This document shows positions 1-64,000 of a stretch of 64,000 bases of DNA, piece after piece. How positions within the stretch are numbered: position 1 is the first letter of the stretch; each line of letters opens with the position of its first letter. Origin of the DNA: Verrucomicrobiaceae bacterium. Its GTDB lineage: Bacteria; Verrucomicrobiota; Verrucomicrobiia; Verrucomicrobiales; Verrucomicrobiaceae. The notes under the pieces are model-generated. The model searched no databases. It had not been told where the DNA came from and was given only the letters and a program-made list of their open reading frames with translations. The stretch lies in assembly GCA_016795485.1 (NCBI GenBank), contig JAEUHM010000019.1, forward strand, positions 1-64,000. Reading direction: 5' to 3'. Made by a program: the position numbers and the translations under genes.

Positions 1-938
1 GTGCCGCCACCGGTGAGCGTGCCCGCCGTCCAACTGGTGCCACCGCTGGCATTGACCAAGCCTGCTCCGGTTACCGTGCCGGTGATGGTTAGCGGTGAGC
101 TGACATTGAGCACGGCTCCGGTGCCCACCGCAGTGGTGCCAGTGATTTGTGTGGTGCCCGCACCGCTGATGGCGCTGGTGCCCGTGAAGGTCTGTCCGCC
201 GCCGAGGCGCAACACCGCGCCGCTGAGTAGGCTAAACTAGCCAGCGGCGTGGGTGCCTGTGCCATCCAGAGCCAGCGTGCCCGTGCGCACCTCTACCATT
301 CCGCTGTTGTTGAACCGCGCGTTGCCCCAACCCACGTTGCCGGAGAAGAGGGTTGTGGCCGTCCCAACATCCTTGATGAAGGTGCCGGTGTTGTTGAACT
401 GAGCTTCTGCGCCACCAATGCCATTCTGGAAGAAGGTGTTGTTGTTCGTCGCGGTGAAGGTACCCGCATTGTTGAACACCGCTCCGTCGCCCGCATTGAT
501 CGTCCCTGCACTCCACGTTGACCCACCAGCAAGATTGATCGTGCGACCGCCTGTGAATGTCTTCGTGTTCCCGGTGCTCAGCGTCATGCCCCCACTCGCC
601 TGAATGACACCTGCCCCGGTTATCGTCCCGTTCTCCATCGTCAACACGTCCCCCAGCGTCAGCGTCTGAGCTCCCTGCAATGTCCCCCCTACCAAGTTGA
701 ACTTCTGGATAGCGATTGGCACATTCACCGTGAGAACCCCACTATTCTGAATGGCGTCATAAGTCGGACTCGGACTGCCATTGATCGGAAACGTGCCCGG
801 TGCTCCAGGAGTGGTCCAACTGGTTCCTAGATTCCAATCACGGGTGCCGCCGACATACGTGGAGGTGAAGTCCGCAGCTGGTGCCGCAGAGAAGAGCGCT
901 AGAAAGCTCGCGCTGAGCATAGGGAGGTACGTTTTCAT
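1..938 (-). pseudogene. Secreted beta-strand-repeat (autotransporter/FHA-like) protein, interrupted by in-frame TAG
   Basis: The start at 938 opens with a signal peptide (MKTYLPMLSASFLALFSAA). It is followed by low-complexity G/T/N/A-rich sequence with repeated patterns such as GTLxGAxTLTLG and GAxFNNAGTFTA, typical of the extended beta-helix passengers of autotransporter-type adhesins. The frame stops at a TAG at 237-239, after 233 residues. Directly after it, in the same frame and without another stop down to position 1, comes sequence of the same style (FSLLSGAVLRLGGGQTFTGT, then repeated TITGTVTGAG-type units). The gene therefore continues past the stop and off the window edge. I read this as a recent nonsense mutation or a sequencing error in one long gene. 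The alternative, a genuine short protein followed by unrelated sequence, fits poorly because the repeat pattern is unbroken. It is the last visible gene of the minus-strand run starting near 5361. Confidence 0.7.
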
Positions 939-1064
939 GATTTCGGGCTTGGAGCGGGTGGGAAGGGTGAGTAGCTCAGGGGAGGAGATCCCGGTTGGGG
1001 CGCGGGATTTGCAAAATGGCCTAAAAAACGAGGGCGATGTTCGGGCAGCGAGAGGGAACCTGCC

Positions 1065-1541
1065 TCAGAAGTTGGGGATGGCAACTTCTGTGGTGATGGT
1101 GGGACCAGTCCTGCCATCTGGCATGAGCTGGATGTAGGTCGCTCGGACACGCCGGTAGCTGAAGGACCAAGTCTCCGTGGGAGGCGAGCTTCCTGCCACA
1201 ACACTACTCACAGATAACCCTTCCACCCCCACATCGAAGAAGGTCAGTCGCTGAATCGGAAACTCTACATTTCCATCAAAAACCAGCAACTCCATGGATG
1301 GAATCCTTGTCCCATTGGTCATCAGTTTTCCCAGTTGACCGCTTGCGATGCTGGATCTGAAAGACACTGACAGCAGGTAGCCTACGCACTTGGTGGCCAA
1401 GGTGCCAGTTGCGGCATCCAGGACGCGCCCGATACCCCAATCGTGGCTTTCGACCTCGGTGACTTTGACCAAGTCTTTGATTGCCGTGGTGGAGAAGGCA
1501 CCAGTGAAGCTAGTTGATTTGAGATAGCATGAAGCGGGCAT
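1065..1541 (-). CDS. Hcp-like (type VI secretion tube family) protein A
   Basis: 158 residues with no signal peptide. The beginning (MPASCYLKSTSFTGAF) and the strand-rich body match the layout of the Hcp/DUF796 family: a small beta-barrel that forms hexameric rings, with a final strand like ETWSFSYRRVRATY, comparable to the ETVSFSYxKIEWTY strand of Hcp proteins. The protein is more divergent than its neighbour at 1593-2042, which carries clearer Hcp sequence, so part of the call rests on the tandem arrangement. The gap to the upstream gene is about 50 bases, consistent with one transcript. No other type VI secretion gene (TssB/C, TssK, ClpV, VgrG) is visible in the window. The Hcp fold may therefore be used here for something other than a complete T6SS, or the rest of the machine lies elsewhere. 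Confidence 0.6.
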   Translation of the reverse strand: MPASCYLKSTSFTGAFSTTAIKDLVKVTEVESHDWGIGRVLDAATGTLATKCVGYLLSVSFRSSIASGQLGKLMTNGTRIPSMELLVFDGNVEFPIQRLTFFDVGVEGLSVSSVVAGSSPPTETWSFSYRRVRATYIQLMPDGRTGPTITTEVAIPNF

Positions 1542-1592
1542 GACAATGTAAGATAATTAGGGTTGAGAGGAAGGGTTCAGTGGAGGTGCTGG

Positions 1593-2042
1593 TCAGGCGG
1601 AGAAAGTGTAGCGATTGCTGCCGTCTGCCTTGGGTCCCATGTCCACTTGAATGGTAGAATAGCTCAGACTCAGTTGATCCAACGGCCTAGGCCCTCCCAC
1701 ATTGAAACTTTGGGTGATGCGCTCCACACGGACGCCCCCCAAGACCAGCCGCCAAAGGGTTTCTACCGATCCCCCTGCAATAGCCTTCAAGCCCAGAATC
1801 TCGCAGGTGGGGAGGGTGGCGTTGGTCCCCGCCGCTTGGATTAGCAATGGCGTAGAGCGATCCAAACTTTTGTTGATCTGGATCAAGCGCGGCAGCAGCG
1901 GGCTGACTAGCCCGCCCGTCTCTGGACTCACTTGTGTTTCAAACGACCATTCGCAAGACACCAATACGATTTTTCCGGCGTGAGTGGCGTCTGTGGATTC
2001 ACCCGGTATGCCGGGTATGGACATGAAGATGTTAGAGGCCAT
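1593..2042 (-). CDS. Hcp-like (type VI secretion tube family) protein B
   Basis: 149 residues. The N-terminus (ASNIFMSIPGIPGESTDATH) has the classic Hcp opening, FMxIxGIxGESxDxxH, followed by a stretch like IQINKSLDRSTPLLIQAA that matches the family's KxxDxxSPxLxQAxxxG segment. The C-terminal strands LDQLSLSYSTIQVDMGP fit the ExVSFxYxxI end of the family. Known Hcp proteins form the inner tube of contractile injection systems and are also effector carriers or chaperones. The stop lies about 50 bases before the start of a second, more divergent Hcp-like gene, and the start is 12 bases after the Kelch gene stop, so the three look co-transcribed. The family call is firm; the biological role in this operon is open. 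Confidence 0.8.
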   Translation of the reverse strand: MASNIFMSIPGIPGESTDATHAGKIVLVSCEWSFETQVSPETGGLVSPLLPRLIQINKSLDRSTPLLIQAAGTNATLPTCEILGLKAIAGGSVETLWRLVLGGVRVERITQSFNVGGPRPLDQLSLSYSTIQVDMGPKADGSNRYTFSA

Positions 2043-2054
2043 GGAGTGTTCTGG

Positions 2055-2624
2055 TTAGAGTTGGTAGATTTCAGGTTGGGAAAGCATGCCCAGGTGGTAG
2101 CCGCCGGTGAGGACGACTCGGCCATCTGGAAGGGTTTGCGCATTGTGCCGGTAGCGCGGTTGACGCAGGGGAGCGGCTGGCTGCCAGGTATCCTTGATGG
2201 GGTCATACAGGGAGGCCATGGCGAGCGCGCCGTGGTTGTACCCGCCCAGCACCAGGACGTTGTTGCCGCTGATGGGTGTAGCGGTGTGAGCACCCCGTGC
2301 ACGGGACAGCGGTGCCGCGTCATACCAGGTGTCGTCATTCACGTCATAAATCTGGCAACTAGCCAGCGCACCCCCTACACCCGTGCCGCCTACGACAAGG
2401 ATGCGCCCACCGGGCAGCAGGCAAGTGGCATGATCCACCCGCGCAAACGGCTCCACGGCGGTCAGACCCTTCTTGTCATGATGTTTGCCCTTGTCATGGC
2501 CTTTACCAGCCGCGTGCAAGGGTGAGAGTGAGGCAGCCAGGCCAGTGCCAGCCGCCAGTGCCAGCGCCTGCATGAAGTGGCGGCGTTCTACAGACGACGC
2601 CATGTTTTCTAATGTATCTTTCAT
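2055..2624 (-). CDS. Tat-exported Kelch-repeat protein
   Basis: 189 residues. The N-terminus carries a twin-arginine signal (ERRHFMQALALAAGTGLAAS, Arg at 14-15), followed by a His/Lys-rich linker (GKGHDKGKHHDKK, about residues 40-52). The remainder shows about three Kelch units, each with the strand-plus-glycine-pair signature: GGRILVVGGTGVGG, NNVLVLGGYNHG and GRVVLTGGYHLG, spaced by YDVNDDTWYDAAPL-type segments. Three blades are too few for a closed propeller, so the protein may oligomerise or be a shortened relative. The internal ATG at residue 8 is an alternative start that keeps the Tat motif intact. It sits 24 bases after the secreted protein gene at 2649-4067 and 12 bases before the Hcp-like gene. 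The His-rich linker could bind metal; that is inference. Confidence 0.75.
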   Translation of the reverse strand: MKDTLENMASSVERRHFMQALALAAGTGLAASLSPLHAAGKGHDKGKHHDKKGLTAVEPFARVDHATCLLPGGRILVVGGTGVGGALASCQIYDVNDDTWYDAAPLSRARGAHTATPISGNNVLVLGGYNHGALAMASLYDPIKDTWQPAAPLRQPRYRHNAQTLPDGRVVLTGGYHLGMLSQPEIYQL

Positions 2625-2648
2625 TGGATCAGGTGGGTGTGCGGAGAT

Positions 2649-4067
2649 TTATTTCTTGGGGAGGACCACGATGGTGCCCGCAGGAGACAGGCAGTCGGAG
2701 AACTCAGACGCCTCCTCGGCATTCTCTTGGGCGGCGACATCAATGGCGAGCACGCGCCCTGCTGTGCCGGGCTTCAGGCTAAGCTGGAGGTTGAGCGTTA
2801 CGATTGGGCTAGTGGGACCAGCGGCCACCACACTACTGCCAGCCAGGTGCAGAGTAGCCTTGTTCGTTTGCAACTGCGTCCTGGTGCCTGCGGCAAAACC
2901 CTTGCCAAAACGGCCATTCCCTTCATTGAGCACGCTGAACGTCCGTGTGAGCACGTCAAACTTCAGCCACATCACGATGTCAGAGCCATCACGGATGCGC
3001 AGTTGTATCCACCGCAGGTCATTCCAGTTCTGCGGATCAGGGACGATCCACTTGTAGGCATAGTTAAGCGTCTCGTGGACACGCGCCTCGCGTTCCTCCG
3101 GGGTGATTTCAAAGCCGCCCGCGCAACTCGCCGTAAAGGTGCTATTGAAGTTGGGAACCTGATCATCAAAGGCACCGTCGTCGGTGTCGTCTATGTTGAA
3201 GTTTAGGATGTCAAAGCTCTGGGGGTTGGTGACCTGGATGAACCAACTTCCTGGCAGCAAGGCATCCGCAGCGGAGACCGCATAGGTGAAGTCCAGCTTC
3301 GGCGTCTTGTCCGCAGGTGCATGTTGGGACCACCCCGTCTGTGTTTTCGCCGTCGTGCCGTTGGGACGCAGCAATTTCACGGTTACCGGAGCAAAGGTGC
3401 CCAGCCATGCGTCTGCGTGCCATTTGGCCTTGATGCGGAAAGAGCCTGTTCCATCTATCTGACTGGTGCTGATAGCCCGGGCAGTAGCCGTAGTGTCAGC
3501 ATCAATATCAAACCCGTCGCCTGCAATGCTCAATATCCGCTGAGGCGGAGGGATGTAGTCCACATAGATCGTCCCGGCTACCCTGATGGTGGGATTAGAC
3601 AATTGGGAGCGCACACGCACACGCCAGGTACTCGGGCAGCCGAACTCACTCGTGTTATTAATGCCAAAGTTATTCATACTGAAGCTGCCAGATGCTGGTA
3701 TGCCGGTGATTTGAGCACCCGCTGACGCAACGTAGGGGCCGTCTGGCCCGGTGGAGTCCACGCTCTCTGCGCTAGGTTTGTGCAGGTCCACATTCACCCG
3801 CTCGGCACCGCCGGCAGAGAAGGTTCCATAAACACGGACGATCGTCGCCCAGGCAGGCAGCGAGAACGTCCGCATGTTGCTTCTTGTGTTCGGCGTCCCC
3901 GGCCCGAACTCGAACGTCTTCGGTGTGGCAGTAAACACCGTCTGCGCGGTTGTCTGCGCCACTGGCATGAGTGCCAGCAGGCAGAGCCAGACAAGTGTGG
4001 AGGTGATGTGGTGCTTGATGCGCGCGGATGCCCCGCGTGCTTGATGGTGGAGTGGTATCGTTTTCAT
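2649..4067 (-). CDS. Secreted protein of unknown family
   Basis: 472 residues with a long basic N-region and a hydrophobic core (TSTLVWLCLLALMPVAQ), giving a signal peptide that ends around residue 40. I do not recognise a family. The mature part is rich in beta-prone segments (RIKAKWHADAWLGTFAPVTV, SGSWFIQVTNPQS-type strands) and looks like two or three Ig-like or jelly-roll domains. A later segment, LRWIQLRIRDGSDIVMWLKF, recalls beta-sandwich binding domains. It contains few cysteines. The gene sits in the middle of the minus-strand run, between the FN3-like gene upstream and the Kelch gene downstream, so it probably belongs to the same exported or surface-associated set as the Hcp-like proteins. 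Function is unknown. Confidence 0.7.
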   Translation of the reverse strand: MKTIPLHHQARGASARIKHHITSTLVWLCLLALMPVAQTTAQTVFTATPKTFEFGPGTPNTRSNMRTFSLPAWATIVRVYGTFSAGGAERVNVDLHKPSAESVDSTGPDGPYVASAGAQITGIPASGSFSMNNFGINNTSEFGCPSTWRVRVRSQLSNPTIRVAGTIYVDYIPPPQRILSIAGDGFDIDADTTATARAISTSQIDGTGSFRIKAKWHADAWLGTFAPVTVKLLRPNGTTAKTQTGWSQHAPADKTPKLDFTYAVSAADALLPGSWFIQVTNPQSFDILNFNIDDTDDGAFDDQVPNFNSTFTASCAGGFEITPEEREARVHETLNYAYKWIVPDPQNWNDLRWIQLRIRDGSDIVMWLKFDVLTRTFSVLNEGNGRFGKGFAAGTRTQLQTNKATLHLAGSSVVAAGPTSPIVTLNLQLSLKPGTAGRVLAIDVAAQENAEEASEFSDCLSPAGTIVVLPKK

Positions 4068-4172
4068 GATCGGTGCATGGGTTCAGATGTGGGTTGCGAG
4101 GGATTCAAAGAGGCAGGTCACGGCTTGGAGGCAGTATTTGCAAAAAAGGTGAAAAAAGGGTGGAGTGAGGTG

Positions 4173-5033
4173 TTAGGCGACCACGGTGATGCTGACTTCA
4201 TCACTCCACTGGCCCACGCGCTGGTCTCCCACGCGGAAGATGGCTTTGTACTTCCACAGCGCGGCAGTCGCGGGGAACGGAGTCGTATCCGTGTAGCCGG
4301 GCGTGGTGTCTGTGGCCAAAAACTGGTAGCCCTGACCGCGATCCACACAGATCTCGATCATGTCCAGATACGCGCTCTGGCCCTGCCAGCTCCAGCGCAC
4401 CAGCACCTGGCCACCGCTGATTTCCAGAGTGAATATGGGCTTGAAGGTGGAGAAGTCTGGCCCGGTGTGGGCAGCGCCCTCTATGCCTAACAACTCACCG
4501 ATGGCTGTCGTGTAGGCTGGGTTAGCCTTGATGATTTTTACCAACTCACGGAAGCGCTTCTCAATGCCCACAGGCACGGGAGTGACGGCGGTGGGCAGAG
4601 TGGGCTCTTCAGGCGGGGTGCTGCTGCCAGTGCCCTCCCGCACGCTGTTTTTCCAGGCGGTCCAAAGCTGCCCGTTCTGGCCAAAGAGGTCCTGCAGGGC
4701 GAGAACGTAAGCAAAATAGGCCGCATCGTTGGCCTGAATGGTGACTTGGCCTGTCGGTCCTGTAGTCAGGCCAAAGGTGGTGACGTAGTCCCCAATGGCG
4801 TTCTTAAACAGGGTGAGTTGCGCGGAGAACTCCTCGTCGCGTCTTTTGAGATAGTCTGTCTTTGGCATGGCTTTGGCTTTGCGTTTGGGTTGGGCAGGAG
4901 GGGGCTGCGAAAGGGAGGTGGGGCTATAGACCCAGCCGGGGTCGAACCACTCCAGGAGGTAGGAGGGATCCCCCCAGCGGAGATTGACGTCGTTCCAGCG
5001 TAGGCCGGTCATGTCCCAGGTGACGGGTTTCAT
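4173..5033 (-). CDS. Protein with C-terminal fibronectin type III-like domain
   Basis: 286 residues with no signal peptide. The opening MKPVTWDMTGLRWNDVNLRW is Trp-rich, followed by a Pro/Lys linker. The middle (about 60-185) is predicted helical, with the segment FRELVKIIKANPAYTTAIGE. The last 85 residues have the strands of a fibronectin III-type beta-sandwich (SGGQVLVRWSWQGQSAYLDM, WKYKAIFRVGDQRVGQWSD, ending VSITVVA). An in-frame TAG at 5055-5057 bars an upstream extension, so the start at 5033 is well supported even though no strong ribosome-binding site is visible. The 21-bp repeat array lies just upstream. Possibly a structural or binding component of the same operon; its exact role is unknown. 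Confidence 0.7.
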   Translation of the reverse strand: MKPVTWDMTGLRWNDVNLRWGDPSYLLEWFDPGWVYSPTSLSQPPPAQPKRKAKAMPKTDYLKRRDEEFSAQLTLFKNAIGDYVTTFGLTTGPTGQVTIQANDAAYFAYVLALQDLFGQNGQLWTAWKNSVREGTGSSTPPEEPTLPTAVTPVPVGIEKRFRELVKIIKANPAYTTAIGELLGIEGAAHTGPDFSTFKPIFTLEISGGQVLVRWSWQGQSAYLDMIEICVDRGQGYQFLATDTTPGYTDTTPFPATAALWKYKAIFRVGDQRVGQWSDEVSITVVA

Positions 5034-5361
5034 AAAAAAGGGCTTGGGAGGCGTCTACGGATGATCCGAAGGGGCCGACGGATGATCCGAAGGGACCGAC
5101 GGATGATCCGAAGGGACCGACGGATGACTCGAAGGAACCGACGGATGACTCGAAGGGGCCGACGGATGACTCGAAGGGGCCGACGGATGATCCGAAGGGA
5201 CCGACGGATGACTCGAAGGAACCGACGGATGACCCGAACGTGCCGACGGATGATCCGAACGTGCCGACGGATGATCCGAACGTGCGCCCCAAGGCCTTGC
5301 TCATAATAACCGCACCTGTCGGCAGTTGGTGCCGTGGGGCTGATGGAAGGCTGGTCTTCAT
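4924..5361 (-). CDS. Possible heptad-repeat protein (doubtful ORF)
   Basis: 145 residues if real. The centre is about eleven copies of a seven-residue unit of the form SSVG(P/S/T)F(G/E), encoded by the 21-bp tandem array. The array is a multiple of three throughout, and some of the variation between copies is synonymous in this frame (GGT/GGC and GGA/GGG for Gly), which weakly favours translation. Against it: the last 43 residues have no repeat and overlap out of frame with the start of the FN3-like gene, no ribosome-binding site is evident at 5361 or at the inner ATG (MSKALGRTF, near 5304), and I know no firm family. It may be a short low-complexity surface protein, or the array may be untranslated leader of the operon. 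Confidence 0.35.
   Translation of the reverse strand: MKTSLPSAPRHQLPTGAVIMSKALGRTFGSSVGTFGSSVGTFGSSVGSFESSVGPFGSSVGPFESSVGPFESSVGSFESSVGPFGSSVGPFGSSVGPFGSSVDASQALFYETRHLGHDRPTLERRQSPLGGSLLPPGVVRPRLGL
5059..5289. repeat. 21-bp tandem repeat array, eleven units
   Basis: The unit GGATGATCCGAAGGGACCGAC recurs head to tail from 5059 to 5268 in ten complete copies, with an eleventh diverging at its end (to 5289). Variants are limited to a few positions: TCC/CTC/CCC after GGATGA, and GGGACC, GGGGCC, GGAACC or ACGTGCC. The three units nearest 5289 share the ACGTGCC variant, suggesting copy-by-copy expansion. There are no spacers, so this is not CRISPR. In the minus direction each unit can encode a seven-residue repeat. 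Confidence 0.95.
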
Positions 5362-5400
5362 GAATCAGGCGCGAGTTTTTCCGGGCGTGAAGCTCGAATG

Positions 5401-5820
5401 CTAGGGGTTGTCCGCTTTTTCCGGTATTACCCGTTCGGGTAGGGCGCGGGTTTGGTGGTCGTGCTTGATGTGCGCGCGGTAGGCGGTAGCTGCGGCGGCG
5501 GTGCGGGTGTGGACGCCCAAGCGCTGAAATATCTCCTTCAGGTGCATCTTCACCGTGTTGATGGAGCAGCCCAGGATGGTGGCTATCTCGTCATTGGTCT
5601 TGCCTTCCGCGATCCAGTGCACCACCTCCGCCTGCCGGTGAGTGAGGTGAAGTTGAGTCGTTAAAACACGGATCGCTTCTTGGTCGTCGGGAGCCTGCCC
5701 ATCAGCGCTAGTAGCCATCCACGCCGATAGTCGGGAGCCTGAAACCGCACCATTACCCGAATGGGTAGGATCACGGAAAAAAATCGGCTTCCTGTTTTGT
5801 GGCGCTGACATGGTTCTCAT
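5401..5820 (-). CDS. LuxR-type HTH transcriptional regulator (small)
   Basis: The C-terminal 85 residues form a GerE/LuxR DNA-binding domain: LTHRQAEVVHWIAEGKTNDE, then IATILGCSINTVKMHLKEIF and QRLGVHTR, including the NTVKMHLKEIFQRLGV recognition-helix pattern. No receiver or ligand-binding domain precedes it, so this is a stand-alone HTH protein. The start is uncertain. The frame is open to 5934, but its first part looks non-coding. I chose the ATG at 5820; a GAAGAG lies just upstream and would suit the ATG at 5811 at least as well, and the ATG at 5718 would leave only the HTH. The gene is divergent from the larger LuxR-type gene at 6044 and lies just upstream of the minus-strand secretion-type operon, so it is a candidate regulator of that operon. 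Two 14-bp palindromes lie within the locus. Confidence 0.7.
   Translation of the reverse strand: MRTMSAPQNRKPIFFRDPTHSGNGAVSGSRLSAWMATSADGQAPDDQEAIRVLTTQLHLTHRQAEVVHWIAEGKTNDEIATILGCSINTVKMHLKEIFQRLGVHTRTAAAATAYRAHIKHDHQTRALPERVIPEKADNP
5428..5441. promoter_or_regulatory. 14-bp palindrome TACCCGTTCGGGTA (candidate operator)
   Basis: A near-perfect inverted repeat (TACCCG-TT-CGGGTA) at the 3' end of the small LuxR-type gene. A sister palindrome with the same outer arms lies at 5754-5767. The size and symmetry match operators bound by dimeric HTH regulators. Function is inferred only from the repetition within one regulator locus. Confidence 0.4.
5754..5767. promoter_or_regulatory. 14-bp palindrome TACCCGAATGGGTA (candidate operator)
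   Basis: TACCC-GAAT-GGGTA shares its outer five bases on each side with the palindrome at 5428-5441. It lies 36 bases upstream of the ATG at 5718 of the small LuxR-type gene. If that ATG is the true start, this is a promoter-proximal site; otherwise it is in the 5' coding region. Confidence 0.4.
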
Positions 5821-6043
5821 CGCGCTCTTCGGAAAAATCTGAGAGCGATTACAGGCAGCGGAAGATTTTTTTACGCTGAGGTCGGAACTACTACGGAGTT
5901 CTGCGATCTGAGTCATGCCGTAGCCGGGTTGCATGGCGGGATGTAAAGCTCAGCGGAGATTTTTTCGCATCGTCTGAATGGACTATTCGTGGTGACTAAA
6001 TGTGCAGGCTTGTCATCACACAGGGTGCTGGCTATGAGGTGGA

Positions 6044-7222
6044 ATGCCCAAGCGATCCCTGCCCCCGAAGGTCCGGCGTGCCACGTCACGGAGTGTCTAT
6101 CCCGTCCATGCGAATGATGCCTCCCTGGTGAGGCCACTGCTGCGTCTGCACGGTGCGCTGAGCATTGAGTCCCTCTGGGAAGCCTGCATTGAGTTGGTGG
6201 ATGCTGCTTTGCCCAACTTCCATCTCATAGCGGCGCTTCCGTTTGAGGGGATGGCTCCCATGGCTATCCGCACGACGTTGCCTGAGCCGGATATAGAGGC
6301 GTTTTGGCTGCGGGTGAACGCCGCAGAGCCACCGATGGCGCGCACGCTGATGGAGCATCCTGGGCTGACGCTTTCCACTCTGGATGATGACTTGAGCGCG
6401 GAGGAGATAGAGGGTTCAAGGTTCTACCGGGAGATCATGCAGCCTGGTGGGTGGCGGCATAGTGCGGGGCTTTTCTTTTGGGATGAGGGGCGATTCCTGG
6501 CTCACCTGGGCATAGTGCGCACTCGGGAGCAGGGGCGCTTCTCCGCTGCGGATAAAGCGCTGCTGGCGGAACTGCATCCGCACTTTGATATAGCCATGAA
6601 GCGCGTGGCAGTGATGGAGCGCCACCGTCTGGTGAGCGGCATCATGCAGGAGGCGCTGGAGCATCCGCTGGATGGTCTGGCACTGCTGGACTCACACGGG
6701 GCGCTGGTGATGCATAACTCCTCCGCAGCTCATGCCTGTGCGCTGTGGAGTGGCGGGCGTGAAGCGGCAGCGCGCAGGATCGCCCCTGGTGCTGCTTTGT
6801 CACTCCCGGTGACTCTACAAGATGCCGCGCAAAGTCTGCGGATGAGTTTCCTCCAGGCACACAGCCGGGAGCGCGTGGTAGGGCGGGAGTTTGTGGAAGA
6901 GGTGGCTCATCCCAGTCAGGCTGGTCTGGTGGCGCTGCTGCGGGTGGTGGTGCCTGCTAATGAGGCGGTGCCGCCGCATATACGCATCGAGTTCTCCCGC
7001 CTGCCCGCCCCTCTGGAGGCAGATGCCGCAGCCCCCGTGTTCCGCCTGAGTGAAGCAGAGCAGCGTGTGGCCGAACTCGTAGCGCGTGGCCTGCGTAATG
7101 AAGAAGTGGCCACGGAACTAGGCATCAGTGTGAACACCGTGCGCGCCCATCTGCGAGAGACGTTTGCGAAACTCGGTGTGACGCATCGTGGACAGCTCAG
7201 AGGGCGGTTGCTGCCGTCTTAA
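6044..7222 (+). CDS. LuxR-family transcriptional regulator with N-terminal sensory region
   Basis: 392 residues. The C-terminal 60 residues are a LuxR/GerE HTH (LSEAEQRVAELVARGLRNEE, then VATELGISVNTVRAHLRETF and AKLGVTHR). The first ~200 residues look like a GAF-like sensor: a helical start, the segment SAGLFFWDEGRFLAHLGIVR, and a helix QGRFSAADKALLAELHPHFD that closes GAF-type domains in this regulator class. Residues about 205-310 resemble a PAS-like insert (LDGLALLDSHGALVMHNSSA). A GAGGTGG sequence 2-8 bases before the ATG is the only plausible ribosome-binding site and is closer than usual. The gene is divergent from the small LuxR-type gene, sharing a region of about 220 bases. The signal it senses cannot be read from sequence. 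Confidence 0.85.
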   Translation: MPKRSLPPKVRRATSRSVYPVHANDASLVRPLLRLHGALSIESLWEACIELVDAALPNFHLIAALPFEGMAPMAIRTTLPEPDIEAFWLRVNAAEPPMARTLMEHPGLTLSTLDDDLSAEEIEGSRFYREIMQPGGWRHSAGLFFWDEGRFLAHLGIVRTREQGRFSAADKALLAELHPHFDIAMKRVAVMERHRLVSGIMQEALEHPLDGLALLDSHGALVMHNSSAAHACALWSGGREAAARRIAPGAALSLPVTLQDAAQSLRMSFLQAHSRERVVGREFVEEVAHPSQAGLVALLRVVVPANEAVPPHIRIEFSRLPAPLEADAAAPVFRLSEAEQRVAELVARGLRNEEVATELGISVNTVRAHLRETFAKLGVTHRGQLRGRLLPS

Positions 7223-7245
7223 AGGGATCAAGTTTTCAGCAGTCG

Positions 7246-7294
7246 AGTATTCAGTAATCAGACTGAATACTGATGACTCGATCACTGATCAGTG
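7246..7294. terminator. Bidirectional hairpin region between convergent genes
   Basis: A perfect 10-bp inverted repeat, AGTATTCAGT at 7246-7255 and ACTGAATACT at 7262-7271 with a 6-base loop, is followed by a perfect 12-bp palindrome CACTGATCAGTG at 7283-7294. They fill the gap between the LuxR-type gene (ends 7222) and the kinase gene on the other strand (ends 7298). No U-tract is obvious, so termination is inferred from position and symmetry. Confidence 0.55.
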
Positions 7295-7297
7295 CTG

Positions 7298-10200
7298 CTA
7301 CTTCAGCACGCCGTATTCCACCTTCCTGATCTGCGGGTGGAGGGCGGTGTTGTTGCCAGAGACGGCGAGGTTCACTGCTATGGCTCCTTCTGGTGTGCTG
7401 CTGTCGCGCTGGGTCATCATGAGACGACCATCCAGCCATGCGGACATGAGGTCGCCTTGCACGGCTACCACCAACTCGTGCTCGGCTAACAGATCGAAGC
7501 CGGGATCAAACTTGGCGTAGTTGTCGAAGAGCACTTGTTTTCTGAGGGTGGAGTCCCAACTGCGTTGGTTCATGCCGCGCTCCACCAGCATGGACTGGTA
7601 GTTGCGCCCGGTGGGCGTCCAGCGCATGACGAGGCCGCCGGCGCCCTTGAACTTCATGCGCGCTACGCCATCCCGGATCACTTGGTTCCCGTTGATGACC
7701 ATGGAGTAAGGTTTGGCAAGGATGAGCCAGTCTCCCTGCACCGTACCAGCACCTGCCTTCGTGACGCCATCCCGCAGCAGGGGCGTGGCATCCACCCAGG
7801 TGGCGGGTTCTGGCACGGGTAGAGGCGCGGGGAGCGGTTCTGGAGTTGAGGGAGGAGGAGTTGGTGGTGGTTCTGGCTCTTTGACGGGGGCGGACTTGGA
7901 GGCAGTAGCTTGGAGTTCGGCGTACTCGACCTTCTTGATCCAGAGTGGCTCGCGGGTTTCGTTGGGGCTGAAGAGTTGGATGGCCATGGAGCCGATGGGG
8001 AAGGTGTTGTCCAACTGGGTGGCTATGAGTTTACCGTCTATCCACAGGGCGAGTTGGTTGCCGTTCACTACGAAGGTGGCGGTGTGCTCTTGTTTGGGGT
8101 CGTAGTCTTTGCCCAGGGGTATGGTTTGGCGTGGGAAGCTGGGTTTTCTCTTTTCGTCCGGGTGCCACACCCAGAGCATGACTTCCTGAAGGTTGAGGTT
8201 GGCTACATAGTGCCCTTCTGGTGTGTCGCGCTGTATGAGGAAGAGCCTGCCTTTATAAGTGGCTCGTAGCGCTACGTTTTTGAAGGGCCGCTTGCTGAAG
8301 AGCGCGGTCTCGCCTGGTTTTGTGATGTGGAGCCACTCGCCCTGGAGTTCGCCTCGGTGAGTTGTTAACACATCGGAGCGTACGGAGTCGGTGAGGTCTA
8401 TCCAGTTGGCTTGCTCTGGATAGATGGGGGTAGCTGGTGGGGGCGGCGGGTCTAGCAGCCCTTTCACATCTGGCCCGGCTCCGGGGCCGAGGACGACCCG
8501 CAAGCCAGTGTTAAAGGTCTGAAGTGCTGGTGGGCTTCCTTGACGGGATGCGGCTGTGGCTTTGTCTCCATCGTTGAGGCTGAAGTCGCCGCCACGGAGC
8601 ACACGTATCTCTTGGCGATCTGCGTGATACCACTCCTCACACCACTCGCGCACGTTCCCGGCGAGATCGAGCAACCCGTGGGGACCTAGTTTGAAGGAAC
8701 CAACGGGAGCGGTGTGGATAAAGGGATCGCTTCTGCCTGCTAAGACGACAGCAGTGTTCGTAGTGCTCTCGCCGGGGCGCGGAAGGCACTCCTCACCACG
8801 GAAGTTGGCGGCATCAGGCGGTGGCGGCCATTTGCTGCCCCAGAGAAAAACATCAGGCAGGCCGCCGTGTTTTCCAAACGGTGATGCTGTGGGCGCTTCA
8901 AGATCGCCAATCCCAACGGCGCAACTCCACTCGCGATCAAGCGGCACGCGGTAGTGCTCGTTCTGGGAGATGATGCCTGCTTTGCGCTCAATGGCAGTGA
9001 GCCAGCGGCAGAAGGCCTGGGCATCATGCCAACTGATGTTGACGGCGGGGTGCATGGGACCTTGTTCAAAAGGAGGCGCTTGCCAGGGGTGCCCGGTGGC
9101 TTTGACGAAGGCGGCGTAATCTTGAACACGAGTCTCCCACACGCTGAAGAGCACGCGCTGTTTATGTGTGTGACCTCCGGTGATGGGCACGGGCACGAAT
9201 CTCATGCCGAGGGTGTTGGCAAAGGGTGTGTCCACGGTGGCGAGTGCGGGCTGTGGTGTCGTGACCACTGCGTCCTTTGGCACGCGCTGCATTTGCCATA
9301 TATCCTGCTCGCCGGAGCCAGTGGGGCCTTGCCAGGCGAACAGTAGGGTGCGCCCATCATGCGAGAGGCAGGGATCAAACATCATGCCCTGGAAGGGCAC
9401 ATCCAGCGGCTGCACGTGGTAGCCTCCGCCCTCATCTGGCACGGCCATGTGGAGCACACTGGTGGAGACGGTGTCTTCGTTTTGCTGACGTACGAAGAGT
9501 AGCGTGCGGTCGTCCGAGCAGAGGTGCATGTCTCGCTCCTGTATCCATGTGTTAATCGTGGGGCCGAGGTTGGTGATGTTGCCAAAGTCGTCCTTCAGGG
9601 TCTTGCGGGTGGCTTTCCACATATCGTGACCGCCATAGCCACCGGTGCGCAAGGAACCGAAGTAAAGCGTAAGGCCATCGCTGCTCATGTTTGGGGATTG
9701 ATCGTGCCCTTGGTAGTTCACCGACTGGAGGTTCACTGGTGGTCCCCAAGGAGCCTTGTCGTCGGCACGCTGGAGCATGTAGAGATCCTGACTGGAGCCC
9801 AAGTTTCCGGGGCCGTCAGACCTGACACACAGCATGGTCCGGCGATCCGCCGCAATCCACTGCTTCCCAGACCATGAACCTGCGTCTGGTATTGCCTGTG
9901 GTTGCCCAAAGGCGGCATCAATGCTCGGTCGGCGAGATTCATGTAGCAAACTCGTGTTGTTGCGTACTGACAGGTAAGTGAGGATCAACGAGTCGGCTGA
10001 GAGGTAGGGCGAAAGGTCTCTTCCTGCCGCATTCACGGCGGGTCCGAGGTTCACGGGCGGGGTCCACTTGAAATCTGGTGACGTGAGCGTGTGCGCGATG
10101 CTGCCCGGCTTTGCGACAAAAGATGGGCGGGGTGGCGGCTCAGGAGGCTGTGAGCCGCCCAGAGGAGCATACTCCAACCGCAGGATGCCAGCCGGGACCT

Positions 10201-11749
10201 TGGGCTCAGGACTCACGATGGCACCCATGCACAGCCGTCCTTGCTTTAGGTGCGTATCCTTCAACGACAGCACCTCGCGTCCGTCGAGCCACAGTCGCAT
10301 CTCGTCTCCCTGGGCTGCAAACACGAGCTCATACTCTTTGAGTGGATCAAATGACTTGCCGAGAGCAAACTTTGCCGCCTCGTCCTTCGAGTAAGTAGTG
10401 CTGATGCTCGCATCGCCATCGGGGCGCACGTAGCCCACATAGAACTGGTTCATCGTCCCACGTAGGCCCAGCCAAACGCAACCCGTGCAGGTCACACGCA
10501 GCGCCACATCGCTAAACTGACGGCCCACGGCTATATCGAAGTGAGCATCCTCCGTGATTCTGAGCCAACGGTCCTCCAGGTGGCCGTAGTTGAAACGCCG
10601 TGCGATATCTTTTAGCTCGGGTGTGGTGTCTACCCATCGCTCTGGCACTGGGTAGTTTTTGTCGCGCTGGTTACCTCCCAATATCACCCATGTGATCAGC
10701 GCAAGCAGGGCAATACCAACAGTGAGGAGGAGAGAACGCGGCCTTCTACGCTGAATCTGCTCACCACTCAGTGGTGAGATGCGGGAGAGCAGTGCCTGCA
10801 TGGCGTCTGCCGCACTGAGGCGGTCCTGAGGCTGAGCTTGGAGCGCCTGGGTGATGATTTTATCCCAAGCAGGATCTACCGCCACGGTCTGGGAGGGCGG
10901 CTTCCAATCGCCTTTTGGCAGCTCGCCTGTGAGCATCTGGTAAATCATGACGCCGAGGGCGTAGATGTCCGCCCTTTGGTCCACAGCCTGTCCGGCGGTG
11001 AGTTGCTCTGGTGCAGCATATGCCGGAGTCCCCAGAGCGTGATCTGAGTCGTCTTGCGCGCCATCTTCTGGCTCCATCGCAGTGGCTAGGCCGAAGTCCG
11101 CTAGCTTGATGCGACCATCACGCATCAGGATGATGTTAGAGGGCTTGATGTCGCGGTGAACGATGCCGTGCGAGTGAGCAAACTGAAGCGCTTCACACAC
11201 GAGTTTCATGATGGTGAGCGCCCGTGTCTCGGATACGCCGCCGCTGCGGATGACGTCCATCAAGTTGGCACCATCCACGAACTCCATGACGATGAACAGG
11301 AAGTCGGGGCCAGCCTCACCGCAGTCGATGACATTCACGATGCCTGGATGGCTGAGTCGAGCGAGCATCTGCGCCTCACGCAAGAAGCGTAGACGAAACT
11401 CTGCATCCAGAGCATGGTCTTGACGCATGATCTTGATGGCCACGGGCCGCTTTAGGGTGGTTTGGACGCCTTTGTAGACCGCGCCCATTCCCCCGCGCCC
11501 TATGAAACTCTCCACGGTGTAAAATCCCCGCGGCAGCATTGCAGCCACCTCCTCCGCAGACGGTGGCTGCCAACTGCTGGCTCGTTGCGATCTGCGAGAC
11601 TGGCTAAGCGTATCACCCGGCAAAGTGGGCTCCATGAGCGCTACACGCTTCAAGCAAGACGGGCACTTCCCGCCCAGCATCTGCCCCGGCAACGGCGTGC
11701 CACAGGTGATGCAGGTGGAGGTGTCGGCTATCATAACCTTAGATTCCAA
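7298..11749 (-). CDS. Membrane Ser/Thr protein kinase with PD40-like, FGE-like and LamG-like domains
   Basis: 1483 residues. Residues 13-33 form a zinc ribbon (CITC...CPSC). The kinase domain spans about 78-320: glycine loop GRGGMG at 84-89, catalytic Lys106 (VAIK), HRD at 198-200 and DFG at 218-220 are all present, so it should be active. A membrane helix lies at about 339-359. Outside the membrane follow a LamG-like sandwich (about 400-530), PD40/WD40-like propeller repeats (about 560-820), a formylglycine-generating-enzyme-like domain (843-1090, with AGNVREWCEEW and VLRGGDF) and two more LamG-like segments. The FGE-like domain lacks the paired catalytic cysteines near its end (the region reads DKATAASRQGSP), so it is probably a binding domain rather than an FGE. 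The ATG overlaps the 3' end of the upstream sigma factor gene by 11 bases, indicating coupled translation. Likely role: the kinase senses an outside ligand and controls the sigma factor. Confidence 0.9.
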   Translation of the reverse strand: MESKVMIADTSTCITCGTPLPGQMLGGKCPSCLKRVALMEPTLPGDTLSQSRRSQRASSWQPPSAEEVAAMLPRGFYTVESFIGRGGMGAVYKGVQTTLKRPVAIKIMRQDHALDAEFRLRFLREAQMLARLSHPGIVNVIDCGEAGPDFLFIVMEFVDGANLMDVIRSGGVSETRALTIMKLVCEALQFAHSHGIVHRDIKPSNIILMRDGRIKLADFGLATAMEPEDGAQDDSDHALGTPAYAAPEQLTAGQAVDQRADIYALGVMIYQMLTGELPKGDWKPPSQTVAVDPAWDKIITQALQAQPQDRLSAADAMQALLSRISPLSGEQIQRRRPRSLLLTVGIALLALITWVILGGNQRDKNYPVPERWVDTTPELKDIARRFNYGHLEDRWLRITEDAHFDIAVGRQFSDVALRVTCTGCVWLGLRGTMNQFYVGYVRPDGDASISTTYSKDEAAKFALGKSFDPLKEYELVFAAQGDEMRLWLDGREVLSLKDTHLKQGRLCMGAIVSPEPKVPAGILRLEYAPLGGSQPPEPPPRPSFVAKPGSIAHTLTSPDFKWTPPVNLGPAVNAAGRDLSPYLSADSLILTYLSVRNNTSLLHESRRPSIDAAFGQPQAIPDAGSWSGKQWIAADRRTMLCVRSDGPGNLGSSQDLYMLQRADDKAPWGPPVNLQSVNYQGHDQSPNMSSDGLTLYFGSLRTGGYGGHDMWKATRKTLKDDFGNITNLGPTINTWIQERDMHLCSDDRTLLFVRQQNEDTVSTSVLHMAVPDEGGGYHVQPLDVPFQGMMFDPCLSHDGRTLLFAWQGPTGSGEQDIWQMQRVPKDAVVTTPQPALATVDTPFANTLGMRFVPVPITGGHTHKQRVLFSVWETRVQDYAAFVKATGHPWQAPPFEQGPMHPAVNISWHDAQAFCRWLTAIERKAGIISQNEHYRVPLDREWSCAVGIGDLEAPTASPFGKHGGLPDVFLWGSKWPPPPDAANFRGEECLPRPGESTTNTAVVLAGRSDPFIHTAPVGSFKLGPHGLLDLAGNVREWCEEWYHADRQEIRVLRGGDFSLNDGDKATAASRQGSPPALQTFNTGLRVVLGPGAGPDVKGLLDPPPPPATPIYPEQANWIDLTDSVRSDVLTTHRGELQGEWLHITKPGETALFSKRPFKNVALRATYKGRLFLIQRDTPEGHYVANLNLQEVMLWVWHPDEKRKPSFPRQTIPLGKDYDPKQEHTATFVVNGNQLALWIDGKLIATQLDNTFPIGSMAIQLFSPNETREPLWIKKVEYAELQATASKSAPVKEPEPPPTPPPSTPEPLPAPLPVPEPATWVDATPLLRDGVTKAGAGTVQGDWLILAKPYSMVINGNQVIRDGVARMKFKGAGGLVMRWTPTGRNYQSMLVERGMNQRSWDSTLRKQVLFDNYAKFDPGFDLLAEHELVVAVQGDLMSAWLDGRLMMTQRDSSTPEGAIAVNLAVSGNNTALHPQIRKVEYGVLK

Positions 11750-12476
11750 AGAGGTGCTTCATCTCGGCGTCCACATCAGAAGGCTCGGCTACGGTCAACT
11801 CTACTTGCTCACGAACGCAATGACGGAAGCGCTTGCGCAAGCGATGAACAGCCACAGCGAATGCCTGGGGTGTCAGTCCAATGGCTTCACAGGCATCTGC
11901 ATACCCATCGGCACCAGAGTTCACCGAGAGATAAGGCTCGACCGCTGCGAATACATCTCGCCGCCCACTGGCATCGTACTCGTCCCGCAGGCACGCCAGC
12001 GCCCGGTCCATGAGCACCAACGCCCAGTTTTGATCAAACATGTCTGCTGGCGAGGACGTGGAAGCGGGCAGTTGCTGAAACCACGCTTCCCCTGTTGCTT
12101 CGTCAAAAGGGAGCATCAGCGCGCCACCGCCTCTCTTCTGAGCGTGGAGCTCCCGCCATTCGTCCACCAAGAAAAAGTCCAACGCGCCGAGCAAATAAGT
12201 GCGAAATCGGCCTTTATCACGTTCCGCTTTGCCAAAAGCCTCGCGCCGCAGCATTCGCGCAAAAAACTCCTGGGTCAGGTCTTGTGCATCTGCCGTAGCG
12301 TGGCCCCTGCGGCGTATTTCAGCGTAGATAGGGCGCCAGTAGAGAGTGCAAAGCTCATTGAGCGCATCCGCAGCCTCGGCCGAGGCCGCTCCTTCCTTGA
12401 CGTGGGCCACAAGACTCCATCGGGTGGTGTCAAATCTGCCACGAGAAGCATGAGAGTTGGAGGAGTCGGGAGACAC
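11739..12476 (-). CDS. ECF-type RNA polymerase sigma factor paired with kinase
   Basis: 245 residues. The start region contains FDTTRWSLVAHVKEG, the F-x-TT-x-WS-x-V signature common in ECF-like sigma factors of Planctomycetes and Verrucomicrobia. Region 2 is visible as LCTLYWRPIYAEIRRRGH and ADAQDLTQEFFARMLRREAF. Region 4 is represented by ACEAIGLTPQAFAVAVHRLR and KRFRHCVREQVEL. No anti-sigma factor gene is adjacent. Instead the 3' end overlaps the start of a transmembrane Ser/Thr kinase gene. In ECF families linked to kinases, phosphorylation of the sigma factor is the known mode of activation, and I infer the same here. Targets are unknown. Confidence 0.85.
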   Translation of the reverse strand: MSPDSSNSHASRGRFDTTRWSLVAHVKEGAASAEAADALNELCTLYWRPIYAEIRRRGHATADAQDLTQEFFARMLRREAFGKAERDKGRFRTYLLGALDFFLVDEWRELHAQKRGGGALMLPFDEATGEAWFQQLPASTSSPADMFDQNWALVLMDRALACLRDEYDASGRRDVFAAVEPYLSVNSGADGYADACEAIGLTPQAFAVAVHRLRKRFRHCVREQVELTVAEPSDVDAEMKHLFGI

Positions 12477-12608
12477 AGTGAGAGAAGAGGTATACTCGGA
12501 GGCATCTCACGATTTCTCAAGCGCGGGATGCTACCGAGTGCGGCATCATGTGACGAATAGCCTTTCAAAACATGCGGCTCGGCCCAGATGTTGCTATAGG
12601 AACGCAAA

Positions 12609-12935
12609 ATGTTTTCATCCCCCATACCTTGGAGCGTAGCTTCTTCATCAGTCGGCATTGGCATTCTCACCGAGGGCTGGAACCTTGCGGACGATGCGCA
12701 CGGAGCAGAAGAGTGGCGCAGTTTCGCCACAGAGGTGCGATTCGCCACGCCTTTCAACTCCATCCCCGTGGTGCATGTGGGCATCACTGGTTTTGACATG
12801 GATCAGCGAGACAGTTCCCGCATCACACTCCACCTCTGGGACATTACCGAAAGTGGCTTCATCGTCACCGTGTCCACCTGGGCTGCGAGTCGTGTTTATG
12901 CTGTGGAGTTTCAGTGGTTGGCCATCGGCGCGTGA
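12609..12935 (+). CDS. H-type lectin domain protein
   Basis: 108 residues, almost all one H-type lectin domain (PF09458-like). It has the family order: EGWNLADD-type start, RFATPFNSIPVVHVGITGFD (the conserved F..PF...P.V.V strand), ITESGFIVTVSTWAASRVYA, and the final VEFQWLAIG strand carrying the conserved W near the sugar site. H-type lectins bind GalNAc and related sugars and usually trimerise or hexamerise. No signal peptide is visible, and an in-frame TAG at 12597-12599 excludes a longer upstream start, so export would need another route or the protein acts inside the cell. It is divergent from the sigma factor gene and convergent with the serpin gene. Confidence 0.75.
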   Translation: MFSSPIPWSVASSSVGIGILTEGWNLADDAHGAEEWRSFATEVRFATPFNSIPVVHVGITGFDMDQRDSSRITLHLWDITESGFIVTVSTWAASRVYAVEFQWLAIGA

Positions 12936-12965
12936 TGCGCAATCAAGCGGCCACATCGCAGCGGA

Positions 12966-14159
12966 TTAACGCCCAGCGAATCGCCCCATGAACAAGATGA
13001 GCCCAGTGCTGCGGTGCGTGATGAGCCAGAGAAAGGGCTTATCCGCGCGGAAGGTGACGCGTTTGAGCGGAGGCGGCATGGCGGAGGCGAATGGGGCTGC
13101 CACGGCGGCCGTGGCTGCTGCTGCTTCGGCTCCCAGTTCGTTGACCTCGATGGTGGCTTGGTGAATGACGTCGGTGATGTAGCAGGCTTCTTTCTCGATC
13201 ATCTTGGAGAGATTCGCTTTGCCGTCGATAAACACATCTTTGGCACCGAGAGCCTGCCACATGTTTTTGAGGGAAAGTTGTGTGCTGTAGTTGAAACGCG
13301 GAATGAAGCTGGTGACTTCGTGTAGCGTCATGGCCTTCTGCACCGCTTCCCAAGTGTCGTCGGAGAACTCCGCTTCGATCTTTTTCCTCTGAGAGTTGTC
13401 GTTCGGCAGGAGGATATGGAAACCAATCTCGGCGGACTTGAATGGCAGTCGCAGGCACTGCCAGCCACTGCCCTCAGCATACGATGATGCCTCCAGTTTG
13501 GTCATGGTGCTCAGCATCGTGCTACTGCCATCGCTCATGGCGAAAGGGCGCGGCTTGGTTTGCTCGGGATCAAAAAACTCCGCCCAACTGGACTTCAGAT
13601 ACACGGCATTCACCAGCACGGCAGCTGGTCGTGCAGCGGGGAAGTTGGAAGGGCCAACGAGGTTCGTGATTTTGCCATTGGTGCGCTGCCTGACCCAGTC
13701 GTTGATGGCTACGGCTGCTTGCGCGGGGTTGTCTGCCGGGATCACTCCGCAAGTGGCGCCGTAGTTTTTCTCAGCGAGTTGCTTGAAGGCCGGAGTAAAC
13801 GGCAAAGTCTCCGGTGCCCAGAGCGAGTTGGCGACACCGAGCTGTAGTCCCCCTTGATTCGATGCAGATTGAAGCTCGGCCCGCATCGCCTGCAAATACG
13901 CTTCTCGTTGCGTGTTGTCGGCCGGAAGAAAAGCGAGCTTTAGCATTTCGGCCTGTGTGGTCCCCGCCGCTCCATCTGCCAGCATCGCTGCCACCTGATG
14001 AGAACTGAAAGGCGAGAAGCAGAAGTTGTCCGCAGTGGCTTGTCGAAATAGATGAAACAGACCAAACGCATGAGCATTGGCCGCAGCCGCACCTACACTC
14101 GCGGCTTCTTGGCAAAGTGCGGAAGTGGCGGCCACTAGTATCAAAACAGATGCTCTCAT
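12966..14159 (-). CDS. Secreted serpin-family protease inhibitor
   Basis: 397 residues. A short signal peptide (MRASVLILVAATSALC) is followed by a full-length serpin: FCFSPFSSHQVAAMLADGAAGTT (family consensus N-x-x-x-SP-x-S), the breach/shutter segment LVNAVYLKSSWAEFF, FHILLPND, IPRFNYSTQLSLKNMW and the closing strand ADKPFLWLITHRSTGLILFMG. The reactive loop lies at about 341-365. It starts ELGAEAAAATAAVAAPF, a hinge rich in small residues as in inhibitory serpins, and the scissile bond probably lies in the ASAMPPP segment. The ATG overlaps the stop codon of the upstream TIM-barrel gene (ATGA), implying translational coupling. Likely role: protection from extracellular or host/predator proteases. 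The target protease cannot be assigned. Confidence 0.9.
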   Translation of the reverse strand: MRASVLILVAATSALCQEAASVGAAAANAHAFGLFHLFRQATADNFCFSPFSSHQVAAMLADGAAGTTQAEMLKLAFLPADNTQREAYLQAMRAELQSASNQGGLQLGVANSLWAPETLPFTPAFKQLAEKNYGATCGVIPADNPAQAAVAINDWVRQRTNGKITNLVGPSNFPAARPAAVLVNAVYLKSSWAEFFDPEQTKPRPFAMSDGSSTMLSTMTKLEASSYAEGSGWQCLRLPFKSAEIGFHILLPNDNSQRKKIEAEFSDDTWEAVQKAMTLHEVTSFIPRFNYSTQLSLKNMWQALGAKDVFIDGKANLSKMIEKEACYITDVIHQATIEVNELGAEAAAATAAVAAPFASAMPPPLKRVTFRADKPFLWLITHRSTGLILFMGRFAGR

Positions 14160-15169
14160 GATTTTCTCCCCAGAATACGATCCATCGAGTCCGAGGTCTG
14201 ATAGATCAGCGCCTCTGGGTAGTGAGTGTATGGATGAAAATACTCGAAGGTGAGGAAGCCTTTGTACCCCGTCTCGGCAAGGGCATCTGTCACGGCGGGC
14301 CAGTTGGTGGTGCCATCTAGCAGCGGACGAAACGTCTCCAGAGAAAAGTCGGTGCCTTTCTTGGTGAACTCCTTCAGATGGACGTTCTTGGTGCGATTGC
14401 CAAGCACCTTGGCCCAGTGCTCGGGGAATTGGAACATGGAGATATTGCCCGTGTCGAAGTGGACCTTCACGTGCTCGCTGCCAAAGCTGTCCACGAAGGC
14501 ATTCATCTCCATCGGGGTCATGAGGTAACCATTGAAGAAGATGTTCTCGATGTTTAGGCAGACTTTGAGTTTCTCTGCTTTTTTGGACAGTTGGCCTACG
14601 GCTTCACGCGCTCGCTGATCGCATACGTCGTTGGCGACAGGTTCATGATCGGTGCGCCAGGGAATGTGGACAGCCCCTGGAACGACAAGCACGTTCTCCA
14701 CACCGAGATCGTGAGCGCACTGGGCGATCTTTCCCGCCAACTCAATGCCCTGAGCACGTTTGGTAGGGTCATTGCTCGTCAGTGGATAGGGCCAGAACAG
14801 GAACGAACATAGCCCGCTGATTTGAATGCCAATCTCGTCAGCCATCTTGCGGATCGCTTGGTAGTCCTTCGTCCCGTGTTTAGGAGAAAGGTCGTTGTCG
14901 AGGTCATAGTTGAGCTCGACGGCATCAAATCCGGCGTCTTTTGCAAGTTGCAGGCACTCCCGCAGACTCATGCGCTCTGGATAGGGAAATGCCCAGAGAT
15001 TGATCGACTTCAGCATGTCGTAGCGCTTCACGGAGCCTCTGCGCGCATCCGGGGCAGCAGCGGCTTGTGATTGGGGCTCGAAAGCAAGCGCACCTAGTCC
15101 AATGGTGGCCATGGTGGCCCTCAAGGCATCTCGACGGGACAAAGAATCGGAGGCGGATTGTGTTTCCAT
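14156..15169 (-). CDS. Tat-exported sugar isomerase/epimerase-like TIM barrel protein
   Basis: 337 residues from the ATG at 15169. I prefer this start because the twin-arginine signal (SLSRRDALRATMATIGLGAL) then sits at the N-terminus; the frame extends further upstream but with unconvincing sequence. The mature part is an AP endonuclease 2/xylose isomerase-like barrel: DAGFDAVELNYD, CLNIENIFFNG, VKVHFDTGNISM, NVHLKEFTKKGT and GYKGFLTFEY are the usual strand ends carrying the metal-binding Glu, Asp, His and Glu residues. Family members isomerise or epimerise sugars and inositols; export of such an enzyme is common in Planctomycetes and Verrucomicrobia. The stop overlaps the serpin start, so the two are translated together. 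The exact substrate is unknown. Confidence 0.85.
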   Translation of the reverse strand: METQSASDSLSRRDALRATMATIGLGALAFEPQSQAAAAPDARRGSVKRYDMLKSINLWAFPYPERMSLRECLQLAKDAGFDAVELNYDLDNDLSPKHGTKDYQAIRKMADEIGIQISGLCSFLFWPYPLTSNDPTKRAQGIELAGKIAQCAHDLGVENVLVVPGAVHIPWRTDHEPVANDVCDQRAREAVGQLSKKAEKLKVCLNIENIFFNGYLMTPMEMNAFVDSFGSEHVKVHFDTGNISMFQFPEHWAKVLGNRTKNVHLKEFTKKGTDFSLETFRPLLDGTTNWPAVTDALAETGYKGFLTFEYFHPYTHYPEALIYQTSDSMDRILGRKS

Positions 15170-15277
15170 TTCGCCATCAAAACAGATTGGCCGAGAGTCG
15201 TCACGCGCGATTTCCATGACGCTGCCGTGCAACATCAGGTCTTGTATCTTGGCGTCTTGCGTCTTGTGTCTGACCCT

Positions 15278-16285
15278 ATGCGCATCGCACTCGTTCACTA
15301 CACGGCACCACCAGTCATCGGTGGTGTAGAGCGCATTCTGGAAGAGCATAGGCGGCTATTTGAGCAGAAGGGGCATGATGTTGAGTTCATCACGTCATTC
15401 ACGCCGCAGTTGCCAGAGTTTGATGTGGTGGCCATTCACAATGTGCTCACCATGCCGTTCAACCCAGAGTTTGCAGGGCAACTGCGTGCACTGATGGCAT
15501 CGACACCTCAGGTGAAGTGGATCAACTGGGTGCACGATGTAGGCAAGGTGAATCAACAGTACGCTCACTTGCCCTGGAATGCGGAAGCGCCTCCCAATTG
15601 CATCCATGTGGCGGTTTCACAGTTGCGTCGAGGTGAATACGCGAGAGCCGTGGGCCTCTCAGAGGCGGATGTTCATGTCATCCCCAACGGAATCGATTGC
15701 GCAAAGACACTAGGCCTTTCGGACTTCGTCTCAGGTCTCAATCTTTGGCAAGAGAAGCTGATTCTCTTCCATCCAACGCGGATCGTGAGGCGAAAAAATA
15801 TCGAGTTGGGACTTCGTGTGACAGCCGCACTGCCGGATGCTCTCTATGTCGTCACTGGCGCACCTGATCCACACAATGCGGACCACACCGCTTACATGCA
15901 GGAAGTGATAACTCTTTCCCGCGAACTCAGGCTGCAAGAACGAGTGAAGTTCGTTGGCGCGGTGAGCGATGACGATATTAGGAGTCTCTACACCATGGCT
16001 GACGCGCTCTTTTTCCCCTCCAAAAGCGAGGGATTTGGTCTTCCACTGCTAGAAGCAGAGCTTCATGGTGTGCCCGTTTTTTGCTCAGACATCCCAGCTC
16101 ACCGCGAGGTCGGCAGCGGTCAGTTCTTTGGTCTCGATGATGAGCCAAGCGCAATAGCATCAAGGATTGTGGCCAACGAGAGCGTGAGAATGCGTCAAGC
16201 GAGGCGCGATGTCTTTGCTAGGCACGGTTGGGATGCGATTTGGTCGACCTTGACCTCCAAAGTGCTGCCGGACCTGCGTTCGTAG
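15278..16285 (+). CDS. GT4-family glycosyltransferase
   Basis: 335 residues from the ATG at 15278 (MRIALVHYTAPPVIGGVERI), which begins with the typical GT-B first strand and the GGVE nucleotide/acceptor loop; the open frame upstream is non-coding in style. The C-terminal half has the GT4 donor-site motifs: LILFHPTRIVRRKNIELGLR, VKFVGAVSDDDIRSLY, and the ADALFFPSKSEGFGLPLLEAE segment with its E-x7-E pair. Retaining GT4 enzymes move sugars from nucleotide donors to glycans or lipids. The gene stands alone between the divergent TIM-barrel gene and the amidohydrolase remnant, so it could serve in envelope glycan synthesis. Acceptor and donor are unknown. Confidence 0.85.
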   Translation: MRIALVHYTAPPVIGGVERILEEHRRLFEQKGHDVEFITSFTPQLPEFDVVAIHNVLTMPFNPEFAGQLRALMASTPQVKWINWVHDVGKVNQQYAHLPWNAEAPPNCIHVAVSQLRRGEYARAVGLSEADVHVIPNGIDCAKTLGLSDFVSGLNLWQEKLILFHPTRIVRRKNIELGLRVTAALPDALYVVTGAPDPHNADHTAYMQEVITLSRELRLQERVKFVGAVSDDDIRSLYTMADALFFPSKSEGFGLPLLEAELHGVPVFCSDIPAHREVGSGQFFGLDDEPSAIASRIVANESVRMRQARRDVFARHGWDAIWSTLTSKVLPDLRS

Positions 16286-16305
16286 ACGACGACCACTCCT
16301 CGTGC

Positions 16306-16441
16306 TTGAAGCATGCAAACTTGGTGATGTGCTCATCGTTGTGGAGAGCTGATGAAGGACATTAGCATTATCGAGAACTGTGACCATCTCCTAGCAGTGA
16401 TGCAGGCCGGAGTGGTGAAAGCGGCCACCGTCATTTCATGA
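16306..16441 (+). pseudogene. 3' remnant of an amidohydrolase gene
   Basis: The last 29 codons before a TGA at 16439-16441 read MKDISIIENCDHLLAVMQAG then VVKAATVIS. This closely matches the C-terminus of the intact amidohydrolase at 23717-24991 (MKDISILENRDNLLAVMQGG then VVKAGTMM). Just upstream, in a different frame, lies LEACKLGDVLIVVES, matching LEKGKLADVLVVDGD of the intact protein; a loss of a few bases near 16350 explains the shift. Everything further 5' is missing, replaced by the end of the glycosyltransferase gene. The remnant's stop overlaps the start of the next gene (ATGA at 16438-16441), so it was once the upstream member of this operon. Confidence 0.8.
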
Positions 16442-17250
16442 CAAGTCTAGGCATCATCGGACTTGGCCTCATGGGGCAGGCTTTTGCGATCAAGCTCCGT
16501 GAGGCTGGCTTCGAGGTGTTAGGTTATGATTGTGACCCATCTCGTTGCCTCGGTGTAAATGGTCCAGAGGAAGTCGCCCACCGTTGCGAGCGAATCTTGC
16601 TCAGCTTGCCTAACTCTGAAGTGGTGAAGCAAGTGCTGCAGTCACTGCCGCTGCGGGCCGGACAGATCATCCTCGACACGTCGACAGGCGATCCCGCTGA
16701 CGCAGCGCAATTGGGAGCCGAGTTGCGTGAACGCGGTGTGATGTACCTCGATGCGACGATCTCCGGCAGCAGCGCCCAGGTGTTGCGAGGTGAAGTTACT
16801 GCAATGGTCGGTGGCGAAGAACACGCCTACAAACAATGCTCGGACATCTTCTCGTCTTTCGCCCGAGACACCATTCACACTGGCGTTTGCGGCACGGGCG
16901 CGAAGATGAAACTCGTCACAAACCTCGTGCTCGGGCTGAATCGCGCGGCTCTGGCGGAGGGGCTCGCGTTTGCTAAAGAGATCGGTGTTTCGTCGGAGAA
17001 GGCACTCGAAGCGCTCACTCGCAGCATGGCCTACTCACGCATCATGGACACCAAGGGCCCAAAGATGATCACGGGCGACTTTTCGCTCCAAGCTCGACTC
17101 TCCCAACATCTCAAAGATGTGCGCCTCATTCTCGCAGCGAGCTCGAAAGAGCTCCCGTTGAGCGAGGCGCATCGCGCGTTGCTGGAAAAAGCCGAGGCGC
17201 TCGGCTTTGGCGATCTCGACAACAGCGCCATCCTTCGCGCCTATGACTGA
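16438..17250 (+). CDS. NAD(P)-dependent 3-hydroxyisobutyrate dehydrogenase-like oxidoreductase
   Basis: 270 residues. The N-terminal Rossmann fold has GIIGLGLMGQAFAIKLREAG, the G-x-G-x-x-G loop of the beta-hydroxyacid dehydrogenase family, then IILDTSTGDPADA and MYLDATISGSSAQVLRGEVT (the family's D-x-x-x-S-G substrate loop) and GTGAKMKLVTNLVLGLNRAA, which carries the catalytic Lys and the conserved Asn. These enzymes oxidise or reduce 3-hydroxyacids such as 3-hydroxyisobutyrate, tartronate semialdehyde or 6-phosphogluconate-like compounds. The start overlaps the stop of the amidohydrolase remnant, and the stop lies inside the start of the MFS gene, so it belongs to one coupled operon with the transporter. 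Substrate not determined. Confidence 0.85.
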   Translation: MTSLGIIGLGLMGQAFAIKLREAGFEVLGYDCDPSRCLGVNGPEEVAHRCERILLSLPNSEVVKQVLQSLPLRAGQIILDTSTGDPADAAQLGAELRERGVMYLDATISGSSAQVLRGEVTAMVGGEEHAYKQCSDIFSSFARDTIHTGVCGTGAKMKLVTNLVLGLNRAALAEGLAFAKEIGVSSEKALEALTRSMAYSRIMDTKGPKMITGDFSLQARLSQHLKDVRLILAASSKELPLSEAHRALLEKAEALGFGDLDNSAILRAYD

Positions 17251-18454
17251 ACGCTCCACCAGCTTGCTCGCCGCCATGACGGGCCTGATTTTCGCAGGTG
17301 CACAGCTTGGGTTGATGCCTATCGCGTCTCTCTCAGTCTCCAAATCTCTCATGCCCGAGTTCACGCCCGGTGCAGGAGCAGATTGGGTCGCACGCTACAC
17401 CGCCGCGATGATGCTCGGCGGCGCTTTTGGCGGCATCTGGCTCGGTGGCCTCGGTGATCGCATCGGCAGGGCCAAAGCCACGGCTTTGTGTGTCTTGGTC
17501 ACCGCCTTGTTTGGAGGAGCGGGCATGTGGGCATCGAATCAAGAGCAGATGCTCGTACTGCGCTTCCTCGCAGGTCTTGGTGTCGGCGGCATGTGGCCGA
17601 ACGGCATCGCACTCGTCGCGGAGAGCTGGAGCAATGCCTCACGCCCTCTTGTTGCGGGAATAGCGGGCACGGGCTTGAACCTCGGCATCTTTGCGGTCTC
17701 GCAGTTGGGTCGGGCATTCAGCGTGACTCCAGACTCGTGGCGTTGGTTGTTTGCCGTGAGTTTCATAGCACTGCCGATTGCGATCATGATGTGGCGCTTT
17801 TTGCCGGAGTCGCCTCGATGGAAGCCGGGCGGTATCTCCCAGGTGAAAACAAGCGAGCTTTTCGCCCCTAACATGCGCCGACGAACATTGGTTGGTATCG
17901 CGGTGGGAAGCATTCCGATCATCGGTGCTTGGGCAGCAAGCAAATGGATGATCCCATGGGCGGACGCCGTCGGCGGGACCGTCCAACCAGGCCTCAAAGC
18001 CCTCACTCAGCAGTGGTGGGCCGTTGGTGCTATTCTTGGCAGCTTTTTTGGTGCGCAACTCGCTGGACTCATTGGTCGCAGGCCAGCGTATGCGCTCATC
18101 AGCCTTGGGAGTGTTGCTCTCACGGGCGGCATCTTCGCGTTCTCGCATCCATCGCAGACGGCGTATCTGCCGCTCGTTTTCGCCCAGGGTTTTGTGACGA
18201 CCTTATTCTTCGGCTGGCTGCCACTGTATCTGCCGGAGCTCTTCCCCACACGCCTACGGGCCGGAGGAGCAGGAGTCGCCTACAACAGCGGACGCTTCAT
18301 CTCTGCAGCTTGTGTCCTGTTAGCCGGTTTTTTCCTCCAACTCAGCGGCGGCGACTACGCTCGTGTCGGATTCGTGTGCAGCATGATTTACCTGCTAGGT
18401 CTCATCGTCATCTGGTGGGCACCTGAAACCAAAAACCAACCCCTTGAGGAGTAA
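17243..18454 (+). CDS. MFS transporter
   Basis: 403 residues from the ATG at 17243 (MTERSTSLLAAMTGLIFAGA), which overlaps the dehydrogenase stop by 8 bases. The sequence has about twelve hydrophobic helices and the MFS signature between helices 2 and 3, GGLGDRIGRAKA, plus the second-half counterpart GAQLAGLIGRRPAY. This subgroup resembles sugar/aromatic-acid:H+ symporters. Its position between a 3-hydroxyacid dehydrogenase and an exported oxidoreductase suggests import of the compound processed by the operon. The TAA stop overlaps the ribosome-binding site of the next gene. Confidence 0.85.
   Translation: MTERSTSLLAAMTGLIFAGAQLGLMPIASLSVSKSLMPEFTPGAGADWVARYTAAMMLGGAFGGIWLGGLGDRIGRAKATALCVLVTALFGGAGMWASNQEQMLVLRFLAGLGVGGMWPNGIALVAESWSNASRPLVAGIAGTGLNLGIFAVSQLGRAFSVTPDSWRWLFAVSFIALPIAIMMWRFLPESPRWKPGGISQVKTSELFAPNMRRRTLVGIAVGSIPIIGAWAASKWMIPWADAVGGTVQPGLKALTQQWWAVGAILGSFFGAQLAGLIGRRPAYALISLGSVALTGGIFAFSHPSQTAYLPLVFAQGFVTTLFFGWLPLYLPELFPTRLRAGGAGVAYNSGRFISAACVLLAGFFLQLSGGDYARVGFVCSMIYLLGLIVIWWAPETKNQPLEE
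18446..18451 (+). promoter_or_regulatory. Shine-Dalgarno GAGGAG selecting a TTG start
   Basis: GAGGAG at 18446-18451 lies inside the last codons of the MFS gene and 7 bases before TTG at 18459. This favours TTG at 18459 (protein MKRTFLIPFF...) over the in-frame TTG at 18444 as start of the cytochrome gene, and points to termination-reinitiation coupling. Confidence 0.7.
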
Positions 18455-18458
18455 CCTT

Positions 18459-21400
18459 TTGAAACGGACCTTTCTGATCCCCTTTTTTGCCACCACTTTG
18501 CTTCACGCCGATATGGTGGACACTGGGGCGGACCTCAAGGCGCTGCCGCAGGTGCCGGAGGGGTTTGAGGTGAAAATCTTCGCGCAGGAGCCGCTGGTGC
18601 GGCAGACGTGCTCGATGGCGTTTGATGGCAAAGGTCGGCTGTTTGTCGGCATGGGGCCGCAGTATCGGAATCCGACGCCGGAGACGATGGGGGACAGCGT
18701 TTGCCTCATCGAGGACAAAGACGGCGATGGCGTGGCGGACTCGAACAAGACCTTCGCGACCGGTTTGAACTGCATCCAAGGCCTCGCGTGGCATGGGCGC
18801 GATCTGTGGGTGGCCAATGCGCCTGACCTGACCATCGTTCGCGATCTGGATGGCGACGATGTCGCGGATGAATACGTGAAGGTCTTCACCGACCTCGGAA
18901 ACATCGAGCATGGGCTCCACGGCCTCGTTTGGGCACCGGATGGAAAGCTCTACATGAGCAAGGGGAACTCCAAGGGGCTGAACAAAGAGCCAAACATCGC
19001 GCCAGCACCGTTTCGTGAGTTGTTCGGTCAGAGCACCACGACTCCCGCGACGAAACCGCAGACCGTCAAAGCATCCGACTACAAGTCACTCTATCAAAAC
19101 CCGCAAGACGACTGGGGCCTCATGGGCGGCGTTTTGCGCTGCGATGACCTCGGCGAGAATCTGGAGATCGTGTCGCGTGGCATGCGCAATCCGTGGGATA
19201 TCGCCCACGACGACGGCTTCAACTGGCTGGGCACCGACAACGATCAAAACGAGGGCGATCGCGTGATGATGCCGTTCTACGGCGCTCACTTCGGCTGGAA
19301 TCATCCGTGGAGCAGCCACTGGACGGGAGAGAATCACCTGCCGACCGCGCCGGTGAGCCACAAAGTGTTTCACGGCAGCGGCACGGGCATCGTGTTTGGT
19401 TCGCTGGGAGATCGCACGGGCGTTTTTTTCATCAACGACTGGCTGAACAAGACGACCTATGTCTTCAAGCCGAAGTGGGATGGCGCTTTGATGACATGCG
19501 AAGGTGGCGAGTGGCAGCCCTTCATCGTCGGCGGCAAATCGTTGTTTCGTCCGACGGATCTCGCATTTGGGCCGGATGGCGCGTTGTGGTGCATGAGCTG
19601 GTCGCGTGGTTATGGCGCGGAGTATGACAAGGCGGGTCAAATGACGAGTGAGGGCCGCATCTACCGCATCGTGGCGAAGGGTGCGAAAGCCGCGCCGGTG
19701 TCGATGAAGCCGATGAAGGACCGCTCCGTGAAGGAACTCGTCGCCGCCTTCAACAGCCCGCTCGCCGTGCATCGCATCGATGCGCAGGACGAGCTCGCAC
19801 GTCGCGGCAAGCCGATCCAAAACGTGCTCGGCCGCGAGCTGGAGCGCGACGATTTGACCGAGGCGCAGCAGACTTGGGGCATCGGAGCGCTGGGACGCAT
19901 CGCGCCGATCATGATCGTAAATGACGGCAGCCTCACCGAGGACAATCAGAACATCCAAACGCTGCGCACCTCGATGCGGAACCCGCGCAGTGTCACCGTG
20001 CCGGATGTTTTCCGCCTCGCAGCGGCGGAAGGCACGCCGCGGATCCGTTTCGAGATCGTGCAGGCTATCTGGCAGACGCGGAACACCGACATGGTGCCGC
20101 TGCTCATGGCCATCGCTTCCCGAGAAACGGATCGTCTCGTCTTTTACAGCGCCTGGCGAGCGCTGCGGGAGCTTGCAGGCACGGAGTTGCTAAAACGCAT
20201 GCTGAAGGACTCGCATGCCGGGGTGCGTCGGGCGGCCTTGCTGGCGTTGTTGGAAGATGGCGCGTTGAATCACGATGAAGTCGACGCGATGTCGAAAGAC
20301 AGCGATGCTGAAACGGCGAAACTGGCCGCGCTTTGGATCAAAAACACCAGCGGTGATGCGCCGGAGATCCTCGTAAAAGGCAACGGCATCAACAAAGCCA
20401 ACGTGGCACCGATCAAAGGCACGCCACCGGCCATCAAACCGCCCGCCACGCCGACCACGCTCGATGCGGCGCTCGCCGCGATGAAGGACGCGGACACGGA
20501 GCGTGGACGTCTGCTCGTTTTGCATCCGCAGGGCGCGGGATGCATCGTCTGCCATCACATCGGCGGACGCGGCAACCACTTCGGCCCCGATTTGACCGGC
20601 ATCGGCGACCGCGCGGAGGTGAAGCACCTGCTGCAATCGCTCATCGAGCCGAGCGCGGTGATCACGGAGGGCTTCAACTCGCACGTCATCACCACCGCCA
20701 AGGCCACGCACCTGGGTGTGCTGCTCGATGAAAGCGGTCTCGCCATCACACTCGGCCTCGCCACCGGCCAGCGCGAGCGCATTCGGCGCGATGACATCAC
20801 GAAGCACGAAACGCTGCCCGTGTCCGCGATGCCGCCTTTCAATGCGATGCTCACATCGCAGCAATGCGCGGACATCGCCGCGTGGCTCATGACCCAGAAA
20901 GCGGGTGGCTCGAAACCGAGCCCGAATCGCGTCACGCCGCTGGAAGTGAAGAAAGAGCCCACGCGGCTCCTGATCACGCAGGACAAGCGCACCGTGGCAG
21001 AGTTCTACTTTGCTGATTCACGCGTGAAACGGCCCTGTTTCGCCGATTTGCGTGCGCCGGGCGGCATCAAGGTCACGCGCAACTTCCCGCCCATCGAAGG
21101 CAAGGACGCGATGGATCACGCGGACATGCATCCCGGCCTCTGGCTTGGCTTTGGTGACCTCAACGGCAGCGATTTCTGGCGCAACAAGGCCACAATGCGT
21201 CACGACAAGTTCCTCGCCGAGCCGGAGTGGAAGAACAATGCGCTTACCTTTGCCACGCAATGCACGCTGCTCGGCAATGACGGCAAGGAAATCGGCCGCA
21301 TGGACACGCAGTTCACGCTGAAGCCGACGGAACAGGTCTTGGCGATCACTTGGGATTCCACCTTCCACGCGACAACTGGCGATCTCGTCTTCGGCGATCA

Positions 21401-21803
21401 GGAGGAGATGGGCTTCGGTGCCCGCGTGGCCACCGCGATCACGGAAAAGAGCGGCGGTGTCATCACCAGCAGCACCAAAGCCACCACCGCCAAAAACACC
21501 TGGGGCAAGCCCGCCGCGTGGTGCGACTACTCCGGCGTCATCAACGGCCGCCATGTCGGCATCACCCTCGTGCCTGATCCCGCCAACCCGCAGCCTGGCT
21601 GGTGGCACAACCGCGACTACGGCGTCTTCGTCGCGAACTGCTTCGGTCGCAAAGCCATGAAGCAAGGCGACAAGGCGAGCCTCGTGGTGAAGCAAGGTCA
21701 AACACTCCGCCTCCGCTACACCGCTCTGCTCCACACCTCACCCGACGACAAGCCGCTCGATGTGGCGAAGTTCGTGAACCAACTGATCCGCGAAGCAAAG
21801 TAG
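18459..21803 (+). CDS. PVC-type membrane-bound dehydrogenase/cytochrome c with C-terminal DUF6807
   Basis: 1114 residues from the TTG start. After a signal peptide (KRTFLIPFFATTLLHA) comes a sugar-dehydrogenase-like propeller (about 25-400, with RGMRNPWDIAHDDGFNWLGT and DLAFGPDGALWCMSWSRGY), then HEAT-type repeats (about 430-620), then a cytochrome c domain whose CIVCH heme site is at residues 695-699 within a GRGNHFGPDLTGIG context. The last ~270 residues (HPGLWLGFGDLNGSDFW, CDYSGVINGRHVGITL and PGWWHNRDYGVFV) match the DUF6807/PmoA-type module also encoded alone by the next gene. The protein should act in the periplasm, oxidising a sugar or alcohol and passing electrons to the heme. Fusion of the DUF6807 module is notable. 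Confidence 0.9.
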   Translation: MKRTFLIPFFATTLLHADMVDTGADLKALPQVPEGFEVKIFAQEPLVRQTCSMAFDGKGRLFVGMGPQYRNPTPETMGDSVCLIEDKDGDGVADSNKTFATGLNCIQGLAWHGRDLWVANAPDLTIVRDLDGDDVADEYVKVFTDLGNIEHGLHGLVWAPDGKLYMSKGNSKGLNKEPNIAPAPFRELFGQSTTTPATKPQTVKASDYKSLYQNPQDDWGLMGGVLRCDDLGENLEIVSRGMRNPWDIAHDDGFNWLGTDNDQNEGDRVMMPFYGAHFGWNHPWSSHWTGENHLPTAPVSHKVFHGSGTGIVFGSLGDRTGVFFINDWLNKTTYVFKPKWDGALMTCEGGEWQPFIVGGKSLFRPTDLAFGPDGALWCMSWSRGYGAEYDKAGQMTSEGRIYRIVAKGAKAAPVSMKPMKDRSVKELVAAFNSPLAVHRIDAQDELARRGKPIQNVLGRELERDDLTEAQQTWGIGALGRIAPIMIVNDGSLTEDNQNIQTLRTSMRNPRSVTVPDVFRLAAAEGTPRIRFEIVQAIWQTRNTDMVPLLMAIASRETDRLVFYSAWRALRELAGTELLKRMLKDSHAGVRRAALLALLEDGALNHDEVDAMSKDSDAETAKLAALWIKNTSGDAPEILVKGNGINKANVAPIKGTPPAIKPPATPTTLDAALAAMKDADTERGRLLVLHPQGAGCIVCHHIGGRGNHFGPDLTGIGDRAEVKHLLQSLIEPSAVITEGFNSHVITTAKATHLGVLLDESGLAITLGLATGQRERIRRDDITKHETLPVSAMPPFNAMLTSQQCADIAAWLMTQKAGGSKPSPNRVTPLEVKKEPTRLLITQDKRTVAEFYFADSRVKRPCFADLRAPGGIKVTRNFPPIEGKDAMDHADMHPGLWLGFGDLNGSDFWRNKATMRHDKFLAEPEWKNNALTFATQCTLLGNDGKEIGRMDTQFTLKPTEQVLAITWDSTFHATTGDLVFGDQEEMGFGARVATAITEKSGGVITSSTKATTAKNTWGKPAAWCDYSGVINGRHVGITLVPDPANPQPGWWHNRDYGVFVANCFGRKAMKQGDKASLVVKQGQTLRLRYTALLHTSPDDKPLDVAKFVNQLIREAK

Positions 21804-21804
21804 C

Positions 21805-21823
21805 CCTCTCGCTCCGCGAGAGG
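21805..21823. terminator. Strong hairpin after the cytochrome gene
   Basis: CCTCTCGC and GCGAGAGG (8-bp perfect stem) flank a TCC loop, starting one base after the TAG stop of the cytochrome gene. There is no U-tract. It may weaken read-through or stabilise the upstream mRNA; a dispersed palindromic repeat is the other reading. Confidence 0.5.
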
Positions 21824-21881
21824 AGCTGTGGGCGATGTTTGCCGGTCGATCATCGAATGCCAAAAGCCCAGCGAGAACCCT

Positions 21882-21909
21882 TAGCTCAACTTGCGGAGCA
21901 AGTTGGCTA
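21882..21909. repeat. Intergenic palindromic element
   Basis: CAACTTG (21887-21893) and CAAGTTG (21899-21905) form a perfect 7-bp stem around CGGAG, extended by TAGC/GCTA with one bulged T. With the hairpin at 21805-21823 it occupies much of the 192-base gap between two operon genes. The compact symmetric form is like a REP-type extragenic repeat. Confidence 0.45.
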
Positions 21910-21995
21910 CTTTGCTGACGCGTGTTCGGAGGCTCCAAGTGCTCCGTGAACGCTTTTCTTGTGCAAACCACCTTCTGGATGACCGTTTCACGATC

Positions 21996-22946
21996 ATGAA
22001 AGCCACCACCCTGCTCTGCCTGCTCGCCACCAGCTTCACTGCCGTTTTGACCGCTGCGGACATCACCGCCGAGAAAAACGGCACGGTCATTCATTTCGCC
22101 ATCGATGGGGAAAGCATCTGTGATTATCAAATGGTGCCTGGCGAGGTGCCGGAGGGCGTTTCGGAGGTGTTTGCGCATGGGGCGCATCTGCATCCGATCT
22201 ATTCGCCGAGCGGCAAGCTGGTCACGGGAAATCATCCTGAGGATCATCGCTGGCATCGCGGGGTGTGGATGGCGTGGACGAAGACCGAGTTTGGCGGCTC
22301 GCATCCCGATTTCTGGAACATGGGCAAGGAAGGCGAAAAGCTCGCTGCGGAGGTGCGCTTTGAAAAACTCGTCCAACTCACGCAAAACGGCTTTGTGAGC
22401 CAGCATGTGTTTCTCGATCACAGCCATGCGCCGGACGAAAAAGTGCTCAACGAGACCTGGGAGGTCGCCGTGAGCCAAAAAACGCTCGATGGCACGAAAG
22501 CGAACGTCATCGACCTCACGAGCACGCAGACCTGCGCGGGCGAAAAGCCGCTCAAACTGCCGAAATACCACTACGGCGGCCTCGGCGTGCGCGGGAACCT
22601 CGCGTGGAATCCCGTCGAGGCCGTCACCATGCTCACCAGCGAAGGCCACGACCGCAAAGCGGGCGACAGCACCAAAGCGAAGTGGGTTCACATCGGCGGC
22701 GAGGTCGATGGCGCGGCCACTGGCATGGCGATACTGATTCATCCATCGAACTTCCGCTTTCCACAGCCGCTCCGCCTCAATCCGAAGAACCCGCAGCTCT
22801 GCATCGCGCCATCGCAGGATGGCGATTGGGCCATCGAGCCGGTCAAACCGTATGTCTCGAAATACCGCCTGCTCGTTTTCGACGGCAAACCGGACGCGCA
22901 GTGGATCGACGCGCAGTGGCAGGCTTACGCGATGTCGATGCCATGA
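21996..22946 (+). CDS. DUF6807 (PmoA-like) secreted protein
   Basis: 316 residues from the ATG at 21996, which starts a signal peptide (MKATTLLCLLATSFTAVLTA); the open frame upstream has no signal and is rejected. The mature part is a DUF6807 protein: HLHPIYSPSGKLVTGNHPED, HHRGxW-type motif at HRWHRGVWMAWTKTEFGG, NETWEVAVSQKT, and YHYGGLGVRGN. This family of aldose-epimerase-like beta-sandwiches was named after an annotation as methane oxygenase PmoA, for which there is no evidence here. It is found widely in Verrucomicrobia and Planctomycetes next to oxidoreductases. It is a homologue of the C-terminal part of the preceding cytochrome protein. The stop overlaps the AraC-type gene start (ATGA). 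Confidence 0.85.
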   Translation: MKATTLLCLLATSFTAVLTAADITAEKNGTVIHFAIDGESICDYQMVPGEVPEGVSEVFAHGAHLHPIYSPSGKLVTGNHPEDHRWHRGVWMAWTKTEFGGSHPDFWNMGKEGEKLAAEVRFEKLVQLTQNGFVSQHVFLDHSHAPDEKVLNETWEVAVSQKTLDGTKANVIDLTSTQTCAGEKPLKLPKYHYGGLGVRGNLAWNPVEAVTMLTSEGHDRKAGDSTKAKWVHIGGEVDGAATGMAILIHPSNFRFPQPLRLNPKNPQLCIAPSQDGDWAIEPVKPYVSKYRLLVFDGKPDAQWIDAQWQAYAMSMP

Positions 22947-23704
22947 AAACCGCTTCTGAGCCGGCGCTGCGTGAGCTGTTTGATCTCATCCCGGATGTTC
23001 AGGCATGGATCAAGGATGCCAGACGCCGCTATCTCTGGGTGAACCGGACTTTTTTGCTCAACTACGGCCTGCATGACCTCGCTGAGGTGCTGGGCAAACG
23101 AGATGAAGACCTCTCACCGCCGCATCTCGCGCTCCAGTTTCGTCAGGGAGACGAGGCGGTGCTCGCGGGGCAGACGGTGCAGGGCCGGTTGGAGTTGATC
23201 GGTCGCTACGATCACACCGCAGCATGGTGTTTCACCACGAAGCGGGCGGTGCGGGATGCCAAAGGCCGCGCCATCGCCACCACGGGCATCACGCGTGCGC
23301 TTGATGCGGCACAGATCGATCAGCGTGACGACATCCGGCTAGGCGTGGTCATTGCGATGATGACGCGGCGGCTCGGGAAGGTCGTCACGAACGCCGAGAT
23401 GGCCAAAGAGGCCGGCATGTCCGTGCGAGCCTTTGAGCGGACCTTTCTCCGCGAATACGGCCAGCCGCCGCAGCAGTATTTGAAGCGCCTGCGCATCCAG
23501 ACTGGCTGTCGCTTGCTGGTTGATACGCGTGAATCCATCGCCTCCATCGCGCTGCGCTGCGGTTTTTCGGATCAAAGCCACCTCACGCGTGAATTTCGTC
23601 GCGTCACCGGCCTCACGCCGGGCAGCTATCGCGAGAGATACGCCGCCGCGAATGTTCCAAGCCCTGCCGGTTTTGTTCTATCCAAGGCGAAGCCAAAAAG
23701 ATAG
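22943..23704 (+). CDS. PAS domain-containing AraC-family transcriptional regulator
   Basis: 253 residues. Residues about 8-125 form a PAS sensor (LIPDVQAWIKDARRRYLWVN, then NYGLHDLAEVLGKRDEDLSP and a closing RDAKGRAIATTGITRALDA). The C-terminal 100 residues carry an AraC/XylS double HTH: VTNAEMAKEAGMSVRAFERT, FLREYGQPPQQYLKRLRIQT and ASIALRCGFSDQSHLTREFR, ending FRRVTGLTPGSYRERY. The ATG overlaps the DUF6807 stop (ATGA), so it is translated with the operon it probably controls. The PAS pocket likely detects the operon's substrate or a metabolite of it; this is inferred from position. Confidence 0.88.
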   Translation: MKTASEPALRELFDLIPDVQAWIKDARRRYLWVNRTFLLNYGLHDLAEVLGKRDEDLSPPHLALQFRQGDEAVLAGQTVQGRLELIGRYDHTAAWCFTTKRAVRDAKGRAIATTGITRALDAAQIDQRDDIRLGVVIAMMTRRLGKVVTNAEMAKEAGMSVRAFERTFLREYGQPPQQYLKRLRIQTGCRLLVDTRESIASIALRCGFSDQSHLTREFRRVTGLTPGSYRERYAAANVPSPAGFVLSKAKPKR

Positions 23705-23716
23705 CCTCGGAGCACC

Positions 23717-24991
23717 ATGAAGCTCCAACCCGGCACCACGCTCATCCACAACGGCCAGCTCATCGACGGCACCGGCGCTCCGCCTGTGCCCGATGCGGCG
23801 GTAATCGTCACGGACGGCCTCATCACCTATGCAGGGCCAGCGAAGGACGCACCGCCGGTGCCTGAACCGCGAAAAATTGACGCGAAGGGCGGCACGATCA
23901 TGCCGGGGCTCATCGAAGCGCACATTCATCTGACTTACTTCAATGTCACCGAGCTGCAGGACCTCGACATCAAGTTCCCGGTCGAATATGTCACGCTGCA
24001 ATCCGCCGTGAATGCGAAGACCGCGCTCGAATGCGGCTACACCTCGGCACGCAGCGGCGGTTGCCTGCACAACATCGACGTGTGGATGAAAAAGGCCATC
24101 GAGGAGGACATGATCCCCGGTCCGCGACTCAGCGCCAGCGGACGCGAGATCTGCGGTGCGGGTGGTTTGATGGACTGGAACCCGGACTACCGGAAAATCG
24201 GCATGGAAGGCATTGTTTTCATCGTGAACGGCCCGGATGACGCACGCACCGCCGTGCGGAAACTCGTCAAAGACGGCATCGAGTGGGTGAAAACCTATCC
24301 CACGGGCGATGCGGCCTCGCCGGACATCAACGACCATCACACGCTGTGCATGACTTTTGAGGAAATGCACGCCGTCGTCGCCACCGCGCACAATCACGGC
24401 CTCAAAGTCACCGGTCACTGCCGCGCCCGCGATGGCATCTACAATGCGCTCAAGGCTGGTTACGACGCCATCGAGCACGGCACCTTCATGGACGCGGAGT
24501 GCCTCGACCTGCTGCTCAAACGCAATGTGCCGATGTGCCCTGGACTCGGCTTCGAGCTGTTCAGCGTGCAGCGCGGCAAGGACTTCGGCATTTCGCAGCG
24601 CGTGATCGACGGACATCAGGAAACCCTCGAAGCCGGAGCCGAAAGCGCCCGCATGGTGCTCAAAGCCGGCGGCACGCTCGGTCTCGGCGGCGATTACGGT
24701 TTTGGCTGGACCCCGCACGGCACCTACGCGCAGGAACTCACGTTTTTCGTGAACTACGTCGGCTTCAGCGTGCTCGATACCATCAAGTGCGCCACCCTCG
24801 GCGGCGCGAAGATGATGGGCCGCGCCCACGAGCTCGGCAGCCTTGAAAAAGGCAAGCTGGCCGACGTGCTCGTGGTCGATGGCGATGTGATGAAGGACAT
24901 TTCCATCCTCGAAAACCGCGACAACCTGCTCGCTGTCATGCAAGGCGGCGTGGTGAAGGCGGGCACGATGATGCGCCCTCAAATGGCATGA
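23717..24991 (+). CDS. Amidohydrolase family protein (imidazolonepropionase-like)
   Basis: 424 residues, full length for the family. The metal-dependent barrel is complete: an N-terminal beta-sandwich part (TLIHNGQLIDGTGAPPV), the H-x-H pair in GLIEAHIHLT (His69, His71), the bridging Lys in EWVKTYPTGD, His in LKVTGHCRARD, His in DAIEHGTFMD and the catalytic Asp in LGLGGDYGFGW. The closing segment is SLEKGKLADVLVVDGDVMKD. Members hydrolyse cyclic amides, dipeptides or related bonds. There is no signal peptide, so it acts in the cytoplasm. It lies 12 bases after the AraC-type gene. A degraded copy of its 3' end lies at the other end of the same operon (16306-16441). Confidence 0.9.
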   Translation: MKLQPGTTLIHNGQLIDGTGAPPVPDAAVIVTDGLITYAGPAKDAPPVPEPRKIDAKGGTIMPGLIEAHIHLTYFNVTELQDLDIKFPVEYVTLQSAVNAKTALECGYTSARSGGCLHNIDVWMKKAIEEDMIPGPRLSASGREICGAGGLMDWNPDYRKIGMEGIVFIVNGPDDARTAVRKLVKDGIEWVKTYPTGDAASPDINDHHTLCMTFEEMHAVVATAHNHGLKVTGHCRARDGIYNALKAGYDAIEHGTFMDAECLDLLLKRNVPMCPGLGFELFSVQRGKDFGISQRVIDGHQETLEAGAESARMVLKAGGTLGLGGDYGFGWTPHGTYAQELTFFVNYVGFSVLDTIKCATLGGAKMMGRAHELGSLEKGKLADVLVVDGDVMKDISILENRDNLLAVMQGGVVKAGTMMRPQMA

Positions 24992-25006
24992 ACTCACCTC
25001 GTCATG

Positions 25007-25396
25007 CTACTTCTCCATCTCATCGCAAAACTCGCGAAACGCCCGCACTTCCTCATCGGTCGCCACACCGGCTACGATGTGGCCAGCGAGACTGCGGATG
25101 ATGTAGGCCTGCTCGGGTGGCAGGGAGAGATTTTGGATCACATCACGAGCCACAGCAGCAAAGGTGTTTCCATTGTAAAAGCAGAAGGGAGCCATGCGAT
25201 GGCATCGTCGGCACAGGTCGATGGCTTCATACAATCGCATTTCCGTCTCAAACCGGCTCTCCCACAACTGCCGCGTCGTCTCATGTCCATCCGAGGTCGG
25301 CTTGTGCAAAGCCGACTTCGCCTGGCAGAGCATCGCGTTTTGCAGTGTGATGAACTCCCAAGAGTAGGTTCGCAGCCAGTCCTTGGTCAGTGTCAT
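25007..25396 (-). CDS. Small conserved-looking protein of unknown function
   Basis: 129 residues; no family recognised. It is mainly helical, with a C-x-x-C-H motif in YEAIDLCRRCHRMAPFCFYN and a charged C-terminus (RAFREFCDEMEK). The CxxCH lies in a cytoplasmic-looking protein without a signal peptide, so heme attachment is unlikely and metal binding is only a possibility. It is transcribed with the 64-residue gene just upstream (25400-25594; 3-base gap) and converges on the amidohydrolase gene. The two could be a small module such as a toxin-antitoxin pair, but no sequence signature supports that. Confidence 0.55.
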   Translation of the reverse strand: MTLTKDWLRTYSWEFITLQNAMLCQAKSALHKPTSDGHETTRQLWESRFETEMRLYEAIDLCRRCHRMAPFCFYNGNTFAAVARDVIQNLSLPPEQAYIIRSLAGHIVAGVATDEEVRAFREFCDEMEK

Positions 25397-25399
25397 GGC

Positions 25400-25594
25400 T
25401 CACTTGGTGGCTTGCTGTTGCTCTGCCTTGATCTTTTTCAGCTCCGCCACTCCCGCACTTTTCAGAAAGCCTTTTCCCGTCTTGGCATACACCGGCTCCG
25501 CCGCAAAACGCTCCTGGATCGCCAACGCATCTGCCAGCACCCGTTGAAAGGCGGGACTGTTCAGTAGTTTCGGATCAATCTTCGTCGTATCCAT
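25400..25594 (-). CDS. Small protein of unknown function
   Basis: 64 residues, Lys/Gln-rich at the C-terminus (LKKIKAEQQQATK) and helical throughout; the start MDTTKIDPKLLNSPAFQRVL is plausible. No family recognised. It directly precedes the 129-residue gene with a 3-base gap, which argues that both are real and co-transcribed. Upstream lies a gene-poor stretch. Confidence 0.5.
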   Translation of the reverse strand: MDTTKIDPKLLNSPAFQRVLADALAIQERFAAEPVYAKTGKGFLKSAGVAELKKIKAEQQQATK

Positions 25595-25997
25595 GCCCTG
25601 AGTTTATCTTCCGCGCCCAGTCTCCGCAATCCCCGATTTCCCCGCAATTCGCCACTTGCTGCTCTGCCTTGGCGTTTTGATCCTTTCTGTGCCTACCGCG
25701 CATTCCGCAGGCCCGGCGCTTTACCGAGGCAGGCAGGCTTGACTCGGTCTGTTCGCCCACGCGCTGTGGGCTGCTCACGAGGCGCTACGCTTGGCGCACG
25801 GCAAGGAAGGAGGGTGTGCTTGGAGCTGTCGTTGCAGGAACTGGTGATGGCCACGGTGCTCTCTGTTAGTTGTCACGTTCTCAAGTCAAGAACACGGGAT
25901 ATTTGCGTGAGCGCGCCGTTTGCGGATACTTGCCCCCGACGAGCAGTGTCGTGAATTCTTCGAAGTTCGAGAGCCTGCGTCTCTTCGACAAACTCCG
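25595..25997. other. Gene-poor intergenic stretch
   Basis: About 400 bases between the small unknown genes and the second sigma factor gene. No convincing coding frame was seen on either strand. It contains a small hairpin (CCCAC at 25756-25760, GTGGG at 25766-25770) and should hold the promoter of the small genes. No tRNA or known RNA was recognised. Confidence 0.5.
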
Positions 25998-26747
25998 TTA
26001 GCCGCGCAGCAGGCCGAGCAGGTAGCGGACTTCGCCGTCCACCTGGGAATCGTCGGCGACGGTGCGGCGGATCTCGTTGCGCAGGACAGCGCCGAATTCG
26101 CGGCGCAGTTCGAGGGCGGCTTGTTTCACCGCGCCTTCCGTCATGCCGAGGGCTGGGGCGATTTCTTGATACTTGGCGGTTTCGTGGCCAGCAAGGAGGC
26201 CGCGCAGGTGCAGGAAAAGTTGCTCGCGGTTTCGAGATTGGAGCCGGGCATGAAGCGTGGCCAGCGCATTGTCATAAACCGCCCGGGCCCAGCGGCGGTC
26301 GAAGGCTTCTTCGGGCGTGAGGTTGGCAGCGATCGGTGCGGCGCCGACGGATTCGAGTTCGTCCAGCGGCAGCGGGGCCTGGCCGCTGCCGCGTTTCTGG
26401 GCGTTGGCGGCGCGGTGCTGATCGGCGCGCCAGTGCTGCAGCGAAGTGAGCAGGAAGGATCGAAAGAGGCCGTTGCCTGGCTCGATGTGGCGCAGGAAGT
26501 CCTTGCTGAGCAGGTGGGCGAAGAATCCCTGCACATCGTCGGCAGCAGCATGGTGGTCAGAACCTCGGCGGCGCACGAAGGCGTAAAGCGGCTGCCAGTA
26601 GGCGCGGGCGAGACGTTCCCAGCCAGCGAGAGCCTCGGATGGAAGTTCTCCCTGAGCCTGTTTGATCATGGACCACAGCGTGGCGGGAAAAGCCGCGTTC
26701 AATTCCGCGACATGATTGTTCGAGTTGCTGTCGGTCTGCGTGAACAT
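25998..26747 (-). CDS. ECF-type RNA polymerase sigma factor (second pair)
   Basis: 249 residues. The opening LNAAFPATLWSMIKQAQGEL parallels the F-x-TT-x-WS signature of the first sigma factor. Region 2 is seen in WERLARAYWQPLYAFVRRRG and AAADDVQGFFAHLLSKDFLR. The region 4 helix-turn-helix is YQEIAPALGMTEGAVKQAAL followed by ELRREFGAVLRNEI. There is no adjacent anti-sigma factor. It is divergently arranged with the WD40 kinase gene (starts 26850), sharing a 102-base promoter region, so sigma factor and kinase can be co-regulated without being on one transcript. Kinase control of the sigma factor is inferred from the pairing. Confidence 0.82.
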   Translation of the reverse strand: MFTQTDSNSNNHVAELNAAFPATLWSMIKQAQGELPSEALAGWERLARAYWQPLYAFVRRRGSDHHAAADDVQGFFAHLLSKDFLRHIEPGNGLFRSFLLTSLQHWRADQHRAANAQKRGSGQAPLPLDELESVGAAPIAANLTPEEAFDRRWARAVYDNALATLHARLQSRNREQLFLHLRGLLAGHETAKYQEIAPALGMTEGAVKQAALELRREFGAVLRNEIRRTVADDSQVDGEVRYLLGLLRG

Positions 26748-26849
26748 TGGTCAGAGGCTACAGGAACGCATCGTGGCGGGCAATTCTGTGATGAGGCTGC
26801 GTTTTTCTCCTGACCTCCGCCCTTTGAAATCGTGTATAACGACAACGAC

Positions 26850-29800
26850 ATGCCCACAGAGACTTCACGATGCCCGGAATGCAGCGCCCCGCTGGAGGCG
26901 GATGGCGTGTGTCTGGCGTGTGCGTTGGGTGAGGCGCTGGCGGTGGATGGTTCGGAGCCGGTGACGCAGATCGTGGACAGTGGGTTCGGGAGCTTTGCAC
27001 CGCAGGCGGGGATGTTTGGCAAATACCTCCTGCGGCGCACGCTCGGTGCGGGTGGGATGGGCGTAATTTGGGAGGCGGAGGAGACCTCAGTCCACCGCGT
27101 GGTGGCGCTGAAGATGATCCGCGGCTTCGCGTTCTCGTCGGAGGCGGAGAAGCTGCGCTTCCAAACGGAGGCTCAAGCGGCGGCGCATCTGGACCACCCG
27201 CACATCGCGCCAGTTTACGAGGTGGGCGAGGCGGAGGGGCAGCCGTTCTTTACGATGAAGCTGCTGGAGGGCGGCACGCTGGCGGAGCGGCTGAAAGCGG
27301 GCGCGCTGCCTGCGAAGGAGGCGGCGCAGATTATGGAGAAGCTGGCGCGGGCCGTTCAGCACGCGCATGAGCGCGGTGTGCTGCACCGGGATTTGAAGCC
27401 GGGCAATGTGCTCTTCGACAAAGCTGGCGAGCCCTTTCTCACAGACTTTGGTCTGGCGAAGCTGGCCGATGCGGAGCAGGGCCTGACGCTGACGAATGCC
27501 CAGATGGGCACGCCGGCCTACATGTCGCCAGAGCAGGCGCGAGGCCGGGCGCGCGATGTGACCACGGCGAGCGATGTGTGGGCGCTGGGCGCGATGCTTT
27601 ATCAAATGCTCACGGGGCGGCTGCCGTTTCCGGGGAGCACGCCGGCGGAGATTTTCAGCCACATCGCGCATGATGAACCGGTGTCGCTGCACACGCTGGC
27701 AGCCTCGACGGACAGCGATCTGGAGACGCTGTGCCTGCGCTGTTTGGAAAAAGAATCCGAGCGACGTCTGCCCAGTGCTGGGATGCTGGCGGACGAGCTG
27801 GCGCGATGGTTGCGTGGTGAGCCGCTGCTTTCGCGGCGCGTGTCGGGCACCGAGCGTGCGCTGCGCTGGGCGCGGAGGCATCCGTGGCGCGTGGCGGCGG
27901 GCGCGGCGCTGGTGACATCGCTGCTGGCGGGGACCATTGTGAGTCTGGCGATGTGGCAACGATCGGAGAAGAATCGCCGAACGGCGGTGGAACTCGCCGC
28001 GGCAGAGCGCTTCACGGGCTACGTCTCCACGCTTTCCGCAGCGCTGGCTGCGCGGGAGCGGCATGATTTTGGCAAAGCCAGGCAATTTCTCACTTCGGCT
28101 CCCGAGGAGCATCGTGGGTTTGAATGGCGGCTGCTGGATGAGTTTTGCAAAGGCGACCAGCGCTCGCTCTTTCGGCTGCCCGGCGGTGAAATGCCCGATG
28201 CACTAGCTCCGGGGCCGGACGGCGAATCACTCGCCATCGTCACGCATGGCGGCGTGCTGCATCTTTGCCGCCTGGACGGTTCAGCGCTGCGTCCGCCGCG
28301 CCAGCTTCCTGCGGTGGCGGGCAAGGCTGATCTTGCGACGGTCAATCCGCATGAATACCACGGCCTCGCCTACGCGCCCGGCGGGAAGCACTTCGCGTGT
28401 GCGTTCCGGAATACCGTGCGTGTCTTCGATGCGGAGACGCTGGAGGTCGTCTTCGAACGCAACGACTACCTCATCCAGCCGCAGACGGCCTGGCTGGATG
28501 AGCGCCGCCTGCTTTACGGGCATGATCGGGGCACCGTTCGCTTGCCAGGAGTCAGTGCGTGGATCTTTGATGTGCAGGATCGCAGCACCATCGAGCTGCC
28601 GCAGCAGTGGAGCGCACCGCTCACGGTCAGCGCTGACCGCAGCCTGGTGGCGCTGACCGGAGGTGGCAGGTATGAGGTGTCCTTCCTCCATGCGGCGGAT
28701 CTCGCCGGTGCCACTCCGCTTCAGAACGCCACGCCCATCGGTCGCTGGACCCAGCATTCCTTCGGAGGAACCGGCTGGGCGCATGAGCTGGCGCTGTCGC
28801 CCGATGGGAAATACTTCGCCACCCTGTGCGGCCCGTCTGATGACCCCTTGGACTACTTGGAAATCACCGAGACAGCCACCGGCAAGGTGCTGCTGAAACA
28901 GGGCTACCGGGATGCCATGACGAGCTTGGTGTTTCATCCCACGGACCCGATCCTCGCCGTCGTCGGCACGGATGCCGCCGTGCGGATGTTCCACTTTACG
29001 CGGCCCATTCCCGCAGGCCAGCCCACCTACGACGACGACAGCCATCCGATCATCCGCGAGCCGCTCAATGGCAATGGCGCGCACAGTCCGCCGCATCGCC
29101 TGCTCACGCGCGCCGCGCAGAGCGGGCGGTTCGTGTTTCTGCTGGGGCACGAGGGCAGCGGCACCGGCGTGGCCTTCACACGGGATGGCAAAAGCCTCAT
29201 CACCTCCGCCGCCGACGGCACCGTGCGCCGCTGGGATCCCGGATCGCTCGTGCCGAACACCCGCATCGCCGAGATCCGCATGCTGCAACTGGAGCACCAT
29301 CCCTCTGCCTCGCCCGATGGCTCCCGGCTGCTCTATGCCAGCGGCTCCAATGAAACGCGCTACTGGCAGGAAGGCCGCGGCTACACCCGTCTCGCGGACG
29401 ATCACCTGCCGCTCGCCGTCCTGCCCGGGGGCCGACTCGCCATCATGGAGCGCAAGTCCAGCGACATCATCCTCTGGCAGGAGGAAGGCGATGTCATCCG
29501 CGAGACGGACCGCATTCCCGGCCCCGGCTACATCCAGGGCTTCAAGGGACTGCTGCGCGGGCTGGTGTTTCCCGGCGGAACGAAGATCGCCGGCGTCCTC
29601 CCAGGGCGCGTCTTTGTCGTCGATCTGGAAAAGCGCACCGTCGCCGCCACGCGGAATCAGAACTGGCAAACCGGGAACTCCCGCGCCTGGGACATCGCCA
29701 TCTCGCCCGATGGCCGCACCATGGCCGCCACGGGTCTGGGGCACACCGTCCGTCTCTACGACCCTGCCGATCTGACCAAAGCCGCGACGACCGTCGGCAC

Positions 29801-30242
29801 CTTCCGTACCTACGACACCGCGCTCGTCTTCCATCCCGACGGCAGCCGCCTCTACTGTGGCAATGAAGACGGCCGCGTCCGTGTGTTCGACACCGCCACC
29901 TGGCAGGAACTCCCCGATGAAAGCTGGCAGGCCCAGAGCGGCCCCGTCACCGCCCTCGCCATCAGCCACGACACCCGCCTCATCGCCACCGCCGGCGACA
30001 CCACGCTGAAACTCTGGCTGGTGAAAAAAACCGCCAACGCCGCCCGCGTGGAGATGCTCAGCTTCTCCACCTACCACCCCGCCGCCTGGCTCCACATTGC
30101 CCGCGATGCCGACGGCAGCGACCGCGCCCTGCTGAACGCCCAGCCCTACTTCCCCCTGGAAATCTGGCCCGGCTCCCACACGCCCATCACAGCGACATCG
30201 GCGAACAAGATCAGCCCGCTGAAGGTCCAGCGGGCACGGTGA
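26850..30242 (+). CDS. Membrane Ser/Thr protein kinase with WD40-type propeller
   Basis: 1130 residues from the ATG at 26850; an in-frame GTG at 26832 is the alternative. The N-terminus is a zinc ribbon (CPECSAPLEADGVCLAC). The kinase domain follows: LGAGGMGVIWEAEE, VALKMI, HRDLKPGNVL, LTDFGLAKLAD, GTPAYMSPEQARG, so all catalytic motifs are present. A membrane helix (WRVAAGAALVTSLLAGTIVS) comes next. The remaining ~750 residues have WD40-like repeats (LVFHPTDPILAVVGTDAAVR, VAFTRDGKSLITSAADGTVR, VTALAISHDTRLIATAGDTT, ending TLKLWLV), forming one or two propellers outside the membrane. It is divergent from a sigma factor gene and likely signals to it. Unlike the first kinase it lacks an FGE-like domain. 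Confidence 0.88.
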   Translation: MPTETSRCPECSAPLEADGVCLACALGEALAVDGSEPVTQIVDSGFGSFAPQAGMFGKYLLRRTLGAGGMGVIWEAEETSVHRVVALKMIRGFAFSSEAEKLRFQTEAQAAAHLDHPHIAPVYEVGEAEGQPFFTMKLLEGGTLAERLKAGALPAKEAAQIMEKLARAVQHAHERGVLHRDLKPGNVLFDKAGEPFLTDFGLAKLADAEQGLTLTNAQMGTPAYMSPEQARGRARDVTTASDVWALGAMLYQMLTGRLPFPGSTPAEIFSHIAHDEPVSLHTLAASTDSDLETLCLRCLEKESERRLPSAGMLADELARWLRGEPLLSRRVSGTERALRWARRHPWRVAAGAALVTSLLAGTIVSLAMWQRSEKNRRTAVELAAAERFTGYVSTLSAALAARERHDFGKARQFLTSAPEEHRGFEWRLLDEFCKGDQRSLFRLPGGEMPDALAPGPDGESLAIVTHGGVLHLCRLDGSALRPPRQLPAVAGKADLATVNPHEYHGLAYAPGGKHFACAFRNTVRVFDAETLEVVFERNDYLIQPQTAWLDERRLLYGHDRGTVRLPGVSAWIFDVQDRSTIELPQQWSAPLTVSADRSLVALTGGGRYEVSFLHAADLAGATPLQNATPIGRWTQHSFGGTGWAHELALSPDGKYFATLCGPSDDPLDYLEITETATGKVLLKQGYRDAMTSLVFHPTDPILAVVGTDAAVRMFHFTRPIPAGQPTYDDDSHPIIREPLNGNGAHSPPHRLLTRAAQSGRFVFLLGHEGSGTGVAFTRDGKSLITSAADGTVRRWDPGSLVPNTRIAEIRMLQLEHHPSASPDGSRLLYASGSNETRYWQEGRGYTRLADDHLPLAVLPGGRLAIMERKSSDIILWQEEGDVIRETDRIPGPGYIQGFKGLLRGLVFPGGTKIAGVLPGRVFVVDLEKRTVAATRNQNWQTGNSRAWDIAISPDGRTMAATGLGHTVRLYDPADLTKAATTVGTFRTYDTALVFHPDGSRLYCGNEDGRVRVFDTATWQELPDESWQAQSGPVTALAISHDTRLIATAGDTTLKLWLVKKTANAARVEMLSFSTYHPAAWLHIARDADGSDRALLNAQPYFPLEIWPGSHTPITATSANKISPLKVQRAR

Positions 30243-30362
30243 TTTGGCGGCTGCCCGGGCGGTCAAACCGGATCGAAGAGCTTCCGACGGCAGCGTTTGG
30301 GCGGGATGGTTCTTTTGATCCCGCTCCGCCTGATGACTGGGTGCTGGAAAATGGACGCTGAC
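30216..30362 (+). pseudogene. Possible frameshifted tail of the WD40 kinase
   Basis: In the frame shifted relative to the kinase end, the sequence reads EGPAGTVIWRLPGRSNRIEE then LPTAAFGRDGSFDPAPPDDW and VLENGR before a TGA at 30360-30362. GTVIWRLPG is a plausible closing strand of a propeller blade, and the sequence overlaps the last kinase codons (PLKVQRAR). Either the kinase lost about 40 C-terminal residues to a frameshift, or this is the end of a second decayed gene. Confidence 0.35.
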
Positions 30363-30400
30363 GCAGAGCTGCCCCAGCAGTTGCCTCAAATCAGTGCGGC

Positions 30401-31225
30401 TTATTCAAAGAGCTTCGGGGAAACGCCGTGTTTTTTGTCCCAGCCGATCCATGCGACATCGGTGTGATTGAAGGAATGCTCGATTACGGACCATTGCCCC
30501 TTCTCGTCCTTCTTGAGCAGGCCTGCCGCATTGTTTTCGAGATCACCCGCTTTTGCCGCAGACTTGTATTTCGTCTTGCTCCAGTCAACCTCCTTGTCGT
30601 CGGCCAGTTGCAGCGAACACACGATGAACGCCCACTCCCCGATGACATTCAGCTTGTGGATTTTGAAGACTACGGCCTGACCATTGACTTCTTCGATCAT
30701 GGGAACACGAAACGCATCGCAGAGGGCTTTGCGAAGAGCGGATCCGGCCTCCGGAGTGGTGACCTTTGCCTCCTCGCCGCCAGCCGGCTTCTCTTCAATA
30801 TTCTTAACAGAGTCCACAAACAGGCCGAATGCATGACAATGAAGGCCCGTGCCGGAGGAAACCCGCCCGCAGATCGTGATGTTTTTCCCAAGGAAGGCCT
30901 CCAGTGCGGAATCGTCACCGCCGATCAACTTGACCTCCATGCCCTCAAGTTCTTCGTCGGTATCCCCCGGATCGAAATCTGCCGCCGCCTTGACGACAAT
31001 CTTGTTACGGGTGGTGAGGAAAAAAGGAAACGCCGCGTTGCCGTCGGCATCATTGGTTTTGATCTGCTCCAGCCTTCCGGAAAGCGTCGCCTTGTTCCCG
31101 AAGACGAGTTCCGTCGGTGCGGTTTTCGCCCTGGGCTTGGAATCCTCGGCCGCAACTGCCTGCCGGACATGACCCAAAGCAAGTGTCAGTGCGAGGATGA
31201 GGAGTTTGGATGGAAAGTGCTTCAT
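30401..31225 (-). CDS. Secreted protein with DUF4431-like domain
   Basis: 274 residues with a clear signal peptide (MKHFPSKLLILALTLALGHV, cleavage near AVAAED). Residues about 40-145 look like a DUF4431-type small barrel: ATLSGRLEQIKTNDADGNAA, then KIVVKAAADF, GMEVKLIGGDD, GKNITICGRVSSGTGLHCHA and FGLFVDSVK, where the Gly-rich C-H-x-F end is the family's most recognisable element. The remainder (about 165-270; ALRKALCDAFRVPMIEEVNG, WAFIVCSLQLADDK and HSFNHTDVAWIGWDKKHGV) fits a second beta-rich domain seen after DUF4431 in some exported proteins. Convergent with the WD40 kinase gene. Function unknown. Confidence 0.65.
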   Translation of the reverse strand: MKHFPSKLLILALTLALGHVRQAVAAEDSKPRAKTAPTELVFGNKATLSGRLEQIKTNDADGNAAFPFFLTTRNKIVVKAAADFDPGDTDEELEGMEVKLIGGDDSALEAFLGKNITICGRVSSGTGLHCHAFGLFVDSVKNIEEKPAGGEEAKVTTPEAGSALRKALCDAFRVPMIEEVNGQAVVFKIHKLNVIGEWAFIVCSLQLADDKEVDWSKTKYKSAAKAGDLENNAAGLLKKDEKGQWSVIEHSFNHTDVAWIGWDKKHGVSPKLFE

Positions 31226-31298
31226 GGTAGAGATGGGTAGAGATGGAAATCATTGGTTTGCCTGCCGGTCTCAGGCTACGACTGGCTGGGGCAAAGGA

Positions 31299-31368
31299 AT
31301 GCGCCGTGTGCGGGGCCAGTGGCCTCCCAGCTGTGCCTGGAGGCTTCGCGCCCCAACACACGGCGCAT
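31299..31368. repeat. Long imperfect hairpin element
   Basis: ATGCGCCGTGTG (31299-31310) and CACACGGCGCAT (31357-31368) form a perfect 12-bp stem. It continues with GGGG (31312-31315) against CCCC (31351-31354), and a separate inner stem CCTCCCAG/CTGGAGG (31323-31343) sits inside. It lies in the 246-base gap between two minus-strand genes encoding secreted proteins. It could be a folded RNA in the leader of the gene ending at 30401, a terminator of the gene ending at 31472, or a mobile repeat. Confidence 0.65.
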
Positions 31369-31471
31369 GGATTTGGATTGGAATCAGGTGGGTGGCATCC
31401 AAGCCAGAGGCATCACTCTGCATGACGCGGAACTGGCTTTAAGAGCGGAGCAGCCTTGACCCCGCTGCTGT

Positions 31472-31882
31472 TCATTTCAGTTTCTGAAAAAGCTGATCCG
31501 GATTGTCACGGCCGCCGGCTTTGTTTCTCAGAAGAATAAACACACCCGGGGACTTTTCAGACACCGCGTTCTCCCCAGTTCCCCAAAGGATGAAGTTCCA
31601 TCCATTGGAGTTCTGGTGGAGCTGCCACACCGACCTATCCGTCTTATTACCATTGGTCACGACTGGCGCTCCTTCCTCGTTGGAGCCGGCGCGCAAATAG
31701 CCTTTTTCGGCTGGGGTCCCGCCCGTGATAAGGACATAGACTTGCCCCGGTTTGGGCCCGGGTTCCGTAGTGAAGATGAATTTTCCACCTGTGGGGGTTT
31801 TCCACTCATCAGCCTTTGCATGGCTGGCCATCAAGAGGGTGAGTGTAACGAGTGCGGCGATTGTTTTGCTCAGTATTTTCAT
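31472..31882 (-). CDS. Small secreted protein of unknown function
   Basis: 136 residues from the ATG at 31882 (MKILSKTIAALVTLTLLMAS, signal peptide ending near HAKA). The frame is open further upstream, but that part has no signal-like start and is rejected. The mature protein has strands FIFTTEPGPKPGQVYVLITG and VWQLHQNSNGWNFILWGTGE, which suggest one small beta-rich domain. No family recognised. It lies about 245 bases before the DUF4431-like gene on the same strand. Confidence 0.6.
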   Translation of the reverse strand: MKILSKTIAALVTLTLLMASHAKADEWKTPTGGKFIFTTEPGPKPGQVYVLITGGTPAEKGYLRAGSNEEGAPVVTNGNKTDRSVWQLHQNSNGWNFILWGTGENAVSEKSPGVFILLRNKAGGRDNPDQLFQKLK

Positions 31883-32151
31883 GTTTGCGATTTTAGGTTT
31901 GGTGTTTGGAAGGGCCGCTTCGGATTGAAGCCGCCACACTCCTTTCCACGAATTCCGTGAGGCGAGGTCAGGCAGAATCTGATTTTTCATTTTTTCTTTG
32001 AACCCGCCAGTCCGTCCTCCCAACACCAGGGTTTCTCGACGCCAACTCCTGACCGCTGCCGCGCTGCCCGAAGTGTCCCCGCGCCAGGCCGCCGTCGAAA
32101 CCATCGCCACCCACTGGAGCCGCAGCGCCCCGCAAGCCGCCCCCTGGGCCC

Positions 32152-32265
32152 TACGACAACACGGGAGCCGTCATCTATGCCGGTCTGCTCGCCGTGCCGG
32201 AACCCAGTCGCGCGCTGCTGCTGGGAATGATCGGAGCGACCTTCCGCCGCCGGTGCCAGCGTTGA
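32152..32265 (+). pseudogene. C-terminal fragment of a PEP-CTERM protein
   Basis: The frame reads YDNTGAVIYAGLLAVPEPSR then ALLLGMIGATFRRRCQR before TGA. This is a typical PEP-CTERM sorting tail: V-P-E-P, a short hydrophobic segment and an Arg cluster. Such tails direct exported proteins to exosortase in biofilm-forming bacteria. The rest of the protein is missing. Confidence 0.75.
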
Positions 32266-32347
32266 ACGACCCAATGATGGATTTGGCAGGACGGCCAGAG
32301 GTGGCAAGGAAGCCCGTTCCTGAAGTCAGCGTGGCTAAAGTGGATAA

Positions 32348-32557
32348 GCAGCCGCTGCTGAAGGCGTGGCTGCTGTGCGTAATGTGAGCCAAAAAGTGAC
32401 GTTCATTCTCCCCAGCAACTGGGAAGCCGGCAAACTAGATGCGGAAGCCATGCTGAATGTCATCGCCTAGTCGGCGCGTTTTGAAATGCCCGCCAAGAGC
32501 GTCGAATCGACCTACCTCGAACACGACGAGATCACCGCCGCGCTCGCCATCACCTAA
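32348..32557 (+). pseudogene. Fragment of an unidentified protein, broken by TAG
   Basis: One frame gives AAAAEGVAAVRNVSQKVTFI then LPSNWEAGKLDAEAMLNVIA, a TAG at 32468-32470, and SARFEMPAKSVESTYLEHDE then ITAALAIT before TAA. The sequence on both sides looks like one protein; a CAG-to-TAG change would explain the stop. No start codon or 5' part is present. Family not recognised. Confidence 0.55.
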
Positions 32558-32565
32558 TCCAGTCC

Positions 32566-34122
32566 ATGAAGCCACACTCGTTTCATCCAGCCTCTCTGCT
32601 CGCCCTTCTCGTGGCGGGCCATTCTCTCGTTCACGCCGGAGACACCCGGCTTGGCTCGCCATTCTCCGATCACATGGTGCTGCAGCGGGAGAAGCCCGCC
32701 GCGCTGTGGGGCTGGGCGGATGCGGATGTCGAGGTCACGGCGGAGTTTGCCGGACAGAAGAAGACCGCAAAAGCCGCTGCGGATGGAAAATGGAGCCTGA
32801 AGCTCGATCCTTTGCCTGCCAGCAGCGAGCCGCGTGATCTCGTCATCACGTCGAATCAGGAATCAGGAGTCAAGAATCTCAAATGCACCGACGTGCTCGT
32901 CGGCGAGGTGTGGCTCGGCTCCGGGCAGTCGAACATGGCGATGACCGTGGCGGGTTGTTACCACTTTGATGCCGAAAAAGCCGCCGCGAAGTATCTGCTC
33001 ATCCGCCATTACCGCGAAAGCTCGGGACCCTCCGACACACCGCAGGCCGAGGGCAAAGGCGCGTGGCAAATCTGCACGCCGGAGAACATTGGCGGCTTCT
33101 CCGCGGCGCTGTATTTCTTTGGACGCGAGATTCACCGGGAAGTCGGCGTGCCCGTCGGCCTCATCAATACCTCCGTCGGCGGCACGCCCATCGAGTCGTG
33201 GGTCGCCGCCGAGGTACAGTCCTCCGATCCCGAGACGAAGGCGAGCTACGACACGCGGTTCGAGGCTCATCGGAGGTTCGATCCCGCTCAGGCACCCGCT
33301 TTGCATGAGAAGCAGCTCGCCATCTGGAAAAAGGCCTCGGAGAAGGCGAAAGCCGACGGCAGGCCCTTCGTCGTCCCGCCGCCGAAAGATCCGCTGGCGA
33401 TGTGGAAGCTCAAGGGTGGCCCCAGCGGCCTCTTCAACGGCAAAGTGGTCAATCTCGTGCCGTACACGCTGCGTGGAATCCTTTGGTATCAAGGCGAAGG
33501 CAATGCGGGCAATCCCGGGCTGTATCACAAGCAACTCACGCAGCTCGTCACGAGCTGGCCCAGGCTTTGGCAGGACGAAGTGCCCTTTGCCTGGGTGCAG
33601 CTCCCGAACTTCACCTCGCCCGGTGAAGGCTGGCCGCGTGTGCGTGAATCCATGCTGAAGACGCTCGCGCTGCCAAAGACCGGCATGGCCATCACCATCG
33701 ACCTCGGCGATGCGAAGGACATCCATCCGAAGAACAAACAAGATGTCGGCAAACGCCTCTCCTACTGGGCGCTCGGCACCGTGTATGGCAAAAACGTCCC
33801 CACCATCAGCGGCCCACTGCCCGCAGACTCGAAAATCACCGGCAACGCCATCACCGTCTCCTTCAAACATGCCAACGGTGGCCTCAAACCCATCACAGGA
33901 GGCCCGCTCACCGGCTTCCAAATCGCCGCCGCCGACCAGCAGTGGAAGCCTGCTGAAGCCAAGATCGTCGGCGAGACGGTTGTCGTCAGCAGCCCCGAGG
34001 TCTCCCAACCCGTGGCTGTTCGTTACGCATGGAAAGACTGGCCTGATTACAGCCTTGCTAATGGCGCTGGATTGCCCGCATCGCCTTTCCGCACGGATGA
34101 ATGGCCTGTGGTGAAGAAGTAA
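32566..34122 (+). CDS. Sialate O-acetylesterase (SGNH hydrolase)
   Basis: 518 residues with a signal peptide (SLLALLVAGHSLVHAG). The SGNH block I, VWLGSGQSNMAM, places the nucleophile at Ser122. The catalytic His is likely in DIHPKNKQDVGKRL, the D-x-H-P-x-x-K block of this family, and ILWYQGEGNAG carries block III (Gly/Asn). An inserted Ig-like beta-domain (about 30-105) and a C-terminal sandwich complete the usual architecture of exported 9-O-acetyl sialic acid esterases. In Verrucomicrobia such enzymes also act on O-acetylated plant or algal glycans, so the substrate is not fixed by sequence. It is followed after 49 bases by the large TIM-barrel/cupredoxin protein. Confidence 0.88.
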   Translation: MKPHSFHPASLLALLVAGHSLVHAGDTRLGSPFSDHMVLQREKPAALWGWADADVEVTAEFAGQKKTAKAAADGKWSLKLDPLPASSEPRDLVITSNQESGVKNLKCTDVLVGEVWLGSGQSNMAMTVAGCYHFDAEKAAAKYLLIRHYRESSGPSDTPQAEGKGAWQICTPENIGGFSAALYFFGREIHREVGVPVGLINTSVGGTPIESWVAAEVQSSDPETKASYDTRFEAHRRFDPAQAPALHEKQLAIWKKASEKAKADGRPFVVPPPKDPLAMWKLKGGPSGLFNGKVVNLVPYTLRGILWYQGEGNAGNPGLYHKQLTQLVTSWPRLWQDEVPFAWVQLPNFTSPGEGWPRVRESMLKTLALPKTGMAITIDLGDAKDIHPKNKQDVGKRLSYWALGTVYGKNVPTISGPLPADSKITGNAITVSFKHANGGLKPITGGPLTGFQIAAADQQWKPAEAKIVGETVVVSSPEVSQPVAVRYAWKDWPDYSLANGAGLPASPFRTDEWPVVKK

Positions 34123-34171
34123 AGTTTGTGAAGGCCTACAGAACACACGAAACATCCGGAACACTGATTTT

Positions 34172-37100
34172 ATGACACCCAGCATCGCCCTACGACATCT
34201 CTGCCTTCTGATCCTTACCGCGTGTTCCGTAGGCCAACTCAAAGCCGCCGACCTCTTCGATAAGCAAAACCTCGCCGCGTGGTGCATCGTGCCGTTTGAT
34301 AAGGCCAAACGAACGCCCGAGGCACGTGCGGAGATGGTGGCGAAGATGGGGATCAAAAAGGGCGCGTATGACTGGCGTCAGGAGCATGTGGTGGAGTTTG
34401 AGCGGGAGATCCTCGCGTATCAGAAAAACGGCATCGAGATGTTCGCGTTCTGGGGCGTGCATGACGAGGCGTTCCGGTTATTTGAGAAGTATAAGCTCCA
34501 TCCGCAGCTCTGGATCATGATGAAAGGCACCGGCGATACGCAGGAGGCACAGGTCAAATCCGCTGCTGAAGGTCTGTTGCCCATTTTAGCCAAAGCGAAG
34601 GCCATCGGCAGCCAGGTGGGCATCTACAACCACGGCGGCTGGGGCGGCGAGCCGGAGAACATGATTGCGGTGTGCGAGTTCCTGAAGAAGAACCACGGCA
34701 CCGACAATGTCGGCATCGTTTACAATCTCCACCACGGCCACAGCCATCTCGACCGCCTTCCCAAAGCGCTCGCGGCGATGAAGCCCTGGCTGCTCTGCCT
34801 CAACCTCAACGGCATGGACATCGCGGGCGACACGAAGGGCCGCAAGATCCTGCCGCTCGGCGTGGGCACGCAGGATGTGATGGTGCTTCGGCAAGTCCGC
34901 GCCAGCGGCTACAGCGGCCCGATTGGCATCCTCAACCACACCGATGAAGACGCCGAAGGCCGCCTGCTCGACAACCTCGATGGCTTGAAGTGGCTCGTGC
35001 CACAGCTCGGTGATGCCAAGCCGGGAGCGAAGCCGAAGTATCGGACTTGGAGCGAGAAAGCAGAGAGCAAAGGGCCAAGGGCGGAGAGTTCCAAACCGGA
35101 AAGCGTCGAATCGATGAATGAAGAGTTCGGCAAGGCGCTGAAGGGCGGCTGGATGGTGGATGGGGATGCGGAATACTCGAAGCTGCCATTCACGGTGGAG
35201 TGTCGGGCGAGGCTGGATGGCAAAAACGGCTTCAACATCCTCGTCGCGTCCGAGATGAAGGCCTCGGCCACGCATTGGGAACTCTACACGATGGCGAAGA
35301 GCGGCACGCTGGCGCTTTACATGCCCGGGCGCGGCGGGAACTACGATTCGAAGATCGATGTGTGCGACGGCAAGTGGCACGACCTCCTCGCCAGCGCCGA
35401 TGACAAGGGCGTGATGCTGTGGATTGATGGCAAGCAGGTCTTCGAAAAGCCGGTGCAGCCGCTCGCGGGCAAACCGCAACCAGGACAGCTCGCCTTTGGC
35501 CGGCTCGTCGAAGGCACGATTGGTTGCGATGGCGTCGTGGATGACGTGCGCATCACGCGCGGCGTGATGAAGCCGCGCAAAACCACCTCGCCACGCCAGC
35601 GCATGGACAACACGCTGGGCCTGTGGAGCTTTGACAACCTCGATGCGCTGCTGCCGCCACCCGCGCCGAAGCCTGCCGAGTTCACACCGGCCCGCGAGCC
35701 GCTCGACAAGTCGCAAAACATCCACTGGCAGGAGTTCGTGAACCGCGAGCGCGTGTTCGACTTCTACGGCAAGCAGGCGCTGCACTTCATGAAGCAGAAG
35801 GCGCTGCCCGACCTCATCCCACAGTTCCCCGGCGTGGACGGCGGCCAGCAAGGCCACTGGGGCAATCAAAACGACCAGGTGACGTGGAAAGATGGTCGCT
35901 GGGCCGCGAGTGATCTTGGGAATGTGTTCAGTGGGGTTTTCAAAGGTGCGGGACTCACCATTCCGAAAGGTGTTTGTGTTCGGTATGGCGAGAAATCAGC
36001 TGTGTTTGATCCAGAGACGCTTTCCTTTCCGGTGACTTGGACTGGGGGCTTCATCAAGCTCAACGATAATCGTCATGGCTTCATGGCAGGTGCTCCGATG
36101 GATGGACAGGTCGTGGCAAAATCCGATCTGAAGCAAACCGGGACTTACCATGGATTCTTCCGTTTTGGTCGCGAAGTGATCTTCTACTATGGGGTTCAAG
36201 GAAAGTATCATCTCGCTAGTCCTACCAGCGAAGACTACGACCTTGCTGTCTTGATGAAGGGCGGCCCAGCACAATGGCCGCAGTGGATCGAGACGAAGGG
36301 TGAACTCGGCACGCAGCAGCCCTTCGCCACAGACCGCCTCACCATCCCGTTTGAGAATCCGCATGGCACGCTGTTCTTCAGCACTGCGCACGATTTCTTC
36401 AGCGATGGCACCGCGGCCATTGCGACGATGACGGGCGAGGTGTGGCTGGTAAAGGGCATCGTCGAGAAGCTTGAGAAACTTCGCTGGAAACGCTTCGCCA
36501 CCGGACTGCATCAGCCGTTGGGTATGAAGATCGTGAAAGACAAGCTCTACGTGCTCGGTCGCGATCAAATCACCTGCCTGCATGATCTGAATGGCGATGA
36601 CGAGGCTGACTTCTACGAGTGCGTGACGAATGCGATGCAGACATCGCCCGGTGGACATGATTTCATTGTTGGACTCGAGACGGATGCGCAGGGACGAAGT
36701 TATTTTGCCTCAGGCAATCAGGGCCTGTGCCGAATAGCTGGAGCTGAATCCTTCATGCTAGAATCATCATCTAACCCTCAACGAACAGGCATTGCTCTTC
36801 CAGTCGTCTCTCTCGCCACCGGCTTCCGCAATCCAAATGGCCTGGGTCTCTCGCCGGATGGTCGGTTTATCACCACCAGCGGCCAGGAGGGCGATTGGAC
36901 GCCAGCGACGTCGGTTTTCCAGATCGAGCTCGATCAGAATCTCGGTGCGCACTTTGGCGCGGGTGGTCTGAAGGATGGCAAGGCGCCGGAACCGGTGCTG
37001 ATGTATCTGCCGCGTGGCGAGGATAACTCGGCGAGTTCGCAGGTTTTTATTCCTGACGCAGCCGGGACGGCTGCACCACACTCTTGGGCTGCGTTGAAGG

Positions 37101-38149
37101 GTGATAACAACCTCATCCACCTTTCCTCGGGCGGTGGCAGTGCGTGGTTGATGATGCGGCAGCAGGTGAAGGGGCGCTGGCAGGCGGCGGCGGTCAAAAT
37201 CAGCGGGAATTTTGATTCGGGGCCGCAGTGTGCGCGATTCAATCCGAAGGATGGTCATCTCTATGTGAACGGCATGACCGGCTGGGGCACCTACACGCCG
37301 AAGGATGGCTGCTTTCAGCGCGTGCGCTTCACCGGCGGCGACAAGCCGGTGCCGGTGGGCTTTGAGGCTCGCGACAATGGTGTGCTCATCCGTTTCAACC
37401 AACCCGTGAAGACCGCGGATGTCGCGACGTGCTTTGCGCAGTGCTGGAACTACAAATACGGGCCGCAATACGGCTCACCGGAGTATTCCGTGAAGTATGC
37501 CGACACGCCCGGCCATGATCCGCTGGAGGTGCGCAGCGTGCAGAAGCTCGATGGCGGCAAGACGCTCTTCCTCGAAATCCCGCAAATCGTGCCCGCAGGC
37601 CAGATTCACCTGCATCTGAGCACCGGGCATGATGTTTTCATGACGGCGCATGCCTTGGCGGAGCCCTTCACGGAGTTCGCTGGCTACACGAAGATCGCCA
37701 AAACGAACCACGCGGCGCAAATCGGCCTCGAAGCCCCGAAACCGACCAAACCGAACCCGTGGGCCAAAGGCGAGCCCGGACGCGAAATCGTCGTCGAGGC
37801 CGCTTTGGGCCTGCAATTCGTTCAGAAGCAACTTTTGGCCAAAGTGGGCGAAAAACTCACGATTCGCTTCAAGAACCCCGACGTCGTGCCGCACAACTGG
37901 CTGCTCGCCAAACCCGGCTCGCTGCAAAAGCTCGGCGAGAAGGTCAATCTCATGATCACCGACCCGCAAGGCATGCAAAAGCACTACGTCCCCGACAGCG
38001 ACGACGTCATCGCCTATACCGACATGACCAATCCGAAGGCCGAGTTCATCATCCACCTCACCGCACCGAAGGAGAAAGGCGATTACCCCTACCTCTGCAC
38101 CTTCCCCGGCCACTGGATGGTGATGAATGGGGTGCTGAAGGTGGAGTGA
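34172..38149 (+). CDS. Secreted multidomain protein: TIM barrel, LamG, DUF6797, propeller, cupredoxin
   Basis: 1325 residues with a signal peptide (ALRHLCLLILTACSVGQLKA). Domain order as I read it: xylose isomerase-like TIM barrel (about 25-295, e.g. QKNGIEMFAFWGVHDEAFRL), LamG-type sandwich (about 315-470), DUF6797-like domain (about 520-650, FPGVDGGQQGHWGNQNDQVT), a PVC-type six-bladed propeller (about 740-1060, GFRNPNGLGLSPDGRF) and a C-terminal blue-copper domain. The last has all four type-1 copper ligands: His1241 (PHNW), Cys1309, His1314 and Met1318 (C-T-F-P-G-H-W-M-V-M). The protein should be exported and may couple sugar oxidation to electron transfer through copper. Codon style changes inside the gene (see findings). 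Confidence 0.85.
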   Translation: MTPSIALRHLCLLILTACSVGQLKAADLFDKQNLAAWCIVPFDKAKRTPEARAEMVAKMGIKKGAYDWRQEHVVEFEREILAYQKNGIEMFAFWGVHDEAFRLFEKYKLHPQLWIMMKGTGDTQEAQVKSAAEGLLPILAKAKAIGSQVGIYNHGGWGGEPENMIAVCEFLKKNHGTDNVGIVYNLHHGHSHLDRLPKALAAMKPWLLCLNLNGMDIAGDTKGRKILPLGVGTQDVMVLRQVRASGYSGPIGILNHTDEDAEGRLLDNLDGLKWLVPQLGDAKPGAKPKYRTWSEKAESKGPRAESSKPESVESMNEEFGKALKGGWMVDGDAEYSKLPFTVECRARLDGKNGFNILVASEMKASATHWELYTMAKSGTLALYMPGRGGNYDSKIDVCDGKWHDLLASADDKGVMLWIDGKQVFEKPVQPLAGKPQPGQLAFGRLVEGTIGCDGVVDDVRITRGVMKPRKTTSPRQRMDNTLGLWSFDNLDALLPPPAPKPAEFTPAREPLDKSQNIHWQEFVNRERVFDFYGKQALHFMKQKALPDLIPQFPGVDGGQQGHWGNQNDQVTWKDGRWAASDLGNVFSGVFKGAGLTIPKGVCVRYGEKSAVFDPETLSFPVTWTGGFIKLNDNRHGFMAGAPMDGQVVAKSDLKQTGTYHGFFRFGREVIFYYGVQGKYHLASPTSEDYDLAVLMKGGPAQWPQWIETKGELGTQQPFATDRLTIPFENPHGTLFFSTAHDFFSDGTAAIATMTGEVWLVKGIVEKLEKLRWKRFATGLHQPLGMKIVKDKLYVLGRDQITCLHDLNGDDEADFYECVTNAMQTSPGGHDFIVGLETDAQGRSYFASGNQGLCRIAGAESFMLESSSNPQRTGIALPVVSLATGFRNPNGLGLSPDGRFITTSGQEGDWTPATSVFQIELDQNLGAHFGAGGLKDGKAPEPVLMYLPRGEDNSASSQVFIPDAAGTAAPHSWAALKGDNNLIHLSSGGGSAWLMMRQQVKGRWQAAAVKISGNFDSGPQCARFNPKDGHLYVNGMTGWGTYTPKDGCFQRVRFTGGDKPVPVGFEARDNGVLIRFNQPVKTADVATCFAQCWNYKYGPQYGSPEYSVKYADTPGHDPLEVRSVQKLDGGKTLFLEIPQIVPAGQIHLHLSTGHDVFMTAHALAEPFTEFAGYTKIAKTNHAAQIGLEAPKPTKPNPWAKGEPGREIVVEAALGLQFVQKQLLAKVGEKLTIRFKNPDVVPHNWLLAKPGSLQKLGEKVNLMITDPQGMQKHYVPDSDDVIAYTDMTNPKAEFIIHLTAPKEKGDYPYLCTFPGHWMVMNGVLKVE

Positions 38150-38216
38150 GAGATGCTCGAATACTTTCCCGAGTAGCAAACATGCTAATTACCCGTGTCC
38201 AGGATTCCCTGCTTCA

Positions 38217-38924
38217 ATGGATTTAGATTTTGAGAGTCACACTTCGAGGTTGGTAGGGATGAAAATCTCTGAGGCTTGGAATGGCTACGGGAGTGGCGTG
38301 TTCCTTGAACTTGGACTGCTTTCGCCCACCGGGCACAGACATGGTGGCGGTGAAGCTTGCATTCATTTTGGTTGGGACTGGAGAGCATCGATCAATCGAC
38401 AAGTCATAGTGGGCAGTTCTTCAAATCGGCGACTAATCGCCGACTTCCTCGATAAGCTTACCGGAGAGCAAATTGATCGCTTGGAGCTATGGCACGCCGG
38501 ACCAGAGTTGCGCATTTGCCTCTCTAACGGGGTGGTTTTTGAAACGCTCCTCATGGTGACGGGTGACCCGGAATGGAGCATTCGTTTATTGAATACCGAC
38601 TACATCGTGCCGCGTGAAGGTAAGGTTGTGCTGGCGCGTTCAGACTCATCGGATTTGAAGGCGATGTCGCCCCAAGACGCGTTGGAGTGTGATTTCTCGA
38701 AAGGCGTGGCGGGCCGATGGAGAGCAAGGACTACCGAGAGCGATGGGAGCCGACCCTGCAGGCAGTGTCGCTATTTCGTTCGTCTTGACGCGAGTTACTA
38801 TTTTTTTGATTATGGTGTGTGCGCAAACTCGCTCAGCGAGATGGATGGTAAGATTAGCCGCGTGGATGCAACCTGTTCTGGATTCGAAGGCGTAGCGTTC
38901 CCATCCGAGACTTCTGAGAGCTAG
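38217..38924 (+). CDS. Cys-rich protein, DUF3027-like C-terminus
   Basis: 235 residues, no signal peptide. The last 60 residues have a zinc-type cysteine layout: CRQCRYFVRLDASYYFFDYG, VCANSLSEMDGKISRVDATC. This recalls the C-terminal domain of DUF3027, in which C-x-x-C is followed by a GVCA and a final Cys. The N-terminal ~150 residues are beta-rich (SGVFLELGLLSPTGHRHGGG) without a family match. The gene is isolated between the large cupredoxin gene and the sulfatase cluster, and its AT-richer codon style differs from the preceding gene, so it may be a later acquisition. Function unknown. Confidence 0.6.
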   Translation: MDLDFESHTSRLVGMKISEAWNGYGSGVFLELGLLSPTGHRHGGGEACIHFGWDWRASINRQVIVGSSSNRRLIADFLDKLTGEQIDRLELWHAGPELRICLSNGVVFETLLMVTGDPEWSIRLLNTDYIVPREGKVVLARSDSSDLKAMSPQDALECDFSKGVAGRWRARTTESDGSRPCRQCRYFVRLDASYYFFDYGVCANSLSEMDGKISRVDATCSGFEGVAFPSETSES

Positions 38925-38989
38925 CGTTCCCTAAAAGAGGCATCTGTCTTGTGGACTTGCAAACCTTGGGGCGCTTTACTGACATTTGC

Positions 38990-40594
38990 ATGAAGCAATA
39001 TTCAGTTTTCGCGGCGCTGTTTCTAATAGTTTGTTTTTCGAAGGCTTCACCAGCTGTGGAGTCGAAGCCCAATATTCTTTTCATCTTTTCGGATGATCAC
39101 GCTCAACATGCGATCTCTGCGTATGGTTCCAAGGTGAATCATACGCCGCATCTAGATAGACTAGCGAAGGAGGGCGCGCGGTTCACTAACAGCTTTGTAA
39201 CGAACTCGATCTGCACTCCGAGTCGCGCGACTCTGCTTACGGGTCAATACTCACATCTGAATGGCGTTCCGGTCTTCAATAGCTTCGATGGAAGCCGAGA
39301 TCATGTAGCTAAGCATTTGCAGAAGGGTGGCTATCACACGGGCATGATCGGGAAGTGGCACTTGGGCAGCGATCCGACAGGGTTTGATCGATGGCTCGTG
39401 CTGCCGGGCCAGGGCGCGTATTGGAACCCGCAGTTCCTGCTGCCTGGAAAGAAGAAAACCACCATCGAAGGCCACTGCACGGACATCACGACCGATCTCG
39501 GCATCGAATGGCTCAAGACGCGGCCCGCGGACAAGCCCTTCTTTCTGATGCTGCACCAAAAAGCCCCGCACCGTGCCTGGGAGCCCGCCGCGCGGCATGT
39601 GGAGATGTTTAAAGACAAGGTCATCCCGGAGCCCGAGACGCTCTTCGACGACTACGCCACACGTCCGACCGCTTTGCCCATCAATGAGCAAACGGTGGCA
39701 CGCGATCTCACGCGTCGTGATTTGAAGCTCACGCCGCCCGCCGACCTCAAAGGCCCCGCTTTGCAAAAGTGGATGAATGAGAAGCCCATGGAGTTGGAGG
39801 TCGATGGCAGGCTGCTCACCGGCAAAGAGCTGGTGAAATGGAAGTATCAGAAATACATGCGCGACTACCTCGGCTGTGTGCAGGGCGTGGACGATGGCGT
39901 GGGCAAGGTGCTCGACTACCTCGACGAGGCCGGACTCGCCGAAAACACCATCGTCATCTACTCCGCCGACAACGGTTGGTATCTCGGCGACCTCGGACTT
40001 TATGACAAACGCTTCATGTATGAGCCGGGTCTGCATGTGCCGCTAATCGCCCGCGGTCCCGGTGTGAAGAAAGGCAGCGTGCCCACTCAGTTCGTGGCAA
40101 ACATCGACCTCGCGCCCACTTTCCTCGACCTCGCCGGGCTGCCCGTGCCAGAGTCCATGCAGGGCCGCTCCATCGCCCCGCTGCTGCGTGGTGAGGAGCC
40201 GAAAGACTGGCGGAAGTCGATGTATTACCGCTACTACCACGACCCCGGTCATCACAACACCGTGGCCCACCTCGGCGTGCGCACCGCCACGCACAAGCTC
40301 ATCCACTACTGGAAACAGGACGCGTATGAGCTTTTCGATCTCACCGCCGATCCGAATGAGCAGCGCAACCTGCTGCATTCCCAAAGCGACGCGCAAAACC
40401 CGGCCATCGCCGCCAAGTTCGCCGAGCTGAAAGCCGAGATCACCCGCCTCCAGCAGGAATACAAAGACACCAACGACCTCTACGCCGACCCCGCCACGTG
40501 GCCCGCCGGCAGCGCCGACGGCCCGTGGGATGCGTATCAAGCCAGCGGAGCAAAAACTGTCTCTGAGGCCATCCAAGCGGCGGTGCAGAAATGA
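38990..40594 (+). CDS. Sulfatase 1 (S1 family, GlcNAc-6-sulfatase-like)
   Basis: 534 residues from the ATG at 38990, which starts a signal peptide (MKQYSVFAALFLIVCFS). The canonical FGly site is CTPSR with Cys75 (SICTPSRATLLTGQ). The metal-site motif FIFSDDHAQH carries the first Asp pair, and SADNGWYLGDLG the second Asp-Asn. The HQKAPHRAWEPAARH segment recalls the HKAPHRxW motif of N-acetylglucosamine-6-O-sulfatases (S1_11), so that specificity is a reasonable guess. It is an exported enzyme removing sulfate esters from glycans. The 5' third has AT-richer codon use than the rest (see findings). It leads a plus-strand run of five sulfatase genes. Confidence 0.9.
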   Translation: MKQYSVFAALFLIVCFSKASPAVESKPNILFIFSDDHAQHAISAYGSKVNHTPHLDRLAKEGARFTNSFVTNSICTPSRATLLTGQYSHLNGVPVFNSFDGSRDHVAKHLQKGGYHTGMIGKWHLGSDPTGFDRWLVLPGQGAYWNPQFLLPGKKKTTIEGHCTDITTDLGIEWLKTRPADKPFFLMLHQKAPHRAWEPAARHVEMFKDKVIPEPETLFDDYATRPTALPINEQTVARDLTRRDLKLTPPADLKGPALQKWMNEKPMELEVDGRLLTGKELVKWKYQKYMRDYLGCVQGVDDGVGKVLDYLDEAGLAENTIVIYSADNGWYLGDLGLYDKRFMYEPGLHVPLIARGPGVKKGSVPTQFVANIDLAPTFLDLAGLPVPESMQGRSIAPLLRGEEPKDWRKSMYYRYYHDPGHHNTVAHLGVRTATHKLIHYWKQDAYELFDLTADPNEQRNLLHSQSDAQNPAIAAKFAELKAEITRLQQEYKDTNDLYADPATWPAGSADGPWDAYQASGAKTVSEAIQAAVQK

Positions 40595-40708
40595 GTAATT
40601 GGAGGACAACTGCATGTTAGGCAGATGAATCTTGTTTCTGCTTCTCCATCGCACTCACGACTTGTTCTTATTTTCCGTTCGGCTGTACCCGCTCGTTTGT
40701 CACATCTC

Positions 40709-42142
40709 ATGAAACTATCTGCATTTCTCCTAACTCTCGCCGTTGCGCTCACGACGGCCTTTGCCGCTGACAAACCGAACATCCTCATGATCGCCGTGGA
40801 CGACCTGAGGCCGCAGTTGAAGTGCTACGGCATTGAGCACGTTCACTCTCCAAACATCGACCGGTTGGCCGCACAAGGGCTACAGTTCGATCGCGCCTAC
40901 TGCATGGTGCCGACCTGCGGCGCATCGCGCGCGAGTTTGATGACCAGCATCCGGCCCGCGCCGAAGCGGTTCGTCACGCATCTTGCTTACGCTGAAAAAG
41001 AAGCGCCCGGCATCAGCACGCTCAACACGCACCTCAAGCAGAACGGCTATTACACCCTCTCAAACGGCAAAGTGTTTCATCATCCTGAGGACAGCGCCAT
41101 CGGCTGGTCTGAACCGGCTTGGCGTCCGGGGCAGGCTGCACCGGGAGCGCCTGCAGCTACTCCGAAAAAGCGCGGCAAAGGCAAGGGGAAGGCTGCCGCC
41201 GCGAAGAAATCCGGTGGTGAGTCGCGCGGTCGGCCATACGCGATTTCCGATCTCACCGATGACGAACACAGTGATGGGCAGGTGGCCTTGAAGACCATCG
41301 CCGACCTGCGCCGCATGAAGGAGAGCGGCCAGCCGTTTTTCATCGCCGCTGGCTTCTTCAAGCCGCACCTGCCTTTCATCTGCCCGAAGAAGTATTGGGA
41401 TCTCTACCCGGAGGGCAGCCTCAAGCTCCCCGCGAACTACCACACGCCCAAGGACGCGCCCGCCGAGTCCATCCACAACTCCGGCGAGCTACGCGCCTAC
41501 TCCGGCATTCCAAAAAGCGGTCCGCTGCCCGATGACATGGCGCTGGAGATGATCCGTGGCTACCACGCCTGCGTGAGCTTCACCGATGCGCAGATCGGAC
41601 GCGTCCTCGACGAGCTCGACCGCCTCGATCTCGCGAAAAACACCATCGTCATCCTCTGGGGCGATCACGGCTGGAACCTCGCGGAGCACACGCTTTGGTG
41701 CAAACACAGTTGTTACGAGACCTCCATGCGCGTGCCGCTCATCATCCGCGCACCAGGCTTCCAGGGCGGCCTCAAGACCGGCGCGCTCACCGAGCTGATT
41801 GATGTCTATCCGACCTTGAGCGAGCTCGCCGGATTGCCGATTCCTTCCCATGTGCAGGGCCGCAGCTTCGTGCCGCTGATGAAAAATCCCGCCGCGCCGT
41901 GGAAGGAGCAGTCCATCGGCCGCTTCACCAATGGCGACACCATCCGCACGGACACGCATCGCTTTACCGAATACACCGACCGGCAGCGCGGCCCGGTCGC
42001 GCGGATGCTTTATGACCACCGTGCTGATCCTGGTGAGAATGTGAATGTTAGCGAACAGCCCGCGAACGCCGACCTCGCTAACCAGCTCACGCAACGCCTG
42101 CGTGTCGGCAAGGGAAAAGATGGCGACCTGCCAAAGCCCTGA
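40709..42142 (+). CDS. Sulfatase 2 (iduronate-2-sulfatase-like)
   Basis: 477 residues from the ATG at 40709 (MKLSAFLLTLAVALTTAFAA); the frame upstream lacks a signal. FGly site: Cys70 in CGASR, an accepted C-x-A-S-R variant. The overall pattern matches iduronate-2-sulfatase-like enzymes (S1_7): NILMIAVDDLRPQLKCYG, GFFKPHLPF and GDHGWNLAEHTLWCKHSCYE. An unusual Lys-rich insert (TPKKRGKGKGKAAAAKKSGG) interrupts the region after residue 150; it may bind anionic polysaccharide. The stop (42140-42142) is followed after 29 bases by sulfatase 3. Confidence 0.9.
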   Translation: MKLSAFLLTLAVALTTAFAADKPNILMIAVDDLRPQLKCYGIEHVHSPNIDRLAAQGLQFDRAYCMVPTCGASRASLMTSIRPAPKRFVTHLAYAEKEAPGISTLNTHLKQNGYYTLSNGKVFHHPEDSAIGWSEPAWRPGQAAPGAPAATPKKRGKGKGKAAAAKKSGGESRGRPYAISDLTDDEHSDGQVALKTIADLRRMKESGQPFFIAAGFFKPHLPFICPKKYWDLYPEGSLKLPANYHTPKDAPAESIHNSGELRAYSGIPKSGPLPDDMALEMIRGYHACVSFTDAQIGRVLDELDRLDLAKNTIVILWGDHGWNLAEHTLWCKHSCYETSMRVPLIIRAPGFQGGLKTGALTELIDVYPTLSELAGLPIPSHVQGRSFVPLMKNPAAPWKEQSIGRFTNGDTIRTDTHRFTEYTDRQRGPVARMLYDHRADPGENVNVSEQPANADLANQLTQRLRVGKGKDGDLPKP

Positions 42143-42171
42143 TGATCATCACCCATGCGAAGTGTTCCACC

Positions 42172-43581
42172 ATGAAACTGCCCACACTCATCCTTACCCT
42201 TGCTCTCAGTCTCGCGTCCGCTTTTGCCGCCGCAGACAAGCCGAACATCGTCTTCATCATCTCCGACGATCACGCATGGACGGACTACGGCTTCATGGGC
42301 CACAAGCAGATCGAGACGCCGAATCTGGACAAGCTCTCGGCCCGCAGCGCCTTGTTCTCACGCGGCTATGTGCCCACGGCGCTGTGCCGGCCGGCGCTCG
42401 CCACCTTTGCCAATGGCATGTATTCCCATCAGCATCGCGTCACTGGCAATGATCCGTCTCCATTGCCATTCAATGAGGCCGGGACTAAGGCCAAAGGCAA
42501 AGGACCAGAATTCCCTGCTTACGCCGCGCTGCGTGAAAAGCTCATTGGCAACTTCTACCAGCATCCCGCGCTGCCGAAGCTGCTCGGCGAACAAGGCTAT
42601 CTCAGCCATCAATCCGGCAAATGGTGGGAGGGCGAGCCGAAGCGAGCCGGCTTCACTCATGCCATGACTCGAGGCTTCCCGAATCCCGGCGGCCGCCATG
42701 GCGATGACGGCCTGAAAATCGGACGCGAGGGCATGGAGCCCGTGTTTGAGTTCATCGATCACGCCACCGCGGAGAAAAAACCCTTCTTCCTTTGGTATGC
42801 GCCCTTCATGCCTCACACGCCGCACACACCGCCGGATCGTTTGTTTCAAAAATACAAGGCCAAGGGCATCGAGTCCGATCATGTGGCCCGCTATTACGCC
42901 ATGGTGGAGTGGTTTGATGAGACCTGCGGCCAGCTCATGGACCGCATCGAGCAAAAGGGGCTGATGCAAAACACACTCTTCGTCTATGTCGCCGACAACG
43001 GCTGGATTCAGGACCCGAACAGCCAGGGCTATGCGCCACGCTCCAAACAATCCGCGAATGAGGGCGGCACACGCCAACCGATCATGTTTTCCTGGCCCGG
43101 TGTCATTCAGCCCGGCAATCGCGGCGAGCAGCTCTGCTCCAGCATCGACATCGTGCCCACCGCGCTCGCCGCCGCCGGAGCGCCGGTGCCCGAGGCGCTG
43201 CCGGGGCTCAATCTCCTGCCTATCCTCAAATCCGGCGAGCCTACAGCCCGCAAGGAAGTCTTCGGCGAAACCTTCGCACATGACGTGGCAAACATCGACA
43301 AGCCCGAGGACACGCTGCTTTACCGCTGGGTGGTCGATGGAAAATGGAAGCTGCTGCTCACCTATGACGGCAAGCTCGACCGCTACGCTAGCAGCCATCC
43401 GCGCACCGAGAAGCGCCCGCAGCTCTTCGACCTCCTCGCTGATCCGCATGAGGATGTAAATCTCGCCTCGAAGAATCCCGAAATCGTCCAGCGCCTCGCT
43501 AACAAACTGCAAGCCTGGTGGCCTGTGACCGAACGCCAGGTGCTCACGAAATGGACCGACGAACCCGGCGTGTGGCGCTGA
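42172..43581 (+). CDS. Sulfatase 3 (atypical FGly site CRPAL)
   Basis: 469 residues with a signal peptide (MKLPTLILTLALSLASAFAA). The alkaline-phosphatase-fold motifs are present: NIVFIISDDHAWTDYGF, FLWYAPFMPHTPHTPPDR and VYVADNGWIQDP. The nucleophile position Cys72 lies in LCRPALATFANG; the +4 Arg of the C-x-(P/A)-x-R maturation motif is Leu here and +3 is Ala. The Cys itself and the Pro at +2 are kept. Whether it is converted to formylglycine is uncertain. Other PVC-phylum sulfatases show CRPSL-type sites. It sits between two canonical iduronate-2-sulfatase-like genes. Confidence 0.85.
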   Translation: MKLPTLILTLALSLASAFAAADKPNIVFIISDDHAWTDYGFMGHKQIETPNLDKLSARSALFSRGYVPTALCRPALATFANGMYSHQHRVTGNDPSPLPFNEAGTKAKGKGPEFPAYAALREKLIGNFYQHPALPKLLGEQGYLSHQSGKWWEGEPKRAGFTHAMTRGFPNPGGRHGDDGLKIGREGMEPVFEFIDHATAEKKPFFLWYAPFMPHTPHTPPDRLFQKYKAKGIESDHVARYYAMVEWFDETCGQLMDRIEQKGLMQNTLFVYVADNGWIQDPNSQGYAPRSKQSANEGGTRQPIMFSWPGVIQPGNRGEQLCSSIDIVPTALAAAGAPVPEALPGLNLLPILKSGEPTARKEVFGETFAHDVANIDKPEDTLLYRWVVDGKWKLLLTYDGKLDRYASSHPRTEKRPQLFDLLADPHEDVNLASKNPEIVQRLANKLQAWWPVTERQVLTKWTDEPGVWR

Positions 43582-43637
43582 CAGCAGCACATTGCCGTTT
43601 TGTGCATTGATTCCGCCACTCAGAACCTTCACTCGTC

Positions 43638-45146
43638 ATGAAACACCTCATCCTTCTGCTCATCGGCCTAACGGCATCGCTTTCTGCTGCGGATAAACCC
43701 AATGTACTCTTCATCATCTCCGATGATCTAAACAACTACCTTGGCTGCTACGGTGATCCGCGCGCGAAAACGCCGAACATCGACAAACTCGCCGCCCGCG
43801 GGGTGCGCTTTGACCGCGCCTACTGCACCTTTCCACCCTGCGGCCCAAGCCGGAACTCCATGCTCTGCGGCCTCTACCCGAACAGCACCGGCATTTTGAC
43901 CAATGCGCAAATCTTCCGCCAGACGATCCCATCGCACATCAGCCTCTCGCAGGCTTTCCGGCAAGCAGGCTACTTCGCCGCACGCATCGGCAAGCTTTAC
44001 CACTACAACGTGCCCAAATCCATCGGTACCAACGGCCACGACGATCCCGGCTCTTGGGAGTTAGAACTCAACCCTGCCGGAGTCGATCGACTCGCAGAAG
44101 AATCGAAAATCTTCAGCCTAACGCCCGGACAGTTCGGTGGTACGCTGAGCTGGTATGCATCGCCTGCAGATGACACCCAGCATACCGATGGCATGATGGC
44201 AGCGGATGCCGAATGGGTTCTGGAACGCTGCGGCAAACAAAAGCACCGCCCGTTCTTCCTCGCCGTTGGTTTTTTCCGCCCGCACACACCTTACGTAGCG
44301 CCCAAAGAACCTTACTACAGCTGGTTTCCAGAGGCCGAAATGCCCCTGCATCCAACGATTGATAAGAATCCACCTGAGGTGCCCGCCGCCGCGCTCGGCA
44401 GCTACAAAAAAGAGCAGGACAAGCTCACCGACGATCTCCGCCGCCAGTGCGTGCAGGCCTACTATGCCAGTATCAGCTTCATGGACGCGCAGGTTGGCCG
44501 CGTGGTCGATGCGCTCGACAAAAACGGCCTCGGGGACAACACCATCATCGTCTTCACCAGCGACCATGGTTACCACATGGGCGAGCACGGCCTGTGGCAA
44601 AAGATGAGCCTTTTTGAAGGCAGTGCCCGCGTGCCCCTGCTCATCGTCGCCCCTGGGGTTGGCAAAGGCACCGTCGTAAAAGAGCCTGTCAGCCATCTCG
44701 ACCTTTATCCCACGCTCACCGAGCTGGCCGGAGTCAAGGCGCCCACAAGTTTGCAAGGCCAGAGCCTTGTCCCCATGCTCAAGAATCCCGCTGCCAAAGG
44801 CCGCGGCTGGGCACTCACGCAGGTCAGCCGTGGAGGAGGTGCCAATCGTGCCACCGTCAGCCGTGATCAAGGCTCCGAGGGCAAAATGTTTTTCGGTTAC
44901 AGCCTTCGTACTCCGCGCTGGCGCTACACCGAGTGGGATGAAGGCAAGGCCGGCAGTGAACTCTACGATCACGATAACGACCCCGGCGAGCTCGTGAACC
45001 TCGCCGACAAGCCCGAGCACGCCAAAATCGTTACAGAACTCAGCACCCAACTCCGCGCTGCTGCCAAGACCACCTTCCCCGCTGACGGCAAAACACCTGA
45101 GTTGAAACAAGGCCCCCTCTGGGCACCCAACCTTACCGAGCCATGA
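43638..45146 (+). CDS. Sulfatase 4 (iduronate-2-sulfatase-like)
   Basis: 502 residues with signal peptide (MKHLILLLIGLTASLSAA). Canonical FGly site CGPSR, Cys68. Iduronate-2-sulfatase-type features: NVLFIISDDLNNYLGCYG, FRPHTPYVAPKEPYYSWF, TSDHGYHMGEHGLWQKMSLF and EGSARVPLLI. It is exported and likely cleaves 2-O-sulfate esters on uronic acid or similar residues. Same strand as its neighbours, about 55 bases after sulfatase 3 and 52 before sulfatase 5, so one transcript is plausible. Confidence 0.9.
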   Translation: MKHLILLLIGLTASLSAADKPNVLFIISDDLNNYLGCYGDPRAKTPNIDKLAARGVRFDRAYCTFPPCGPSRNSMLCGLYPNSTGILTNAQIFRQTIPSHISLSQAFRQAGYFAARIGKLYHYNVPKSIGTNGHDDPGSWELELNPAGVDRLAEESKIFSLTPGQFGGTLSWYASPADDTQHTDGMMAADAEWVLERCGKQKHRPFFLAVGFFRPHTPYVAPKEPYYSWFPEAEMPLHPTIDKNPPEVPAAALGSYKKEQDKLTDDLRRQCVQAYYASISFMDAQVGRVVDALDKNGLGDNTIIVFTSDHGYHMGEHGLWQKMSLFEGSARVPLLIVAPGVGKGTVVKEPVSHLDLYPTLTELAGVKAPTSLQGQSLVPMLKNPAAKGRGWALTQVSRGGGANRATVSRDQGSEGKMFFGYSLRTPRWRYTEWDEGKAGSELYDHDNDPGELVNLADKPEHAKIVTELSTQLRAAAKTTFPADGKTPELKQGPLWAPNLTEP

Positions 45147-45198
45147 TCAGAATCGTCCGTCTCAACCAAAGGATCTTTAGCATACTCCTCCAAGCATC

Positions 45199-46644
45199 AT
45201 GACTCGACCTTTTCTCGCCGCCCTTTGCCTGATGTGGGCAGGGTCTTCATTCGCCAATGAATCACGCCCCAACATATTGTTCTTCTTTGCTGACGATCAG
45301 CGCTATGACACCCTGAGTTGTGCGGGACATCCGGTCGTGCAAACGCCTAACATTGATGCGCTTGCCGAAAAGGGAGTGAGGTTTAGCAATGCTCACGTCA
45401 CAACTGCCGTCTGCTGGGTGAGCCGCGCCGTAGTTTTCACCGGACAGTGGGCAAGGTCTCATGTACAGCGGAATGCGGTGCCAAAAGTGAAGCCTGATGC
45501 CGTGACAACTCTTTACCCACTTCAGCTTCGTAAAGCTGGTTATCGGACAGGGCACTTCGGCAAATGGCACTTCATGGGCCCAGCGGATTTTAAGCCGGAA
45601 GAGCAGTTTGATGCGTTTGAGCAAATTGGTCGCAATCCCTACATCAAGACGCTTCCTGACGGCACCAAACGTCATGAGACCGACATTGTTTGTGATCGCG
45701 GCATCTCATTTCTCAAAGAACAGTCCAAAGACAAACCCTTCTGTTTGCAGTTGTCATTCAATGCGGCACATGCTGAAGACGGTGACAAGAGGCCAGGTAT
45801 TGGGCATTATCCTTGGCCTTCATCCACGGATGGGATGTATGAAGATCGCAGCATCCCTCCGCCACGATTGGGAGCGTCTAACATCTTTGAAGCACATCCA
45901 CAGTTCTTAAAAGATAGCATCAACCGCGAGCGATTCTTTTGGGGTTACGACACACCAGAAAAGTACGAAACGAACGTACGCGCTTATTATCGGATGATCA
46001 GTGGCATCGACAAGGGAATCGCGCGTGTGCTTGCCGTGCTGGAGCAAACAGGTCTGGCTGACAACACCATCGTCGTCTACTCGGCGGACAATGGCTACTA
46101 TCTGGGAGATCGTGGATTCCAGGGCAAGTGGTCGCACTACGAGGAGTCGCTGCGTGTTCCAATGGTCATCTATGATCCGCGCCTTTCAAAGGAGAGACGA
46201 GGCAAAGTGCTAGATGAACTTGTTCTCAATGTTGACCTGCCAGCCACATTCTTGGATTGGGCAAAAGCGGAGCGTCCAGCATCGTATCAAGGCCGAAGTA
46301 TTGCGACACTTCTCGATGGTAGTGGTGGCGACAAGCCATGGCGCTCTCACTTCTTCTGTGAGCATCTCGACTTAGCCCCGACACTGACGTGGGAAGGTAT
46401 CCGTGACTCGCGCTACGTGTATGCTCGTTACTTCGATCAACAGCCAGCGTATGAGTTTCTTCATGATCTGCAAAAAGATCCAGACGAACTAACGAACGTG
46501 GCAAGCGATCCAGCACATGCGGCCGCTTTGACCAAAATGCGTGAGCTCTGTGATGCGGAAATGAGTGCGCGAGGTGGAGCCATGCCTCCCTTGGAACAAC
46601 GCGGACCTGGGAAGCAAGGGAAGGGCAGGGGCAAGAAGAAGTGA
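45199..46644 (+). CDS. Sulfatase 5 (atypical FGly site CWVSR)
   Basis: 481 residues with signal peptide (MTRPFLAALCLMWAGSSFAN). Sulfatase core: NILFFFADDQRYDTLSCAGH, HFGKWHFMGPAD, YSADNGYYLGDRGFQGKWSH and EESLRVPMVI. The nucleophile Cys72 lies in CWVSR: Arg at +4 and Ser at +3 fit, but +2 is Val instead of Pro/Ala, so formylglycine formation is uncertain. The C-terminus is a basic tail (GKQGKGRGKKK). Codon use is less GC-biased than in sulfatases 2-4, suggesting a separate origin. It ends 15 bases before the convergent sulfatase 6. Confidence 0.88.
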   Translation: MTRPFLAALCLMWAGSSFANESRPNILFFFADDQRYDTLSCAGHPVVQTPNIDALAEKGVRFSNAHVTTAVCWVSRAVVFTGQWARSHVQRNAVPKVKPDAVTTLYPLQLRKAGYRTGHFGKWHFMGPADFKPEEQFDAFEQIGRNPYIKTLPDGTKRHETDIVCDRGISFLKEQSKDKPFCLQLSFNAAHAEDGDKRPGIGHYPWPSSTDGMYEDRSIPPPRLGASNIFEAHPQFLKDSINRERFFWGYDTPEKYETNVRAYYRMISGIDKGIARVLAVLEQTGLADNTIVVYSADNGYYLGDRGFQGKWSHYEESLRVPMVIYDPRLSKERRGKVLDELVLNVDLPATFLDWAKAERPASYQGRSIATLLDGSGGDKPWRSHFFCEHLDLAPTLTWEGIRDSRYVYARYFDQQPAYEFLHDLQKDPDELTNVASDPAHAAALTKMRELCDAEMSARGGAMPPLEQRGPGKQGKGRGKKK

Positions 46645-46659
46645 GGAGTTCCGCTGAGG

Positions 46660-48120
46660 TCACTCAGCCAGAAGTCCGTATGACCGCAACCACCAGTCGA
46701 GTCGCTCTTCATCGGAGGGCTGCGTCTTCTTGACGCGGTTTCTCCATGTGCGCTCGTAATCCGCACGCTTGTCCTTTTGAATCACCTCCATCGAGGGTTC
46801 GGTTGTAGGATCACCATGAACACCTTTGTCACCACTGGTTTTGATCCAGTCGTCCAATGACGAACGCAACTCCGCTATGACTTCGTTTGAGCGGGGGTCT
46901 TTGGCTACATTGTGAATGCCAAGCGGATCAGTGGTAAGCTCAAACAACTCCCACTCGGGACGCTCTGGAGTTAGCCATTGTTCCTGAAACGAGTCGAGCG
47001 CATGCTGTTTATGCAGCACACGCAGAAGGGGCATACCTGGATAGCTTGCTTCTTTGTAACCAGACCAATTGAGCCTCGAGAGTTGCGGCTGGAAATGACG
47101 CACAAGCCAACTGCGCTCAGTGATGACCGCCCGAATACGATCCATCGCATCACCACAGCGATCACGCGCTGCAAAGAGGCGTGTGCGCTCAGGGAAGGTA
47201 TTCCCAAGTAGAGGACGTCCTTCCATCCAAGCGGGAATCGGCAAACCTGCCAACTCAAGCATAGATGGTGCGAGATCAATCAAGCTCACAAGGCGTTCCT
47301 CTACACCGCCAGGGTCAATCTTTGGCCCGTGCACAATCAGCGGAACTTGGAGCCCCTCTACACTCAACCATTGCTTGCCCCAGGGCATAGGCCGCCCGTG
47401 ATCGGCAAAGAACACGACAATCGTGTTATCCAGCACTCCTTCGTTACGGAGTTGCTGGAGGATGGTTCCCACACGTTCATCAACGACTTCCACACTTCGG
47501 TGATAAGCATACCAATCACGGCGAATGAGCGGATGGTCGGGGTAGTTCGGCGGGAGTTCGATGGCCTTTAACTTTGCCTCTTCGAATGCCTCGGGAATCG
47601 GGAAGGGCCGATGTGGCTCCGTTATTTGAAATTGAGCAAAGAAGGGCTGTCCGGTCTTACGTTTCCGCCAGTCGTTGCCGTCAAACATCGTCTCGGGATC
47701 ATGAGCGAAGTTGTAATGGGTTTTTCCTTTCTTGATCGATTTGCCGCTCCGCTCAGATCCGGGAGCCGCAGCATTTGTCACAAACCAACCAGCTTCACGA
47801 AGAAGAGTCGGTAGTGATTTGTAAGGCGGTGGTAACGGTTGAGGGTTCTCGACATCGTGCGGGTGCAATCCTGTGGTCGTCTGATAACAGCCGAGAATGA
47901 AGGCAGAGCGCGATGAACTGCACACTGGCGCTGAGGAGTACGCACGGGTGTATCGCCGCCCGTCCGCCGCGAGTTGATCCAGGTGTGGTGTTTGCACCTG
48001 AGCCACGCTGTAAGCACCGGTGTCTGGCGACATGTCATCGGCGATGATCCAGACCAAATTGGGTGGCGAGGCAAACGCACAAGACGTAGCTAGCAGCACT
48101 ACAGAGATGAGTTTGTTCAT
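46660..48120 (-). CDS. Sulfatase 6 (sulfamidase-like, atypical FGly site CSSSR)
   Basis: 486 residues with a short signal peptide (MNKLISVVLLATSCAFAS). The pattern LVWIIADDMSPDTGAYSVAQ and CYQTTTGLHPHD resembles N-sulfoglucosamine sulfohydrolase-like (S1_8) enzymes. Later motifs are FQITEPHRPFPIPEAF, FFADHGRPMPWGKQWL and EGLQVPLIVHG. The FGly-site Cys67 is in CSSSR, with Ser instead of Pro/Ala at +2. The gene is on the minus strand, 15 bases upstream of an esterase gene with which it is likely co-transcribed (esterase downstream of it would read 48136; the sulfatase lies 3' of that). The order on the transcript is esterase then sulfatase. Confidence 0.88.
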   Translation of the reverse strand: MNKLISVVLLATSCAFASPPNLVWIIADDMSPDTGAYSVAQVQTPHLDQLAADGRRYTRAYSSAPVCSSSRSAFILGCYQTTTGLHPHDVENPQPLPPPYKSLPTLLREAGWFVTNAAAPGSERSGKSIKKGKTHYNFAHDPETMFDGNDWRKRKTGQPFFAQFQITEPHRPFPIPEAFEEAKLKAIELPPNYPDHPLIRRDWYAYHRSVEVVDERVGTILQQLRNEGVLDNTIVVFFADHGRPMPWGKQWLSVEGLQVPLIVHGPKIDPGGVEERLVSLIDLAPSMLELAGLPIPAWMEGRPLLGNTFPERTRLFAARDRCGDAMDRIRAVITERSWLVRHFQPQLSRLNWSGYKEASYPGMPLLRVLHKQHALDSFQEQWLTPERPEWELFELTTDPLGIHNVAKDPRSNEVIAELRSSLDDWIKTSGDKGVHGDPTTEPSMEVIQKDKRADYERTWRNRVKKTQPSDEERLDWWLRSYGLLAE

Positions 48121-48135
48121 GAGAGCTTGGCTGAA

Positions 48136-49059
48136 TCAAGGGCGATGCTTGTCGAAAGTCGTTTGGTGATGACGCATGATTTCATCACCTTTGACGTCAT
48201 AACTGCCAGTCGCCGTGTGTGGCACATCAGGTATGGAGAGAAACTCGTGAGCGATCCCCAAACGCCTCAAGTACGCCGAGTAGAGTTGGTTGTGCTCGTA
48301 GTTGAAGCACTTCGTCCCATCCCAGATCAGAATGTTAAGCGCGGGTCGATCTTTGCGCTCTATGTAAGTTTTTGCTAGGTCCCATGCGTTGTATCCCAGC
48401 GGGAGAAAGCGCAGAGAATCACTCTCATAGCCCTCATTTTCCTGAATGTGCTTCTCGGGCCCATACCCGGAGCCGCCTGGAGCAACGGAGAGGAACAACT
48501 CCGGGTGCTTGAACATGATGCGCGTGGTGCCACGACCTCCTTGAGAGTAACCTTCAAGCGCCCGGCCTTCTCGAGAGCCCCATGTGCGGTAGTTTGAGTC
48601 GATGTGTGGAATCAACTCGTTCACAAACACGCTCTCGCCCATTCCCTGGGGCATCTCCGGCATGTCATACCAACTAACCGGACCACCGTTCGGGAAAACG
48701 TAGATCGTTGGCTTGATTGTGCCCTTCTTGATCGCGGCATCCACGTAGCTTGCGAGCCTAACGGCCTTGTTTTCAGCTCCAGGGCGACCTCCATGCAGAT
48801 GATAGACAACAGGATACCTCACCTGATCCGAATCGTAGCCCGGCGGCAAGTAAATGTAATAGCCCACCTCTATACCCATTGAAGCGCTCTTGAACGTGGC
48901 GTGCTTGGTAGTGGCAGGCAGCAGTTTTTTGGCCCAATCCGCACTCTGCATTGGCGAGACCCAGGAGAATGTGGCCGAAGTGACAGCCTTGGGCTTCTTT
49001 GTTTCCTGAGCGGCACAAAGCGAGACCAGTAGAAGGAAGGTGAGAAGCGCGTGTTTCAT
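48136..49059 (-). CDS. Exported esterase (esterase D / feruloyl esterase-like)
   Basis: 307 residues from the ATG at 49059, which starts a signal peptide (MKHALLTFLLLVSLCAAQ); the longer frame to 49101 lacks one. It is an alpha/beta hydrolase of the esterase D/enterochelin esterase type: LPPGYDSDQVRYPVVYHLHG (oxyanion HG-G), the nucleophile elbow GYSQGG with Ser172, and a likely catalytic His in IPDVPHTATGSY. Such enzymes remove acyl, feruloyl or acetyl groups from polysaccharides. It precedes sulfatase 6 on the same transcript and is divergent from sulfatase 7. Removing ester groups would help desulfation of a decorated glycan; this is inference. Confidence 0.85.
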   Translation of the reverse strand: MKHALLTFLLLVSLCAAQETKKPKAVTSATFSWVSPMQSADWAKKLLPATTKHATFKSASMGIEVGYYIYLPPGYDSDQVRYPVVYHLHGGRPGAENKAVRLASYVDAAIKKGTIKPTIYVFPNGGPVSWYDMPEMPQGMGESVFVNELIPHIDSNYRTWGSREGRALEGYSQGGRGTTRIMFKHPELFLSVAPGGSGYGPEKHIQENEGYESDSLRFLPLGYNAWDLAKTYIERKDRPALNILIWDGTKCFNYEHNQLYSAYLRRLGIAHEFLSIPDVPHTATGSYDVKGDEIMRHHQTTFDKHRP

Positions 49060-49164
49060 CGGACAGCATCCGGTAACGAACTTCGGCGATAAATCACACA
49101 TAAACCCGAATGCTTCCGCGATTCAGGAAAAGACGCGAGGAAAGGCTCGTTTTGACTGAGCATC

Positions 49165-50652
49165 ATGCGTCCACTCATCACTTTGTTTGCTCTCGCCGCG
49201 CTCTCATCAAGCGCTTCGGTGATGGCCCAGCCGCCCCAGCCTAACTTCATCGTGTGCATTGCAGACGATATTAGCTTTGACGACTTTGGTTGTTACGGAA
49301 GCAAGTGCGCTAGGACGCCACGTATTGATGGATTGGCAGCCAGAGGGATGAAGTTCACAGAGGCCTATCTTACCGCTAGCAGTTGTAGTCCTAGCCGATC
49401 TAGTATCATCACTGGACGCTATCCGCACAACAATGGCCCAGCAGCCGAACTGCACCAACCGATTGCCGCACACCTTCCTTGGCTGCCAGGAGTCTTGCGT
49501 GAAGCGGGTTACTTCACAGCCATCGTCGGCAAGAATCACATGTCGCGCATGGGTGCCCCCGTCGGAGCAGAGACTTGGGATGTCATTGATGCTGGAACGG
49601 CACCTGACAACCATGGGGGCGAGTCGCGATGGGCTGAAACCATCGCAAAGAGGCCAAAAGACAAGCCCTTCTTCTTCTGGTTTGCGTCATTGGACGCACA
49701 TCGTGATTGGGAGGCAGAAGGTGAGTGGAATGAGGCTCTGTATGGCCCAAAAAATCGCCCACAGGACATCATTGTGCCGCCATTTCTCGCTGATGACGAA
49801 GCGACCCGTGTCGATTTGACTTCCTATCACAATGAGATCACGAGGTTTGATTACTATGTTGGGAAAGTAGCGGACACGCTAAGTGAAGAGGGCATTCTTG
49901 ATAACACCATTTTGGTGGTGCTCGCCGACAACGGACGTCCGTTCCCTCGTGCCAAGACGCGCTTGCATGACTCAGGGATGAAAACTGCACTTGTGGCTCA
50001 TTGGCCAGCCGGAATCGCTAAGGCGGGGAGCGCTTGTGCAAGTTTGGTCAGTGTCATCGACATTGCGCCCACATTGCTTCAGGCGGCTGGAGTGACTGCA
50101 CCACCGAGCTTTCAGGGCGTGAGTTTCTTGCCTCTCTTCAAGGATACCCAGGTCGTGACGAGGAAGTACGCTTTCTCCGAGCACAATTGGCATGACTACG
50201 AGGCTCACGGTCGCAGCGTGAGAAGTGGAGGATGGCTTTACATTCGCAATCAACGACCCGGGTTGGCCTGGCAAGGACCTGCGGACTCGGTTCGTTCGCC
50301 ATCCCATGTCGCACTCAAAGCTCTCCGCGATGCAAATCGTCTCACCCCAGCTCAGGCAGATGTGTTTCTTGCTCCACGTCCTGCGGAGGAGCTTTACCAG
50401 ACAGCGGATGATCCGCTTCAGTTGAACAATCTCGCGTCTAGCGCTGAGCATCGCGAGACCAGAGCGAGGCTTTCTGCGCTGCTTGACTCTTGGATTGAGG
50501 AGACGGGAGATGCTGCTCCTGATCAGCTTACGCCCGATGGTTTTGATCGCGAATCCGGTCGGCCAGTTAGCAAAAAAAAGCAGACCAAACGTGGCGATTA
50601 TCCAGGTTTGCCGAAGAACGCAGCAAGCTTGAACGCTCCGGGCCCACGTTAA
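49165..50652 (+). CDS. Sulfatase 7 (S1_8-like)
   Basis: 495 residues with signal peptide (MRPLITLFALAALSSSASVM). Canonical FGly site CSPSR, Cys74. Further motifs: NFIVCIADDISFDDFGCYGS, RYPHNNGPAAELHQP, IVGKNHMSRMGAP, FWFASLDAHRDWEAEG and VLADNGRPFPRAKTRLHDSG. The set resembles sulfamidase/S1_8-type enzymes, as in sulfatase 6. It ends with a Lys-rich tail region (SKKKQTKRGDYPG). Codon use is moderately AT-richer than in sulfatases 2-4. The start lies 105 bases from the divergent esterase gene, and the stop is 11 bases before sulfatase 8. Confidence 0.9.
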   Translation: MRPLITLFALAALSSSASVMAQPPQPNFIVCIADDISFDDFGCYGSKCARTPRIDGLAARGMKFTEAYLTASSCSPSRSSIITGRYPHNNGPAAELHQPIAAHLPWLPGVLREAGYFTAIVGKNHMSRMGAPVGAETWDVIDAGTAPDNHGGESRWAETIAKRPKDKPFFFWFASLDAHRDWEAEGEWNEALYGPKNRPQDIIVPPFLADDEATRVDLTSYHNEITRFDYYVGKVADTLSEEGILDNTILVVLADNGRPFPRAKTRLHDSGMKTALVAHWPAGIAKAGSACASLVSVIDIAPTLLQAAGVTAPPSFQGVSFLPLFKDTQVVTRKYAFSEHNWHDYEAHGRSVRSGGWLYIRNQRPGLAWQGPADSVRSPSHVALKALRDANRLTPAQADVFLAPRPAEELYQTADDPLQLNNLASSAEHRETRARLSALLDSWIEETGDAAPDQLTPDGFDRESGRPVSKKKQTKRGDYPGLPKNAASLNAPGPR

Positions 50653-50663
50653 ATCCTTTAATC

Positions 50664-52574
50664 ATGAAGCGACATATACTCTCGACCTCTCTCATTCTCG
50701 TCTTGCTCACTCAGCATGCATCTTTTGCCGCGACTAAAGCTAACGTGATCTACCTCATGGCCGACGAACTTGGCTACCACGAGCCGGCGTTCATGGGCGG
50801 AAAGAACATTCGCACGCCGAATCTCGACCGCATGGCGGCAGAGGGCATCGTCTTCAAAAACATGTTCGCAGGCTCCTCCGTGTGCGCACCCACGCGTTGC
50901 TGCTTTCTCACCGGCAAGCACAGCGGCCACACCAGCGTGCGGGCGAATGGCGGCGGCACTCCGTTGCGGGCGGACGAGGCCACCATCGCGTCCATTTTGA
51001 AGCCGCTCGGCTATGCCACGGGTGGATTTGGCAAATGGGGCAACGGTGGACGCGACTCCACCGGCGTGCCGGAGAAGCACGGCTTCGACACCTTCCTCGG
51101 CTACTACGACCAGGTCCACGCGCACACCTACTACCCGCCCTATCTCATTCAAAACAGCGAGGAAGTGCCGCTCAAAGGCAACAACGGCGGCAGCCAGGGC
51201 GAGACCTACTCGCAATACGTCATCCATAACGCCGCGATGAAGTTCATCCGCGATCACGCGCGGCAGCCCTTCTTCGCCTACCTGCCCTACACGCCGCCGC
51301 ACGGGAACTTCGACATCCCGGACAGCGATCCCGCATGGGCGCTCTACAAGGACCAGTCTTGGCCGGAGGACGCCCGCCGTTACGCCGCCATGGTCACGAT
51401 GTTAGACCGCCAGGTCGGCGAAATGCTCGCGCTACTCCAAGAACTCGGCATCGACGGCAACACGCTCGTCTTCTTCAGCGGCGACAACGGCGCGAACGAT
51501 TACTTCAAATCGAAAGACCATCCGCGCGGCGTGCACAGCGGCAACAAACACCCGGACACCGGCATCGAGTATCGCGGCAACAAAGGCACGCTCTATGAGG
51601 GCGGCGTGCGCATCCCCTTCATCGCCCGCTGGCCCGGCAAGATCGCCCCCGGCAGCGTCAGCGAGCACCTCGGCTACTTCCCGGACGTGCTGCCAACCGT
51701 CGCCGAGGCCACTGGAGCCACCGCACCTGCGGACACCGACGGCATTTCCATCCTGCCCACGTTGCTCGGCAAAAACGCGGAGCAAAAGCAGCACGAATAT
51801 CTCTATTGGGAGATCAATGGCTGGACCGCCATCCGCCAGGGCGCCTGGCGAGCCGTTCGCACGAAACCAAACGCCGAGTGGGAACTCTACGACCTCGCCG
51901 CTGATCCCGCCGAGTCCAAAGACCTCGCCGCCGCGAAGCCCGACGTGCTCGCCAAACTCACCGCACTCGCCGAAAAAGCCCACGAACCCATCCGCGAAGG
52001 CACCTTCACCCGCACCGACCGTCACGAGCGCGACCGCCGCGCGAAATTCGGCAAACAAGACGACATCACGCTCGAAGCCTCACCCGGCGGCGTGAAGAAA
52101 AAAGGCGGCAAACGAGCCGCGGCCATGCCCGTCGAAGGTTTGCTACCGAACAAGGATTGGAAAATCGTCCGCGCCAGTAGCGAGAACACCGGCAACAGCA
52201 AATTCGCCGCCAATGCCATCGACGGCGATCCCGACACGCTCTGGCACTCGAAGTTCAGCGGCGGCACCGCGCCACCGCCGCACGAGCTTGTCATCGATCT
52301 CGGCACGCCGCGTCGCATTCGTGGATTCGTCTATCTCGGACGCCAGGACGGCGGCTGGAACGGCGCGGCAAAGGACATCGAATTCGCCATCAGCAACAGC
52401 GCCGACGCCTTCGGCACTCCCGCCGTCAAATCGGCGCTCAAAAAGATCAAAACACCGCAAACCCTCGCCTGCGCCCCCACCACCGGCCGCTACGTCCTCC
52501 TCCGCATCCTCTCCGAGCATCGCGAGACCAACGAACTCGGCAGCGCCGCGGAAATCGGCGTGCTGGGGGAGTAG
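50664..52574 (+). CDS. Sulfatase 8 with C-terminal F5/8 type C (discoidin) domain
   Basis: 636 residues with signal peptide (MKRHILSTSLILVLLTQHAS). Canonical FGly site CAPTR, Cys74, in an arylsulfatase A-like core (NVIYLMADELGYHEPAFMGG, FGKWGNGGRDS, FSGDNGAND, YEGGVRIPFIARWPGK). After a Lys-rich linker (GVKKKGGKRAAA) comes a discoidin-type carbohydrate-binding domain (about 495-636: WKIVRASSENTGNSKFAANA, IDGDPDTLWHSKF, DLGTPRRIRGFVYLGRQDG, YVLLRILSE). The domain should anchor the enzyme on its glycan. It is 11 bases after sulfatase 7 and 93 bases before the McrB gene. Confidence 0.92.
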   Translation: MKRHILSTSLILVLLTQHASFAATKANVIYLMADELGYHEPAFMGGKNIRTPNLDRMAAEGIVFKNMFAGSSVCAPTRCCFLTGKHSGHTSVRANGGGTPLRADEATIASILKPLGYATGGFGKWGNGGRDSTGVPEKHGFDTFLGYYDQVHAHTYYPPYLIQNSEEVPLKGNNGGSQGETYSQYVIHNAAMKFIRDHARQPFFAYLPYTPPHGNFDIPDSDPAWALYKDQSWPEDARRYAAMVTMLDRQVGEMLALLQELGIDGNTLVFFSGDNGANDYFKSKDHPRGVHSGNKHPDTGIEYRGNKGTLYEGGVRIPFIARWPGKIAPGSVSEHLGYFPDVLPTVAEATGATAPADTDGISILPTLLGKNAEQKQHEYLYWEINGWTAIRQGAWRAVRTKPNAEWELYDLAADPAESKDLAAAKPDVLAKLTALAEKAHEPIREGTFTRTDRHERDRRAKFGKQDDITLEASPGGVKKKGGKRAAAMPVEGLLPNKDWKIVRASSENTGNSKFAANAIDGDPDTLWHSKFSGGTAPPPHELVIDLGTPRRIRGFVYLGRQDGGWNGAAKDIEFAISNSADAFGTPAVKSALKKIKTPQTLACAPTTGRYVLLRILSEHRETNELGSAAEIGVLGE

Positions 52575-52666
52575 CATTCGCGAGCCTCAGGACAATCAAG
52601 TATCGTCGTCGGCATCCCTGGCAAGGTTTGATTGAGCTTTCCCTCCTCTCAGGCATGCTGGAGTGC

Positions 52667-55600
52667 ATGTTCACTTGGATACCCATTCACGAAGAAACCG
52701 CACAGAAACTCCGCGCTTTTCACAACCGGCAAGATGAGTTGATCGCATTACTGCGACAGATGAGGGCGCTGGGGATGAAAACCACTTCGATTGAGGACGA
52801 GGGTGCGGATGGCAAACGATTTGAACTTCGAGAAATTGATCCCTTCACATTCCTTGGGAACTTCAATCGAGGCGTGACGGATGCCAACCGCACGGAGATG
52901 TGGGAATTCATCAAGAAGCGTTGGTCGCTGAGCGCTTCTGTGCCGCAAGACTATGATGGACTGCCCATCTTGAACAACCAGTCCGCTTGGCTGATGCCCT
53001 ATGCTCACCGACGGGAGGCAGGTCATGTTCAGCGCTTGTGGGATGTTTTTGAGATGGTCATGCAGACATCTCCCGGGGACGGTGAAGTCTCACCTGAGAT
53101 GCTGGATAGCTGTCTGAAACTCCGAAAGGTGGGCAAAGCGACACTTACGATGGGCTTTTTCTGGTGTCGTCCGACTGTCTGGCCTGCTTTGGACCGGAAA
53201 AACATCGCCTTTGCCAAGACCAAAGGGGTCATTACCGAGGCTGTGGATGGTGCCTCCTATCTGAACTGGGTAGCGGAATTGCGCGAGAAGGCAGGGGCGG
53301 ACTTGATCGAGTTTTCACGAGATGCTCATTTGTGGGCGAAGGCTGAGGAGTCGCCGCTTGCCCACCCCTTCGACTACCTTTTTGCCGACAGGCAGCAGGC
53401 GGACATCGTGCTCGAACATTTACGCGACTATCTGACATCCTTGGACGACGGCGACGGCACCGATGGTGAGCGATTGATCATCAGCAGCAAGGCATATCAG
53501 GCCACCAAGTCGCCGATGGTGCCTCTTACCGCTTTTCGCATCATGTATGGTCGCTGGGTGGTAATGGACTATGGAGCCAACAAGACTGACAAAATCGTGC
53601 GTGTCGTCCTCAAGGAGTCATCGATCTTTGCAAGCCAGGCATCGCATCGCTGGAGCAACTTCCAGATTCCAATCCAAGGCCAGGTTTTCGCGGTGTTCAC
53701 ATTCCCTTTAGATGAGTATCTGGACAGCTCTGCCATCCAAAAAGAGCATCTCGAAGCCTCCTTGTTGGTTCGTGATCATTTTCGAAGCATGAAGCGCAGC
53801 CCCTACGCCGAAGATCATCGCAAGGAGCTATGGCAACTGATCATGGAACCCGCTGCTCGAACCGAGATTCTCGCCAGAGGCTTGCAGATGCCACCGGAGG
53901 ATAAACGACGGCCTGTTTGGCTTGTCGCGCCTGGGGAGAACGCCAAGCTGCTCTCCGAATGGCGTGAACAAAAGCACATCACCATTGGCTGGGGGAAGAC
54001 TGGCGACCTCGATCCGATGCGACAAATTGAACAGGTGAGACAGTCTCTCGCGGCGGCCTATCCTGATGCCGGTCAGGTCATCGTGGGAAGCATGTTGCAC
54101 GAGTTCGCCCATGAAATGCAGGAGGGAGACGAGATTTATCTAAAAGGCGGCCTGTCTCGCATCCTTGGGCGCGGTGTGGTGCGTGGCGGCTATGAGTTCG
54201 TCGAGCAGTCGGATAGCGATCACTTTCATCGGCGCTCGGTGGAGTGGCTGGACGATCGGGAGATGCAAGTGCCAACGGGTGTGCAGCTTCCACAGATCAC
54301 CCTGAGTCATCTGGAGGAAAAAACCGAGCTGCTTGCAGCCATCAGGTCGTTTTATGATCAGCCGACGGATTCAGCATCCGTGGTCCGCGAGGAACCCAAC
54401 CCGAACTCTCGGAATTACTGGTGGTTCAATTTCAACCCTGAGGTCTGGGATATCGAAAACCGAATCGATATCGAAAAGATGTCGATTGATGAGGCTGAGA
54501 TTTACACAGCAGTGAATCAAAACGGAAGGAAGAGGCAAAAGCCACAGTGGTTCGCCGCCGCCCGCCCCGGAGACCTAGCCATCGCCTACGTCACCTCGCC
54601 CAAACGGTATGCTGTGGCCGTCTGCCGTGTGACACGCGGCATGGCCGAGACTGACAGCATGGGGATCGGTTTTGCCATCATCGAGAAACTGCGCCGCCCG
54701 GTGCTGCTGGATGAGATGAAAGCCCATCCTGTTCTACAGGCCAGCGAGCCTTTAAGCTTCTCCCAGGCGTCTATCTTGCGACTCACGCAGGCGGAGTTCA
54801 ATGCAGTGATGGATTTGTCGGAAGCGGAAACTGAGCCGTCTCTGCCCGAGAAGCCGGTTTACGATTTGGCTGCCGCCTTGAAAGACCTTTTCATCCCTGA
54901 AGAACGGGTGGCAAGTATCTGCGCCACTCTCCGCCGGAAAAAGAACGTAGTGCTGCAAGGCGCGCCTGGCACGGGCAAAACCTTCGTGGCCCGCCGTCTC
55001 GCATACCTGTTAATGGGCGTCAAAGACGAAAACCGGGCACCCATGGTTCAGTTTCATCAAAGCATGAGCTATGAGGACTTTGTGCAGGGTTGGCGTCCTG
55101 ATGGCAGTGGCGGCTTCAAGTTGTGCAACGGGCCATTCTACCATTTTTGCCGTCAGGCGATGACTCGGCCAGATGAACCTCATGTTTTCATCATTGATGA
55201 GATCAACCGCGGCAATCTGTCGAAGATTCTTGGCGAACTCATGATGCTCATCGAGCCGGACAAACGAAGTCCTGCATATGCGCTGCCACTCACTTACAGT
55301 TCCTCGCAGGAAGATCGTTTCTATGTGCCGGAGAATGTTCATCTCATCGGCACGATGAACACCGCAGACCGCTCGCTGAGCATGGTGGACTACGCATTAC
55401 GCCGACGTTTTGCCTTCACAGAAATGGAACCCGGCTTCAGCCATCCGGCCTTCCGCGCGGTTTTGGAAGTGAATAGCGTCTCCAACTCCGTCTGCGACCG
55501 CATCATCGAAGGCATGACTGCGGTGAATAACCTCATCGCGTCTGACAGTGCGAATCTCGGTCCCGGATACCGCATCGGACACAGCTTTTTTGTGCCATCC

Positions 55601-55729
55601 ATGTCCGTTTCGGACTCCGAGAGCTGGCTGGCTGACATTTTGACCCATGAGATACTGCCCTTGCTTCAAGAATACTGGGTGGATGTCCCCAAGCAGCTCC
55701 ACACAGCTCGCCAAGCGCTTGGCCTTTGA
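52667..55729 (+). CDS. mcrB: McrB-like GTPase/ATPase subunit with EVE-like domains
   Basis: 1020 residues from the ATG at 52667 (MFTWIPIHEETAQKLRAFHN); upstream in-frame starts (TTG 52628, ATG 52655) are alternatives. The C-terminal AAA+ module has Walker A GAPGTGKT (765-772), Walker B FIIDEINR and the McrB sensor GTMNTADRSLSMVDYALRRR. The N-terminal ~750 residues contain modified-base readers: WLVAPGENAKLLSEWREQKH then ITIGWGKTGDL, an EVE-related strand set, and a second unit YWWFNFNPEVWDIENRID ... KPQWFAAARPGDLAIAYVTS typical of EVE (PUA-like) domains. Type IV McrBC systems cut DNA with modified bases. McrC follows 5 bases later. The pair sits between sulfatase genes as an apparent insertion. 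Confidence 0.9.
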   Translation: MFTWIPIHEETAQKLRAFHNRQDELIALLRQMRALGMKTTSIEDEGADGKRFELREIDPFTFLGNFNRGVTDANRTEMWEFIKKRWSLSASVPQDYDGLPILNNQSAWLMPYAHRREAGHVQRLWDVFEMVMQTSPGDGEVSPEMLDSCLKLRKVGKATLTMGFFWCRPTVWPALDRKNIAFAKTKGVITEAVDGASYLNWVAELREKAGADLIEFSRDAHLWAKAEESPLAHPFDYLFADRQQADIVLEHLRDYLTSLDDGDGTDGERLIISSKAYQATKSPMVPLTAFRIMYGRWVVMDYGANKTDKIVRVVLKESSIFASQASHRWSNFQIPIQGQVFAVFTFPLDEYLDSSAIQKEHLEASLLVRDHFRSMKRSPYAEDHRKELWQLIMEPAARTEILARGLQMPPEDKRRPVWLVAPGENAKLLSEWREQKHITIGWGKTGDLDPMRQIEQVRQSLAAAYPDAGQVIVGSMLHEFAHEMQEGDEIYLKGGLSRILGRGVVRGGYEFVEQSDSDHFHRRSVEWLDDREMQVPTGVQLPQITLSHLEEKTELLAAIRSFYDQPTDSASVVREEPNPNSRNYWWFNFNPEVWDIENRIDIEKMSIDEAEIYTAVNQNGRKRQKPQWFAAARPGDLAIAYVTSPKRYAVAVCRVTRGMAETDSMGIGFAIIEKLRRPVLLDEMKAHPVLQASEPLSFSQASILRLTQAEFNAVMDLSEAETEPSLPEKPVYDLAAALKDLFIPEERVASICATLRRKKNVVLQGAPGTGKTFVARRLAYLLMGVKDENRAPMVQFHQSMSYEDFVQGWRPDGSGGFKLCNGPFYHFCRQAMTRPDEPHVFIIDEINRGNLSKILGELMMLIEPDKRSPAYALPLTYSSSQEDRFYVPENVHLIGTMNTADRSLSMVDYALRRRFAFTEMEPGFSHPAFRAVLEVNSVSNSVCDRIIEGMTAVNNLIASDSANLGPGYRIGHSFFVPSMSVSDSESWLADILTHEILPLLQEYWVDVPKQLHTARQALGL

Positions 55730-55734
55730 AGCGC

Positions 55735-56808
55735 ATGAGTGCCGCCATTCCCATCCTGAATCTTTATTACCTTCTCACCTATGCCTGGGATCAATACCAG
55801 CCGGGTGAAGCCAGGGAGATCGGCGCAGAGGACTGTCCTGATGTGGAAAACCTTTTCGCGGTCATGCTTAGCGGCGGGTTGCGGCAGCTCGCACGGCGCG
55901 GCATGGACCGCGACTACATTCCGCACACGGAGGAGACTTCCCGCCTGCGAGGCAAGCTGCACCTGATGGAAAGTGTGCGACGGCAGACACCTCTCGCTGG
56001 GCGCATGATTTGCTCTTTTGACGACCTCAGCTCCGACGTGCTGCATAACCAGATCTTGAAGAGCACCGCGCTGAGCCTGTTGAAGCGAGATGAGTTGACG
56101 CAGGAGAACCGGAAGGAGCTACGTCATGCTCTGGAACCCCTCGCCCAGGTGCGGGAGATACGATTAAGCGGCCAAATGTTCCGACGTGTGCAACTGCATC
56201 GGAACAACCGCATCTACCGCTTTCTTCTAGGCTTGTGCGAGCTAGTTCAAAGGTTGGTCATGCCTGCTGATCATCGCGGCGGCGAACGCATAGTGGATCT
56301 TCTGCGTGATGAGGTGATCATGCACAGCCTATTTGAAAAGTTTGTCCGAAACTTTGCTGTCAGGCACTGCCACGACGCCACGGTTGGCGCAAAAGCCGTG
56401 CAATGGTCTGTGGAAGCTGAAGATTCCGCACTTGCCCGTCTGCCTGTCATGTTCACTGACATCACCTTGGACTGGCCGGATAGGAAATTGATCGTGGACT
56501 GCAAATACTACGCCGAAGCCATGTCTAGCCACCATGGCGCTTCCAAACTGAAGTCCGAAAACCTGTATCAATTGCTCGCTTACCTGAAAAACCAGTCAGA
56601 GCTGCCGGACTGGGAAAGCGTTGAGGGATTGCTCATCTATCCGACCAACGGAGCATCTTTTGATCTGAAATATCGACTGCTGGGAAATCCAGTCAGAGCT
56701 GCCACGCTGGACTTGAATCAACCGTGGGAAGCGATTCACAAGCAATTAACCGGGCTGTTATGTGACGGAGAGGCGTCTCTTCTGAACGATAACCCGAGTA
56801 GGGAGTGA
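55735..56808 (+). CDS. mcrC: McrC-like nuclease subunit
   Basis: 357 residues from the ATG at 55735; an in-frame TTG at 55726 overlapping the McrB stop is the alternative. The start SAAIPILNLYYLLTYAWD is typical for McrC (IPIxNLYYLLxYAW). The C-terminal part has a PD-(D/E)xK nuclease core: FTDITLDWPDRKLIVDCKYY, with Asp before the strand and D-x-K after it, and a helix ENLYQLLAYLKN. McrC binds and stimulates the McrB ring and makes the DNA cut. It ends 13 bases before sulfatase 9. Confidence 0.9.
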   Translation: MSAAIPILNLYYLLTYAWDQYQPGEAREIGAEDCPDVENLFAVMLSGGLRQLARRGMDRDYIPHTEETSRLRGKLHLMESVRRQTPLAGRMICSFDDLSSDVLHNQILKSTALSLLKRDELTQENRKELRHALEPLAQVREIRLSGQMFRRVQLHRNNRIYRFLLGLCELVQRLVMPADHRGGERIVDLLRDEVIMHSLFEKFVRNFAVRHCHDATVGAKAVQWSVEAEDSALARLPVMFTDITLDWPDRKLIVDCKYYAEAMSSHHGASKLKSENLYQLLAYLKNQSELPDWESVEGLLIYPTNGASFDLKYRLLGNPVRAATLDLNQPWEAIHKQLTGLLCDGEASLLNDNPSRE

Positions 56809-56821
56809 TCGTTCTCAAGTC

Positions 56822-58249
56822 ATGCGACCATCTGCAACAACTCTGCTCCTTTCGTCCTTCCTCATTCTGGTTTCGTCATTGGCCGCGCAGCGGCCGAACG
56901 TCCTCTTCATCATCTCCGACGATCTCACCTCCACCGCGCTTGGTTGCTATGGCAACAAGGTGTGCCAGACACCGAACATCGACCGGTTGGCGGCTCGTGG
57001 GATGCGCTTCACGCGGGCGCATTGCCAGGGCAGCTACTGCGGACCATCACGCGCCTCGTTCATGTCCGGCTACTATCCGCATGCGACGGGCGTGCAGGGC
57101 TACAACAGCCCTCGAGCAGCCATCGGCGACCGCGCGACGTGGGCGCAGCATTTCAAAAACGCGGGCTACTACTCCGCCCGCGTCAGCAAAATCTTCCACA
57201 TGGGCGTGCCCGGGGGCATTGAGGACGGCAGCGATGGCGCCGACGATCCAGCGTCGTGGACGGAGCGCTTTAACAGCCAAGGGCCGGAGTGGCAGGCACC
57301 GGGTATCGGCGAGACCTTGGAAAAGAACGCGGATGGCAAAAAGCCCGTCATGGGCGGCAACACCTTCGTCATCGTCGCCGCCGATGGCGATGACATGGCG
57401 CACTCGGATGGCAAAACGGCCGCGAAGGCCTGCGAACTCATCGAGAAGCACGCACAGGAGCCGTTTTTCATCGCCGTGGGCTTTGTGCGGCCACACGTGC
57501 CCTTCGTGGCACCGAAGAAGTATTTCGACCTGTATCCGTGGGAGCAGATGACGCTGCCGAAGAAGGTCGCGGGCGATTGGGATGACATCCCGAAGCCGGG
57601 CATCAATTACAAGACCAGCGTGAACATGCAGATGGATGTCACGCGGCAGAAAAAGGCGCTCGCCGGCTACTACGCCGCCGTCAGCTTCATGGACGCGCAG
57701 GTCGGCAAGGTGCTCGACGCGCTCGAAAAGTCCGGTCAGGCTGAAAACACCATCGTCATCTTCACCAGCGACCACGGCTACCACCTCGGCGAGCACGATT
57801 TTTGGGCCAAAGTGAGCCTGCATGACGAATCCGCCCGCGTGCCTCTCATTGTGAGCACACCCGGCAAAAAGCCCGGCGTGAGCGATTCGCTCGTCGAACT
57901 GCTCGATCTCTATCCCACCACCGCCAAGCTCTGCGGCCTCGACGTGCCCGCCCGCCTGCAAGGCAAGGACATCAGCCCCATCCTCGACGATCCGCAGGCA
58001 AAAGTGCACGACACCGTCTTCAGCGTCGCCGGATCAAGCAAGGGCCTCATGCTGCGTGATGACCGCTGGGTCTTCATCCAATACGGCGAGGACGCCAAAG
58101 GCGGCATCGAGCTCTTCGATATGCAAAACGATCCGAAACAGCTCACCAACCTCGCCTCGTCACTCGACCACGTTTCCCGCGTCGAAGAATGGAAAGCCAA
58201 ACTCACCGCCAAACTCGCGGCCGTGCGGGCGAATGATCTTAACCCCTGA
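56822..58249 (+). CDS. Sulfatase 9 (iduronate-2-sulfatase-like)
   Basis: 475 residues with signal peptide (MRPSATTLLLSSFLILVSSL). Canonical FGly site CGPSR, Cys73. Iduronate-2-sulfatase-type motifs: NVLFIISDDLTSTALGCYGN, FVRPHVPFVAPKKYFDLY, FTSDHGYHLGEHDFWAKVSL and ESARVPLIVS. Very GC-rich with the same codon style as sulfatases 2-4 and 8, unlike the McrC gene it follows by 13 bases. Followed after 11 bases by a lactonase-type gene, so the two are probably co-transcribed. Confidence 0.9.
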   Translation: MRPSATTLLLSSFLILVSSLAAQRPNVLFIISDDLTSTALGCYGNKVCQTPNIDRLAARGMRFTRAHCQGSYCGPSRASFMSGYYPHATGVQGYNSPRAAIGDRATWAQHFKNAGYYSARVSKIFHMGVPGGIEDGSDGADDPASWTERFNSQGPEWQAPGIGETLEKNADGKKPVMGGNTFVIVAADGDDMAHSDGKTAAKACELIEKHAQEPFFIAVGFVRPHVPFVAPKKYFDLYPWEQMTLPKKVAGDWDDIPKPGINYKTSVNMQMDVTRQKKALAGYYAAVSFMDAQVGKVLDALEKSGQAENTIVIFTSDHGYHLGEHDFWAKVSLHDESARVPLIVSTPGKKPGVSDSLVELLDLYPTTAKLCGLDVPARLQGKDISPILDDPQAKVHDTVFSVAGSSKGLMLRDDRWVFIQYGEDAKGGIELFDMQNDPKQLTNLASSLDHVSRVEEWKAKLTAKLAAVRANDLNP

Positions 58250-58260
58250 TATCCCACCTG

Positions 58261-59319
58261 ATGAAAGCCTTTCTCACATTCCTCTGCTTTGCTTCGGTCG
58301 CATCTGCCGGACCGACGATCGTTTATGTCTCCGAGAGCCATGAGAAGCGCATCGCAGTGTGGTCGCTCGATGAAAAGACGGGTGAATTGACCCGCCAAAG
58401 CGAAACAGCACTCCCGGGAGCACCGGGGAGTCTCGCGTTGAGCCCGGATCACCGTTATCTGTATGCCTCGGTGCGCTCCGCGAAGCAATTCGCCACGCTC
58501 GATGTCGATGCGAAGACCGGAGCGCTGTCGAACGCGACCTTCGCGGATGCGGGCTTCAACGCGGCTTATGTTTTCGCAGACCAAACAGGCCGCTGGCTGC
58601 TCGCCGCGTCTTACAGCGAGGGCGTGGTCGGATTGTCCGCGATCCAAAACGGCCGCGTGACCGGTCTGCCGGTCGTGACGCTCGAAACCGGCAAGAAGGC
58701 GCACTGCATCCAGATCGATCCGTCAAACCATTTCGCCTTTGTGCCGCATGTGGGCGAGCTGAACAAGGTGGAGCAACTCCGCTTCGACGCGGAAGCCGGC
58801 ACGCTCACGCGCAACACGCCGCCGCATCTGCCCGGCGGCGCGGGCGAGGGGCCGCGGCACATGCAGTTCCATCCGAACGGCAAGTGGGCCTACTTCGTCA
58901 ACGAACAGGGCAAAAGCGTGACCCTGTGCGACTACGACGCGGACAAAGGCACGCTCAAAGCCCGCCAAAGCGTGCCCACCGTGCCCGAAGACTGGCGTGA
59001 CAAGGGCTCCTGTGCCGACATCCACATCAGCGCTGACGGGCGCTTCGTCTATGCCTCAAATCGCGGTCACGACAGCCTCGCTACCTTCTCCGTGAACGCG
59101 GAAACGGGCGAACTTACCGCGCTTGGGCAAACGCCTACCGAGAAGACGCCGCGATCTTTTTGCCTCGTGCCCGGCGATGCTTTCGTCATTTCCGCAGGAG
59201 AAGGCTCCCATCGCCTCATCGTGTTCCGCCGCGATGTGAAAACAGGTGCTCTGACCCCGCTCAGAACCTACGACTGCGGAAAGGGTCCGGCTTGGGTGAC
59301 TAGCGTTAAGTTGGATTGA
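58261..59319 (+). CDS. Secreted lactonase-type beta-propeller (6-phosphogluconolactonase-like)
   Basis: 352 residues with signal peptide (MKAFLTFLCFASVASAG). Seven-bladed 3-carboxymuconate cyclase/YbhE-type propeller: VYVSESHEKRIAVWSLDEKT, LALSPDHRYLYASVRSAKQF, the metal-site segment GEGPRHMQFHPNGKWAYFVN, KGSCADIHISADGRFVYASN and RSFCLVPGDAFVISAG. The H-x-H-P and E-R-type residues of the lactonase site look kept. Known members hydrolyse sugar lactones. The signal peptide argues for a role outside the cytoplasm, for example on lactones released by sugar oxidation. It is 11 bases downstream of sulfatase 9. Confidence 0.85.
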   Translation: MKAFLTFLCFASVASAGPTIVYVSESHEKRIAVWSLDEKTGELTRQSETALPGAPGSLALSPDHRYLYASVRSAKQFATLDVDAKTGALSNATFADAGFNAAYVFADQTGRWLLAASYSEGVVGLSAIQNGRVTGLPVVTLETGKKAHCIQIDPSNHFAFVPHVGELNKVEQLRFDAEAGTLTRNTPPHLPGGAGEGPRHMQFHPNGKWAYFVNEQGKSVTLCDYDADKGTLKARQSVPTVPEDWRDKGSCADIHISADGRFVYASNRGHDSLATFSVNAETGELTALGQTPTEKTPRSFCLVPGDAFVISAGEGSHRLIVFRRDVKTGALTPLRTYDCGKGPAWVTSVKLD

Positions 59320-59362
59320 TTGTTGCAGAGACAATTTGGTGAATGTGACGTTATTGGATGCC

Positions 59363-60019
59363 ATGCGATTCACGAACTTGGTCTTTGCCTTATTTGCCCT
59401 CCACGTCTCGGTGCCCCTCTTTGGCCAGACCGCGCCGAAGACGTCCATCACTGAACCAGAGTCATTGATTGTCTCTACGGCGTTCGATCAAGCGAGTCCG
59501 CCTACCCGAAAAGGGCCCATCAATGGTTGGCAGGCAGGGATTGGGGAGTGGTCAGTCAGAGATGGTGCGTTGCATGGCGATGAGCTGCAGGAGGATAAGC
59601 ACCCTTCTTCGTGCACTTATCGTTTTGAAGCCAAAGACATGATCATTTGTGCCCAGTTCAGGCTTGGATCGGCCAAGGAGATCGCATTCGGATGCAGAGA
59701 CAACATTCCGCCGAATCACCATCTGGCGCGTACTTACATTAGCAGAGACAGTATTTGGGTTGTTAGGCAATCGGGCATATCTAAGACAAGCCGATCAGAG
59801 AAACTGGCTGAGTTGAAGACCATGATCGATCCAGAGAAGTGGCATGACATCACGATCGAGATCGTTGGAGATCATTATCGCGCCACGGTCGATGGTCAGG
59901 TGGTAGAAGCACGTCATGAACGCTATAAAGACACAAAGGGCCTTGTTGCGTTAATCAACAAAGGGAAGGGAGCGCAGTTCAGGAACGTTTCGATTTGGAA
60001 AGCGAAACCCAAAAGCTGA
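59363..60019 (+). CDS. Secreted DUF1080-like (3-keto-disaccharide hydrolase-type) protein
   Basis: 218 residues from the ATG at 59363 (MRFTNLVFALFALHVSVPLF, signal peptide). The mature part is a concanavalin-type sandwich of the DUF1080 kind: GWQAGIGEWSVRDGALHGDE, MIICAQFRLGSAKEIAFGCR, EKWHDITIEIVGDHYRATVD and KGLVALINKGKGAQFRNVSI. DUF1080 domains include 3-keto-glycoside hydrolases and glycan-binding proteins; no catalytic residue can be assigned from sequence here. Shorter than many DUF1080 proteins. Same strand as the lactonase gene, with a 43-base gap. Confidence 0.75.
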   Translation: MRFTNLVFALFALHVSVPLFGQTAPKTSITEPESLIVSTAFDQASPPTRKGPINGWQAGIGEWSVRDGALHGDELQEDKHPSSCTYRFEAKDMIICAQFRLGSAKEIAFGCRDNIPPNHHLARTYISRDSIWVVRQSGISKTSRSEKLAELKTMIDPEKWHDITIEIVGDHYRATVDGQVVEARHERYKDTKGLVALINKGKGAQFRNVSIWKAKPKS

Positions 60020-60044
60020 CAGGTATCGTTGATCGGAATACGCC

Positions 60045-61928
60045 CTATTTGCGCTTCGTGTTTTTCGATCGTTTTTTACCGGAGTCGCTGGGGTAAGGGT
60101 TACCGTTGATGTAGTTCAGGCGGTCATCGACATCGCCACCGCTGACCTTGGGATGGAAGTCCGAGCGCTTTACTGGGTAGCGGCCCGAGAAGTGATCTTT
60201 TAGCCATACAACACTGTTAAGCGCCTCGACGGCCAGCACCGGATCGGAGGTCTTGTTGACCAGATCAATAAGCAGTGGCTGAGGTTGAATGCGACCGATG
60301 GAGCCCAGAAACTCAATGGCGCGCACCTGTACAACTTCTTCTGGATCGTGAAGAAGAGGTCGGACAAGATCCTCGAGAGAGGTTGCCTTTTCACCGAACG
60401 ATGTGCAGACCATCGCTGCCCAGTAGCGCTGCATCGGCTCGGTGCTTTTCAATGCGGTCTCTAGTGTGAGTTTTGCCTCATCAAAGGTCTTCAGCATCGA
60501 ATCAGCGATATCCGCAAGGCCAGCAATCTTCGTTTTCTGTTCATCGCCAAACGCGACTGGATTCTGCATCGCATGTTTCACCAACTGACTTTCCGGTAAG
60601 TAGCTGAGATCAGGCATAGAACGCATTTTTCTCTGTAGACGCGCTCTTAGGTCCTGAAGGGTGGCTTGGTGCGAAGGATCCGATGCTAGGTTTTTTACGT
60701 TCCATGGGTCGGTCTCACAATCAAAGAGCATCTCGACTGGTTTGGGCGCAAAGAACTGGGCGGGAGCGCCAGAGAGTTTATTGGCTCGCCAGAGTTGGCG
60801 CCACTCTTCATAGGCGAGCATCTTGTAGCGGTAGTTGTTGTGTAAACCGTCTGGCAGCCACGGCTCAAAACAGCGGATGTAAAGATGGCGGCCCTTCCGT
60901 AGTGAGCGAACGAAATCGTACTTCTCGTCCATGCGATTTGCATATCCAAATGCCTCATCGCGCTGGTTTACTTGCTCCAGCGGAACACCACGGCCGAGGA
61001 AGGGTCGGCCATCGATGCCTTTCGGTAAAGGGACACCCGCGAGTTGGAGGACTGTGGGACCGAAATCAACAAACTGAACAAACCCATTCATCCGTGTTCC
61101 AGGAGCGGCACCCTCCACGAGGTGTTTGAAGTTCTTTGGCACCCGAACGACGAGCGGAACATGAACGCCGGTGTCGTAGATGTAGCCTTTGCCCCGAGGT
61201 AGGACACCACCGTGGTCGCCGAAATAGAAGACAAACGTGTTCTCGAGTAACCCGTCCTGCTCAAGCTTGGCGACTGTGCTGGCCACAATGCGATCAATGG
61301 ATTGCATATGATCAAGATAAAGAGCCTGGGTGTAGCGGAACAACGGGGTGTCTGGGTGATGTGCCGCTGTAGTCACCCCTGAGGGATCATGAGTGGGCTT
61401 CAAGGAAGCGAACGATGTTTTGGAAAAGTGGAGCGAGCTTTCGTGGGAGTTGTCGTGAGACTCCATGTGAAAGAATGGCTGCTTTGGATCAGGCCTGTTG
61501 CGCCAAGATGCTTTGTTGGATGATTCATCCCACACGTTCTTGCCAGGCTCAGCATTGTAGTCGGTCTTGGAGTTGTTGGTGGTGTAATACCCTGCCTGAC
61601 GGAGGTATTCTGGGAACATGCGCACACCGTTCGGCATTGGTGCAGGCTGGTAGCGGCGATGGAACTGTGTTCCGATACGGGGCGCGTAACACATCGTGGC
61701 GAGTGTTGTCCGGGCGACTGAGCAAACAGGTGCGTTTGAAAAAGCGTGGTCAAACGTCAAGCCGTGTGCGGCAAGCGCCTCGATGGCTGGTGTTTCAGCA
61801 CCACCGGGAAAGAAGTGCTTCAAGTAGTGCATGGAGTTGTCCTCGGAGACAATCCACACGACGTTTGGCCGCTCGACTGCATTGAGCACGGTCGAGACCG
61901 AAAGAAAAAGAAGAGGGAGCAATCGCAT
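60045..61928 (-). CDS. Sulfatase 10 with C-terminal HEAT-like repeats (atypical FGly site CSVAR)
   Basis: 627 residues from the ATG at 61928 (MRLLPLLFLSVSTVLNAVER, signal peptide). Core motifs: NVVWIVSEDNSMHYLKHFFP (Glu in place of one metal Asp), YFGDHGGVLPRGKGYIYDTG and VHVPLVVRVPKN. The Cys69 site reads CSVAR: Arg at +4 is kept, but +2 is Val. The C-terminal ~130 residues have HEAT-type helices (LEDLVRPLLHDPEEVVQVRA, IEFLGSIGRIQPQPLLIDLV), then a Lys/Arg-rich tail (GKKRSKNTKRK). HEAT extension suggests protein or polymer contacts. It is on the minus strand, convergent with the DUF1080-like gene and divergent from sulfatase 11. Confidence 0.87.
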   Translation of the reverse strand: MRLLPLLFLSVSTVLNAVERPNVVWIVSEDNSMHYLKHFFPGGAETPAIEALAAHGLTFDHAFSNAPVCSVARTTLATMCYAPRIGTQFHRRYQPAPMPNGVRMFPEYLRQAGYYTTNNSKTDYNAEPGKNVWDESSNKASWRNRPDPKQPFFHMESHDNSHESSLHFSKTSFASLKPTHDPSGVTTAAHHPDTPLFRYTQALYLDHMQSIDRIVASTVAKLEQDGLLENTFVFYFGDHGGVLPRGKGYIYDTGVHVPLVVRVPKNFKHLVEGAAPGTRMNGFVQFVDFGPTVLQLAGVPLPKGIDGRPFLGRGVPLEQVNQRDEAFGYANRMDEKYDFVRSLRKGRHLYIRCFEPWLPDGLHNNYRYKMLAYEEWRQLWRANKLSGAPAQFFAPKPVEMLFDCETDPWNVKNLASDPSHQATLQDLRARLQRKMRSMPDLSYLPESQLVKHAMQNPVAFGDEQKTKIAGLADIADSMLKTFDEAKLTLETALKSTEPMQRYWAAMVCTSFGEKATSLEDLVRPLLHDPEEVVQVRAIEFLGSIGRIQPQPLLIDLVNKTSDPVLAVEALNSVVWLKDHFSGRYPVKRSDFHPKVSGGDVDDRLNYINGNPYPSDSGKKRSKNTKRK

Positions 61929-62235
61929 GACAGACTTCTCGAAACGAGAGTGACTGGTGAAACTTGCCAGAGCACGGTGGCAGCGTGGCAATGATTGGCT
62001 GGGATTGAAAACTAGCCATATCAGCTACGTTCAAACTCCATGTGCCGATATACAGCCTCATCGACTACCATGCTTCTGCCTATGCCTTTCGGCATGACGG
62101 TGCACTCAGTGCCGAAACTTGACCCACAAAGTGAAGTCTTTGATGGCCGCTGGACACAAAACAAGCGGGGTAAGAAGCTGGCTTTGATAATGTGCAGGTA
62201 TGGGAACTGAAATAGTGCTTTAGAACAACGCCACC
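61929..62235. promoter_or_regulatory. Divergent promoter region between sulfatases 10 and 11
   Basis: About 300 bases without a supported gene, between two divergent starts, so it must contain both promoters. I could not identify a convincing -35/-10 pair or operator. A TTGACC at 62119-62124 is the nearest to a -35 box, without a good partner. Confidence 0.45.
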
Positions 62236-63759
62236 ATGAGACACATCACTGCCCTTCTTGCCTGGATTGCGATCGGATTTCCCGCTTTCGCCGTCGAGAA
62301 ACCGAACATCATTGTGATCATCGCCGATGATTTGGGCTATGGCGATGTTTCGTGTTACGGGGCCAAAGCGGTTAAGACTCCCGCGATCGATAAGCTGGCG
62401 AGTGAAGGCATCCGCTTTACGAGCGGGTATTGCACAGCTTCAACTTGCACGCCCACAAGGTTCTCCCTGTTAACAGGCACCTACGCTTTTCGGCAGAAAG
62501 ATACGGGCATTGCGCCTCCTAATGGACCGGCGATCATCAAGCCTGGAACGGAGACACTACCTTCCATTTTGAAGCGGGCAGGTTATGCCACTGCGGCTGT
62601 TGGAAAGTGGCACTTAGGATTGGGCGATCCGGCTCCGAACTGGAATGGCGAACTCAAGCCAGGTCCGCTGGACATTGGGTTTGACCACTGTTTCCTGCTT
62701 CCGACGACGAATGATCGTGTTCCGCAAGTTTACGTGGAAGATCGGCAGGTGCGGGGACTTGATCCAACCGATCCACTGTGGGTAGGCGACAAGAAACCTT
62801 CCGAGGACCATCCAACAGGCATCACCCATCGAGATACACTGAAGATGGACTGGTCACATGGACACAATCAGACCATTCACAATGGCATCAGCCGAATCGG
62901 GTTCTACACGGGTGGGACGAAAGCGCGCTTTCGGGACGAAGATCTTGCTGATGCTTGGGTGAACGAGTCGAATCGTTGGATCGAAGCCAACAAGGAGCGC
63001 CCATTCTTCCTCTACTTTGCTTCACAGGATATTCATGTGCCGCGAGTGGCCCATGAGCGATTCCAGGGCAAGAGCGGTCTTGGACCTCGGGGTGATTGCA
63101 TCCTGCAACTCGATTGGGCCGTGGGAGAATTGATGAAGACGCTTGATCGGCTCAAGATTGCAGAAAACACGCTAGTGCTATTCTGCTCTGATAACGGTCC
63201 AGTTTTGGATGATGGCTACAAGGATGATGCCGTGGAGAAACTTGGCGAGCATAAGCCGGGTGGACCTTTTAGGGGCGGCAAATACAGCGTGTGGGAAGGC
63301 GGCACGCGCACACCTTTCATTACGCGGTGGAAGGGTCGCATCCAGCCTGCGGTATCTGATAAGATCGTGAGCACTGTGGATTTCTCCGCGAGCTTTGCCT
63401 CGCTCACGGGTCAAACTTTGTCTGCAAATGGTAGTCTCGATAGCATGAACTTGCTGGATGCATTCCTTGGCCAATCTGAAGCCAAGGGGCGTGACTACAT
63501 CCTTCAGCAAGACAATGGCAGCGGGAACTTTGGCATCCGCTCTGGTGACTGGAAACTGGTGCGACTGGTGAAGCGAATGAAGACACAAGCACGCGTGAGC
63601 AAGGACGAACGGCCAGAGCCGAAAGGCACGCACACGCTTTACAAACTCACTGAAGATCCTGGTGAGAGCAGAGACGTGGCCGAGTCGCATCCTGACGTGG
63701 TTAAGCGTCTAATTGGCCAAATGGACTCTGTGGTGAAAAGTGACCGCAGTCGCCCTTGA
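62236..63759 (+). CDS. Sulfatase 11 (arylsulfatase A-like)
   Basis: 507 residues with signal peptide ([20 protein letters not shown]). Canonical FGly site CTPTR, Cys71, in [15 protein letters not shown]. Arylsulfatase A-type motifs: [42 protein letters not shown]-like [38 protein letters not shown] and [20 protein letters not shown]. Codon use is less GC-biased than sulfatases 8 and 9. Followed after 38 bases by the truncated sulfatase 12, probably on the same transcript. Confidence 0.9.
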
Positions 63760-63797
63760 GGGACCCTAGCCAGCATTGCCTTTATCTCCGCAACTCC

Positions 63798-64000
63798 ATG
63801 ACTCGATTTGTGCTGCTGTTCTCTCTGGTGTTTTGTATTTCGGCTTTCGCTGAGCGACCGAACGTCGTCTGGTTTGTTGTCGATGACATGTCTCCACATT
63901 TCTCGTGTTATGGGGAGAAGCTGATTCAGACTCCCGCAGTTGATCGTCTAGCGTCTCAGGGAACGAAGTTTACTCACGCTTACGTGACGGCACCGGTTTG
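63798..64000 (+). CDS. Sulfatase 12, 5' part only (cut by window edge)
   Basis: The first 67 residues are visible: signal peptide [20 protein letters not shown], then [20 protein letters not shown] and [10 protein letters not shown], and the window ends on TG, the first two bases of the expected nucleophile Cys codon. The DDMSPxxxxY start and APVC context resemble sulfatase 6 (sulfamidase-like), so its FGly site type is of interest but not visible. The cluster therefore continues beyond the window. Confidence 0.85.

Follow-up and report, generated by a model that had tools for sequence, protein, structure and literature searches.

We analysed a window of 64,000 nucleotides (positions 1 to 64,000, forward strand) of contig JAEUHM010000019.1 from a Verrucomicrobiaceae bacterium (GenBank assembly GCA_016795485.1), in which a glycosyltransferase gene is followed by a short gene remnant and then by genes for a dehydrogenase (DH), an MFS transporter, a heme-binding protein, a DUF6807 protein, an AraC-type regulator and an amidohydrolase (Table 1). 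The label AMH is used here both for this last gene, which encodes an Amidohydro_1 protein, and for its family; genomes, contigs and loci of relatives are cited by our own G, C and L numbers. Because several neighbouring genes overlap or nearly touch, the genes downstream of the remnant likely form an operon. GC3 is lower in the glycosyltransferase, DH and MFS genes (0.59-0.67) than in the heme protein and AMH genes (0.79-0.80). A promoter scan between the glycosyltransferase and DH genes returned no match, and a terminator scan from the glycosyltransferase to the DH gave four terminator-like matches, all upstream of 16210, compared to 1.8 +/- 1.2 in shuffles. The DUF6807 domain occurs twice in the cluster, fused to the heme-binding protein and again as the separate gene that follows; the fused form is absent in G059 and G081 and present in G057. 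Upstream of the cluster, this verrucomicrobial genome also carries a gene for a Serpin-family protease inhibitor at 12966-14159 on the minus strand (Pfam E 1.5e-84).

Table 1. Features at and around the remnant, with the evidence for each
Feature	Position	Strand	Evidence or remark
Group 4 glycosyltransferase, directly upstream of remnant	15278..16285	+	Pfam Glycos_transf_1; 3' end looks native
Remnant of the 3' end of an AMH gene (Amidohydro_1 type), without its 5' part	~16287..16441	+	Alignments, genome search, self-BLAST
One-base deletion placing the remnant in two reading frames	16340..16342 (approximate)	+	Alignment
29-codon ORF in the remnant (MKDISIIENCDHLLAVMQAGVVKAATVIS, then stop); stop overlaps DH start	16352..16441	+	GGAG-like element upstream; translation predicted only
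NAD-binding_2/11 dehydrogenase (DH), 3-hydroxyisobutyrate/tartronate-semialdehyde type	16438..17250	+	Domain search
MFS transporter, start overlaps DH stop	17243..18454	+	Domain search
PVC-type heme-binding protein (DUF7133 + CxxCH) with fused C-terminal DUF6807; start codon uncertain	18459..21803	+	Domain search
Free DUF6807 protein	21996..22946	+	Domain search
PAS/AraC-type regulator, start overlaps DUF6807 stop (ATGA)	22943..23704	+	Domain search
Intact AMH (Amidohydro_1), sole full copy in genome	23717..24991	+	Domain search, six-frame genome search

The stretch between the glycosyltransferase and DH genes corresponds to the last ~45 codons of AMH. Local nucleotide alignment of 16286-16441 with the intact gene gives a score of 329, compared to a mean of 86.5 (sd 11.8) and a maximum of 126 in 500 shuffles, and self-BLAST of the 13-27 kb region pairs 16305-16428 with 24842-24966 at 73.6% identity over 125 nt (E 1.6e-14). 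Moreover, a six-frame search of the whole genome with the AMH protein returns, besides the intact gene, only the remnant (34 aa at 68%, E 1.8e-6) and one remote match at 33%, which leaves the remnant as the only other close AMH copy in the genome. The first-pass annotation had matched a 136-base stretch, 16306-16441, to the end of AMH and had placed an ATGA junction between it and the next gene. Both observations hold, with slightly different details for the first: homology can be traced from ~16287, just past the glycosyltransferase stop codon at 16283-16285. The alignment can be lengthened weakly into the glycosyltransferase gene itself (score 343 rather than 329), but we discounted this extension, since the C-terminus concerned is common to the glycosyltransferase's own relatives. 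The proposition that the likeness is fortuitous, or that the stretch is a conserved small gene, has only its shortness in its favour and can be dismissed with near certainty; chance similarity is refuted by the shuffle test and the genome search, and no short remnant-like stretch stands before DH in about 30 other DH loci.

Homology, truncation, frameshift and junction are all read directly from the alignments. About 365 of the 424 AMH codons are absent, and one base is missing at ~16341, which splits the protein match into 16305-16340 and 16343-16441, with LEACKLGDVLIV in one frame and GELMKDISIIENCDHLLAVMQAGVVKAATVIS followed by the stop codon in the other; these lesions prevent a full product. 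The remnant's TGA stop codon at 16439-16441 overlaps the DH start codon at 16438-16440 in an ATGA tetranucleotide (16438-16441). Alignments of the glycosyltransferase with its relatives stop no more than a few residues short of its C-terminus, and thus the truncation breakpoint can be placed within roughly 20 bases after the stop codon ending at 16285. Given these lesions and its significant match to one part of a functional gene, the stretch 16287-16441 is a gene remnant, ordinary in kind.

The first-pass annotation had further proposed that the remnant records a duplication, or tandem amplification of the operon, followed by deletion. Read as a recent event affecting either the tail amidohydrolase or the whole operon, this is unlikely in our estimation. 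Remnant and intact gene do belong to the same family and lie in the same cluster, AMH genes stand on both sides of a related cluster in Prosthecobacter sp. VE4, as discussed below, and a clade joining the remnant to the intact copy is not rejected by AU tests (p 0.45-0.62, for trees on 132 nt). Nevertheless, the 43 codons shared by remnant and intact AMH differ at 9 first, 5 second and 22 third positions, whereas the intact gene and the G057 orthologue, which is sister to it in the AMH tree, differ at 4, 2 and 11 (the last among 44 codons), so that third-position divergence within the window is about twice that between the two orthologues. Rough Nei-Gojobori estimates are dN 0.195 and dS 1.37 for remnant and intact AMH, as against dN 0.08 and dS 0.38 for intact AMH and G057. 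By these 43-codon distances and dS, remnant and local intact copy are no more alike than orthologues are to each other, and the third positions of the remnant have diverged far more than a recent copy of the tail gene would allow. In addition, self-BLAST of the 13-27 kb region shows no significant direct repeat besides the AMH fragment, the other operon genes having no nearby duplicates at the DNA level, and the two DUF6807 domains, one fused and one free, can hardly be aligned (E 0.011). Tandem amplification of the operon thus receives no support.

These distances bear also on the age of the remnant. A neutral copy that post-dates the G057 split would not be expected to reach such third-position divergence, and the remnant and intact AMH are therefore probably old paralogues or xenologues, either separated before that split or brought together by import of the remnant's ancestor. 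Third-position-only branch lengths are 0.91 for the remnant and 0.15 for intact AMH. The excess of differences at third positions is clear when unpolarised (22/36, p = 0.0006) and weak on the remnant branch when polarised against the majority state (12/25, p = 0.09). The remnant also carries 7 first- or second-position changes at sites that do not vary among 21 close homologues, and these, together with the raised dN, would fit a later loss of constraint.

Trees including the remnant were built on 132 nt from all codon positions, from first and second positions together, and from third positions. In one free tree the remnant groups with AMH from another genus group (97/98), and this placement is lost in a second tree. 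The first of these trees would suit a particular version of the explanation preferred below, in which an AMH-DH-MFS block acquired by horizontal transfer brought in the remnant, whose truncation took place on arrival or later. The MFS transporters of the window and of G010 form a clade apart from those of other family members, the DH of the window groups with those of G010, G424 and G240 whereas the window's AMH has that of G057 as its sister, and the glycosyltransferase, DH and MFS genes have the lower GC3 noted above. An old paralogue would account equally well for these facts, however, and no donor with an AMH-DH-MFS arrangement was found among about 1000 genomes searched with DH; arrival of the remnant with such a block is accordingly a tentative proposal that we hold to be possible but not probable. 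For the origin of the second AMH-family gene as such, an old duplication and an import together with the DH-MFS pair would explain the 132 nt equally well.

DH-MFS pairs occur widely across the family and the order, and their surroundings in relatives bear on what might once have preceded the pair here. No intact AMH-family gene lies directly before DH in the ~30 DH loci with a readable upstream flank, and none of 80 AMH loci has a DH beside the AMH. The first-pass annotation had suggested looking in relatives for an intact amidohydrolase gene upstream of DH; the gene that occupies this place belongs, by Pfam, to another family, Amidohydro_2, and lies directly before DH in G063, G074 and G510 and ~0.9 kb upstream in G484. 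In G240 DH, MFS and the heme protein come first and an Amidohydro_2 gene follows them at the opposite end. In G035 and G084 the head Amidohydro_2 gene retains only 40-70 N-terminal codons, which run directly into a short tail. The DH-MFS module is thus repeatedly accompanied by an amidohydrolase, either at its head or at its tail, and other genomes have lost the head gene as well, in their case one of a different family. At the two loci with the cut gene (L105:10350-10550 and L177:3383-3490, in G035 and G084), the internal deletion leaves an N-terminal part and the tail LFGLV, unlike G063 and G074, in which the gene is intact. Another C-terminal stump of the AMH family, 50 aa long and 78% identical, is present at L121:5088-5236 (G024:C26:64084-64233); no intact AMH copy was found in G024, and the stump on C26 is apart from the DH on C39. 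G057 lacks the AraC gene at the corresponding place: its DUF6807 and AMH matches are separated by only ~27 bases (L178:3243-3270). A literature search found nothing specific.

Prosthecobacter sp. VE4 (G081) offers the closest parallel. Its 4.7-kb contig C102 carries in succession an AMH C-terminus (residues 345-421), genes for the heme protein, DUF6807 and AraC, and an AMH N-terminus (residues 1-76), and its tail overlaps contig C92 by 69 identical bases. The AMH C-terminus on C92 differs from the copy at the head of C102 at 54 of 243 bases. Both AMH junctions are internal to C102, and AMH-family genes therefore flank the same three genes in this assembly, although the VE4 contigs are short, metagenomic and broken inside AMH, so that a mixture of strains or a path joined through conserved bases is possible. 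The VE4 arrangement makes an ancestor with two amidohydrolases credible. It also holds a point against the reading that we prefer, since the head AMH is followed by the heme protein rather than by DH, and the DH-MFS pair of VE4 lies elsewhere, on C157.

We consider it quite probable that the remnant is the decayed 3' end of a long-separated second AMH-family gene that once stood directly before DH and was translationally coupled to it through the ATGA overlap. The claim of the first-pass annotation that the operon once began with an amidohydrolase survives in part: a gene of the same family did end at the DH start, and the two-sided VE4 arrangement speaks for it, but among the ~30 DH loci with a readable flank no intact AMH directly before DH was found. 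We infer that the head gene was once complete at this site, that redundancy allowed its loss, and that its separation from the tail gene predates the split from the nearest relatives. The head gene would have become dispensable, probably since an equivalent amidohydrolase was present at the tail of the cluster, and a deletion would then have brought what remained of the head gene, from about codon 366-376 onward, up against the downstream edge of the glycosyltransferase gene. The one-base deletion may have come before or after this large 5' deletion.

An additional question is why the stump persists. The 29-codon ORF within it may be a leader peptide that couples translation into the DH start, the gene having decayed to the part that its neighbour needed. 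A GGAG-like element lies 5 nt before the ORF's ATG, its stop codon is the one that overlaps the next gene's start in the ATGA, and DH itself has weak anti-SD pairing upstream. Such a role is nevertheless improbable, for the predicted SD pairing of the ORF (-6.4 kcal/mol) is at the 25% background quantile, an open frame of such length survives in 62-94% of neutral simulations, no relative keeps the ORF, and SD motifs are weak before several genes at the locus.

As a decayed head gene the remnant resembles other bacterial gene remnants at operon edges, with 5' loss, an indel, a possible loss of constraint and an intact redundant homologue, and it differs from the typical case in that the overlap of its stop codon with the start of the next gene has been preserved, so that the downstream gene may still rely on it. 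The VE4 cluster (L207) is alike in that the three shared genes lie between AMH-family genes, but the portion of its head AMH that is present shows no visible lesion, and the heme protein gene comes after it, with no DH-MFS pair between. In the Amidohydro_2-DH-MFS(-heme protein) operons of G063, G074 and G510 an amidohydrolase likewise heads the DH-MFS module, and the deletion scars of G035 and G084 likewise mark a lost head amidohydrolase, although the family is PF04909 rather than the PF01979 found here. The remnant would then be a small fossil of operon rearrangement, in which a cluster that now ends in an amidohydrolase also began with one, and the DH-transporter module would more than once have lost a head amidohydrolase, with two different families affected. 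Should the stump act as a coupling leader, it would illustrate clearly why the ends of decayed genes are retained in operons.
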